DNA of 64,000 nt, taken from NCBI RefSeq assembly GCF_000165425.1, contig NW_001799422.1:187206-251205 (forward strand), read 5' to 3'. Position 1 is the first letter of the stretch. Each line of letters starts with the position of its first letter. Position numbers and translations under genes: made by a program. Source of the DNA: Paramecium tetraurelia. Its lineage: Eukaryota > Ciliophora > Oligohymenophorea > Peniculida > Parameciidae. The notes beneath the pieces are model-generated. The model searched no databases and was not told the DNA's origin. It was given only the letters and a program-made list of their open reading frames with translations. This document shows positions 1 to 64,000 of this stretch, piece by piece.

Positions 1-196
1 ACTGAAGTTGTATTTTCTTTTTGGTTAAGTCTGATTCTTATTTACGAATCTATTGTTATATTTAATACTTTACCTATTACATTCTCTGAGCCCTTAATTG
101 AGTGTTTTGTTGTTGAGCAAATAATTCAGCCTCGAAAGTACCTATGAATCCTGTTTTCGTTTACACTTTAGTTAGCCTTGGTGAGAAAGAACTCAT
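1..196 (-). CDS. Coiled-coil protein, N-terminal fragment
   Basis: Only the first 65 or so codons are inside the window; the gene runs off the left edge on the minus strand. The start is the ATG at 196, giving MSSFSPRLTKVQTKTGF, followed by a Q/R/K-rich stretch with heptad-like spacing, typical of a long coiled coil. Several of the Gln codons are TAA or TAG, so the frame exists only with the ciliate code. I recognise no domain. The opposite strand is also open over 1-147, but its translation has no protein character. A structural or ciliary coiled-coil protein is possible; the function is unknown. Confidence 0.7.
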
Positions 197-663
197 AAAT
201 TTTAAATAATATTTATAGAAAATAATTTAAATGACAGTTAATTAATTTCTAAAATAAATTATATATCCACATTATTATAATATTTAATCTTATTCAAAGT
301 GAAAAAATCACATTAATGTAATTAATAGATACTTAAAGCCTTCTTTCAAGAATCTTGATTTATCAAAATGTAAAATATAAATACTGAATTAAATGAATTA
401 TATGGGAAGTATTTTTTATTAAGAAACTACTAAAAATTAGATAAAATTGAGATATATACAAATTTTCTTTAAAATAGCCCATGTATATTTTTATAACTTA
501 GAATTTATGAAAATGATAATAATATATTTATAATTGAATTATTCCTAGCATTCTTTTTTCAAATTCTTTATTTTAAATCAATTCCTATTTTTAAATAGTT
601 ATTTTATAAGAAAATCATTAGAATCCAAAAGATAGTTTAATATTATATAATGTCCATTATTAA
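197..663. other. Intergenic, no gene seen
   Basis: AT-rich spacer of 467 bp between two minus-strand genes. It must hold the promoter of the gene starting at 196 and the 3' end of the gene stopping at 664. I see no coding frame, RNA gene or repeat that I can support. Confidence 0.6.
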
Positions 664-3600
664 TCAATAAAAAAGAGTAATCGGAGCACCTGTCTCTTGT
701 AAAGATTAATGACCAAAGCGTGGTTTCAATTTTTGGATTAATAATTTCATCTGTTGTATTAGGTCGAAAATTAGAGAAATTGCTAAAATCATAGTAGATG
801 TAAAAATATGAACCCAGCCTATGTTTATGCATTATTACAATGTTAATTCCAATTCAACTCTATTGGAATATATCAAAAAGGTTAAAACATTAAATATGAG
901 AATGGACTCTGTGGACACCATTTTATAATATTCGAAGCTATTCGATAAGGGTTTATTCAGAATCATATAGCCCAAAAAGAATGATTAATTGATTGCTACA
1001 CAAACAGTTTATAGTTAGCCTTCATTTTACATAAAAACAATAATAGATATGAAAATCTACTTTTTAATCAATAAGATAGAATTATATTGAGTAATCCAAT
1101 ATGATTTATTTTCTTGGATTCCATCAAAAAGTGCATCATATTAAATTTTCTTTTTTATGCTAGTTGAATCATTAAAGTGATGCATGATACTTAAAGAGTA
1201 AATTGAAATGCCTAAATAAGATAAGTATACAAATAGTGAGAGATAAGAATTAAATATTAAAATAGGATCTTCTTTTTAAAAATAGTTTAATTAAATAGTT
1301 GTTGCAAAGCATACGTCATAAGCATTTGACATAAAAATTCTCAAAATTCCATTATAATAAAATTCTTTGGCTTTTTTTTTCAAGGTCTTTCTAAATTCTA
1401 GAATCTTTTTTCCCATACCAAAGGTTACTTTGGAAATATAGTATGGGCCCAAACGATAAAGGGCACAATGAGAATAATAAGTAAGTAAATACCCAGAATA
1501 AGCTGTGATAAAGCAAAATAGAAAACTCTAGAAATTTATAAAAAAATAGGCATTGATTTCATCCTTCTCAAATTTGGATTAAGTTTTAACAAAATATGTG
1601 GCTTCACCGTCAAGAGAATTAAATATTGAATCAATCCCTAAAGTTTTCATTAGCGGAGAGATTGTTACTAAGTTGAAAATGTCGAAGTATATATTTAAAT
1701 TATTTGGAAATTGTATATTCACGTACTTGATATAGGACAAGTATTGTAATTGGTCCATTAAATTCCAAAAGATTTCAGTAGAGCCTGTTAATAAGCAAAT
1801 TGATGAGATGCCTGCTAATGAATAAATGATTGCCTCATTAAAGACAGTAGCACTTTCAGCAATGGCCTTTTAATCTGCAGTTAAAACCATTGGTGTTAAC
1901 AATTAGAGAGATTTTTAATCCTCTTCTAATGTCAAGTTAAACTCTGATATGATAGGATTATTTAAAAATTTCACTTTAAAGACAGGTTCATCGATAGGAA
2001 CATAAAAATTAATCATAAATCTAATGACAATTTCGCTAATTTCATCACTTGATTTTTAAATAGACTGAGTTACAAAATAGTCACTAGTTCTAAGATTTAT
2101 AATTTCAGTCTCTATATTGTTAGTCACATCACCTACAAGGTTTTCATTAAATTTCATCTTCTAATCAAATACTAAATCCACTTCTTCATAATCTTCAGGT
2201 ACTTTTGTTATTAGATTTAACTTAAATTCTGGTATTTTAGAGTAGAAACAATTAGAAAAGCTGCCTTCAGTATTGAGACAAATAAAATTGGTTTCAATTA
2301 CACAATGTCTATTGCAACCATCTCCATCATCATTATTCCCATCATCACATTACTCTGCTAATTTCACAAAATAGCCATCTCCACATTTAGTCTAACAAGT
2401 ATTCTTATCTAGATTTCTCCCAGGTTCACATTACTAACATACTCCTTCTTAACAATCAATACAAAATTGGTCACAAGCAAATTAACAAAGGTGACATCCA
2501 TCATTGAAATCATCATTCATGTCATCACACTTTTCATATCCTATTACCAATCCATCTCCACAATATGGTAAACAATGATGATTTTCTACAACCCAACCTA
2601 GTTTATTGCATTCATAACATATTCCTCGGTCACAAAAAGTACAAATTTCTTCGCATTGATAGAAACATTCATAGCATCCATCATATTATAAATTATTCCC
2701 ATCATCACATTATTCATACCCTTAAACAACATATCCATCTCCACAGAGAGGGTTACAAAGATTATTCAATAAGGTCCAACCTTTTACTTCGCATTTATAG
2801 CAAACACCTTTTTGACAATCAGTGCATTATTCCTAACATTGATACTTGCATTGATAGCAACCATCATAGGGGATTATATTGCCATCATCGCATTCTTCAT
2901 TTCCAACGACTAATTTATCTCCACAATAAGGAAAACATTAATTCCATTCTAAATACCAACCCATTGTATCACATTCTTCACAAAAGCCTTTTAAACATTT
3001 AGTACACTGATTTTAACATTAATAATAACATTCAAAACATCCATCTTCACCTAAATCATTGCCATCATCACATTATTCATCGCCAATAACAACACCATCT
3101 CCACAGACAGGTTAACATTATCTTGTTGTTAAGTTTAATTCCCAACCTATTCCTTTGCACTCATAACAGTGATTATCTATACATGTAGTACATTGTTAAT
3201 GACATTAAGATTTACAATCAGAACATCCATCATTTAAAATATTATTACCATCATCACATTCTTCATCATGAGTAGAAATGCCATCTCCACAAATGCTAAA
3301 ACAATGATTTTTCTTTTTGTTCAGGTAATATCCAACTTAACATTATTTGCATTAACCTTCAAAACAAAGATAGCAATATAAGTCACATTAAAATTAACAA
3401 TTAAAACATCCATCATAAGCAATATCGTTTCCATCATCACAATCTTCATCTATTGATTTAATTTTATCTCCACATTTGGAAATGCAAATATTTCTAAGTA
3501 TATCTACTTAATGTCCAGAACTCTTATTGCAATCCAAACATTCTCCTTTAACACAAGCAGAGCAATTTTAAGGACAATCAAATTTAGTTTAAAAACAGCC

Positions 3601-6600
3601 ATCTAATGCTGATAGATTGACATCATCACATTGTTCTTTACCAACAACTAGTCCATCGCCAATAATCTCATAGCAGAGATTATTAAAATTAAAATATCCA
3701 TTTTGACATTATTTACACTTCCCAAGTTCACATTTAATGCAAGCCATTTAACATTGATATTATGACTGATAGCAACCATCATAAGGATTTCTATTAAAGT
3801 CATCGCATTCTTCAGAACCAACAATTAATGAATCTCCAGATATTGGATAACAACTGTTATAAAATTTATCCAATTGCCATCCTTTTTTGCATTTATGACA
3901 TAAGCCTTTATAGCAAAGTTCGCAAGTGTCTTAACATTAGAATCTACAACTTTAACAATTCACACTAATCAAATCATCACATTCTTCGTAATTAATAAGT
4001 ATAATGCCATCTCCACAAATAGGCTCACATTTCAATAGAATATCATTGTATTCCCATCCTTCTGTATTGCATTCTAAACAACCATAATTTTAACAATTTG
4101 TACAAGAATCTTAACAACTGAATTAACATTTATAACAACCATCAAATCTTAAATTATTCTAATCATCACAAGTTTCCATAGGCTTAGTAATTTGATTATC
4201 ACCACAAATATGATCAACAATACAAGTATTTGTTCGTCTTTCTATTGTGTATCCATCTTCGCAAATCACACAAGTTCCTTTAATACATTCCACACAATTC
4301 TTATTACAAGAATATACGCATTGATCGCACCCATCCATTGGTTCTGAATTAGCATCATCGCAGTACTCAACTAAAGGTACTTTAACGGAGTCACCACATT
4401 CTGTTGCACATGTTTTATCATTTTGTAAATACCAACCATTAGTTTCATCACATTCGAGACAGGTCCCAAAATAGCAATCAATACAGTTTGAAGAACATGA
4501 AAATTTACATTTAAAACATCCATCATATGGAGTTAAGTTATTGTCTTCGCATTATTCAAACTTAGCAACAATACTATCACCACATATTGGAGCACATTTA
4601 TTTGAAAGTAACTTATATCCATCTTAACATATTAGACATTTTCCTGATACACAATTTGCACATGGTTCATCACATGTAAATTTGCAATTATGACAACCAT
4701 CAAAAGGATTGTTATTGCCATCATCACAATCTTCTCCATTAACAACTAGAGTATCTCCACATATAGGCAAACAAGGTAAATTAACACCATCATCGTAATA
4801 TCCTATTTGACAAACACATGTATTAAATAAGATTGCTCTATAATAATCAGTAACACATGACAGGCAATTATTTTTATTAGAACCATTGCAATTTTCACAA
4901 AATTTATTACATTTTAAACACGTACTCCCTGAAAGGTAATAGAATGAAAAACATTAACAAACTCCATTTTATAATGAAAATTGAGTTGATTAGCAGGATG
5001 TACATTCATCCAAGTTATTACATGTAAGACAACCAATCTAAGTGCAGGTGTTGCAAGTATATGTTTCTGTTGCTGAATTAAATGTTTGAAATTAATTTGA
5101 AGCACATAATGAACTAGTTTTGCCAGATTCCCATGTTATGCAAACCGTATCACTTGAACAATCAGCACAAAATGGAGGACACTTATAAAATTGTGATCAA
5201 TAAATACATAATGCACAACAATAAAATACTCTGAAATAGCACAAAACTATTATCGGATATCTGAATCACCACCTGTACATTAGAATTCAATATTCAAAGG
5301 CGATGTTTTGAATGGGGTTTTAAGAATATTGAAATGTCTGGTTCTTTCTTATTTATTTCTACCTACAACATTTTAACCTCCAGAAGGTGGGATAGCATAG
5401 GCAGTACTCAAATCAGTTCCAATTTAGTAATAAAAATTACCAGAATATTCATCTCCATATGTTAAATTAAATCTTATGGTAACAGCATAGTGAGGTTTAG
5501 AGATTGTCCAAGATTTAATATACTTGGCATTATTCCAAACCATGACACCTCCTAGAACAAACTTTTTGGGAAAAAATGAAAATTTTTAGCCTGTTTTAAA
5601 ATTTGTAGTTGGATTAGTAACTGAATCAAAGAAAGTTGAAACTTGTTAACTTGTCATATTCATATCATAGAATCCTTTTGCTAAATATCTGGAATCTAAA
5701 TTAAATAATATAACTACAAGGTATCATATCAGCGTAGTCGACACAATTCGAGGAATGAACTGGACATTGGGAGATACAACCATTCTAGTATAATATATAA
5801 CCAGTTTCACATTGTGAACAATCGTTAAAATTAGAACATATTTTACAATTCTCTTAACATAATCCTGTATCGATGGTTACATTATTAAATCCCCAAGATT
5901 CTGTATTCTATTATAATTTTCCTTACAGAGTTAATATTGGCGAGTTAGTAAACGATTTAAGAATAGCTTCTATTCTGACTAAAGAATATGGTTTAGAATC
6001 GCAATTATCACTTTTAGAATATATTTTAGTGCATGAATTAAATTAGAAACTTCCTGATTAAGCTATGATTTAACTTTAAAGTATATCATCTAAGTAAATT
6101 TCTATTTTACTGTCCGTTTAGAGACTAAAAAGATAAAGTGTTATTCTTAATCTGATAAACTTTAGAGCATTTATGTTCTATATTCTTAAAAACATTCCCT
6201 CACAAAATTTAATTTCACCGACAAAATCTTTACTATCACAATCATCATAAATAAGTCCAGTATTTGAGTATTTTAAGAGATCGGGAATAAATACAAATGG
6301 TGTGTATCTTGGATAGACAGAGGAGGAAATTGAATTAGAGTCAAAATATTTAACGTTTGATTTAATTCTTCTATCAGGCACACAAATATTATCAGATTAA
6401 GCTATGAAATAATCTCGATCACATTCTTATCTACACCCAACAGTAGTTTGGGCGAATTAATTATCTGATGGGCATGAACATTACCCAGATGATACAGAGT
6501 TATAATAACAAGACTGGCACTAATTTTTTGCTGCACCATTACAAGTTTTACAAGTTGGATAACATGTATTTACGTAAATGAGTAAATTTCTGATAAACAC

Positions 6601-7146
6601 TGTTACATCATCTTTCTCTGGATCTAAGCAGAATGTAATCCAAAACTTCTCTGCATTGTTATCTAAGATACTACTTACTACAGTATATTAATCAAATTCA
6701 GTATCTGAACCTCCAGTGCAAATTCTGTTTGATTTTTATGTCAGATCAGCTTCTTTATAATTTTTTTCAAATAGCGTATTTGTTGTGGATGAAGAGTCTT
6801 CATGATAATCAACACTTAAACTTGAAAATTTATCTCTATCTGCACGGTTAAAATATACATCAAAGATTATTTAAGTTTGAAAACTTTAATATTCATAAGA
6901 CTTATAAAGTTTTGCTTTGTCCTTTTTAATTAAGGCATAATCTAAAGAATTTACAGAATTATCGCACTATCCAGATTAGAAATCTTATTCACAGTTGTCT
7001 CCACAATGATCGCAACTTTTCTTGACTTTCCAATCGTTTTCATCAATTGAAGTATCATTGAAATTAGAATCAATCTGAATCCAATCTGCATTGGTCAAAT
7101 AGAGCCATAGGTTAACTAGAATAAGTTACTTAACAAATGAGATCAT
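664..7146 (-). CDS. Giant cysteine-rich membrane protein with DUF4215-type repeats
   Basis: About 2,144 residues on the minus strand. The start at 7146 gives a good signal peptide (MISFVKQLILVNLWLYLT); a frame-compatible ATG at 7206 adds no hydrophobic core. An N-terminal furin-like CxxC region (7000-4800) is followed by about 14 repeats of roughly 61 residues carrying CGDG...EECDDGN...DGC (4800-2300). After a non-Cys spacer come about five hydrophobic segments near the C terminus (1550-700). Two introns, 5208-5233 (26 nt) and 5696-5717 (22 nt), restore the frame, and the total is then 2,145 codons including TGA at 664-666. The family is the large extracellular cysteine-rich proteins common in Paramecium. 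The ligand and role are unknown. Adhesion or surface sensing is an inference. Confidence 0.88.
2300..4800 (-). repeat. About 14 tandem DUF4215-like coding repeats
   Basis: Within the large cysteine-rich gene, a unit of about 183 bp recurs roughly 14 times. Each unit encodes a CGDG box, an (E/Q)CDDGN box and a DGCYxC box. The copies differ at many positions, so this is an old array rather than a recent expansion. The Cys and Asp-Gly positions are the best conserved, as expected for a disulphide-bonded repeat. Confidence 0.85.
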
Positions 7147-7735
7147 ATAAATATTATAAATATCAGCTATATTGGTTTTAATTATGAAATCAATAGATTT
7201 CGTCATTAGAGAACGTGATAAAAAGGATATTAATTTTCCAGTTTTTTTGACAAAAATGTTGAATATTATGTTTCAAGCACACCTTTCTGATTCTGTATGT
7301 TTACGTAGTTCAGTTTAAGTGAACAATAAAATATATATTCCAACAATAATAAATTATCATTAATATTATTAAATTTATTTTATTCATTATCATAATTAAT
7401 AATCCATATTTCCTTCAAAAGTTGTGTGGTTGTCGAGTAAAATTAATTTATTAACAAATTTATGTGAGTAAAGAAGGTGGATAAACTATCCAACTGTCTC
7501 ACAAACACTTTTCTACAAAAACAACTCATGTATAATAGATATTTTAGATATTAATTTTATCAAACTAAAATATCTTAATTGTTCATAGATTGGAAATACA
7601 TTTAAATATTCATCATTGTATAGGAAGAGTATCAATCATCTTCATAATGAAGTAAAAAAACAAAAGTTTATTCAATAATATGTGATATTTAACTTAATAT
7701 ATAGATACAATTTTTATTTAATAATTATTAATATA
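7147..7735. other. Intergenic, no gene seen
   Basis: A 589-bp AT-rich spacer upstream of the cysteine-rich gene and downstream of the SDR gene, both on the minus strand. All frames are short or interrupted by TGA and have no protein-like composition. Confidence 0.55.
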
Positions 7736-8733
7736 TCATTCTTATCTCTAAGTTACTGCTTCAGCCCCTTTTCTGTGTGACATCATCTTCGTAAAATTTC
7801 TCAAAAATTTTGGCAAAGAGCTTTCTATATATACTTAGAATTAGTGAATGCAATTTGGAGTAATTTCATTAGTCCTACCAACATACTTCCATGTGGATTG
7901 AACTAGCTTTTGAGGTGATATAATAAGCAATCCTTTTTAATGTCCTATCATAGCAGTGCTTACATATTAGGGTTTTAAAGTTAAGATATCAATATTCTTA
8001 TTGTTCCTTAGTTCTAATGCCAAAGCATCAAAAAAACTTGCCATTCCAACCTATATACGTTTTATTCTCATACTTTAGATGATCCATAACCAAAAAAATA
8101 TGGGAATGGATAATTTTATGAAGCAGAACCCAAATTCAAAATTAAAGATTAGTATTTATTCCTTAATAACATTTGATTGATCACTGCCTATGTTACCATA
8201 ATTGGTGCAACAAAGTTAATGTTAAAACCTTCTATAATATTTTTCATAGGCAGTCTATCGAATATTCCAAAACAACCTTTGTTTGTTCCAACATTGTTAA
8301 TTAATATTGAAATGTCTAACTTAGAGATTTCTTATTAGAATTTCTTAAAGAATTCTGCATTGTCACCTTTGCTGAAATCAATCAATAAGGTTTTCACCAT
8401 CAAGTCACTCTTTATTTATTTTACATCCTATTATATTGAATCCAAACCAGCCTAATTGAAATCTACAATTATTAAATTGAATCCCTTCCTTGCTAAATCT
8501 AAAGCAAATTCTCTTCCAATGCCTCCAGCTCCTCCTGTTATTAGTGCATATGATCCCTTCCCATACCTATTTGCAACATCTACTTATTGTAAACTTAAAG
8601 TTGAAATAATAGCTTTTGCTCTTCTGAAGAAAAATTTGGCTGTTAGACATAATCCTAAAATTGCTAAATGAGGATCTATTCTTCGTTTATTCCTTGAGTA
8701 AACCTTAAGAGCTCCGCCTAGTATGTTACTCAT
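7736..8733 (-). CDS. SDR family reductase, 3-ketoacyl-CoA reductase / 17-beta-HSD12-like
   Basis: 324 residues with one 23-nt intron (8051-8073). An N-terminal hydrophobic segment ([14 protein letters not shown]) is followed by the Rossmann nucleotide-binding motif TGGAGGIG, the NNVG motif and the catalytic YGSSK (Tyr-x-x-x-Lys). NNVG together with a membrane anchor before the Rossmann fold is typical of the ER ketoacyl-CoA reductase / HSD17B12 group, which uses NADPH in very-long-chain fatty acid elongation. The start at 8733 ([18 protein letters not shown]) is the first ATG in frame. Substrate specificity cannot be read from sequence; a steroid- or other lipid-directed SDR remains possible. 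Confidence 0.85.
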
Positions 8734-9371
8734 ATTTTATTTTTTAGATATATTAATAAATTCTAAAAAAACAAAGAATAAAATTATTAAATGTTAGGTA
8801 TTGATTAACATTCAGTTTTATTAAGTTTGTTTTTCTGCACTTACATTTTATTAATAAAATCAATTGTCTGCACATCCTTGTTAATATTAATTATATATAT
8901 AAATTTAACTCAAATTAGTTTTACTTTTTCCTTAATCAAGAAGTAAGGAAATTAATTATCTTATTATAGCTCTTTTTTATTAATGGTATCATCAAAGTTT
9001 TATTATTTTAAAAGAATTTTTTATTTAAGTAAATATAATTGCTATTATGATCTAATTTGTCACTTTTTTAATGACTGATGATTTCCGAGTTTTTGATATT
9101 TCAAATAAAAATAATTAGAAACAAAGATAATAAAGATCAAAAATTGGGATGTTTAATGAGCACTTAGGTCTTCATATTCTTTAAAAATAAGTTATTATCT
9201 TTTCTCAGCTGCAAAAATAAATTAAAGTACAAATATATAAATATAAAATTGTGTTTATGTTTTAGGTAGATATAGTATAAGTTCATCCTTGAACTGTAAA
9301 AAATACAGTATAAATTATAGTCTTTAATGCAGATAATAGAGAATTAATTTAATTATATTTATTATATAGTA
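8734..9371. other. Divergent intergenic region
   Basis: 638 bp between the divergently transcribed SDR (minus) and type I membrane protein (plus). It is very AT-rich with many T and A runs. I see no gene, RNA or repeat of note; promoters for both genes are presumably here. Confidence 0.55.
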
Positions 9372-11134
9372 ATGATCATAGTTTTGATATAAATTCTCTT
9401 TACGTTGACTTTGAGTAACAGAATCATTAATCCACCAGTGAAGATTGTAGAAGAGACTTTTACATCGAATGATTTTTATAGACAAGCCTCTGAAATTATT
9501 GAAATACCTTATGGAGCGTAATATATATAATCCATATAATTTTAGATATCCAGGAGTCTTTGCCATAGACTTACATCAGAGAGTAAAGGGAGAGATTAGC
9601 AATAAGAGCATTAATTTAGGAGACTTTGAGAAAGTTGAGGAGGATCTTTTAGAGGAAGACGGTTGCTATTCCATTTAGAGGAATATTTAGATCAGTATGA
9701 AATTGAAGCTTTGGCTTGACAAAAGTGGATTAACAAGAGATATATACTGTACTGATGTTGCATTGGCTGAGAAATTTAGGTAGGCTTATGTTGTTAGAAA
9801 TGATTTCAAGATTATATAAGTGGATTTGAATTACGGGCTATTCTAATTATTACTTAACCCAATATAGACTTCCTTTGCCAATATGCTTGACTACGATGAG
9901 GATAATACTGATTATCATCCTTATTTAGTGAGTGACAAGAAATCAAATAAAATATTTATTTTTACAACAAATGGAGGTTTGAGCTTTGAGAGTAATTAAA
10001 AGAAAGAGATAGAATTTAAGGCTGAAAAGGAAATTAAAAAAAGGGATAAAATCTATAATGTGCATTATAACGAAAAGCATTAATTAATATTTGTGGCATG
10101 TGGATATGAAGGTGTGGATATATACAAAATCAATAATGGGAATTTAGAATTGTTAATGGATATCTCAGCAGATTATTTGGGGATTGATAGTTAAATAGTT
10201 GATGTCAATAGTAATGGAGAAGATCAATTATATGTACTAGATATTGAGAGAGGATTAAAATTTTATTGGATTAAAAATCTTATGGAGCTTGTTTATGAAT
10301 TTACAATCATTATTTCGCATGCTCATAGTTTTGATTTTTATGATAATACATTTTTTATTGTAGCTAAAACAATCAATAAATAAGATTTTGCAATAGAGGT
10401 CTTTGTTAATTAAGTGACCTACGATTATTATATTAATAACTATTTTTTTGATGAAATGACCATTAATGATGTAAATGTCTTTTAGTATTACGCTGTATTG
10501 ATTGGAGATGATGGTCATAAGATTATTTATCATTCAGTTTATTAAGGTATATTGATATAATTTAAAATAGGTTTCTTAAACGAAAATTTAGTTTCTCATA
10601 CAACATTCTATTAAGCAGATTTGGTAAAGGTTAAAGAATTTGAATTTGAGGGAGAGGAGTTCTCGAATCAAAGAATCTTCGCAGCAATTAGCAAATATGA
10701 ATTCTAAATGATTAACATTATTATGAACATGCCTAAGATAGAATGCAAATACAAAGATCCTGGAGTGAGATAGTTTTATGTGAAGATTAATTCAACCAGC
10801 TGCGCAGAAAAGGAGAAGGAGAAGAACCTAAATTATCAATTTACTTTATGCAATGTATCTCATTCATTCACTTTTACAACAACAGAAGTATGCTTATGCT
10901 TAATATTATTAGTTGGCTGGAAATTACAATACATATGCTTATTACACTCTTACCCTGTATGTTTTGGTTGTGGTTGGTATTTGGCTGGTTGTTATTCTGT
11001 ACTACTTAATAAAGAAGTGGGGATATAAGATAAAATACTTAATTTGGAGAAAGAAGATCGTTGATGCCACTGCTCCTTACAATGAGAGCTTTGATATAAA
11101 GGAAACAGAACTACCAGAAGCAAAACCAAAATGA
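9372..11134 (+). CDS. Single-pass type I membrane protein, unknown function
   Basis: 569 residues with introns at 9518-9545 (28 nt) and 10888-10912 (25 nt); removing them leaves 570 codons. The start at 9372 gives a signal peptide (MIIVLIQILFTLTLS). A downstream ATG at 9469 in another frame was rejected because it lacks this signal and is bypassed by the intron. A long lumenal/extracellular part of roughly 490 residues follows, then one strong TM helix (YVLVVVGIWLVVILYYLI) and a short Lys/Glu-rich tail ending KPK. Repeated short beta-type stretches (GYEGVDIYKI, EDQLYVLD) suggest a propeller-like ectodomain, but no family is recognised. Confidence 0.82.
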
Positions 11135-11249
11135 AATTTATTTCATAAAATACTCAAAGAAATAATTTATTTTTAACAATCAATTATTTATTAGGGATCA
11201 TATATATATATATATAATTATTATTTGATTAACTAGTTTTAGAGTAAAT

Positions 11250-14200
11250 ATGACTGAAACAAAGAATGTACAAATTGAGTTACAGGCACCTCATGCCTTA
11301 AGTAGTGCAGAGGACAGAGATTCTAGAAATTTGTTTGGTAATAACTAATTTATTAATCCGAGATTATTAATATGATAACATTGAAAAGAAGGGAAACTAC
11401 GCTCAAAAATATCAATCAAAGAATAGGAAAATTACATCTAATAGGCCAGATTATCAATTGCCCAATAATAGCATCTAAACTTCCAAATATACATTATTGA
11501 ACTTTTTTCCAAAATAGTTATTTGAGTAATTTTCGAAGTTGGCAAATGTCTATTTCGTGGTATGTTACAATAAGTATCAAATTAGTTAATGGGTGCATTA
11601 TAAATGGTTCCAGAGGTTTCGATAAGTTCAGGAGTTCCAACTATTTATTTGCCTTTGGGTTTCATCATTTTGGTAAGCGGAGCAAAAGATTTCTACGAAG
11701 ATTACAAAAGAAGAACTTCTGATAATGAGGAGAACAAACAATAGGTGACTGCATTTGACGGTAAAGACTTTGTGAAGATCCCTTCATATGAATTGAGAGT
11801 TGGTCATATTGTGAAGGTGAATTAGGATGAAATAATCCCAGCAGACATGATCCTATTGAGATCTAGTGAAATAAAGGGCATTTGCTATGTGGAGACCAAA
11901 TCGTTAGATGGTGAAACTAATCTAAAATAAAAGAATGTTCATGTCGATCATCTTTAGACTTTTAAATCGGATGATTGTTTTGGTCAATTGGATAAGAGGA
12001 TCATCTTGAAATATTAAGCACCAACTCCGTATTTGTATAAATTCATCGGAGAAACTACTACTTCCAATCTATAGGTTTCATCGATAAATTTTAATAATTT
12101 TCTTTTGAGAGGATGTAACTTGAGAAATGTGAAATATGTTTTTGGCCTAGTTGCTTATACTGGTCATGATACTAAGATTATGATGAATTCGTATAAGGCC
12201 AGAACAAAACGAAGTAAATTGGAACTCAAGATGCAAAAGTTTATTTTAATAATATTTATAACTCAGTTTATCATGTGCATCATAGCATCTCTTGTCTATT
12301 CAATTACATATTACAATAACCGAAAATACCTGAATTACTTATATATTGGAGTCCATTCATCCGAATATACTATTCCTTATAACTTTTTTGTTAGATTTGG
12401 CAATTGGATGCTCATATTTAATAACTTTGTGCCTATTTCTTTGTTAGTTACTCTAGAGATGGTTAAATTTATTCAAGGTAAAATAATGACCTTGGATGAG
12501 AAACTTAATTAGCCAAGAGTCTAAACCTCTAACTTAAATGAGGAGCTTGGCCAAATTGAACATATCTTCAGTGACAAAACTGGTACTTTAACATGTAATA
12601 TAATGGAGTTTAAACAAATAATAATGTATATTTATCAATTTAAAGTAGAGGCAATCAAAATTACGGGGATATATTGAGGTCTTCAGATGATTATATAAGA
12701 GATGATGAATTGCTTAACTACCCGCAAGTTAGTAATGTAGATTTTAGAGACAAGACTTTGATCTAGGCCATTAATGACAAATCTCATGTGATGCATGAGA
12801 AAGTTGAGGAGTGTTTGAAGATGATTGCCATTTGTCACACCGTAATCAGTGATTAGAAAGATGGAAAATTGATATATAATGCGACTTCACCGGATGAATT
12901 GGCATTATTGAATTTTGCTAGATTTGTGGGATTTGAATTTTTAGGAACGGATGAAAACAATATCAAGAGAATAAGTTATTAGGAATAAATAATCGAGTAT
13001 CAATTATTGGAGATGTTCGAATTCACATCTGCCAGAAAAAGACAATCAATTTTAGTCTAGGTAATTAATACTGGAGACATATATCTGTTTTCGAAAGGGG
13101 CAGACTCTGTATTGTTGGATTAAGTGAGATTATCAAGAGAGGAATTGAATAAGAATGAGTATCATCAATTAGTATAGAGATTACAAGAGTATGGTAAGAT
13201 AGGATTAAGAACGTTGGTTCTATCAAAAAGAAAACTAAGTAAGTAGGAATATGAGGAGTGGCATAAACGTTATTAATAAGCAACATAGTAAATTGAAAAT
13301 CGAGAAGAGAAAATGTAAGTGCTTTAGGATGAATTGGAGAAGAACTATGAAATTTTGGGAGCAACTGCAATTGAAGATAAATTATAATAAGATGTGTCGG
13401 ATACAATTGCAGCCGTCAAAGCAGCTGGAATTAAAGTTTGGGTGTTGACAGGAGATAAAATTGAAACAGCTATTAATATTGGATACTCTTGTTCTTTGTT
13501 AACTAATAATTTAGTATAACATATTGTGGATGAGAAGGAAGAATTGCTAATTAATGAGAGATTAGATGATATTTTAAACAAGATACCCACTCTTCAAACC
13601 ACATAAGGATAGGCTTTAATTATTTCAGGTGATGCCTTGTTACATGCATTGAAGCCTGATATCTAAAAGAAGGTAGCAGAAGTGTGTGGCTTTTGTGAGG
13701 TTGTGTTATGTTGTAGAGTAAGTCCAAAATAGAAATAAGATGTGGTTTCTTTGATTAGAGGGAGAAATCAATAATGTTCAACTTTAGCCATAGGAGATGG
13801 TGCGAATGATGTAAATATGATAACAGCTGCTCATGTTGGAGTGGGCATTAGAGGAGTTGAAGGTTAATAGGCAGCAAGAGCAGCTGATTACAGTGTATAG
13901 GAATTCAGAGAATTAAGAAGACTATTATTTTTTCATGGAAGGGAATGTTATCGCAGGAACAGTGTTTTGGTTTGTTACACATTTTATAAAAATATATTGG
14001 TGGTTTTACCATAATTTTGGTATGGCATTCTCTCAATGTTCTCAGCTTAATCCTTGTATGATACTTTCATTTATTAATTATTTAATATTTTGTATGGAGC
14101 CTTGCCGATTATGATATATGGAATATTTGATGAGGAGTATGATGCTGATTAATTGACGGATAATAAATTGTAAAACTATTATTAGTAGGGTCCTCAAGGA

Positions 14201-14874
14201 GTGCTGTTTAATATCTAAATAGTTCTATTTTGGGTGTTTTGTGGATTTTGGTAGACTGCAATCTTGTGTTTCTTTGCTACATATGCAATATCTGAGAATT
14301 TTGTTGAAGACAGTGGATTTACTCATCATTTATGGGCCTAAGGAACGATGATTTTCGGATTGATTGTTGTGATTTGCAATTTGAAGGTCTTACTGTTTTC
14401 TAATACCTATACCCCAGCATTGCTAGTAATTAATGTTTATATGATTTAAGGGTAGCATATCCTTTAGTATGATATCTTATCTAATTTCTTGGATCATCCT
14501 TGATAATATACCATAAGCTGAAGCATATGTAGTTTTTCAATCGTATAAATTTAGTTTAAATAATTAGATTATTTCAAACTCCAAATTTCCATTTCGGCAA
14601 TATTTTAGTCATTGCTGCAATTTGTAGTATTGACATTGCATTAAACATTAAACTTAATAGAGTGCTATAGAAAGTGAATCAAAACATGTCAATAAAAACA
14701 CCATTCTCTTTGAACAATCTGTCGATTCATTAACCTCCAAAGATAGGTGGAAAATTAAACAACAAAGCACATACTGGATTTGCATTTAATTGTTTAGATA
14801 GAGATGAGTTGGAAGATCAGGATAAAATTGACTTGTATGGAATCGATAATTAAGTATAATCTTAAGATGGATGA
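11250..14874 (+). CDS. P4-type ATPase (phospholipid flippase)
   Basis: 1,166 residues; five introns (11338-11362, 11560-11585, 12626-12648, 14426-14450, 14543-14567) bring the frame to 1,167 codons. Visible signatures are the N-terminal [21 protein letters not shown] box, the actuator loop DGETNLK, PISL in TM4, phosphorylation site DKTGTLT (Asp near residue 425), KGAD in the N-domain, LTGDKIETA and the hinge [14 protein letters not shown] rather than an ion-coordinating PEGL marks P4 flippases, which move aminophospholipids from the outer to the cytosolic leaflet, usually with a CDC50 partner. A Ser/Asp-rich tail of about 80 residues could be regulatory. It lies convergent to the next gene with 32 bp between stops. 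Confidence 0.95.
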
Positions 14875-14906
14875 AAGTCTTGTTTTATTTTTATTATTAT
14901 ATTGAA

Positions 14907-16299
14907 TCAAATATTAATGAATGTTCTGAAGTCTAGGCCATTACCACTATACAAGTACGGGACAATAAATGAATTATCGGCTACTCTTACGTGATATCCG
15001 AAGTCTGTGGGATTTCCCAATACTAAAGTATTTGAAAGTGCACTGTCTTGAGCCAATCTTTTCATAATAGACCTACTTACTTAATTTGTGCAGCTTGGAC
15101 ATTCTCAATTCTACTAATAATACGATTCTATTCAAAGACCACTTCATAAGTATTGTCAGTATTTTTGAGAACTTGTCTGATGAAAGGAATTGCTCGTTTT
15201 GCCTTAATTTTTCATACTACAATAGATACTTGTCCTTATTTTGCCAAATAGAAGAAGGCTGCAGCAACAGCAGGCACTGTCAATATTGTGGAGTAGTATG
15301 CATCACCTCTGTAAAATAGATAAAGGAAATAACCTGCAAAGACTCCTGCCAATATTTGATATCTCAAAACATGATGTTCTTGTGCTTATGATTCGTAGAC
15401 TAATTTCTATCCTTTCTCATTGAATCTGTTCTAAGCAAATCCTGATTAGTATTCCTTCTCGTATAATTCCTATAAGAACAATTTGAAATCGTGTCCATCG
15501 ACATTTCTAGCATATTCTTGATCTTCCGCTGAGAATTTCTTCGTTGCTCTGTCAACAGTTTGAATAAAGAGTTATTTCTCTTATGTTTTTTGATCCACCT
15601 TTTGACTAACTTGAACCTCGGTTACTTGATTTGCTTCAATGAACGATTTGATCAAACCCACATATCTATTCATTAAATGCTAAAAATACCTTCCTTTATT
15701 GAATTAATAGTTTTGGAAGATCGATTCAAGTGATTATGCTAATTCAGCTGCCAATTGTGGATCTTTCACCTCTGCTTTTATTTGATTTATAACTCCAGTA
15801 GTTCGTTATCTGAATGTTGATTCTAATTGTTCGACATAGCCTCTAAAATATTATATAATCTCTACGGTGAGACTAAATTATCATAATGAATTCCTTCCAA
15901 ATAAATGCTAAACAAATCTTGAGCTGCTTATTTTCTAGCTTCGTTTGTAAGTTTGCTGATTTCTGGGATTCTGTGCTGTAGACTTTAGGCAAATTGCTCT
16001 AGGTTTTCGCTGCTCTATTGTTTCTATCGGAATAGTAACTCCAATTTCTCAACGTGAACCTACAGATATATCAATTAATAAACCTTATAATCATTGGGGT
16101 TTGGGAAATTTTAAGGTCGAAGCAATTGCCTCAGTTGGTAAATACCAGAGAGTGATGTCAATTGAGATGTTGTCAATCCATATTTATTTGCCACTTACTA
16201 GAATTGGGCAATTTGAGCTTATTAAGCAGATGGATTTGCAGCCTCTCTTAAACATACATACTCTCTCAAGTATCGTAAACGAGTTGGGTTATGTCTCAT
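14907..16299 (-). CDS. Two-TM alpha-helical protein, unknown
   Basis: 439 residues with three introns (15058-15080, 15203-15229, 15843-15865), giving 440 codons. The N terminus MRHNPTRLRYLREY is basic and amphipathic, so a mitochondrial target signal is possible. The middle is helical and Gln-rich (EKLELLFRQKQQSSENLEQF). Near residue 310 there are two adjacent hydrophobic segments (ILAGVFAGYFLYLFY and TILTVPAVAAAFFYLA). The C-terminal 100 residues form a soluble domain. I recognise no family. A mitochondrial inner-membrane protein is an inference from the N terminus and the TM hairpin. Confidence 0.78.
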
Positions 16300-16428
16300 A
16301 GAATTTCCAAACACTCTTCTAAACATACTTAAGATATTTAATTTAAAGAATAAATGGGATATTTGAGTTTCTATGAATTTATATTATAATAAATTATTCA
16401 TATATATTTCTGTTCACATTACTTTTAT

Positions 16429-19400
16429 TCATTATAGTGGATTGTCATAAATCGCAGCTAAGTTATTGTTTTAAGAAATCGATTAGATTGATTTCTTGCT
16501 CATACCTGAGAGCAGATCATTTGGTTTTAGAGTCAATTTCTTCTGTTATTTATTAATTTGGCTTTGTCTTGATATACTACTTTTAGTCGCAGCACCCCCA
16601 CTTCTATCATCTTGAATGTTTCCATTGCTACCTCCATTGTTTATTAAGTGCTTCTGAAAGTCCTTTGTATACTATTACATAACTTAAAATGATAATCAAA
16701 TCTTACCATCTTCATCTGGGTTCTCCTCCTCCTCCTCTGAATTCTTATTGGAATCATTCTACACTGGTATTCCCTTATTTATGTATTCATCCTCCTTGTA
16801 AATTTCAGTATTTGGTAGAGATATAAATTTGGGTTTCCCATAATCTGGTCTTCTTGGATATTCTGTATCCTTAGAATTCCTAGAAAGGATTTCAATATTG
16901 TTGTCAAACGAAGAATCCGAACTGAATCCATCACTGTAATGTTCCTATTCCTGTTCTATCAATACCTACAATTCTTTTTGTTATTTCTTCTTTTCTCCAT
17001 ATCTTTTGAGTGTTTTGAAGGCCATTTGGACAAACAGAAATTGAACTATGGGATTAACGAGGGACACCTCTTTTGATTATTGGACTTATTTCTTTTTCAA
17101 TCTTTTTTGGGTTTCTTCTTCTTTTATTAGGATTTTTTCAGCTCCTTCAGGACTTAAGTTAACTTGAACCTTCTTCCACATATAGGATTTCATAACACAA
17201 AATAAAATCTAATGGTATTTGACATGTCCATTATTATCAGAATAGATATTCATTTTCATTAATTAGGTTGATACTATTCTCTTGGCTTGGGCCTTCAAAA
17301 ACAAAGTTTACTTTTGAACATTTTCCTTATTGTCTAATTGTGGGTTAATTCGTTTCCATTCAGCTATTTCAGTCTATAATTTTTATTTTATATCGTAGCC
17401 TATAGGTTTTTCCATCTGTAACATGAGAGGAACAAGCAATTATTAATGCATTTTCATACCTTTGTCTTCCTTAGCAAATTTAGACCAAGATTCAATGAAC
17501 ATATTTTCATATTCTTAAAACTTATTTAATGGATTATCACTGTTAAAATAGTTAATTTCGTATTGATCCAAAATTATGAGAATAAAAAGATTCAGCATAA
17601 TATATTATTAGATGACAATGAAAATTATAAAGAAAATACAATAATATCCTTGACCATCTTGCATAGTATCAAACATAACTTTGTACCAATCTTCCCCAGT
17701 TGCACATCTAAATAGTAATTCAATAGAATGGTGAAAATCTGAAAAGTTATTAGTATCATCAATGACCCATCCACTTTTTATAGTTCCAAACAAAAACACC
17801 CCCAAAATAGAAAATATAAAGAAAACCAAAAATAACAATGCTGTTACATTTAACATAGCAGGCAATGAATATATTGCTGTTTCTATCAATTTTTATAAGC
17901 CCTCAAAAGATTTGATTAATCTAAATAGTCTAGTGACTCTGAGCACTCTAAAAACTCTAGCCAATTGGGGTCCTGCACTAAGAAATGAAATAAAGGAATT
18001 TCCAGTAAAGGAAAGAATCAAATCCAAGATGGATGCACAGACTACAAAAAAGTCAAATTGATTCCATGAATTTCTCATGTAACCTACTGGTCCCAATGCA
18101 ATTATTTTAAGAATAGCTTCACCTATAAAAACAAAAGTGAAGGCAGTATTAAATTATGTTAACACTTAATCATAGAGGATTGGTGAATCATCTTAGGATA
18201 AACCCATGATAATTATATTGAGCACAATGATCATCAGAATAGTGGGATCAAAATATCTGTGTTTTATGATAGTAAAGATCTTTGCTCTGAAAGGATTCTC
18301 AGGACTAAAAAACATAGCAAGATTCGGACTTGAATGAACAATCAATTTTTAGAGTTCAATCCAATCAACTTAAGGTTAAGTTAAGATCTTGTCTCTTGAT
18401 GCTTCCTCAGCCAAATGATAATTGACCAAGATCACACCAATAAATAGATTCATCAACAAGATTGATCCAAATAAGATAAACACAATAAAATACCATGAAA
18501 ACTACAACTATGCTGCTTTTATTGGTCCTGATTCATCTGCATCAATAAACCAATACATCATATCTGGCCATCCTTCCAAAGTTGACAAGATGAACAAGGT
18601 TAACATTCCATTCAAGATGTTATCAAAGTTTGTCTTTCTGTTTTCCCAAACTCCACCGTTCTCTTTGCATTCCTAAACTCCATAATGATAATAAATTTCA
18701 TCATCACCCATATTACAAAAACTCATTTTATTCTTCTCCAAATTAATACCCAAAATTGCAAACATCATCCATACCAAAATCACAACTATGGCCACATTGA
18801 AAATACCATTGATGGATTATAATAATGCTGACACCAATATTTTCATTGATCTATTATGAGTTATAAATCTTAATGGACGCAATGTTCTCAACAATCTCAA
18901 AATCTTTACAAAACTCAAATTAATGGTTGAAACACTCACATCAATAAATGAAGCAATTACAATAAAGAAGTCTAACACATTCCATGATTCTCTCAAATAC
19001 GAACTTTCTTAAGATATGAAACCGAATGCTATTATTTTCATACACATTTCTACTCCAAAAAATGCTGCAAAGAATATGTCTATATCTAAAGAAACTTCTT
19101 TAAGTTATCCAGTATCTGGAATATAAGTATCAAACACTAACTTAGCTGATGTTAAGAATATCATAGTAAAAATTAGTGTTTCAAATTTATCATCTTTAAC
19201 AATCCTATAACATATCTTTCTCACAATATTTTATTGACTGAACAAGTATAACGAATATTAACACATTCCAGGTTCAACAAAATATGAAAATGCTTGGTTT
19301 ATTTATTTATGCTTCTTCTAATCATGATCATCTTCATTGTTTTCTAGTTACTATGCAATTGTATGCTTCTTGGTCTTCATCGTTGATTTCAAAGTACTCG

Positions 19401-22400
19401 TGGAATTTACTGCTTAAGTAGTGTTATCCATTACTGAATCCTATCCAATCTCAATGTTAGTATCCAATCCTGCCTTATCATTCTTGTATTCTTCCTCAAA
19501 ATTTTCTAACAAAATAGCTAAAAATAAATTTAAGAACACATAATTTCCAATCATTATCCAAAATACCAAATAAGGAATAGTGATAAATGCTGAAACATCT
19601 TATACCAACAAATCCCAAAGAATACTATTCCAATTCTCTAAAGTAAGCACTTAAAACACAACCAAAAATGCACTCTGAATATCATCATAACTTTGTCTGC
19701 TTGGAGTCTTCGACAATTATCCACCAAAAAATGCCATACCCAGAAGTGTGAAGATAAAAATAAAGAGTAACAATAGAATCATAATATACATGAAGGATTA
19801 AAATGCATTACTTAAAACCTTTATCAAAAACCCCATAAATTGCAAACTTCTCATTAATTTAGTTACTCTCAAAACTCTGAAAGCTCTAAAGATTCTTACT
19901 GATCTAAAGGCTGACAATGAAGATTTTCCATTTGTGCTTCCTCCCAAAAAGAATAATTCAACTAAACTTAGAGCCACAATAACGGCATCAAAGATATTCA
20001 TAGTATCTCTCAAATACTTTCTTGGTCCCATTCCCAACATTTTCAATCCTAATTCTATTGTAAACAATATTGTGAATCCAAAATTAAATTAGTTCGTTAT
20101 TTCTGAAGTACTATCAGGCAATAATCCATCAAGAGCTAATATCACTGTATTTAATGCAACTGCCAGATTCATTGAAGCCTCAAAGTATCCAGATTATACA
20201 AAATACAACAATTAGTTTTATAAAACCAACAAGAGTCCAATAAAACCTTTTAAATAGATGTATGTCTCTCTTTTTGAGAAATTAAGAGCCCTCATAACAG
20301 AATTCATTTGCCTTGCAAATTTTTAATCATAGAATGTGTAATCGGCTATTAATAGTACATCTTCAATTGAAGCCTATGCTGTGATTATTCCCTTGCTTTC
20401 ATGTATGTCTTTCTGTTTAATATCAACAAATTCCTAATAGAAAACACCTTTTTGTAATTCTATTTCTTAAGGAGGAAGCAATGCTAACTCGTCTTAATTA
20501 AATTATTTATGCAACTCCACTTAACGTATTTTATTAAGATCGACAATGCAATCAGAACTATCATTAAATTTTTCTCCCAGTTGTTCATAATCTAATTTTT
20601 AGTTTTATTCATCTCTCTTTTTTCTCTTCTTCTAATTTAACTTTTAATTGGCACTTCCATTAACATTGTTTTAATCTCTATCAATATTATTCTCATTTTC
20701 ATTATCTTCGTCTGATTCTGAATTTCCATTTTGATTTTCTTGAATCTGCTCCTCTTATCCTTCTGCTATTTTCTCTGTAGGTAATTAATAATCTTCAAAT
20801 GGATGTATTTCATCAAGAATTGGTTGAACTCTTCTTAAACTTAAATTGGTTTTTTTTGATTTATTTCCAGACTTAAGGTATGCTGATTTTGTTAAGCTTT
20901 TTGTTTTTCCATTGCTAGTTTTCTTTAATTCTAATGATTATTTAGAATTCTTAAAACAATAAGTAATTTTAAAATCTAATTCCTTTATTTTCTTTTCTTA
21001 TTCCAATCTCTTCTATTCTAATTTTTATAACATTTGTGAAATCAATATATCATTTACACTGTTGAATTCAGCATCTACAACAATTATTGGATAAAACTTA
21101 GTATCAAATAACTTGGATTTTAATTTAAGTGATGCCTCATCTAAATTCTATTAGGAATTCTTATTTAAATCTCTAAGTCTTCTATTTTCCATTTTTCTTT
21201 GTCTATTTAATTCTTTTTAAATCTACTTCTAATTTACACTGTTAACATTTGTAACCTTTTCTTCTACTTCAATATCCATCTCTTCTAATCTCTAATCTAG
21301 TTCATCATCTGAAAGACTATTCAATTCACTCAAATTAACACTATCAAATTCATGATCATCAAGTGATTTTTATGAATCCGGTTTAGGACTGTTACGAGGT
21401 TATTTCTAGAATTTCATGGCAGCAGCTAAACTGAATTTTTGGTTTGGCTTTATGCTTTAGGATTATTATTTAACTAAACTTATATAATATTGATTACTGT
21501 CTCCTATTTTAGGAATTTCTAATTTATTATTCACTGGAGTCCTCCCTAATTTGGATTCTCCACTTCTACTACTGTCAATCGATTCACCACGATGCACTAA
21601 CATCGTTCCTCCATTCAATGGTCTGATATTTTCAGATTGAAGATCCATCATTGGAGAATTCATGAACTCTGAACTTAATTGTTAATCACATAACTAGAGA
21701 CTCTTTTTAGGTTATTTATGGCCACTTCCACTTTCATTATCAAACATCTATTTTGAAGAGGTTTTATCATCATTATTGCTTGATTAACTACTTCTTCTGA
21801 CTCCACTGGATCTCTTAGCAGCAATGCTACTTTAAATATTTGATGTAATCTATTATTATTAGTTTAATTTAGTTTGATTGCCCATTCCATAAATACCTTC
21901 AATTTTTACATACTTTTTATTTAGCATAACAGGGTGACTATAATAAACAGCTGATTTGATTGGTTCGAAATGGACTTTATTCTTCCCTTTAAATCTTCTT
22001 TGATAAGTATTTTTGATAATGTTCATTTGTGAACCACCTTTTCTTGTATGTTTTCGACGATTCATTATAATATTTTAGTCGAAATCATTGGGTTTATCCC
22101 AAGTGATACCAAATCCAGCTGTATCTACTTTTTCTCTTTCAGGAACATATAATTTTAATTATTTTAATTATTTGTAATCATATTCTTCTATTTCCTCTTT
22201 TATTTATGCTAATTCTTCCTATATTTTTTCAGGTTTAAAATTTAATTTGATAATTGCGAGAGTTAAATTGACTAAAAAGAATGCTCCTACAAGAACCACA
22301 ATTATGAAATAAAGTACAACAAATTACGAGAATGTTAGCATTACAGCTGTCTAAATTTAAGTCCATCCTTCTAAAGTTGTTATTATAAACACTTATAAGA

Positions 22401-23572
22401 AGGCGTAACCAAATGTATCAAAATTAATCAAATTATTTTATGGATTTGCAATTTGTTTACCACAAATGAAATTTTCATTGTAAATTGTTTGTTCTGGAAA
22501 AGGACAATTATTATCATCTGCACAAAACAATATTTCTTCTGAAACCCAAGTTATACCACTCTCTTCACCTATACATCTTCGTTTTAAATATCCTGAAAAT
22601 AATTACACTCCTGCAATTGCAAAAATTGAATAAAAAAACATCAATACAACTGCAGCATCTCTTAGTTAAGCAATTGATGCAAACAGAGCCAATAAAATTG
22701 TTCTAAGAGCTTTAATTGATGACACAGTTCGCAAAGGTCTTAGCACTCTAAACGAACGGAGTGCATTTAAATTAACAGAATTCGAGGCTAGAAAGTATGG
22801 AATATATGCTGTTATGATAACAGAAAAGTCTAATATATTCCAAGTATCTCTTAAGTAAGACTTTTTAGGAATGATGAACCCCTGAATATAAGTAATTTAA
22901 AATTACCTATGCAACGATCTTTAGAACAGCCTCAAAAGTATAATATGCTAGGAAAATAAGGTCAGTTAAGTTTTAGAATGGGCTTTAGACGTTTGTTGTG
23001 GGGTCATCAATGGCCAACATAACTGAATTAAACACGATCATTATGAGAGTGATCACTTCAAAAATGGGATGTGTAGTTACCAATTATGCATAAAATGACA
23101 CAAGTTTTGTAGAAATTAATATTTTTTTACGTATGACTAAGAATGGGTACCTAAAATTCATAGATTTTCATTATACTTGTCATTGTAAATGTAAGCAAGT
23201 TGCAACTCATTCTTTGGAATTAATTTGACATATGTATTTATTTTGACTTTGCTTTCTTAATAAGATTATCCGAATTCTTCTTCAAGGTCTTCTAGAAGGT
23301 CTTGCTTGTGATTATCATTTGCTATAACAAAACTCTGTTCTTCTTATTGGTTTGTAGTGGACTACCCGTCGTGTATAAGTTCCTTTATTTTTTTTAAAAT
23401 TTCGCGATTCTGCTTTTTCACATATTCCCCATATTTCTATATAGATTACATGCTGTTGAATAATTACCCCATCATCACTAAAGGAATCCTAGTTCTAGAC
23501 GGAGATTTCTTGGTCTTCCAAAGCAGTTAATCGCTTTTTAACACCTGCAGTTACTTTGATTTCTTTTGACAT
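16429..23572 (-). CDS. Four-domain voltage-gated Ca2+ channel alpha-1 subunit (EEEE filter)
   Basis: About 2,300 residues with several 24-31-nt introns, of which I resolved only some. Four repeats of six TM segments are clear: DI about 23100-22200, DII 20350-19280, DIII 19200-18400, DIV 18300-17570. S4 segments are Arg-rich, e.g. FRAFRVLRVTKLMRSL in DII and ARVFRVLRVTRLFRLIKS in DIV. Pore loops carry Glu at all four filter positions: TLEGWT (codon 22369-22371), TLENWN (19636-19638), TLEGWP (18574-18576) and TGEDWY (17692-17694), the signature of Ca2+ selectivity. A long basic cytosolic tail follows. In Paramecium, Cav-type subunits carry the ciliary Ca2+ action potential. It starts 33 bp after its upstream paralogue ends. 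Confidence 0.93.
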
Positions 23573-23605
23573 AATATATATAAAACAAATTTAAAAATTA
23601 CAATA
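23573..23605. other. 33-bp spacer between tandem channel genes
   Basis: The upstream channel gene stops at 23606-23608 and the downstream one starts at 23572, both on the minus strand. Only AT-rich sequence lies between, so terminator and promoter of two 7-kb genes share 33 bp or extend into coding DNA. Confidence 0.8.
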
Positions 23606-26600
23606 TCAATCTCCTAAATACTTATTAAAATCAATTATTTATAATTTGTAATCTTCTGCTTCTTCGGCATCGTTTTCATCATCAATTACTTATTTACTTG
23701 AATTTTCATCTTTGCTTTATTCTTCTTATGCAACTTACACTTTGTACTATTCTCCATTATAAATCTTATTATTTATAGGAATTTCAACAAAATAAACTTC
23801 TTCGTAATCTGGTTTTTCATACTCATCTTTAGATAAATCATTGTCTAAATACTCTTCAAAATCAAGAGATGAATCTGTTTTTGCTAAAAATGATAATCCA
23901 TTATCAATCAATTTATATTTAGAAATTTCAACAAATCTCTACATTGCCCTAAAACATGTTTAGGCATACAAATAAGAAACTAAAGGGTTTACATCTTAAT
24001 CTAAATCAACTCCATAATCTTCTTCAATTTCTGATCTAGTTTCCATTTCTTTCATCATAAGTTTTCTTCCCCCTTCTTCAGTTAAATTAATTTCAAGTTT
24101 TTCTAAATAAGCCTCCTTTATAACAGCAAACAAGACTAAATTATAAGGAATGTTGCCCTAAGCATCGCATTTGAGTTACATATCCATAATTTTGAAAAGT
24201 GTATTCCTTATCAAATCTGCTTGTATATTAAATTTAAGTTGATTTATTTCTTCTTAAGTGTGTTACGGATTGATGTTTTTCCAATCTTCTACACCCTTTT
24301 ACACGGATTTGTTAATGTCTAAACCCAATGGTTTTGGTAATTAAAGAACTAGATCAGTCAATTTATTTTAACTAATAATTGCTCCATCAGAGCTAAAACG
24401 AGTCCAAATATCAAGCATTTTGTTTTAGTACTCATCAAATCTATTGAGTGGATTGTCCTCATGAAAATAATTTATGTCATATTGATCTAATACAATAAGG
24501 ATAAATAGATTAAGCATAACAAAATTTTAAATCAAAATGAAGACAACCCAAAATAAAGCATTAAAATTTGAACCATTATTCATCGTATCATACATAATTC
24601 TATTCCAATCCAACCCTGTTTAAGAAAGGAACAACAAAATGAAAGAATGATGAAAATCTGAGAAGTTGTTAGTATCAGATATAATTTTCCCCTTCTTAAT
24701 ATCTGAAAACAAAAATACTCCCAAAACTGAAAAAATTGAATGGATCAAGAAGTATAAAGCAGCCGCATTTATGATTGCAGGAATTGAAAAAACTGCAGTA
24801 TCTATTAGTTTTTTGAGCCCCTTAAATTATTTGACTAATCTTAATAATCTTATAGCTCTTAAAATTCTAAACCCTTTTCCTATAGATAATCCACTCTCAT
24901 TTGTTACATAATCAATAATGGATATAACTACAATAACAAAATCAAATTAATTCCAATTTACTTTAAAATAGGCTAATGGACCAAAAGTAAGAATCTTAAG
25001 AGTTGCTTCTAAACAAAAAATGATTGATATGGCAAAATTAATTTAATCAATTGCATAGAGATATTCAAGATTAGCATCTATTAATAGTTAATTTATATTA
25101 CCATCCATGTACATTCCAGTTACAACAATATTAATGATGATGAATACTGAAATTATTACATCAAATTTTTTGGCTTTGACAATCTTGAAGAAAAATGCTT
25201 GGATCCTGTTCTTTGGCATATAGTACAAACTTAAATCAGGTTTAGATTCAATGATCAACTTTTGAGTGTCAATCCATTAAATCTAATCCTAAGTAAGAGA
25301 AGAATCTCTGGCCTTTTCCTCAGCAATGTGAAAATTAACTAAAATAACTCCGATAAATAAATTGTTAAGGAGAATCGACCCAATCAGAATAAAAGTCAAA
25401 AAGAATAAAAAGAATTCAGGAGTATTATCCTTCACTAAACCATTTTCAGTTCCATCCTTATAATACAGTAGCTGATCTGGCCAGTCCAATAAAGTACTCA
25501 AGCAAAACAAGGTCAACATCCCTGAGAAAATATTCTCAAAATTACTATCATAAATTCTCCAAGATCCCTCACACTAAAATAATTATATTCTTATTTACTT
25601 ATTCTTTAGTGACATAATGCATTCCTCCATCTCCCATATCACAATAATAAAGCTTCCCTTTGGCAAAATTAATTCCAATTATGGCGAACATCATCCAAAC
25701 AAGTATTATGACTATTGCAACATTTAAAATGCCATCTGCAGATTGCAATAGGGCTGAAACAATAATCTTCATTGATCGATTATGAGATACAAATCTTAAT
25801 GGTCTCAATGTTCTAAACAATCTAAGTATCTTTAAATAACTTAAATCTATGGCTGCCACACTGATGTCTACAATTGATCCTATTAATATGATGAAATCAA
25901 GAGCATTCCAAGAATTACGTAAATAACTCAGTTCATCTCCAAGAAATCCAAATGCTATGATTTTCAAAACTGCTTCTGAACCAAATAAAATAACCATCGA
26001 AAAATCTAACCAATAAGATACAATTTCATAAGAATCACCTAAAGTATAGGTATCCAAAATAAGTTTAGCACTTGAAATTAAAATCAAAATCAGAATAAAG
26101 ATATCAAATATTTTATCCTTCACTGCTCTATAACAGAGTTTCCTGAAAGCACTTTCCTAAGAGAAAACCATTAATGCATATTCTCCTATGCCTTTCTCTG
26201 AAAAGTATATAAAACGTTGAGTTTATAATTTCTAATACTCTTCAACATCATCTTATATTGAAGATTTACTTGACTTTCTGCTGGCCTGAGGTTTGGAAGA
26301 TATTGCAGATTCAAAGATCTAATCTCTACCAATAATTATATTATTATCTATTTAGTCTTTATCTCTTCTATACTCTGCCTCAAAATTATCCAATAGCACT
26401 GCCAGAAATAAGTTTAAAAAAACATAGTTGCCTATTGCAATCCATATAACTAAATATAGAAATACAACTATGTTGTTAGCATCAGACAAGAATAAAGAAT
26501 AGAGGACGTCACTCCAATTTGAAATTGTAAATAACTAGAAGACAGTTTCAAATGAAATGATAAATGAATTGAAGGTATATCTATAGTTTTAATCTGAAAT

Positions 26601-29600
26601 CTATCCTTAAAATAATGAAAACCCCAAAATGGTAAATGTATATAAGAAGAAAAGCATCAAGATAAGCATCCATAATATTTATTCAAAAGCATTACCCAAT
26701 ACTTTTAATAAAAATCCCATAAACTTAAGGGATCTGATTAACTTAGAAATTCTCAACACTCTTAAAGCTCTAAAGATTCTTAAAGATCTTAATGCACTAA
26801 ATCCAGACTTTCCTCCACCCTCTTAATTGATAATTACTTCATATAAACTGATTCCAACAATAAAGGCATCAAAAATATTAAATTTATCCTAAACGTACTA
26901 TTTAATCCCTAATCCAATTAATTTCAATCCAAGCTCAATTATAAAGATAATGGTAAATGCCAAGTTAAAATCAGAGAGTAAATTATCATTGGTAACCAAC
27001 CCATCTAATGCTAATACAATAGTATTGAATGCAACACACAAATTAATTGATCGATTAAAATATTCACTCTAAATTAGATTTAGTAATTTAACTCTTATGA
27101 CCTTAATAATACCAGAAACTCCTGGTAACCAGATTTCATAGATGTTTATAGTATAATTTAATGCTTTCATTATTTTATTCATTACTGCGACTGTTTATGC
27201 ATCTATATAATCACTCATAAGTAGAACGTCTTCAATTGAAGATTGTTAAACTAATTCTTGTTATGAACTGGCTTCAGACTAATAAATAATCAAAATAATA
27301 GATTTACCATCAATTTAACATATTCTTAATAATTAGTACTGGTAGTGATGGTAATTTGATCGTAGTTTAGATAACGTAATTGTTCTTTGAGGTTATATTA
27401 TATTTCAACTTAGCCATACTGCTCTAAATCCACAGCCTAGACTTCCTTTCTGATTAATAATTAAGCTTCTTAAAATGTTAGTTTTTGTTCATGTTAAATC
27501 ATTTTTTTATATTATTGTTGTTCCTCTTAATCTTAGAATTTAACCTATTTTTAGGAGCGTTTTGCAGTTGTACTTTTGATTTGAACAGTAGTAGATGGAT
27601 GGATTTTTGAGGAAGATCTATCCTAAACAAATTGTGTTTGTTAATTAGAAAATACGTATTTAACTTATTTCCTTATTTTTCTGTTAATTTCTTCATTATT
27701 CTTAATGTTCTATTGTATCTTATTCATCTATTAAACTTCTAATACATCTAATTCTGAATTGGAATTGTAAGGTTAAAATGAAACTTCTTTATGGAATTTG
27801 GTTTTAAATAATTTGATTTTTAATTGTTGATATCTATCATCATTTGCTGAATTGAATGTCTTACTTAAATAAGTTGATTTCTTCATAGTTTTCCTTGTGA
27901 AGCGAGGTTTCTTCCTGCGAACAAAATTAACTTTGGCTAATGGATTAAAAGGTATTTCAGATTTTTATTTTTTCATTAAATTATAATCCAAAATACCTAG
28001 ATCCATTAATTCTTGTTCAACTATTTCACTAGGTATTGAATTAATGATTGAATTTTCACTCTTATCCAAAATAGAAACATCATTCTTAACCATTTCTAGT
28101 TATCTATTCTTAACATTAAATGATCTCTATTTAACATCCTAAAGCATTTAAATTTATTGAGAAGTTCGTGGAGCATATGTGCCATGTTGCATATGAGTTC
28201 TATTAAAGGTGGTAGGATTTAATTGGCTTAATTGATTGTTTGGAGTTAGGAGTCCATTGCTTTAATTTTCATTAGTTAAAACATTATTATGAGCCTAAGA
28301 GAAGAAGTCTTAGAGTTGCTCATCAGTGTCTTTGGGTGTGGTAATAGTTTTTTTAGATTGATGTTGTCCAATAATCTTAAGATCGTTAACGAGCATTTAA
28401 TCAGATTCAGATATTGAAGGTCTTACTTTACGCACAATTTATTTACTGAATTGAGATTTTGGAGATCCAACATTAAGTTCATTTCTTTAATTTTAAGGAG
28501 TAGTATTTCGAGAACGATTATTTGGAGATTTATTATTATTATTTAGAATTGATTTACTTGATAATTGTCTTGTCTAATTATCTTTCAGTAGAGATCTATT
28601 GGATTGACTGAAAAACATATTGCCCAATTTATTATCTGGCGAGATATTATATGAGAAACTAATATTTTGATCAATAGGACTTTGAAGAATGGAATATCCT
28701 CGTTATTCTTAATTGATATTCAGTTTACGGTTGTTTTGGTTGGAAGGAGTAACACCTCCAATAATTGGTTGCAACTTCCTTCCCATTCCATAAATCCCCA
28801 TAAACTTCTTGTCTTGTTTCGTGAATGGAGTGCTGAAATTATCTGCAAATTTAATAGGATGAATTTTTAGATTAGAATTCTAAGCTTGGCTTGGATATTT
28901 GAGAGTCCGATGTTTGATTTTCGTTTATATTCTTTAGGATTTCTCTCTGAATGTAAATAGAGCGTCACTCTTTCTTCTAGTGGCTGCCTATGCTTACAAT
29001 TTAGATGGCTCATATATTCCCATGATCCTCAATTCCCAATAATCGTAACTCTCTTCAAGCACAGGCGATATAATTAATTTCTGATTATTTGAAAAGTTGA
29101 GTTTGATTATTGCTAATGTCAAATTGACCAAGAAGAACCCTCCTACCATCACCACCATAAAGAAATAGATGTAAACTGATTCATTATAAGCTGCTATTGT
29201 GTAATCCAATATCTAGGACCAACTCTCAAGTAAGGTGCATATAAACACTTATATTAGTGACCAACCAAAGGTGTCAAAGTTAATTAAATCATTAAAAGGA
29301 TTGGCTATCTATTTAACACAATCAAACTCTCCCATACATTGTGAACATACTTCGTCATTTCTAGGAATCCCTGTTTCCAAATTAACACATCTTCTCTTTA
29401 AGCCCCCTCCAAAGAGCAGGAGAGCCACTATTGCAAATATTGAATATGAGAACACTAAAACTATCAATGCATCCTTCAATTAATAAACTGATTAAAATAA
29501 CGAGGTCAATATTACTTTCAAAGCAGGAATACTTTAACCTGCATCCAAAGATCTCAATATTCTTATTGTCCTTAAGGCATTAAAATTGAACTTTATGTTC

Positions 29601-30273
29601 ACAAAGAAAGGCAAGTATTAAAATACCAAAATAAGAAAATCAATTACATTCCAGAAATCTCGAAAGTATGCGTCTCTCTTTATGTACAAACCCTACAATT
29701 ATTTATTATATATTAACCAATGCCAACATCTTGAAAATTGCTTCCACTGAATAACAAATAATAAAGATAATCTCATATTAATCTTATTCTAATGCCAAGC
29801 ACAGAGAGTTCAAAATAATTGTTACCATCAGTATCAATTAGAAAGTTTTGAGATTTATTAAATATTTCATTAGATATCTGATTGATTAAAATGTTATCAT
29901 TAAGATTCTCCTCAACTTCAACAAAGGGTACCTAATTTAATTTCTAATTACTCATCAACATAAATGTAGGCTAACTGTAATTCGTTCATTGGTCTTAGTT
30001 TAATCTAACTACTCGGGGCAGGTATATTGTGAGTATAATCTATGTAAAATTCATTATCCAAATCAATTAAATATTCATATGTTATTTGAGATTCTGTATT
30101 TTATTATAAGGTCATGTCATAATTAGTTTCATCGAAAATCAATTGTTACATCCTTCTTAGGTATTCCTTTCTCTCTTACCTCTGTTTTTCCTCTTGAATC
30201 TGAATCAAACAAAACTATTTACTTCATATTCATCCTCGTCTTCATATTATTCTAAAATTACGCCATTTTTCAT
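23606..30273 (-). CDS. Four-domain voltage-gated channel paralogue with degenerate filter
   Basis: About 2,150 residues; several introns, including a 20-nt one just before DI S1 whose position matches that of the downstream paralogue. Four six-TM repeats: DI about 29950-29050, DII 27150-26350, DIII 26190-25290, DIV 25230-24440. The filter differs from the neighbour. DI keeps Glu (LLESW, codon 29225-29227), DII has Ser (TISNW, 26520-26522), DIII has Leu (TLLDW, 25487-25489) and DIV has Leu (TGLDW, 24611-24613). The DI S4 also loses basic residues: ALRTIRILRSLDAG against ALRSFRVLRPLRTV. S4 of DIII and DIV are intact, so voltage sensing is likely kept. Ca2+ selectivity is doubtful; a Na+ or non-selective cation conductance is an inference. 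Confidence 0.9.
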
Positions 30274-30394
30274 AACTTTTTTAAAGTAATTTAAAATAAT
30301 ATTACTTTATAAATATTTTCACATAGAAGCAACCCCTGGGATTAATCAAATTGAAGTTACCCTCAACATTAAAATAATAATAATTTTAAACTGA

Positions 30395-31887
30395 TCAAAT
30401 CGATTACTCATTTAATTCAATTAATTCATTACTACTAATCTCAGACATTTTCCTTCTATAACCTAAATAAAATACATATAAGTATGTTTCAAATTCTATC
30501 AACTCTACCATTCATCCCATTCAAAAAAGGATTTAAGCCTTATTGATAAAACCATTCAATTTATATATCTCTAGTATATTTTATATATCATTTCCCAAAA
30601 TTGCCCAACTCAGATCTAAGTTATCCAACTAACTTTTAGTTTCATCCTACAAATTCTGCAAATCTTAATGATATTATAGCAGTTGCAAGTATTACTATTT
30701 GAACTTTTCATTCTCCTTTATTTCTCTTAAAGTTTAGTCTTGGCTTACTGCAACTATTGCAATACCAAAACTCTTCTCATTTTATTATTAATTGACTTTA
30801 TTTAAATTTTCTTTATATTTTATGATTAACATTGCCTTTAAGTTTATCATTCTCAAATTCCTCATCTTGAAGAACATTTTATAATCTTTGCCTATCCCCC
30901 TATATTTGTTATACTCTCTTCTTAGATTCTTAGATTTTATTTTACATAATGGCCCATTAAGCCTTATAACTCTCAACAAATTAAGTAATCTTTCTGTTTT
31001 CTTGATATTCCTAAGAAATATAAATCAGCAAATTATTGTAGATGTTTATAATAGCATTTATGACTCTTTTTATCCTTAGTTTTTTAATTTCAAACACTTT
31101 TTAACTATTAATTTTCTTCTAAAAATTGGAGCCTTCGTTCTTCCTATGTATCAATATTTAAAGCTATGGATTTGATTTAATCCTATTTTAGTTAATGCCT
31201 TTATTTTAATTTATTGTGTTCTTAACTGAAATCCCTTCTGTTATTCAATTAATTATGATTTCAGATTCTTAATCTCTCTGTATCAACTGGGAATTCAACC
31301 TTTAAATCTCTTTACCCATAACTAATATTTTATTTGCTTCTTAACTCATAAGGCAATTAATGACTAACTATTACCTACAATCTAACCTTCAATTAATAAA
31401 AATCTTTAGTTTTACTATTTCAAATTGTTATCATAAAATATCTAAATTTACTATTTCAAATTTGATTCTCTGACATCAGAACCTAAAAGTTTCTTCTCAA
31501 TCTTCTGATTATCTACAATTTGAACCTCTGATTGACTAGGTCATTTGCATCATTTGTCTCAAATTAATTGTAATTGACTTGAATAATACCCTTCTATTTC
31601 TTAGTTTTTATTTTCAATTTCTTTTTATGACTAAAAGTTTTAGACTTGGATTCCTCTACTTATTATTTATTTAGTTTAATTCTCTAATTAGATCCTTTAT
31701 TAGTCCTCTTATTACATAAATATATTTAATTTAATTTCAAATAATCAAACTCAATCACTTTCAACTTCTCTTTTGTTTATACTTTAATCATATTGGTAAT
31801 TTCATACTCGTTAAAATTAAAGAAATTCACATTTGTGTTGACTATTCATTCATTAATTTGATTTAATATACAAGTTTCTTTCATCAT
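30395..31887 (-). CDS. Coiled-coil protein, multi-exon, splice sites partly unresolved
   Basis: Coding stretches in shifting frames run from an ATG at 31887 (MMKETFNTNVN after a 30-nt intron) to a TGA at 30395-30397 (tail SEISSNELIELNEQ). In between are Lys/Gln/Glu-rich helical blocks such as KEIQRLNSQLIQRDQE, EERRLQFLEENQQLK and ESYKAQWAIMQNKIQE, separated by candidate introns, not all of conventional size. Composition is that of a long coiled-coil protein. Because one or two frame changes cannot be assigned to a normal short intron, a partly decayed gene is possible. The product is unknown. Confidence 0.55.
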
Positions 31888-32265
31888 TTTAACTACTAAG
31901 AATTTAGTTTGCAAACTCAGGAAAATTATACTCTATTTATGAATGTCAACACTATGTATAGATACAGATTAATTTAAATTTAGATATAGAGTCCTCATTA
32001 TTGAATATATACCACTTTTCACAATTATAAATCAGATAGAATTTTGCTCAATGTTATGAAATCGCTATATATTAGGAATTTAGATTTTTATAAATTATAT
32101 GAATTTAATCAACAATAAGAATATTTAGAATATTTATTGTAAATTAATACACTTTTTGAAGAGTTTTAGGTAAGAAGAAATTGTAAAACAAACTGCTTGA
32201 ATTTTTCTAATTTCTTATATTAATTATGATAATAAAATAAATTGAAAAACTATTAAGTTCCATCA
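31888..32265. other. Divergent intergenic region
   Basis: 378 bp of AT-rich DNA between the minus-strand coiled-coil gene and the plus-strand CID-domain gene. No coding frame or RNA is supported. Confidence 0.55.
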
Positions 32266-32865
32266 ATGAAAACTATTCAAATATTTAATGTAAAAATTAT
32301 TGATTTTGTAGCTATTGCCTAAGTTTGCTTTGAAAATCCAGATGAAGCAAATTTTATCGCATTTCTTGTTGAAAATGAAATAAAGGAAGTTTAGCCTGAT
32401 AAAAAATTGCTATATCTTTTTTTGATCAATGAAATATTTTAATTAGAACTTAAATAAAGAAGACCTACTATTGATTTTATAAAAGCATTTGGGATAAAAT
32501 TGAAGAACATGATTTTAAATTTCTAAATACTCTCTAGCATTAAACCATTAGATAAAGTCTTTTATTTCATAAATAAATGGGAGAAAGATATGATATTTCA
32601 TCCAAATTTCACTATGAAGCTTCGAAATATTCTCTTACCTAAATATGAACTATTATAGAAATAAAAACAATAATAATTATTAGATGAAATGGAAAAGTCT
32701 GTAAAACTAGAGAAGAATTTGAAAATTATTTAGGTGTAAAATCATTAATATATATTAAGTCTGTATCACACACAAACTAATGCTATAATCTACTTAAACA
32801 AGGCTAACATCTTGAAAAACGAACCTTCGAATTTAATTAACACAGAAATAATATTAACAAAATGA
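32266..32865 (+). CDS. CID (RPR) domain protein, RNA polymerase II CTD-interacting
   Basis: 199 residues, no intron. The first 110 residues fit a CTD-interacting domain: KKLLYLFLINEIFQLELK corresponds to the central helix (L-Y-L-x-N-D-x-x in the family), and KVFYFINKWEKDMIF to the last helix (RLLxIWEERxVF). A Lys/Gln-rich helical tail follows, as in RPRD1/Rtt103-type proteins. Known CID proteins bind the phosphorylated heptad tail of RNA polymerase II and act in termination or 3' processing. The start at 32266 is the first ATG after a TGA in frame. Assignment rests on pattern only, so confidence in the family is moderate. Confidence 0.7.
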
Positions 32866-32952
32866 AAAATTTAAATTAAATGATAGAAGAAGGAGAGGAA
32901 TGCAGAAAATTATTAATAAACGTATATTAAAATATAATTATATATAGAGTAT

Positions 32953-33330
32953 ATGTCAGATATAATAGTTTTATTTAACTCTCTCTAGTTAAGGGGAAGA
33001 ACTAATGAAGGATCTAATGTCAACCAATAAGCTAGACTATTACAGGAGAAAGAAAAAGAAGTTATTTCACTGATTATATATATTAAATACTTAATGAATT
33101 GTAGTTTTACATTGAAAAATAGTTAGTTTATGGATCTCTGTATTTAGGTAGTATTAAATTTAATTTAACTTATTCACATACATTATATATCATCTCAGTG
33201 TTCTAAAATGTTTACAAGATCAATTATTGAATTTAATAAGAGATATAGCATCTAATTAGGAGTATTTTATGCATAGCGAATCCAAAAATATAAGATCTAC
33301 TTACCTAATTATATATAATAATAAATATGA
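32953..33330 (+). CDS. Possible small protein, unknown
   Basis: An uninterrupted frame of 125 codons from ATG 32953 to TGA 33328-33330, reading MSDIIVLFNSLQLRGRTNEG at the start. The first 45 residues have mixed, protein-like composition; the rest is Ile/Leu/Gln-rich with a hydrophobic stretch. In this genome long chance frames are common because only TGA stops translation, so this may be spurious. No domain is recognised. The remaining 292 bp before the next gene hold nothing I can identify. Confidence 0.35.
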
Positions 33331-33622
33331 GAAAATTATAAAATTTCTAAAATTAGGAATATATTATCATCTCATAATCAACATATTTATAATACTATAT
33401 TTTATAGTTATATATTAAGAGTAATGAAAATTATCATTTTATATAGGATTCATCTAAATAGTGTGTAAATGTGGAATTTAGATGATTCCCTTTACATAAT
33501 TATATCACAATTTAAAAGACTATGAGTATAATCTATGTCTAAGGTCTACTAAAATTGATGATGCTCAACATCAATTATTTATTAATTCAATAATTAAATA
33601 TTGTAAATAAATTATTAAAATT

Positions 33623-34077
33623 ATGGACTTACGAAATAAGAAATCACAATCTCATCATCGGATTACGAGTTATCAATTTTTAAAATGGGGACAATTCAAA
33701 TAAGAATTACCTAAATTAGCTATGCCACCAACTCCAAGAAAAAAAAATTTGAGTTTAGATTTATTGAGTGAGGTTCGCAATTATCAAAAACAAAAGATTG
33801 TGATTGAATCTGGTCAACTTACATCGAGAGGTTTGAGGTAGATGCTAAAGCCAAATAGTATTGCTTTAATTTTAAATAAGAGCTTAAGTGGGTTAATTAA
33901 GAAGTGAAATTGGATTCACAGTCCCTTCTTCGTAATAAACTTACTGTTGCTGACTTCTTTCTCAATTCGAAAAAGGGAAAGACGGAGCTAATGCCTTTTG
34001 ATTTAATTTAATCAGATTCTCTGAAATAATTTCTTGGTAGATTGAAATGCCATATTAAAACTAGACAATATAAATGA
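33623..34077 (+). CDS. Small basic protein, unknown
   Basis: 143 residues with one 23-nt intron (33858-33880, ending AAG); the spliced length is 144 codons. The protein is Lys/Arg-rich (MDLRNKKSQSHHRITSYQF at the start, TRQYK at the end) and contains the stretch MPPTPRKKN, a possible proline-directed phosphosite. Without the intron the frame ends prematurely at 33905. No family is recognised. Confidence 0.68.
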
Positions 34078-34397
34078 TTTTATGATGTATTGAGTTCTTA
34101 GACTATATATAAATGTGAATTTTTCATCTAATCTATCTCTATAATCTAGAAGGAAACTAAAATTTTAGTGTCATTAATAGAATCTATAATTCAATACACT
34201 TTTAAAACATGATTTATCCTAATAATCTGAATAATTACGTTAAATTAAATGAGTCAGTTTCATTATTATATAAAATGACAATTATTTTAATTAAAGGTAA
34301 TTCAAATAAAGCACTAAGAATATGATGAATAATAAATAAATTTTATGTGTTTTGGATTATTTTTTGATACGAATAATATATATATATAGATGCTCAA
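34078..34397. other. Convergent intergenic region
   Basis: 320 bp between the stop codons of the small basic protein (plus) and pirin (minus). AT-rich, with a short TA run near 34378-34388. No gene seen. Confidence 0.55.
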
Positions 34398-35303
34398 TCA
34401 TTATCTCTTCTTTTTGAGGTTTTGGATTTTAGACTTCCAAGAATGAGCTCCTTCGAATCCATTCTTTTAGTCATAATAATCCTCAAATGCCTATTGAATC
34501 TCTTCCTTTGTGTTCATGACAAATGGTCCATGTTACACAAATGGTTCATCAATAGGTTCCCCAGCAATCATAATGAAATGGCATATTGATGCTCCTGTCT
34601 TAACTTTTAAGACTTCCTCCTTATCATTAATGTCTAAGTGAACAACTTAATGCTAATTGGCATTTTGTCCCCCAAATATTCCTTATCCTTCATACACATA
34701 ACATATAGAATTCCATTTCAATGGTATCCTTTATAAGAATTCAGAATTTTCATCTAATTTGACATCTAGAAAGAAGGCAGGAGTCCTGGTATAAATTGGA
34801 CCTTTTACACCTAATGCCTCACCTGCAATGACGCGTACTAAGATTCCTTTTTATTTGGCTTCAGGTATTAAGTCCTTTTTGATCTCCTAATATTGTGGTT
34901 CTACCATCTTGAATTTGGCTTGTAAATTGATCCATAATTAGAAACCAGATGTTAATTCATCCCAACTACCTGGCATCTCTGCATGCATAACTCCTTTTCC
35001 AGCTGTCATCCATTATATATCTCCAGGTAATAAATGACCTGAAAATCCTTTGCTGTCTTCATGGTAGAAGGAACCTTTCAATAAGTAACTCACTGTTTCA
35101 AATCCTCTATGAGGATGATCAGGAAAGCCTGCTGGTAATTTAACAAAGGCATGATCGAGCATCATAAATGGATTAAGACTTTTAAGATTATTGTTGCCTA
35201 GCATGTTATCAAACTCAATATTACCAATGATCCTTATGACTTAGGCACCTTAACCTTCAGGAACAGTCGGAGGAGTAAATACCTTTAAGACTCTTCTGGA
35301 CAT
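34398..35303 (-). CDS. Pirin family cupin protein
   Basis: 301 residues, no intron. The N-terminal cupin carries the metal-binding pair in DHPHRGFETVSYLL and the later GVMHAEMPG, giving the 3-His/1-Glu set typical of pirins. PGDIQWMTAGKG and the C-terminal cupin (PFVQHGPFVMNTKEEI) are also characteristic. Family members are Fe-dependent nuclear redox sensors or quercetin 2,3-dioxygenases; which applies here cannot be told. The length is normal for the family. The start at 35303 gives MSRRVLKVFTPPT. It is transcribed divergently from a coiled-coil gene whose ATG lies only 15 bp away. Confidence 0.93.
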
Positions 35304-35318
35304 TATTAATTAATTTAT
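35304..35318. promoter_or_regulatory. 15-bp spacer between divergent start codons
   Basis: The pirin ATG (35303, minus) and the coiled-coil ATG (35319, plus) are separated by only 15 bp of A/T. Any bidirectional promoter must overlap coding sequence or the 5' leaders must be nearly absent. Both starts are the first plausible ATG in open frames. Confidence 0.6.
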
Positions 35319-36809
35319 ATGCTTGCTAAACATTCAAGGCTATTTGAATCAGGTGCTGAGCCAATTAAAAGGGAAATACTGGAATCATACTTAGTTTAGA
35401 CAAAAAAGCACAATTCTAATGAAGATTCATAATTAAGGGAACAAATCGAAAAATTAACCAATGAAGTGGCTACCATCAAAAAATCAGTTAGTACCAAATA
35501 GAACGATAAAGCTATTTAATGTGTGGACAGAAATTACGAATTGATGAACTCTCTTTTGAAATAAAAAGATAAATCAATAGAACAATATGAGAGACAAATC
35601 TTGAGTTTTAAGAACATGATCCTATAGATCGATCATTAGAAGAAGAAACTACTGAATAAATTAGAAGGATAAGATCCTATGAAAAATAGCCAAGCAACTT
35701 TGCTGTCTTAATAAAATTAGATATTATTTGATAAACAAATGATTTGTAAAAGTCAACAAACGGAAATTGAATTTGGAATAAATTTTAGTTAGAACTGTGT
35801 TAATTCTTCAGTTATTACTCAAAAATCAAATTCCTAATCAGTTTAGACTGACTCTAAGTTCTATAATGAGATAAACATGCTAACCTAGGATGAAGTACGT
35901 AAAGAGATAGAATAATACAAAGTTATTCTAAAAGAGTATGACTTAGAAAATAGAAAAATGAAAAAGCAGATCAAGTAATTGCAGAACTCTAAGAGTTAGA
36001 TTGATTAGGACACTCAAACAGGATTAATTCAACTTGACAAGGCAGTTCAATTAGAAGATGATCTAAAGAGAGAACTCGAGTAAACAATCAAGGAACATTA
36101 GTAATGTATTGATGTTCTGAATTCTACAAAAAAACAATTCAACTAACAGACTATGGAATTGACCATATTGAAAAATCAATACGATTCATTATTGAGTGAC
36201 TATTATTTTATCTAATCAGAAAACAAATCAAATGAAAAAATTATTAATTAATTGAATGAAGAAATTGAATAATTAAAATTGGGAATACAAACCAAAGAAT
36301 TCAGTATAAGCAGCGCTGACACTCTTACATCTCCTAATGATTCATTACGAAGTTATAAGAAAATGGGTTCTAATTTAAAACTGAATATTGTGAATCCAAC
36401 ATACTTCAACCCGTAAAGCATTGACGAATTAATTTTAGCGTAATAGGAAAACTAGATACTGGTTCTTAAAATATCAGAATTAAAATATCAATTATTAGAA
36501 TTGTAAAGGAATCAGAAAAATTTGTTAGAAGAAATGAATTAGAGGGATGATTTAATGAATTCTTAATAACAGGAGTTGTAAAAGTATAGGAATGATTGTA
36601 AAGAATTTGAAAGAAGGATGGAAAATGTGAAAAAGTTGGAAGCCAAGTTGATGGAGAAGGAGAATTGGTATGTGGTGGAGATATCTGGGTTGTAGTAGGA
36701 TATGACTGCATTGAAGTAAGAATATGCAGGTTTGAAGATTATCAATCAAACTTTGCATAAATAATTGGAGAAATATTAGAATAGAGGATTGCTGTAGCAT
36801 TCAAAATGA
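35319..36809 (+). CDS. Coiled-coil protein, unknown
   Basis: 496 residues in one uninterrupted frame. The sequence is Lys/Glu/Gln/Asn-rich with long heptad stretches throughout (QLREQIEKLTNEVATIKK near the start, LKYQLLELQRNQKNLLEEM late), little Pro or Gly, and no TM segment. The start MLAKHSRLFESGAEPIKREI is the first ATG. Such proteins in ciliates are often cytoskeletal, basal-body or ciliary, but nothing specific is recognised here. Confidence 0.8.
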
Positions 36810-36837
36810 TTCTCGTAAATTTTATATATAAATATTT

Positions 36838-37278
36838 ATGTAATTAACAACACCAATAAGGTTAGCAGAATCGCATTATATTGCAGGACCGAATGTTTCA
36901 AATTATCCTTAGTTGACTTAATCAATGAAGAGTCCCAATATAAGTGCTGCTTCTGGAAATAATTCATCATAGAAGGCTAGATCAGATTCAAAATAAAATA
37001 ATTAAATGGTTCAATCTTCTACTAATTAAATTATAGAATTTGATTCAATTGAACCAATTTAAATATAATGCGAAAATTGTCATACTTTTAGCAGTTCAAT
37101 TGTGCATGTGGAATACACTATTTATACATATGTGTCTGCTTTATTATTGATGTTAATATGTCTTTGTTGGATTCCCTTGGTGCTGAAGAAATACTTTATG
37201 AAAATAAGCCATAGTTGTCCAGGTTGTGATCGTCTGATTGGGGAATATGACTATTTGGGTACAAAATTAAATAAATGA
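36838..37278 (+). CDS. LITAF-like zinc-ribbon membrane protein
   Basis: 146 residues, no intron. The C-terminal 70 residues have the LITAF (SIMPLE) layout: CENCH, a hydrophobic insertion (TYVSALLLMLICLCWIPLVL), then HSCPGCDRLIGEY, i.e. two CxxC knuckles flanking a monotopic membrane helix. The first 75 residues are Ser/Asn/Gln-rich and disordered, with QxP-type motifs as in family members that bind ESCRT or Nedd4 proteins. Family role: endosome/lysosome membrane association. Only 28 bp separate it from the preceding gene. Confidence 0.85.
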
Positions 37279-37301
37279 TGATTTGTGAAATTAATAAATT
37301 A

Positions 37302-38511
37302 TCATTGCAACATGTAATTCTTTTTAAGTGTTTCATTTGTTTATTTGAGTGCCTTCTATATTCTATAATCTAGATCAGTCTTGGGAGTGACTTCATCCAA
37401 TTTTTGGAGCATCTCTTTGGTCTTTATGGATTGATTTGGAGTGAACATCAATTAGGATTATTATTCTTATTATTTAACTACCTTCATTGGACTAGAATTT
37501 GTAACTATTTATCTGGGACTGCTCTGAATAATGGCTATTTGTTGTGGAGGAACTTGTTAAATGGGAGTTTGTAGTTGAGCAATTCTTCTGAAAGTAAAAG
37601 GGGAGTGAGAATGTCGAGGCTAAATAGTTCTGGTTAAAGGCGATTAGGATGTTCTGTAAACATATCTTTAACTTGATGAAATAGTTTTAGGGGGACTGGA
37701 CAACAGTTTTTGTTATAAATTGGCTTATTTATTAACTTGATACATGTAATCGGCTCGTTAATTAGGGGATTAAAATAGTAAATGCTAAATTTTGTTAATT
37801 AATTTATTCGAGTAGTTTGTGCATCTCAGTATTTCATTTACCAATGATTGATTCACCTGATTTTTTAGGTAGACTATTTCCATCGATGTTAAGGTCATTA
37901 GATGCAGCATTGTGATTCCTAGACTGTAGGTTGTACTTTTAAAAGGATTAGGTTGTACATTTGAAGCTTATGGCTAGAGTTATTCAGGTGCATAATATCT
38001 TTGCTAGTTTTGAGTATTATCTATCACCCATTATTAATTCAATTTGATTGTATCATTTGGAGTCAAGAAAATATTCTAGTTATCATAAGTTATACTTGGG
38101 GTCTAATATCATCATGAAAAATTTATTATTATTATAGGTAGGCTAACGCTGAAACGAATTGATCAAGCATCTGCAACAGTTCATGTTCTTGGTAATAGTT
38201 CTTAATAATACTTCATCATATCTTACATTATTTAGTTTCCTTTTATTAATGTCTTGTTATAAATCATAGTCATAATGTTCAAAATATATCGAAACACTCA
38301 GTTGATCTACTTCGTATTTGTGCAATTTTATTATGTTTTTATGATTTATTGATTGACTTAATTAGCATCTGTGAATGCAATTAGCCAATTAATCAGGAGC
38401 ATTCTTATAGTCAATCACCTTTTAAATTATTAATGAGTTTTCATATGTGAACTTGTTGACCTTTCCATAACGCAAGTCATTTGTTATTTGTGTGTCTGAG
38501 CTATTCCCCAT
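37302..38511 (-). CDS. Protein kinase-like protein, probable pseudokinase
   Basis: 387 residues; introns of 26 and 20 nt (about 38230 and 38070) yield 388 codons. The N terminus MGNSSD resembles a myristoylation signal. A kinase fold is indicated by YLQQQQIFHDDIRPQNIFL (HRDxKPxN has become HDDIRPQN) and RYYAPEQ (APE). The glycine loop is not recognisable, and where DFG should stand the sequence reads KLNQQWVIDN. The C-terminal half is Ser/Pro/Gln-rich. Loss of DFG and of the HRD arginine suggests a non-catalytic scaffold; retained catalytic Asp leaves some doubt. Confidence 0.8.
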
Positions 38512-38689
38512 ATATCGTTAAAAATATAATTTATAATCAATTTAAATAATATCAAACATCATGCTGAATAAAATCATCTATTTCAAACATACAATTCCCT
38601 AATCAATAGATTAGAGTTGTTTACTCAAAAGGATTGAACCAATAATATTTTAAAATAAATATAAAAATATCTCTTCAAGTAAGTAATCA

Positions 38690-39329
38690 TCAACACACTT
38701 TATGCTTGATTCTCAATTAATTTCTAAATTAATCTAATTTATTATTAAATTCATCCAATCTTGAAATTTTGTGCAAAGGAGAAACCTCCCTCTGACAATT
38801 CTGATTGTTCTACTAATCATTTTGAGATTCATGTTAAATGGTTGCTAATGACAGAGTAGATTCTTGATTATTATTACGTAATTTCTATTAAAAGTCTTAA
38901 AGCTATATCATGAATCCTGGATTTGGATTAACTATTCTTCTTTTTGATTGTAAATGTAATATAGCTTGATTTATGGTCCAATCGTATTTTTACATTAGAT
39001 AGGCAGCCAAAATAGCTGCAGATCTTGAGATACCTGCATAACAATGAACAAGAACATTAGTTTTTTTGGTTTAATTTTCAATAAATTTAATTGCTTGTTC
39101 AAAGTATTTATTGAGTGGGAACTCTTCAGAATCCTCTGCCATGATCCACTCAACATAAGAAATTATTCTATACCAACTTTTGTGCTCCTCTTACGGGAAC
39201 TGATTAATCAAGTACTTATAGGACTGCTCCAATGTTATATTGAGTGAGCAATTAGGAATCTTTAGCAGCATCCAGATTTCCTAAGTATATTCCTCCACAT
39301 CCATTTAAAGGTGCTATGATGCAATTCAT
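38690..39329 (-). CDS. Dual-specificity protein phosphatase
   Basis: 204 residues with one 25-nt intron ending GAG, giving 205 codons. The start MNCIIAPLNGCGGIYLGNL is the typical DUSP beginning. The catalytic loop is HCYAGISRSA (HCxxGxxR), preceded by an Asp in AEDSEEFPL that can act as general acid, and followed by AYLMQKY. The C-terminal 60 residues are Gln/Asn-rich. It dephosphorylates phospho-Ser/Thr/Tyr, probably on MAP-kinase-like targets, but the substrate is unknown. Confidence 0.92.
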
Positions 39330-39539
39330 TGACAAACAATAGTTATTAACGAACATATTATATTTTAAATTAATAAAATTTCCACTTTATTAAAGAATGG
39401 TAATACATATAAATGACTTTGAATAGTTTATTATTAATCTGGTCTATATATATTGAAGTAATTGCTATGCTATTTTAACGAGGGTTATAAATCAATAATA
39501 TTTAAAAAAAATATAAGGATTGGATATTATCATAAAATA

Positions 39540-40356
39540 ATGAGTAAGAAAGAAAGGAAGGATTTTTTCGACATCATGATAAAGACTAAGTCTTCACAGG
39601 ACCAAATAGCATCCTATTTGGTATAGGCCATTTTGGGTTTGAGAGATAGGGAGAATAAGAGTGAGTCAATTAGGCTCTCAGGTAGTGGATCGGCAATCCC
39701 AAATGTAATTTTGGTTGCTGAAATAATTAGAGCAAGACATAAAGTAAGAAAGAGTATTATCTATTAGGGATTGAGTTCAATTGTCACACTGGAGAACATT
39801 CAAAAGGAAATTCTTGAGAATGGATCAAAATCAATAATATCAATCCCCGCGATTAGAATCAAATTGACGTACTTTCATTTCTAGATTGTAGATGCAATCC
39901 AACCAAGGAAGAATAAGAATAGCCCGGGTATCAAGCCCCAGGAGATGTGAAAGACGATAAGAAGATTGAACTTTATGATTATATCATGATCTATGCAAGG
40001 AATTTGTATTTTTGGAAAGGCAAGGAAGGACAAAAATAGACATATAACTAACCTCAAAAAAGGACTGATTAACAAATAGAAGAGAGAGGAGAATTGAAGA
40101 CCAGAGGAGGGGCATAAGTGTAGGTGGGGAAAAAAAACCCTGAAGAATTAAGAAGGAAGCCAGATGAACCAGAATACAGGGTATGTTGAGTTTGACATTT
40201 AAATAGGAAAAACATGAATAAGAAAATAGGGATAAGAGGTATTCTAAACCAAAACCAATCACTTACCAATCTAAATAATATTCATCCTAAGATAAGGAGG
40301 GATAGTTTAGACCCAAGTAAGGAGAAGTCAGAACAAGGGGTGGCAATAGACGGTGA
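39540..40356 (+). CDS. Alba-domain nucleic-acid-binding protein with RGG motifs
   Basis: 256 residues; introns 39888-39907 (20 nt, AAG end) and 40181-40206 (26 nt) leave 257 codons. The N-terminal 110 residues match Alba: SGSGSAIPNVILVAEIIRAR followed by RKSIIYQGLSSI. The C-terminal half is basic, Gln-rich and has TRGG motifs (ELKTRGGAQVQ and EVRTRGGNRR), as in the eukaryotic Mdp2/Rpp20-like Alba proteins with RGG tails. Such proteins bind RNA, often in translation control or RNase P/MRP. An RNA-binding role is the best guess. Confidence 0.88.
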
Positions 40357-40430
40357 TTCAATATTTATTAGAGCAATATATATATATATAATTTATGTTT
40401 ATTAAAATATTGTACTAAAATAACATTCTA

Positions 40431-40820
40431 TCATTATTGGGTAAGGATGTCTGAGTCACCTGCATCGATGATGGCTAAGCTTGAACATCTGTGTAATTTA
40501 CCACAGGCGGTACCTATAATAAGATTAAATCACTAATGCCCATTAATTCAATCAAAGAAGAACTAAGCCTCCCTCTAAACCCCCGTACCTAAATCAACGT
40601 TGTTTCCTTAATATAACACAATGGTGATTTGAGCCAACATGGCATAATACTCAATTTGGGTCTTTCTAATTGTTGGGCAATTGTTAGAAATAAAGACTAA
40701 TTTGGCTGTTCCATTTCTGATTGCCTTCAATGTTTGCTTATATCCCATGGTGATCTTTCCTGATCTGACAACCAATTAAAGTTTTTGATTCACACTCTCT
40801 TAAGCAACATTCTTCACCAT
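40431..40820 (-). CDS. RPL30: Ribosomal protein eL30
   Basis: 104 residues after removal of one intron (40514-40588). Features of eL30 are [47 protein letters not shown] and [12 protein letters not shown]. It is a large-subunit protein near the subunit interface that binds kink-turn RNA. The intron is 75 nt, about three times the size usual in this window, and contains a shorter 20-nt GT...AG unit at its 3' end; see the finding. The coding part is less AT-rich than its neighbours, as expected for a highly expressed gene. Confidence 0.96.
40514..40588 (-). other. Unusually long 75-nt intron in RPL30
   Basis: Begins GTACGGGGG and ends TTATTATAG on the minus strand. Its 5' third is G-rich (GGGGG, GAGGGAGG), unlike the AT-only short introns elsewhere. 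A nested 20-nt candidate intron occupies 40514-40533 and shares the 3' splice site; use of it alone would leave an in-frame TGA. Confidence 0.8.
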
Positions 40821-40919
40821 TTTAAAATTAATTTAAAAATTTTAATATCATATTTTTGTTTCAATATCACTTTATTCACTTTCAATTATTCTAAGAAATA
40901 ATGCAAAATATTAATATTT

Positions 40920-42477
40920 ATGAGCAAAATTTCTCAAGAGGCCTTTGAGTATCTTAATAAACTGAGGCAGAATCCTAAATTGGCCATCCCCAAATTGCAA
41001 GAGCATTTAAAGCTTTTCAAAGGGAATGTCCTCTAGAAACCAGGAGAAATACCACTTCAAACTAATGAAGGTCCTAAAGCTGTCAATGGTAATTTTTAGG
41101 ATATATACTAGAGTGCATCTCCTTCTTATAAAATCAGAAGCCACTTAATCCTTTGACTTGGAGTAAAGGATTAGAATGTGCAGCCAGAGATCATGTTAAG
41201 GATACAGGACCAAAAGGAGTCACAGGTCATACAGGCACTGATGGATCATCCATGAGTGACAGAATCGAAAGATATGGAGAATGGGATGTTACTGTTGGTG
41301 AAAACATCAGTTATGGATAAACTACAGGAGAGGATGGTACTAATCCAGTATCATTTTAGTTATCATTCAATTGATTATTGACGATGGTGTTTCATCTAGA
41401 GGACATAGAAAAAACTGCTTTAAACCAGAATTCGGAGTTGTAGGCATCTACGATGGAGAACATAAATAATACAAAACTTAATGCGTTTTTGATTTTGCAG
41501 GATCCTTCGAAGATAAACCAGGACTTGATGCCAGTGCACCTTCCCAGAATGCCTCATAGCAATAACCAGAACAACAATAAAATAGATAACCAGATGCACC
41601 TCCTGCCTAGCCTTAAGCCAAAGACCCTGATGATAAAATAACTTAAGATGCCTTCAACTATTTAAATCAAGTCAGATAAAATCCCACTCTCCCTATTCCA
41701 AAACTATAAAATTTGATGAAACTATTTAAAGGCAGTGTTCTTTATAAACCTGGTGAAATCCCTTTGCAAACCAATGAAGGCACCAAAGTTATATAAGGTA
41801 TCTTTTTATATTAGGAATAGAATTAATTGCTTTTTTATAAAAACAACAGCCTCTGCATCCATTAACATATGAAAAAGGATTAGAATAAGCTTGCTCTGAT
41901 CATGTTAAGGACACTGGACCTAAAGGTGTTTGTGGTCACACCGGAACTGATGGTTCCTCACTTTCTGACAGAATCGAAAGATATGGAGAATGGAATGGCA
42001 AAATAGGAGAGAACATAAGTTATGGATAAAAAACAGGAGAAGATGTTATAATCTAGCTATTGATTGATGATGGAGTTGGTTCAAGAGGACATAGAAAAAA
42101 TTGTTTTGGTTAAGATTTCAATCTTGTTGGAATTGCTGCAGGTGATCATAAAACTTATTAATCTTCATGTGTTTTTGATTTTGCAACTGAATTCACACCA
42201 CAAGGACAATAACCTAAATAATCAGCGAGTAACTAAGGAAAAACAGTTGTCTTGGGAGGAAAGGGAGGCCACGTAGGAGCTGCTCCTTAATAAGAAGATG
42301 AAGAGGAGGGTATTCTTATTTTATATTCAAGAATAATTGCCTCCTGGATGTGTATCAGTTAGTACATCATCAGCTGTCAGTATGAAAGGTGGACAAAAAG
42401 TTACAAAAATTACAAAGACCTATAAATTCAAGGATGGATCTACCAAGATAGCAGTCCAGACCATCACAGATGGATGA
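40920..42477 (+). CDS. Tandem CAP-domain (SCP/PR-1-like) protein
   Basis: 488 residues; introns 41089-41111, 41337-41359, 41798-41820 and 42310-42331 leave 489 codons. Two CAP domains follow each other, each with [12 protein letters not shown], [24 protein letters not shown] and RGHRKNCF. The His and Glu of the CAP cavity are in the HVKD, GHTG and GEN segments. No signal peptide precedes the first ([18 protein letters not shown]), so the protein may be cytosolic. A Pro/Gln linker joins the halves and a short Gly/Lys-rich tail ends the protein. An intron follows the QTNEG box in both halves, consistent with internal duplication. Confidence 0.93.
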
Positions 42478-42612
42478 TATTTTAATAAATCAATTAATAT
42501 TCAGTTATTTCTATTATGTTTAATTCCAAATTCAAATTATTATATGCCTAATTAAACCCATAAAATTTATTCCTCTTTTGATCTAATTTATAATCAAATC
42601 AATTTCATAATA

Positions 42613-42722
42613 CTTGGAACCCTTCGGGGTCATCCGTCAAATTGGAACGTAACAGAGAAGATTAGCATGGCCCCTGCGTAAGGATGACACGCATTAAGCG
42701 AGATGGTAGCTCATTTTTTTTT
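42613..42722 (+). ncRNA. U6: U6 spliceosomal snRNA
   Basis: The conserved core is unmistakable: the ACAGAGA box at 42652-42658, then GATTAGCATGGCCCCTGCG and AAGGATGACACGC (U4-pairing region and internal stem-loop). A 5' stem-loop CCTTCGGGG lies at 42621-42629. A run of nine T from 42714 is a RNA polymerase III terminator. TATA-like sequence (TTATAATC) lies about 25 bp upstream. The 5' end is set by homology and may be off by a few bases. Confidence 0.96.
42714..42722 (+). terminator. Pol III T-run terminator of U6
   Basis: Nine consecutive T directly after the U6 3' stem, as expected for RNA polymerase III termination. Confidence 0.85.
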
Positions 42723-42817
42723 GATTTTTTATAATGCTTCTTCATTTAAATTTGTTATTAGCATAATATTAATATTCAACCACTTTCTAGTTAAATCAAT
42801 TTTATTTCTTATTTACT

Positions 42818-43807
42818 ATGATGAATAATACCCATACATCTTTATCAATCTCTAGAAACCCTCCTTACTAATTCAATGAGGGTCCAATAAATGTATTTTA
42901 AACATATTCTGAGAATGTCTTTTTTTCCCCTGATGGAAATTATGCAGCTGAGAAGATTGATGAAAATTCAATAGAATATATAAGAATCTTTAATCTTAAA
43001 CTTTAAAATCCTATTTTTTGTAAACCTATTCAAAATTTAGGATTTCCAAGGATCAATTATAGAATCCTATTTACTTAAGACAACAAGTTTTTCATTCTTA
43101 TTAGATCATATTAACTGAAAAGTTACTATTTGATTTAGAATATAATGGACAATGATGATTGTAGAGAATTTTACTTTGATTCCTGTCAATTTATTCAAAT
43201 TTGGAATAATAACCTTAATTTCTATTTAATTTTAAACCATTAATTAAACAAATGCTTGTAGCTGTATTATATCGATTAACATATGAATATAAATTTAGTT
43301 TTATAATAGCCATAATGGGTTAATCTTTAAAAAATAATTTAAAAGGACACTTTAACATAGCATAGTCCTTGTCTTTTGCTCGTAAATACTGAGCAAATAA
43401 AATTATATAGTAAATTTACTTTAAAAGGTCTTAGCTCAATATTTGTTAAAGAAATAAATCATATCAAAGTATATGCTTCCAAAATTTTGATTTTAAAGCC
43501 AAGTTATGATTCTTTATAGACCCATTTTTATTAATTAACTTGTAGGAAGTTAATTCGAAAATTAAATACAATTGATTATAGGAACTCAATATATTAAGAC
43601 AAATTGCTATATTTGTCAAATCTGAATTTAATTTATATTTATAATATCGAAAATGGAAAATTAGTAGTTTAATTGAATATATCTGAAAATATAGAAAATA
43701 TTGGAATTTTGGGAGAATATTTAGTTTATAAAAATAGTTTAATATATAAAGGATGGAAAAAGAGGGAGTAGTAAATTAAATAAGACTGTTTAAAAAGTTA
43801 AGAATGA
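42818..43807 (+). CDS. WD40/propeller-like protein, unknown
   Basis: 329 residues in one frame without introns, from the ATG pair at 42818/42821. The sequence alternates short beta-type segments with polar loops (SENVFFSPDGNYAAEK, FIQIWNNNLNFYLILN, NLIYIYNIENGKLVVQ), with IQIW and IYIYNIENG resembling WD-repeat blade ends. Blades are degenerate, so the number is uncertain. No specific family is recognised. Confidence 0.72.
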
Positions 43808-44001
43808 GGAAACAGGATTTGTGTATAATGGAAAAGGTAAATGATAGAGATTATGTTAGCTATTTATTTTAATTTTGTATTATATGTTTTATATGAATTC
43901 TAATCAATTATTAATGGCCAATCATTAAATATATAATAAGTACTGCAACTATCCTAATTCAAAAAGAAAAAATTGATTAATAAAAATGTAAAAAAATAGA
44001 A

Positions 44002-44505
44002 ATGGAACAACTTCCCAAAGGTATATTTTTAAAATAAATTAGCTACTGTTTAACAATTTATAAAGACTTCCACAAACGGAGACATGAAGTGCTCTAATGA
44101 ATTTGTGACTCAGGTGATGTCAATGGCTAGAGAATATATCTAACTAGTTTCCGATTAAGCAAATACAATTTGTTTAGAGTAGGGAAAAAAGACCATCTCG
44201 GGGGAATTTTTCTATAAGGCTATTTAAAAGCTAAAGTTAGACAGTTAAATACCTCATCTTAAAGAAATAGAAGAAGAAATTAAAGAAGAAGTGAATGTAT
44301 ATATGAATTTTATTGTAAGGTGAAAAATCAAAATAGAGCGAGGTTTCAGGATGAGGAGCACTTGAAATAGTTAGAAGAATAATAGAAATAATTATACGAA
44401 AAGGCAAAATTAGAGAATAGTAAGAGTATGATAGATGATGAAGAACATGGCAAATCAAGGAAATTAAATATTTAGTTTGAACAGGATGATGAAGATTAAT
44501 AATGA
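44002..44505 (+). CDS. DR1: Dr1 / NC2-beta histone-fold transcription repressor
   Basis: 152 residues; introns 44021-44042 and 44297-44319 leave 153 codons. The histone fold is LPKATVQQFIK, then EFVTQVMSMAREYIQLVSDQ, then GKKTISGEFFYKAIQKL, matching NC2-beta (Dr1) of the NF-YB/H2B-like class. A Glu/Gln-rich helical tail follows. With NC2-alpha it binds TBP on DNA and blocks TFIIA/TFIIB. A CHRAC/DPB3-type relative is a less likely alternative. Confidence 0.88.
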
Positions 44506-44619
44506 AATTAATCATTAAAATAATAGTATAGTTCTTATAATTCACTCATATGACTTTATTAAAAAAAGTGCTTTATGCTTTTGAAGAAAGAACATCTTCA
44601 TTCATTTCTTATATTTCTA

Positions 44620-45349
44620 TCATTAAATGACATATTTACCACTCATATTTAACGCGATTTCATAATCAGTAACCCATTTTTGTGAGTTATCGAAGTAATG
44701 GCAATTGCCAAATTCTAAAAATTTAGGTTATTGCTTAATCAGTTGTTAAGTATATTCTGAATGATATTTTGGAATCTATTTTTAAAAGCATTAAAATGAG
44801 TATTTCTTATAAGTCTATTCTTTCTTTGCTTAGTTTTGTTTTGTTTATTATTATCCAACTTTTGATTTTGTTTTGTTTTCATTTAATTTGCATTAACCTT
44901 ACTATATTTTTCTATTATTTTGAGAGTGAATGTAATTTTTTTCAGTTTATACTTGTTCTCGATTGCAATCTCTATTTTGTTGATTATCTGATTTGTTTTT
45001 TTATAACTATTCTTCGAACTTGGATTTATGAGTCAAATGTTATCGTTATAATGACTATAAAGGGATGGGTTACTTAAATAAAATTCGAATGTACAATAAA
45101 TTAGGATATGTTTTTTCTATTTAAAGTAATACTTCTTCCTCGGAAGGATTTGAAGTTTTATGAGGAATTCGAGTCTGGGGAAATCTTTTTAGGATGCTAA
45201 TGAAATGAGAGATTATTTCTCCTTTAGGGAGCAGGGGATAATAATAGAAAGGGCAATTTCATAGGTTTGGAACTTTATGTTGAGGATTGTAAGTTGATGG
45301 TTGGTAAATCTGTATCTGTCTTAAGAGTACTTATTTTTTTAAGCTTCAT
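44620..45349 (-). CDS. Gln/Asn-rich basic protein, unknown
   Basis: 235 residues with one 22-nt intron (45073-45094, AAG end). The N-terminal 95 residues are Ser/Pro/Lys-rich and disordered (MKLKKISTLKTDTDLPTINL). The middle is Gln/Asn/Lys-rich with many TAA/TAG glutamines. The C-terminal 50 residues look folded (KFLEFGNCHYFDNSQKWV). No family is recognised. A hydrophobic frame on the opposite strand (44769-45077) is a mirror of the Lys/Asn-rich codons and was not called. Confidence 0.68.
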
Positions 45350-45487
45350 AGTCTCTTTAGATAAATTTGTTTTAAATAGACTTTATAGATATTATTATAG
45401 TGATATTATTTTGAATTTCAAGAGCATTTATTAGATTTTATATATAGGTTCTGATAAAAACAATAATGAAAATACATAACCAAAACA

Positions 45488-46028
45488 TCACTCATCTTTA
45501 GCCTTATCTAATACATGAATTGGAGCTATGCTTATAGGAGCATTGAATACCTAGAATTTAAGTTTTATTGGTTTCCACAACTTGACCATTCATCACCATT
45601 TCTTCTAAAATATAGTGAGCTTTTTCAATGTTAAACATTATCTAAATAGAATGAGATGATAAAGAATACATCTAATTCGCATACATTTTCAAAATACTTG
45701 TCAAGAGTTTCAACCAAATTGTGAATAAACTCTAAATAAGCCATTTCATTCTTCATGATAATTATATAGAATTACTTCTTCTTCTAGATCCATTCCAATT
45801 ATGAAATAAAGAGAGGCATATCTTCTGTAAATGATCTAGAGAATGATATTGATAAATGACCTTATATCCTCTGTGTTCAAGAAAACTACATTGGGTTTCA
45901 CTTCTAGATAGACATTTTCGAATCAATTCTCCTTCAAGGGTCATCCTTTCTTTGACACTAAGAAATTAAAAATATTGTGCTAGTCTTGTCTGCCCTTATT
46001 TGTTAACCATAAGTATGAAATTGATCAT
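45488..46028 (-). CDS. AP-4 adaptor complex sigma subunit
   Basis: 145 residues after removing four introns (25, 25, 28 and 25 nt), the usual length for sigma subunits. Signature: [79 protein letters not shown] and the C terminus [27 protein letters not shown] and VETN..ILAP..LDK resemble AP-4 sigma more than AP-1, AP-2 or AP-3. AP-4 acts in trans-Golgi export. It is divergent from PKA with 22 bp between ATGs. Confidence 0.93.
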
Positions 46029-46050
46029 TCTTATAAAAAATATTAATTAT
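46029..46050. promoter_or_regulatory. 22-bp spacer between divergent start codons
   Basis: The AP-4 sigma ATG (46028, minus) and the PKA catalytic subunit ATG (46051, plus) are 22 bp apart, all A/T except for little else. Both starts are supported by protein homology, so a shared, extremely compact promoter is implied. Confidence 0.65.
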
Positions 46051-47165
<1,115 letters not shown>

Positions 47166-47337
47166 TTATTATTATATATAAATATTTATTCTAAATTCCT
47201 AACAATTAGTTAAATACTCGTAAATTTATATTAGAAACCAATAGTTTGAGTATGCTTCTTAAGCATAATGAAAGGGACATAGAAATGAATTAAAAAAACC
47301 GAATAAATGTTTTGAATAACTTGATTAGTTATATTAA

Positions 47338-48421
47338 TCATCTTCCAGACCATGAGGCAACTTATTTCTTGAACATGATGATAACTTATTCTAAGATGGC
47401 ATTTTCTTCATCTCTCTTAGCTTTAGCTTGAGCATAGTCAGCTCTTTTGGATTCTAAATCTGATTAAGCTTAGTCAAGGGCATCTTGGGACTCTTGTAAG
47501 ATGATCTTGGATTTGGCTTATTAAGCTAAGGCTGCTTAGATTTACTAGGGATGATGAAAATAAATACAGTAGCTAATCTATCAGCAAAGACTTATTTTCT
47601 TTCGTATTCAACTTTGAGGGTAGCGATTTCAGCTTCACTCAATGAAACCCAGCCGGCCAATTCCCATGAGGCATTGATTTCATTGACTTCAAGAGCTTCA
47701 AGGGAAGCTTGGAGGTTGGCTTCAAGTGATTCAAGGACTGCAAGGACTTTTTCTGCAAGTGTAGCACCTCTGCTGACTCCATCTTCTTATTTGGTTTAAG
47801 CCAAACTCAAGAAGGTTTTGATTTCTTCGTCGTTGAATAGATTGCTGTAAGCCTTGAGTTTTTGAGCAACACTGGTGCTTTTTTCTTGGACTAATTCAAA
47901 TGAATCTCCGTTAATGATGTAACCAGCAACATCTTATTTGAGAACTCTGACAACTTCAAGAGCTTCTCTGTTTTGTTTGATTGATCTGACGAAGAGTTGA
48001 TTACTAAGACATTGTTCATCAAGGAGGACATTGATTTTTCTGGTGATTTCATCTTATCTTTATTCATTCCAAGCAAGATAATTCTTGGTGTCTTGGAGTT
48101 CTTATTCGAAAAGGACTCTATTTTCAACTGATTATTAGAAAAGCTTTTAGTTGAGTGTCTTGATCTTAGTGAATTACTCGATTGTTCTATGATTAAGGAA
48201 GATAATTACTATGCTCCAACCCATTCGTCTGTTTCATTCTTTTAGTCGGCAGCAAATTAGGCATCTTTGTTGGATTGGATTAGATCATTCAATAAACCAA
48301 AGACAGTGTCAATGGCATCCATGGCTTTTGTACCAGTTTGGAGTAGAGCCATGATTTAATCATGAGTGGATGTTGCAGAGGCAATGCTTACCAACAAGAG
48401 AATTGCAAGAGTGGTTTTCAT
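47338..48421 (-). CDS. Trichocyst matrix protein (TMP family)
   Basis: 345 residues with introns 47545-47567 and 48187-48209 (346 codons). A signal peptide (MKTTLAILLLVSIASA) precedes an acidic, heptad-rich helical protein (e.g. ALLQTGTKAMDAIDTVFGLL, SLSEAEIATLKVEYERKQ). TMP precursors enter the secretory pathway, are cleaved and assemble into the crystalline core of trichocysts, which expands on Ca2+-triggered exocytosis. Codon use is richer in C-ending codons than in neighbours, in line with very high expression. Length fits the 40-45 kDa precursors. Confidence 0.93.
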
Positions 48422-48485
48422 TTATTAATATTTATTGTGTTTGCCATATGATTATCAATTTATTTAATTCTCAAAAACGGGTAAA

Positions 48486-50539
48486 ATGGATGATGAGGGA
48501 TTCGAATCTGCTTTTATTGAAACCTTAATAACTTAATAAGATAAGTAACCTACATTCATATTCACTTCCCTTCCCACTCCCAATCCCATCGTGTACTAAT
48601 CAGACTATCGAGGAGTGCCAAACGACATAAAAGATATCGAAAAAACATATAAATGTGTTTATAAGAAATAATATGGATCAAAAGTGAGTAATCGACATTT
48701 TAAATAATTAAATCTCAATGACTTACAAACGCCTACAATCACTCAAACTCAACAGATGCCCCTATTTGATTCCAATTTCGCCTGTGGAAATCTGGCTGCA
48801 GTTCATTAAGTCGATACATTTGAATATGATTTACTTCTCCAAGAAGACATCAACACTACCAGCTATTCTCAATGGTTTTACTTCCGAGTAACCAATCCCA
48901 ACGACTATAAATATAGAATAAACATCATTAATTTGGTAACTTATATATATTAAAACAACAGAGCAAGAATTATTTACAGTACCAAAATGGTTTCGGAGTC
49001 TATATTAAATGCGATTCTCATTGGGAAATACTGAAATCCCAAGTATTGATCAAACAATCCTAATATGTCAAATCCAATTTCTGTTATACCACTTCTACTA
49101 AGTTATATACGCTATCCTTCTGGATAAAAAAGTCATCAAAGACCTTTGAGATAGCTCTTGGCATCCCTTACACTCACCTTGATTTGGATAGATACTTGCT
49201 CAGGTTTTAATCAGAAATCCTAACGAATACTATTTCTGGATTGCCTGTAAGAATGGTGTAATTTGGATCTAAAAGAAGTGATGTTATTTTAGTAATTGCA
49301 CGTTAGCATCCTGGAGAGACTGTTTCTTCTCATGTTTGTTAAGGCTTTCTTGACGCACTTTCAAATGACAAAACACTCCAACTATTTTATAATATTATCG
49401 TTATTCCCATGGTTAATCCAGATGGCGTCAAATGGGGTAACTTTAGATGCGATTTAAGTGGGAAAGATTTGAATAGAGTCTGGTAAAACCCTAGATCTAG
49501 ATTTCATTAATAAATTATTCACATCAGAAATCTCATCTAGAAAATATTGGATGAAGGCAGAGATATCAAAACATTTATTGATTTGCATGGTCATTCTAGA
49601 AAACTTGGTACTTTTATGTATGCATGCAGAAACACTGATGATCCTATCGAATGTCGAGTTCTCCCCATGATCATGGCTGAAAATTCTCGATATTTCGATT
49701 TCAATTCATGTACCTTTAATTTGAAATCCTACAAACTGAAAACTGCAAGAGCTTTTGTTTATAATTAAATGTAAAAGCATAATCCTAACAGTTTTCATAA
49801 TATTGTTACTCTTGAAACATCTTTTTTTGGTTATAAATCAGACAACAAATTTATCTAATATTCTTAATCTGATTTAACACAGATTGGAAAGGATTTGCAT
49901 CAATCTTTAAAAGTTTACTATATGTAATTGGATTAAAAAACCAAGATATTGAAAGAACTTGAATTAAAGAAATAGTATTATCAATAACTAGATGAGAATT
50001 AAGCCTCAGATGATAGTGACTCAGAGGCAGAAATAGGAATAGTTCAAGATGAAGAGGTTCCACCATAAACAATATTTGCTAACAAATCCGTCAGATTGCT
50101 TCAAGATACGCCTAAGACTAGTTTGTTGAAAAAGAGAAATTTAAAAAAAGCCGTCGATCCATTTTTGGTTGGGTAATGTGAAAAGAAATACAACTTTCAC
50201 AAATTGACTAGACGGGAAAGCAAATCTTAAAAGACCATAAATCAAACTCTTTCTATTTAATAAGCTTAATCCCCAAGTCTAAAAAATTTAAACAAAATCA
50301 GCAGAAACCTATCATCGCATAATAAAGATCATATTCATATGCATTCAAGCAATGTTGATCAAAATGAAAATATTTAATCGTTTAGGATATAACGATAAAA
50401 CACAACAAGAACACCCAAAGAGTTCAAACTGAAATCTGAATAAAGAGTGCAATTTCATAGTCCCAATGATAAACTCATAGTTTTCGAATCAAATTTGAAA
50501 ATAAAAAGAAAGAATACCTAAAATATCAAATTATTTTGA
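48486..50539 (+). CDS. Cytosolic carboxypeptidase (M14, CCP/AGBL-like)
   Basis: 675 residues with one 26-nt intron (48936-48961). The N-domain contains [11 protein letters not shown], typical of CCPs. In the peptidase domain HPGE (about residue 266) and DLHGHS (about 355) give the zinc ligands, [11 protein letters not shown] and DLNRVW bind the substrate, and TLETSFFG (about 433) carries the catalytic Glu. CCPs remove glutamates from tubulin tails, a modification abundant in cilia. The last 200 residues are Ser/Asp/Gln-rich and basic, probably regulatory. Confidence 0.94.
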
Positions 50540-50648
50540 ATATATATAATAATTTTCTAAACATTGTTCATCAAAATACAAATGATTAACAAAAATAACA
50601 AAAATATTACTAGTTTAAATTTATTTTATTTAATTATTATTATATTAT

Positions 50649-52400
50649 ATGGATTCAAATTCTCCGATATCTGTATTCTTCTATAATAATCATTAGGCAA
50701 GTGTCATTTCCTATAGAAATGATCCAAATGATGATACTATCTACTATATGGTGCAAGTAAAAAATAAAACAAGTGATATTTGGTAATTAGAAAAAAGGTA
50801 AAACATTTAATCTAAACTAGATTTTCATAATTTGAAGACTTAGCCAAAAAATTAAAAGTTCTCTTTGGTGAACAATTGCCTACACTTCCAAAAAAGAAAT
50901 ATATTACATTTTTAGTAGGTAAAACGCCTGAAGATATTGAAAAAAGAAAGGTAGGTTTAGATGAATTCATTCAAGTAAGAATACTATTGATAAAATGAGA
51001 ATTTAGCAAGCAGACCAGAAGTAGTTGCATCAGAACCGTTAAAGTAATTCTTAGAAATAGAAAAAAATGCAAAGGACATCATAGTGAGTCCTCCAAAACA
51101 GATATTCGAGTTCAAAGGATTCTTGCATGGAATAAGAGATTTCACAATCAGTTCAGAATAAGGATTGATGTTTGTCATCACATCAGATTGCTCAGTAATC
51201 AATAGATTGGATGCCTATCTCACAAACATGAAAGCTCCATGGGAATCTGAAAAGGGAGATCAAGCACTTATACCAGTAGGATGCGTCGAATGTTGGTTAT
51301 AATAAGAGAGTGGAGAATTTTAAAGATTATGGGTTAAGATGTACAATTCTTAAGCCATTACCTGTTATTGGGATCCAGTAGCTTCTGTATTGCTTGTGGG
51401 ATTAGATAGCGGATCAATTAATTATTTGTATGTACCAGAGAAGGAAGGGTTTAAGAAATTCACTGAGAGTATGGAAATTGAGTAACATACAGACAGAGTA
51501 ATGGGATTGTATTATGATAATAAAAGGAAGTATTTGCATTCCATCTCCAAAGATAGAAAATATAGAGTATTGAATCTTAGAAAAGGGGATTTAGTAGCAG
51601 GTTATATTCAATGCTAATTATATTTTAGATATCGAGCCTGATCAATATGAATTGACATGTCTTTTAGGGAGCGAAGAGAGAAAAAAGACTTTTGTAGGAG
51701 ATAGACATGGAGAAATATTTATTTATGATATTGAGAAAGTATATATTGATATCAATATATTTAGAAACGACCTAAATTGGTTATTAAAATCCCAACCAAT
51801 CAATTGTTTATTAGAGGATTTTTCATAGATAATCAAAGGAATTACCTATTTTCAATTAGTCATGAAAATGGAGTCATTTTAATTATAGATATATAATTAC
51901 CTGGAAGAGAATAATATTCTAAAGAAGTGGCTTCATTGAATGGGAAGTCAAAAAGCAGAGAAATAGGATGGTCATCAAAAAGAGGTGAAATCTATGTTGG
52001 CAATATTGATGGCACTGTTACCATCTGGGATGCTCGAAAATCACAATAATTATGTAATATCGTTAATGATTATTTAGATGTACTTAAAGCTCATGATTCT
52101 GATATTACAAAATTGCAATGGCTAGATGCTGATTAAACTCTTTTGACAGCTGCTAAGGACAAAGTTATCAAGGTTTGGTCTATGCCTTAGCATTGGAGAG
52201 ATCCGAAAATTGTAGAAAAAGAATTAGAATAGGATTAATAATAAGCTAAACAATAAAATGTTGAACAATTCTAAAAGAAAGCATAAAAACAATTTGAACA
52301 AAATTTCTAGGATGATGATGAAGATGATATGGCCGTTTGGCATAAAGATTAAAAAAGGCATTCAGACACTAAGTATGAAGATATTGTAGAATTAAAATGA
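50649..52400 (+). CDS. PX domain - WD40 repeat protein
   Basis: 549 residues; introns 50798-50820, 50975-50999, 51601-51628 and 51739-51764 leave 550 codons. Residues about 5-110 form a PX domain: YYMVQVKNKTSDIW, the RFSQFEDLAKKL box, LPKKKY and RKVGLDEFIQNL. This suggests phosphoinositide binding on endosomes. WD repeats follow (LLVGLDSGSINYL, KTFVGDRHGEIFIYDIE, GEIYVGNIDGTVTIWDAR, TLLTAAKDKVIKVW). The C terminus is Gln-rich and acidic. It resembles the WDFY proteins in layout, but with PX at the N terminus and no FYVE seen. Confidence 0.88.
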
Positions 52401-53157
52401 GTATTATTTAAGTTTATTGCTCTCCATATAATATACATAAATTCTAATTTAACTATTTATTCCATTGAGAATAAAGATAACATTCCTATCTTTTATATTA
52501 TTATTAATTTTTTTTTATATTTAACTGAGTCTCCAATGAAAAAACTTAAAGATCTTAAATTTATAATCGAATCTCTATATCTTAAATATTTTAGATTGAT
52601 TATATAGTTATGCTTTATATGGTTATATTGTCAAAATAGTATCTTTCTTTTGCTATTAAATTGTATTTAAAGGCTTATTCATTATTTTTGTTTGGCAATT
52701 TGATTCACCTTAGAATTTAATGCCAAATTTGTTGATCATATAATTGCATTATTCAAATATAATAATTGAAAAATAAATGATTATTAAATTAAACAACTTT
52801 TTAGTATGGTTTTCATTTACTAACTTGACTTAATTCAGTATTTTATCTATATAACTTAACTTTTTTATTGATAAATATAAAGAAAAGAAACTAGACATTT
52901 TAATTATTTATCTTATAATTTTAAACAGTTGGATTATATTTTAATTTTTTAATAATTAATACTTTGATAATGCTATAAATTTTGTAAACATCATTTAAAG
53001 TGGCTATAACATATTTATTAGCAAATAATTTTATTTATTTGAATTTAAGTGTGTTGAATAAATTGATTTATGATTTTCATAAGATGTAATCAAAATTGAT
53101 TGAAATGACACTATATTATTGGATTAACAATTATTATAATATTAATAATTAATAATA
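52401..53157. other. Intergenic, no gene seen
   Basis: 757 bp of extremely AT-rich DNA between two plus-strand genes, the longest gene-free spacer in the window together with the region around 33000. Many TGA in all frames. No RNA signature or repeat found. Confidence 0.55.
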
Positions 53158-55210
53158 ATGCTGTTAAAAAAAAAAAGAGAATTCGAAAATCAGAAAGGGA
53201 AGGAGAATATTTTAGTTTAAAGCTCGTCTAATAAAAAGGGAGAATTTTAAGTAAAGCAAAAACTTCTGTTACCAAAAGTTCTACTTTATAAATTATTCCT
53301 TTTTTTAACTCCAAAAGAGATTAATAAAGTTATCAGAACACTCAACCATCAATATTTGTAATTAATAAGTCAACAATTCTGGAATGTAAGATTTTAATTG
53401 AGATTTTAGTATTATAACAGATACAATCCTTTGTAATTCGACGACCTATATTAAAAGTTCAAATTTCTCTAAGAAAGAAGATCGAAAGGCAAATTATATC
53501 AAGTCTGTAATAGATTGACTGGTTAACAATTTGTGCTTCGAGAACTTGACACAATTAAGGCAAACGCAAATCATAATGATGGAGTGTAGACATCAGTTCT
53601 AAGAGAGATTTCGTATCTGAAATCATTAAAATCTCATCTTAACATAGCTTCAATTGTTTAGGTTAAAATCACCAATCATATTGTATCAATCTTATATGAA
53701 TATTACCCTTTGAATTTAAGAGATTAATTGAAATAGACAGAGTTATCAATTGAATAGATTAAGTCTCTATTTTTGCAAATATGTTAAGGTGTTGAATATT
53801 TACATTAGAACCATATATTACATCGGAATTTGAAACCGGATAATATTTTCATAAATAATAAAGTAGTTAAAATTTCAGATTTTGGGATGTCTAGATTAGA
53901 AACCTATCCCATAATTCCATATACACCAGAGGATCCAAAAGAGAGAGAAAGATCGAATAGAGAGGTCAAAAGATTGTGGTATAGAGCTCCAGAAATGCTA
54001 TTTAGAAAATAGTATTACAGTTGTGAAATTGATAGTTGGTCATTGGGATGTATTTTAGCAGAATTGGCGTTAAGGAGTCCATTATTTGGTGGCAAAACAG
54101 AAATCGAATATTTGTTTGAGGTGTTTCAATTTTTGGGATCACCTGATGAAAATGACTGGAATTCCATATCAAGTGATGTTAAAATTAAATTCCCTTAGTG
54201 GAGAAAGTATAGTTTATAGATTAATGAACTAAAGAAAAATGAAATAATAGACATAGTTTAGAATAGAAAGTAGATCTACGAAAAATTGATAACTCTTAAT
54301 AAAATTTTAGGTAATGATGGTATTGATTTATTATAAAAACTATTATGTATTAAACCAGAAACCCGATTAGATATCATTGAGATTGTGTAGCATCCTTTTT
54401 TAAATGCTTTTAGTCAAAATACATAGATGTATTATATAGAACCGAAGTTCAAGGAGTATTTGGAATTCCAAACAGAAATCAATCAAACTATGCGGAGTAC
54501 TTTAATTGATTGGTTGATTGATGTCTGCATCCATTTTGAATTGATGGATGAGACATTGCATCTGTCAATCATTTACATTGATTTAGTTCTATCAACAATG
54601 AAAATTAACAGGAAGGATTTATAATTGATTGGAGTTACTTCATTAAAATTAGCTGAGTAATATATTTCATTAAATCTATAGTGTTTATAATGAAAGGTCT
54701 AAGGAATATTTCAAATAAGAGAATTGTAATGCTTATGCTTATATTACTGCAGATGAATACAATGAAAAACAAATAATTGATATGGAATAGCAAATTCTCT
54801 CAATTTTAGATTATAACTTAACTTACAGAACTCCAATTTAATTCTTAAAAATTATAAATTCAAAATTGAAAGTTTCAAATGACTCATAAATGTTATCTTA
54901 CTTTTTCTGTGACTTTTTTATTATGGGATATGAATAATTAATTATTGAAAGATAACTATATGCAATTTGTTGCTTATTGTTGGCTTTGAATATTAAGAAT
55001 GAAAAGATAAATTCATCTTAGCAATTTCAATTTACTGAAAAAGATGTAATAGAAGCTTTTGATAGATTTTACAATGTGTGGTAATTTATTAAGTTATAAC
55101 CACAAATTAACTCGCTAGAAGCTTGTATGCAGAGACATAAACATTTGAATCCAAGAGACATATAGTTAAACATCCCACCTTCAGAGTTTATAACTTAATT
55201 TTTAGGATGA
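53158..55210 (+). CDS. CDK-like (pseudo)kinase - cyclin fusion protein
   Basis: 667 residues; two introns (53386-53409 and 54657-54681) leave 668 codons with no stop between the halves. An N-terminal basic extension of about 75 residues precedes a CDK-like kinase domain: GVQTSVLREISYLKSL at the PSTAIRE helix, HRNLKPDNIF, SDFGMSRL, LWYRAPEML, SWSLGCILAEL. Catalytic Asp of HRD is Asn, the beta-3 Lys position reads VLRE and the Gly loop is unrecognisable. From about residue 405 a cyclin box follows: MRSTLIDWLIDV, ETLHLSIIYIDLVLS, QLIGVTSLKLA, AYITADEY, MEQQILSILDYNLTYRTPIQF. Inference: a permanently linked CDK-cyclin with a catalytically impaired kinase half. Confidence 0.93.
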
Positions 55211-55220
55211 TAATTCTGTT

Positions 55221-55240
55221 ATATATATATATATATATAA
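55221..55240. repeat. Short (AT)n tract
   Basis: About ten AT dinucleotides between the stop codons of the kinase-cyclin fusion and the next minus-strand gene. A similar shorter tract lies near 11203-11218. Confidence 0.7.
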
Positions 55241-55246
55241 TGCTGC

Positions 55247-56083
55247 TCATAATTGTTCCTTCAAAGACACTACCTTCCGTACTTATCGTTGAATGATTAA
55301 TTGGAGCTATTTACAAGACTAATAGTTTAAATTGATTTTATACGAGTTGCCCATCTTGTTGAAAGCGCTGACATCTTCATTCAACTTGATCTTCTTAATA
55401 GTATGTGGTTCTTACTATGTGCTGTCTTGATGTTCAATGCTGTCATCCTAGATGGACGAGAAGTAACCACATCTATCAGAATCGGAATGAAGAGTCGGTG
55501 TATTTTGAGGCATACTTCGATTCTTCTAAAATTCATCAGCCATAGAATGGATGAGATTGATGACTTTGTTCTTCCTGAACTTCAATTTGTGGTTTTTAGA
55601 TTCAGTGTGCTAAAGAATAAATTTAATATTTACTTATAGATAATCCTCTATATATAATTTACAAACATTGCAATAGATTTTAGTTCCCCTTGGTTTTGGG
55701 AAGAGCTTCAAATGTTAATTATAAATATACTAAATCCTTGTTCTTCTCCTGAACTTCCTAGATTTTCTTCTCAAACTGAGATCTATAATGAATACTATTA
55801 GCTAAATGAACAGGCTATATTATATCGAAATGACAAACCTAATCTATCTAGAGGATAAACCCATGTTAAGAAGGCTCTCCATCATTGTTTAGTATCGGCA
55901 CTGTATTTAGCATGCACCCTAAAACTCTGAACTTTAGTATTAAACTTACTCACTATACATCGGGGAATAATCAATTGCAATCTTCTTATCAACAGATTCT
56001 TTACAACGTGGTTTCATTAGAAATACATTTTTCAAATCTAACACAGAATTTAATTACACTTGGTAAGCACTCAATTCTTCCAT
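55247..56083 (-). CDS. Helical/disordered protein, unknown, splice sites partly unresolved
   Basis: Protein-like stretches in order on the minus strand: MEELSAYQVQLNSVLDLKNV from ATG 56083, a block NNDGEPSQHGFILQID, a helical block SQFEKKIQEVQEKNKDLVYL, and a last exon with NRSMPQNTPTLHSDSD and PHTIKKIKLNEDVSAFNK ending at TGA 55247-55249. The pieces lie in different frames and must be joined by short introns that I could not all fix. The last part alone (55543-55247) is an intact 98-codon frame. A plus-strand frame over the same DNA exists but is hydrophobic and less protein-like. Function unknown. Confidence 0.5.
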
Positions 56084-56161
56084 TCTCTCTTCTTTATATT
56101 TTAATTAATGATTATAATCATTGAAAATATTATATACAGATCAATACTTTATTAAAGAAAT

Positions 56162-56660
56162 TCACATCTTTCTCAAATCTTTAAATTACAAAACTCTTTT
56201 AATTGTGATAAATTATTCATTACAATTTCCTTTAAACACCATTTTATTACTCTCTTAAAGCTCAATCAACTCACAAGTATCTTTTGTATCTTCAAAGTAA
56301 TTATTTTTTAACTCATTTGTTTTTCTTCACTTCCTCATTATAATTTCAAAGATTAATCCCTTTTTCATAGAAATCTTAAAAGAACTGTGACCTTTAGTTA
56401 ATATTTTATAACTAAACTGATTCGCAAAAAATAAAGAAATCCTTAACATTCCTGAAATTTATTAAAGAATTAAAAAACTCTTCTTGAATTTGATTGGATC
56501 TAATTCTTAGATCGCAGAACAGTCTCAAATCTCTATATAATAATTTTTTAGTTCCTCTTTAATAATTGGGTAAATCAATATTAGTTGTATTTTATAAGCA
56601 ATAAACTAATACAAAAATGAACTTTTCTCATTGATTTTCAATCTCATTTATAACCTATAT
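56162..56660 (-). pseudogene. Possible decayed or mis-spliced gene
   Basis: Two protein-like blocks on the minus strand, one around LPNYQRGTKKLLYRDLRLF and IQEEFFNSLINFRNVKDFF, the other NNYFEDTKDTCELIELQESN ending at TGA 56162-56164. A TGA between the blocks cannot be removed by a normal short intron, and no convincing start was found. Either the gene is degenerate or I have misread a splice site. No domain recognised. The remaining DNA up to 56773 holds nothing clear. Confidence 0.3.
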
Positions 56661-56773
56661 ATGTACTACTTAAGTTTAATACAAAGCACGTAATTTTATC
56701 AAGAGTGTAATATTTGAAAATATATTATTTGTAATTATAAATTTGTAAAAATATTTGATTATTAAGCACCCTC

Positions 56774-57630
56774 ATGATAAAAATCAAAAAAAATAAAGAT
56801 TTCATAGGGACACTTAGAAATATCCTAGAAGTATTTTTATTTTAATCAAGAATGAAGAGTATTAAGGGATAATTTAATTGCTGAAAGAGAAAAATGGGTT
56901 TAAAATTTTGGATCTAGAATAATTTAAATCTGGTATTTTAGTTAAGCATTTCACACATAATAATTATTCAAGTTTTAGAAGGTATGCCATATTTTAATCA
57001 TCTAGATAACTTAATTTATATGGGTTTTAATCTCATAAATCTAATAAAAATGAAATCCTTTATATAAATGAATCATTCAATTTTGAAAGGGATAAAAAAT
57101 TGAAGAAATAGCGTAAAGCAGAACTATATGCTGAAAATATTGAATTAGAGCAGAAAAGATAATTGAATTAACTCTTATAACTTTAATAAAATTAGAAACA
57201 AATGATGGAATAAATCTAGACAATAATAACCACTTAAAAAGAATTAAAAGAAAAAATGAAATCTCAGTTATCTGTATATATTAAAATAGATTAGAATTAT
57301 GTATAAAAAAGGTTCATGTCAGATCAAAGAGATAGATTCCTTTTCCTCGCTTTGTCATTATATACTAACATAGAAGATAAAAATTTTAGTACAATTTTAA
57401 ATTTATTAGAATAATATATTGATGACTTAATATAAGAGGTCAATTATTTTCCCTTTTTTAATTAATTGAAACACTAATTAATTAAGAACACAAAAACACT
57501 TTTTTCTATTATAAACTTCTATTTTAATAGAGAATCCTTTGATTCTAAATCTATTGATAATTCATATAATGAATAGGATTTAGAAGATAAATTAAGTTTA
57601 AGTAATATAAGTAATTACTTCGATTTTTGA
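56774..57630 (+). CDS. HSF-type DNA-binding protein
   Basis: 270 residues; introns 56831-56850 (20 nt) and 56982-57005 (24 nt) leave 271 codons. The DNA-binding domain reads FIGTLRNILENEEY, GFKILDLEQFKSGILVKHF, THNNYSSFRRQLNLYGF, matching the heat-shock factor helix-turn-helix with its recognition helix SSFxRQLNxYGF. A helical, Gln-rich segment (IELEQKRQLNQLLQLQQNQ) could be the HR-A/B trimerisation coil. The second half is otherwise unassigned. The domain sits right at the N terminus, without the usual extension. Confidence 0.9.
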
Positions 57631-57730
57631 TAAAAAGGATTAATTCATTAAATATTTGGTATTACATATATCTTAGAGTCAAAAAGAAAATTCTATTTCT
57701 TTTAAATTGATTTTAAACTTTTAATTGGCT

Positions 57731-58146
57731 TCATTTACATTGATATTCAAATTCTAATTATTAAATAATAGAACATAAATTCTTTTGCAGCTATTATTCC
57801 ACCTCATCCAACATTTTATCAAACTTTGTGACTTGATCCTGCATTTCATTTGTATATTATGATGGTTATTCTGCAAAAAGAGGTTGAAATGTGTAATAAA
57901 AATTTTTTATTCTAGTAAAAAATCTACAATTTCTTCTTTTGTAAGCTTGTAAGATTTCTATTTGTAACTCTTAATTATTTATTATTTTTAATGATTTAGT
58001 TCCAGAGATCTAATTACTTCATTCTTATTATTTGATTTTGAATGTTTTAATTCAATTAAGTTGAAAACTAAGTTGGTAATATTAAGGTAGTTCTAATATG
58101 ATTTTTCTATCAATGAAAGCAGATGCTGATCATAACAAAAATACAT
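57731..58146 (-). CDS. Small helical protein, unknown
   Basis: 130 residues with one 23-nt intron, AAG end, leaving 131 codons. Start MYFCYDQHLLSLIEKSYQNY; the middle is basic (KTYKRRNCRFFTRIKNFYY) and the C-terminal 60 residues form a likely coiled coil (DQVTKFDKMLDEVEQQLQKN). No family recognised; a small subunit of a larger complex is plausible but unproven. It lies 79 bp from the divergent kinase gene. Confidence 0.65.
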
Positions 58147-58221
58147 AATATAAGATCAGGGTTTGCCAATTCAGAATGGCAATGTTTGATTTGATGTTTA
58201 CACTTTGAATTATTCATTTAA

Positions 58222-59754
<1,533 letters not shown>

Positions 59755-59788
59755 TTGAAAATTTATATATTTCACGAATATTAAACAT

Positions 59789-61349
59789 TCATAATTTAGG
59801 GACTCCCCAACTGCAATAGTGTTCAAGGAGTAGATTATCTGAATGCATTTTCATTTTTGCATATCCCATATCTCCCCAATATGAACCCCATGAATTTCTG
59901 ACAATCCAATATTCGACTCCATCTTCAACGCCCCAACCAACAACAGACACATAATGATTAAGGATAGTTTTGTTTGTTTTTTGTGAAAAGATATATCCAC
60001 CCTCATAATCATCTAACTCTTAGGTAGCATACACTCCACAAACAATAGGACCCCTATTGAAGATTTCAATTTTCATATCTCTTGCAGTTTTGACGTATCC
60101 AAATTCTGAAACAAAGTATCTCTTGGCCTTTTTAACCGGTTCACATCCATCTTCATCGCATTGATGACATTGATCCTCATCTGAACATCTGACTCGTTTT
60201 CCATTGATTGCTTCATAGGTATGACAATGTTCTTCAGTCAATCCATTCAAATGGATATGTTTAAAAGTAGGTTATGTTAGACCTCCTCCACAACTGCCTC
60301 CAGACATGCAATTCAACATTGATTGGATAGAAAAAAGGACCACAGGATATTTGTTACCTAATTTGATATTAATTCTATCTGATAGGGTTGAAGTGACAGC
60401 ATGTGCCCAACATGAACCACAATAAATGGGAATATGTTGATTTCTATTGTTTGTTAAGTAATTCACACCATCAACATTTCTCCAATCAAATTAAGTGGGT
60501 ACATCTGCATTTAGACTAGAAAATGGAGTAATTATTAATTAATCCAATTATAGAAATTATAGCATTTCTAAATGATAAGATTTACGTTTTGTTTCAAATC
60601 TTTTTTCAATACTTGTATGTAATTTAGTGGTGTTTCTAATTCCTTCTGTCCATGTATCCTTCAATTCCCCATAGCTGCATTCTTGTATTTCCTCTGTTGG
60701 AACTTCGTATAGGCTTGGATACTTTGGACCCAAAGTGTTTTTCACAATCCAGTATGTAGTTTAACCACTGGTTCTCCAGCCTACAACTTCCACATAATGA
60801 GCGCTCTATCCAAGTTGGCAAGATACACTAACATAATTATAAAATATACGGTCCATTAGTTACAACTTCTTACATAATTTCTATTTGTCCATGTAGAGTT
60901 CCATAAGATGAAATTGTGTATATGTAATAATTGTGTTGTGCCCAACAACCCATTCCATCAAAACAGTTTTTACATAGGGACATTTCATTGCATTCCTCCT
61001 TTTTGGCAACATAATTTGTGCATGTTTCGTCAGATATCCAATTGTCTTTAATATATTAATATGCATTTAATGCAGATCCAGAAGTACAACCATCAGATTA
61101 GGTATCACATGAGATTAACACTTAAGGTGATAGGACTATTTCAGGAAATGCAGCATTTCTCTTTATTTTGATTCTATCACTCAATGCACCTGTCACTGCA
61201 AATGCCCATCCTCCATTACAAAATTGAGGCGAATTCTGATTTCTAGTGTAAGTTAAGAAGTTTTTGCCATCAACATCTGCCCAACTGAAATTTTCAGATA
61301 TTTTGAATGCATTGCAAATTACTATTCCCAATAAAAAGAGTTTGATCAT
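59789..61349 (-). CDS. Double cathepsin X-like protein, first domain lacking catalytic Cys
   Basis: 512 residues with one 22-nt intron (60828-60849), 513 codons. Signal peptide [14 protein letters not shown]. The first papain-like domain has [18 protein letters not shown], then CNGGWAF where CGSCWAH is expected, so the nucleophile Cys is Gly; its His ([10 protein letters not shown]) and Asn (YWIVKNT) remain. The second domain has [45 protein letters not shown] and YWIVRNSWG, so it looks active. The [12 protein letters not shown] motif and Cys-rich insert are those of cathepsin X/Z. It may be a lysosomal or secreted carboxypeptidase with a built-in pseudo-domain. Confidence 0.93.
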
Positions 61350-61624
61350 TTTTTAATTTTTTGTAAACTTTATTTATCAGAATTTCTATGATATGATTAT
61401 ATAATATTGATTTTCTTAATATATCAAATATCCACCTATATCATGGAATTCAAAAACATTTGAACTCAAGTTTTAATAAATTTTCTGATAACCAGATGTA
61501 TTAGTATGTAAGAAGTAATAACCATTTAATGTAAAAAAGCAACATATCCTTTTATATTGGACTATCAAAAGAATGATATAGAGATATAATATTAATGAGG
61601 TTTCTAGTTTATTATATAATTTTA

Positions 61625-63044
61625 ATGTAAACATAACCAGATCATGAATATCTGAATACTTAGGCAAATTAAGGACAAGAACCTATGAATAACAAGGCTC
61701 CTTTTTTGGATCTTGATTCTTCTGGGGATGCTTTGGAGGATGGCAGAGTGACTAATCTCAGTTTTCAACGGTATTGATGTTTGGATGATAGTGATTAGAT
61801 TTAGAATGATGGATTTAAGTTTCTTTGTATTCAACCTAATTGGGACTGGTTTAACCGTAATAACTTTGGAATTGATCCATTATGATCAAGAAAGAGAGGC
61901 ACGTAAGGTGATGTTGTGGGTGATATTCATATCAAATTTAATTTTGATGGGAATAGTGGTAGTAAGAAATGCAGCTAAATTGAAATGGAGAGAAAGTAAA
62001 GGAGATATGTATAGTGGATTTAGTATCGAACCATTGGAAACATCTTTGGAGATATTAATAATAGCAGCATCTCCTTTACCATTTTTGGATGACTATAGTT
62101 TCTAATTTGAAAACGATTTCGTTGAAGGTGAAGTAATGATATTGAGTTTAGGTAGGTCTATTACTATGCAAATGAATTGCTTTGTCTTACTCTAGCCTTT
62201 CGAGTAATATTTTTTATTCGCACAACCTTATTGAATTCTTATTGGCATTCGAATAGGACGGATAGAGTTTGTAGTCTATATGCAAGTTAAGCAGATTACA
62301 TGTTCACTATAAAATCTCTAATGAGGTAAGATATACATTAAAACTCTTGAGGAATCAACCATTTACAGTAAATTATAGTGCAATGATCTTGCTAATTGTG
62401 GTTTTCGGATATTGTTTGAGAATATGTGAGAGTCCACTTAATCGTATAGACATAAGTTCAAATGATTTTAGTAGTTATGCAAATTCAATGTGGTGTGTAA
62501 TTGTAACTAGTACAACTGTAAATTGCTTATTCTAACAATTGCATAGTTAGGATATGGTGACTATTATACCAGAACATTATTGGGACGTATAGTAATGAGT
62601 GTAGTTTGCATATTGGGTAACTTTGTGGTTTCATCAATGATTGTCATAATTACAAATGAGTCATATTTGTCAACATTAGAGAATAAGGTGGTAATTTTGA
62701 TAGACAGATTGAGTTTGAAGAAACAGATGCAATAGGAAGCTGCCATGATAATCACTGTGTTTGGTAGGATCTATTATGCAAAGAAGTATTATATTCAATA
62801 TTTGAGACATCTCGATTTTTCAGAAGAGTAGTTTACTGAGATGAATAAGAAAATGAAGAAGTATGCAATGTAATTAAAATTAACCACTCGTAAATATGTG
62901 GCAGCAAGGGCTTTGGGCAGTCAATTAGAAGAGATCAACAGTGGTTTCAATTCATTGAAAGAGAATCTGAAATAAACATCACAATTATAAGAGGATTTGA
63001 TTAAAGCAAATGAAAATCTTATTAATAAAATTGATAATAAGTGA
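61625..63044 (+). CDS. SK-type Ca2+-activated K+ channel subunit
   Basis: 430 residues; introns 61771-61798 (28 nt), 62152-62195 (44 nt), 62326-62351 (26 nt) and 62518-62546 (29 nt) leave 431 codons. Six hydrophobic segments are seen, S4-like RVIFFIRTTLLNSYW, then the pore SMWCVIVTSTTLGYGDYY with the K+ filter LGYGD. After S6 a basic helix region (YIQYLRHLDFSEEQ, TTRKYVAARALGSQLEEI) matches the calmodulin-binding part of SK channels, and a coiled coil ends the protein. It would repolarise or hyperpolarise the membrane on Ca2+ entry. The ATG at 61625 is followed by TAA-coded Gln. Confidence 0.92.
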
Positions 63045-63065
63045 ATATTATTGCTATTATAATCT

Positions 63066-63311
63066 ATGGGTTGTGGAAGTTCAATGGTGAATGTACACAC
63101 CAATTCCAATCGAAATAAATCTCAAGAAACAAAACATCATCAAATCGATGTGTATTTTAGGGAATAATCTGTATAAAAAGAGAAGACAGTCACAACAATA
63201 AGAGAGGATAGTCATTTTGATGAAGATTGGTCATAATTTGGATAGAAACTAAGAAAAGAAAAAATCTAGCAAACCAAAAAAAGCTGCTTTTTGATATTAT
63301 TATGTTATTGA
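63066..63311 (+). CDS. Small N-terminally acylated protein, unknown
   Basis: 81 residues, no intron. The N terminus MGCGSSMVN fits N-myristoylation at Gly2 plus palmitoylation at Cys3, so membrane anchoring is likely. The rest is polar, Lys/Gln/Glu-rich and ends KKSCFLILLCY. It lies 21 bp after the SK channel gene on the same strand, and its stop is 7 bp from the convergent cyclophilin stop. No family recognised. Confidence 0.72.
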
Positions 63312-63318
63312 TTATCTA

Positions 63319-63977
63319 TCAATGATGACTTTACAAATTCCAAATATTTGGTTCCTCTATTACATCGTATTTATGATATTCATGTTCAGTAATGACACCA
63401 CTTTGTTTAATTACAACAGACTTTTTTGGAGCACCAGATAATCCACCTAAAAATGGAATCACTTTTGTATTACCTAATTTCTCTATGGCTCTCACATGCT
63501 ATATACCATAGATTACTTCTCCAAATGCAACTGACTTTTTGTCGAGCCATTCAGCTGGACCCAAAGTAATTATGAAACCAGCATCATTGCTATTGATTTT
63601 AGGATTTGAAGTTGTAAGCAATCCTGCTCTGTTATGTTTGATACTGTAATTTTCATCTGGGAATGTTCTTCCATAGATAGATCCACCTAATGCGCCACCC
63701 CAAATTCCTCTGAATGGTAGAATCTTATTGATTTAAGATCCCTCATAATGAAGCTTCTTGCCATCTACTTAAACCCCCTGAGCAATTCTCAAGAAATTAG
63801 TTGCTGTCTTTGGAGCTATATTATCAAAGAGCTTATTTATTATTGATTTATACATACCTAGAATACTATTCTACCTAATGGAGTGCCACCCACATCAACA
63901 TCAAAAAATACTCTTGTGAGTGGATTTGGATGAGCAGGTGGGACTGATATGGGGAATATTCTTCCAATTCTAAACAT
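63319..63977 (-). CDS. Cyclophilin-like protein with divergent active site
   Basis: 210 residues with one 26-nt intron (63832-63857), 211 codons. N terminus RVFFDVDVGGTPLGRIVFQL, then PKTATNFLRIAQG, FPDENYSIKHNRAGLLTTSN and WLDKKSVAFGEVIYG identify the cyclophilin fold. The catalytic Arg of FHRxI is not at its usual place (INKILPFRG), the FMxQGGD loop reads IWGGALGG and the GSQFFI box reads DAGFIIT, so isomerase activity is doubtful. A short tail follows the domain. It might act as a binding or scaffold protein. Confidence 0.9.
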
Positions 63978-64000
63978 TTGTATAATAATAATAATAAATT

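Follow-up and report, generated by a model that had tools for sequence, protein, structure and literature searches.

A CDK-like kinase with replaced catalytic residues, fused to a cyclin in a single gene of Paramecium tetraurelia

A gene of Paramecium tetraurelia joins a CDK-like kinase and a cyclin in a single polypeptide, and this arrangement is almost certainly a genuine fusion. Catalytic residues of the kinase are replaced, a second copy of the gene has decayed, and the two copies bear the mark of purifying selection across every part of the protein. The overall best explanation is that the gene encodes a catalytically degenerate CDK, tied covalently to an A/B-type cyclin and acting by docking, a reading to which we give an even chance; that a docking scaffold or decoy is its main role is a proposal we hold at slightly below even confidence. 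The window analyzed here, a 64,000-nucleotide stretch (C180:187206-251205; GC 29 per cent), belongs to a genome of 69 Mb in 231 contigs, which was scanned. Ciliate code 6, an intron of 25 nt and recent paralogous blocks are all in keeping with Paramecium. The gene and its domains are laid out as follows:

53158..55210, plus strand: whole fusion gene, two exons, ciliate code 6, 675 aa plus TGA stop (gene model, Pfam, paralog alignment)
53485..54402, plus strand: CDK-like kinase domain, residues 110-415 (Pfam; CDK2 the best PDB relative)
54448..54823, plus strand: Cyclin_N box, residues 431-547, split by the intron (Pfam; cyclin A2 the best PDB relative)
54657..54681, plus strand: 25-nt intron GTAATATATTTCATTAAATCTATAG (GTA...TAG) within the cyclin box (gene model; aligned intron-like stretch in the paralog; predicted splicing)
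54830..55036, plus strand: divergent Cyclin_C-like region, residues 550-618 (Pfam, below the curated cut-off, 18.8 vs 22 bits)

Under code 6, in which TAA and TAG are read as Q, the frame of the kinase starts to be open at 53119 and meets a TGA at 54693, and the spliced coding sequence comprises 2028 nt, or 675 codons and a TGA. With the standard code, by contrast, the region between 50000 and 58500 has no complete open reading frame of at least 80 aa listed. We infer removal of the intron from its sequence, the cyclin homology that splicing restores, and the aligned stretch in the paralog. Pfam detects Pkinase with an E value of 5.1e-46 and Cyclin_N with 9.2e-30, and these matches, as scored, are not due to chance; the 15 residues between the two contain neither a stop nor an intron. 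The original prediction of a CDK-like domain and a cyclin box within one gene at these positions is borne out by the gene model, Pfam, and the paralog. Its uninterrupted frame of 668 codons holds at the junction, but the protein has 675 codons, code 6 is required to read it, and an intron lies inside the cyclin box.

The gene has the following neighbors:

48872..50536, plus strand: zinc carboxypeptidase M14
51777..52397, plus strand: WD40-repeat protein
56743..57627, plus strand: HSF-type DNA-binding protein

A further protein kinase part is found at 58320..58751 of the window (plus strand), with HRD intact and a Pfam Pkinase match of E 1.2e-27 on 144 aa.

The history of the fusion can be read from its paralog:

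C190:225698-227725, minus strand: second fusion copy (locus L039), decayed, with the same order of N-terminus, kinase and cyclin

The two genes are identical at 1819 of 2157 aligned bases, and their flanks are colinear in three blocks of 84 to 90 per cent identity, which fits a duplicated block. Within its coding region the C190 copy carries seven indel runs (two insertions and five deletions relative to the window) and three TGA codons, and one of the deletions takes WYRAP out of the activation segment; this copy is a pseudogene. It stays in frame across the kinase-cyclin junction, so the fusion predates the duplication, as do the Arg and Asn replacements at the catalytic positions described below, since both also occur in the paralog. 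The copies differ 69, 44 and 207 times at codon positions 1, 2 and 3 (659 of 675 codons comparable). Counted by the Nei-Gojobori method and averaged over both copies since duplication, dN is 0.075, dS 0.897 and dN/dS 0.084 (656 codons, the three TGA codons omitted). The ratio is low in all parts, namely the N-terminus (0.109, 99 codons), kinase (0.072, 305), Cyclin_N (0.057, 120), and Cyclin_C (0.117, 128), so selection preserved the entire fused protein. These counts require that constraint acted on each copy for most of the period after duplication, and as strongly on the kinase part as on the cyclin. The decay of the C190 copy is recent, because dN/dS is low despite the indels and TGA codons. 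Since one of the two copies has decayed, a double dose of the gene is dispensable, which counts against the docking explanation.

The kinase domain was compared with CDK2, whose residue numbering we take as the reference:

53539..53541, plus strand: Arg128, replacing the ATP-binding Lys (CDK2 Lys33; CDK2 alignment, paralog also Arg)
53587..53607, plus strand: QTSVLRE, the PSTAIRE-helix equivalent, residues 144-150 (CDK2 alignment; paralog comparison)
53821..53829, plus strand: HRN replacing HRD (catalytic Asp to Asn), residues 222-224 (CDK2 alignment; paralog HQN)
53878..53886, plus strand: DFG, intact, residues 241-243 (CDK2 alignment; paralog comparison)

In this alignment CDK2 Asp127 corresponds to Asn224, and glycines 11 and 13 of the glycine loop are replaced by Gln105 and Arg108, leaving glycine 16 alone. 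The ATP-binding Lys and catalytic Asp of an active CDK are therefore both replaced, with the Asp of DFG present; APE, the Asn in the catalytic loop and the PSTAIRE-like helix Glu are likewise present. The counterpart of CDK2 Thr160 is ambiguous, as HMMER aligns Thr256, followed by an 11-residue insertion, whereas an ungapped count back from WYRAPE arrives at Asn267. HRD is present in all 24 other kinase loci examined in the same genome, a set that leaves out six further listed loci, each a fragment of one or other fusion copy. Phosphorylation is unlikely given the changes Lys33 to Arg and Asp127 to Asn and the loss of two loop glycines, and the fusion kinase is very probably not an active one. 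The fold may still bind nucleotide, since DFG, the catalytic-loop Asn and the helix Glu are intact. The catalytic changes speak against the constitutive kinase unit envisaged in the original prediction; the scaffolding role envisaged alongside it may hold.

One feature of the cyclin part bears on docking:

54490..54513, plus strand: MRSTLIDW, residues 445-452, corresponding to the hydrophobic docking patch of cyclin A (Met210, Leu214, Trp217; alignment)

Among PDB sequences, its nearest solved relatives are cyclin A2, then B1, and it combines a Cyclin_N fold with an MRxxLxDW helix. Of the cyclin A positions that we take to form the hydrophobic docking patch, Met210, Leu214, Trp217 and Gln254 are conserved and Glu220 is replaced by Asp. 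Within the cyclin A2 pair Lys266/Glu295, which presumably contacts the CDK, Glu295 is matched by Glu535 and Lys266 is replaced by Val501. The latter replacement disfavors a standard cyclin-CDK interface, and retention of most of the substrate-docking patch favors a non-catalytic docking or decoy function. In such a mechanism, the kinase fold, no longer phosphorylating, would hold the cyclin in cis in a CDK-cyclin-like complex; the cyclin's hydrophobic patch would bind RxL-type partners of cell-cycle kinases; and the fusion protein would compete with active CDK-cyclin complexes, recruit partners to them, or sequester those that dock on the patch. A dead CDK kept fused to a cyclin under strong selection would imply that a CDK-cyclin pair can earn its keep purely as a platform for binding. 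The function of the fusion is testable, because Paramecium offers gene silencing by feeding.

Several other explanations bear weighing against non-catalytic docking. An assembly or reading error joining two adjacent genes, which the original prediction had raised against itself, was looked for and nothing was found in its favor. The C190 copy shares the in-frame order over the junction, at 84 per cent nucleotide identity and within a colinear block, so that an assembly join is very unlikely; with relatives reported as RT-PCR-confirmed in P. infestans (PMC3019232), we regard this explanation as negligible. The indel runs and TGA codons of the C190 copy might instead suggest a gene heading for loss, whose window copy is intact and no longer important. 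This is very unlikely, as the frame of the window copy is intact and the dN/dS of 0.084 averages the two copies across all the time since they duplicated. An active kinase, turned on in cis by its own cyclin, would draw on the retained DFG, APE and PSTAIRE-like helix Glu, and on Thr256 as an alignable counterpart of Thr160 despite the insertion that follows it. It is highly improbable in light of the replaced Lys33 and Asp127 and the two lost glycines, each of these changes kept in the paralog where aligned, and of Asn267 at the Thr160 position in the ungapped count.

The remaining alternatives turn on the N-terminus:

53200..53208, plus strand: KEN triplet, residues 15-17, possible APC/C degron (motif, both copies)
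53239..53484, plus strand: N-terminal helical region, residues 28-109, without a known domain (sequence, profile and structure searches)

KEN, which we take to be a motif of APC/C degrons, lies in a K-G-K-E-N stretch in which the copies differ at synonymous sites only; shuffling the first 100 residues 5000 times also produced a KEN in 277 cases. The triplet hints that the fusion protein may be degraded by the APC/C, and thereby sits uneasily with the independence from cyclin turnover that had been claimed. On this basis the cyclin could set the lifetime of the pseudokinase through cell-cycle-timed degradation, and a passage of PMC3019232 likewise proposes the cyclin domain as a possible regulator of stability. 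The frequency of KEN among the shuffles weakens this case, as does the fact that selection is strongest in Cyclin_N, beyond the needs of a mere degron carrier; we consider it rather unlikely. Alternatively, the protein could comprise an F-box, a pseudo-CDK and a cyclin, and, like cyclin F, receive substrates for an SCF ubiquitin ligase. The stretch LPKVLLYKLFLFLTPKEINKVIRTL... is F-box-like by eye, and its local alignment to two F-box sequences of the same genome gave scores that 86 and 102 of 2000 shuffles equalled or exceeded, a borderline result and the sole comparison that did not go against an F-box. Skp1 (two matches) and cullins (16 matches) were recovered in genome scans; the machinery exists, nothing more. 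Within this genome residues 1-105 match only the two fusion copies; searches of Pfam, NCBIfam and PDB sequences gave no match to them (0 in the PDB), and the match of the paralog's N-terminal fragment to CDC4_D (E 0.13) is at chance level. An N-terminal F-box is not supported by any Pfam F-box match, and the fusion gene is absent from the genome-scan matches to PF12937 and PF00646 (3 of 8 matches scored in one scan and 14 of 16 in the other). A single-sequence AlphaFold model of the N-terminus, of modest quality (pLDDT 73.9, pTM 0.38), returned 0 matches in Foldseek against the PDB, and profile comparison with the F-box gave P 0.094 and a probability of 0.6 per cent. An SCF receptor is thus improbable, and its specific form, in which the N-terminal 105 residues form a divergent F-box and the in-cis pair of dead CDK and cyclin presents RxL partners of cell-cycle kinases for ubiquitination, is very doubtful; if true, the ancient Asp-to-Asn fusion family would be a chromalveolate counterpart of cyclin F.

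The genome was surveyed for further fusions. An exon-wise search gave at least 113 Cyclin_N matches, first-look candidates in which exons are counted apart. Compared by eye, none of the 57 other listed kinase places falls within 5 kb of a listed cyclin match (among at least 67 listed places, with four cyclin-only matches, the window gene and the C190 copy set aside). When the 6-kb surroundings of each of the 20 best cyclin matches were searched by tblastn with the fusion's kinase domain, three of the 20 contained kinase-like sequence, always on the strand opposite to the cyclin. In a genome-contig collection, one bacterial kinase matched residues 151-303 at 33 per cent; phages gave 12 weak matches to the kinase part, and viral contigs no match to the fusion protein; these outcomes are uninformative about relatives. 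A single-sequence AlphaFold model of residues 1-499 had a mean pLDDT of 33.6 and was discarded.

The original prediction knew of no described natural CDK-cyclin fusion of this layout. Such fusions have in fact been described in oomycetes, ciliates and Theileria, in passages of PMC3019232 (2010) and PMC3143110 (2011). The former reports that four CDKs of P. infestans end in a cyclin domain, an arrangement confirmed by RT-PCR, and that all four may be inactive through an Asp-to-Asn substitution in subdomain VIb. It lists related genes, each with the identical substitution, in P. ramorum, P. sojae, H. arabidopsidis, 'P. aurelia', T. thermophila and Theileria annulata, and gives them as absent from P. 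falciparum, T. gondii and two diatoms; by this account the family seems spread across ciliates, oomycetes and Theileria. Excerpts of PMC2705460 and PMC3239843 carry no description of the fusion, and the full-text literature searched yielded no functional study of the family. Set side by side by description, the window gene and this family share a CDK-like domain followed by Cyclin_N and Cyclin_C in one protein (Cyclin_C below the cut-off here) and the subdomain VIb Asn (HRN here). By layout and Asn, as far as these passages describe them, the gene fits the family, and CDK-cyclin fusion is already known. PSTAIRE is retained in one P. infestans member, whereas the window protein has QTSVLRE; the Lys-to-Arg change, the glycine loss and the N-terminal extension seen here go without mention in the PMC3019232 passages. 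The second paper identifies Tetrahymena CYC13 (GenBank EAR91121) as a cyclin-CDK fusion and credits the first such fusion to Eufolliculina uhligi (Markmann-Mulisch et al. 1999). Compared by description only, CYC13 likewise joins a cyclin to a CDK in a ciliate, and 35 per cent of its sequence, at the N-terminus, is without known similarity; the window protein is similarly extended. The details new to the window gene are the Lys-to-Arg change, the glycine loss, the retained docking patch, the selection, and the decaying second copy.

Among better-known systems, CDK2-cyclin A2 provides the closest solved structures to the kinase domain and the cyclin box, respectively. Its partners are separate proteins with an active kinase, whereas those of the window protein are fused and the catalytic residues replaced. 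To our knowledge, cyclin F has no kinase domain; it does possess an F-box, unlike the window protein, in which none was found. The two resemble each other (9cb3 match, E 1.3e-9) in a cyclin box whose retained docking patch may be the working part.
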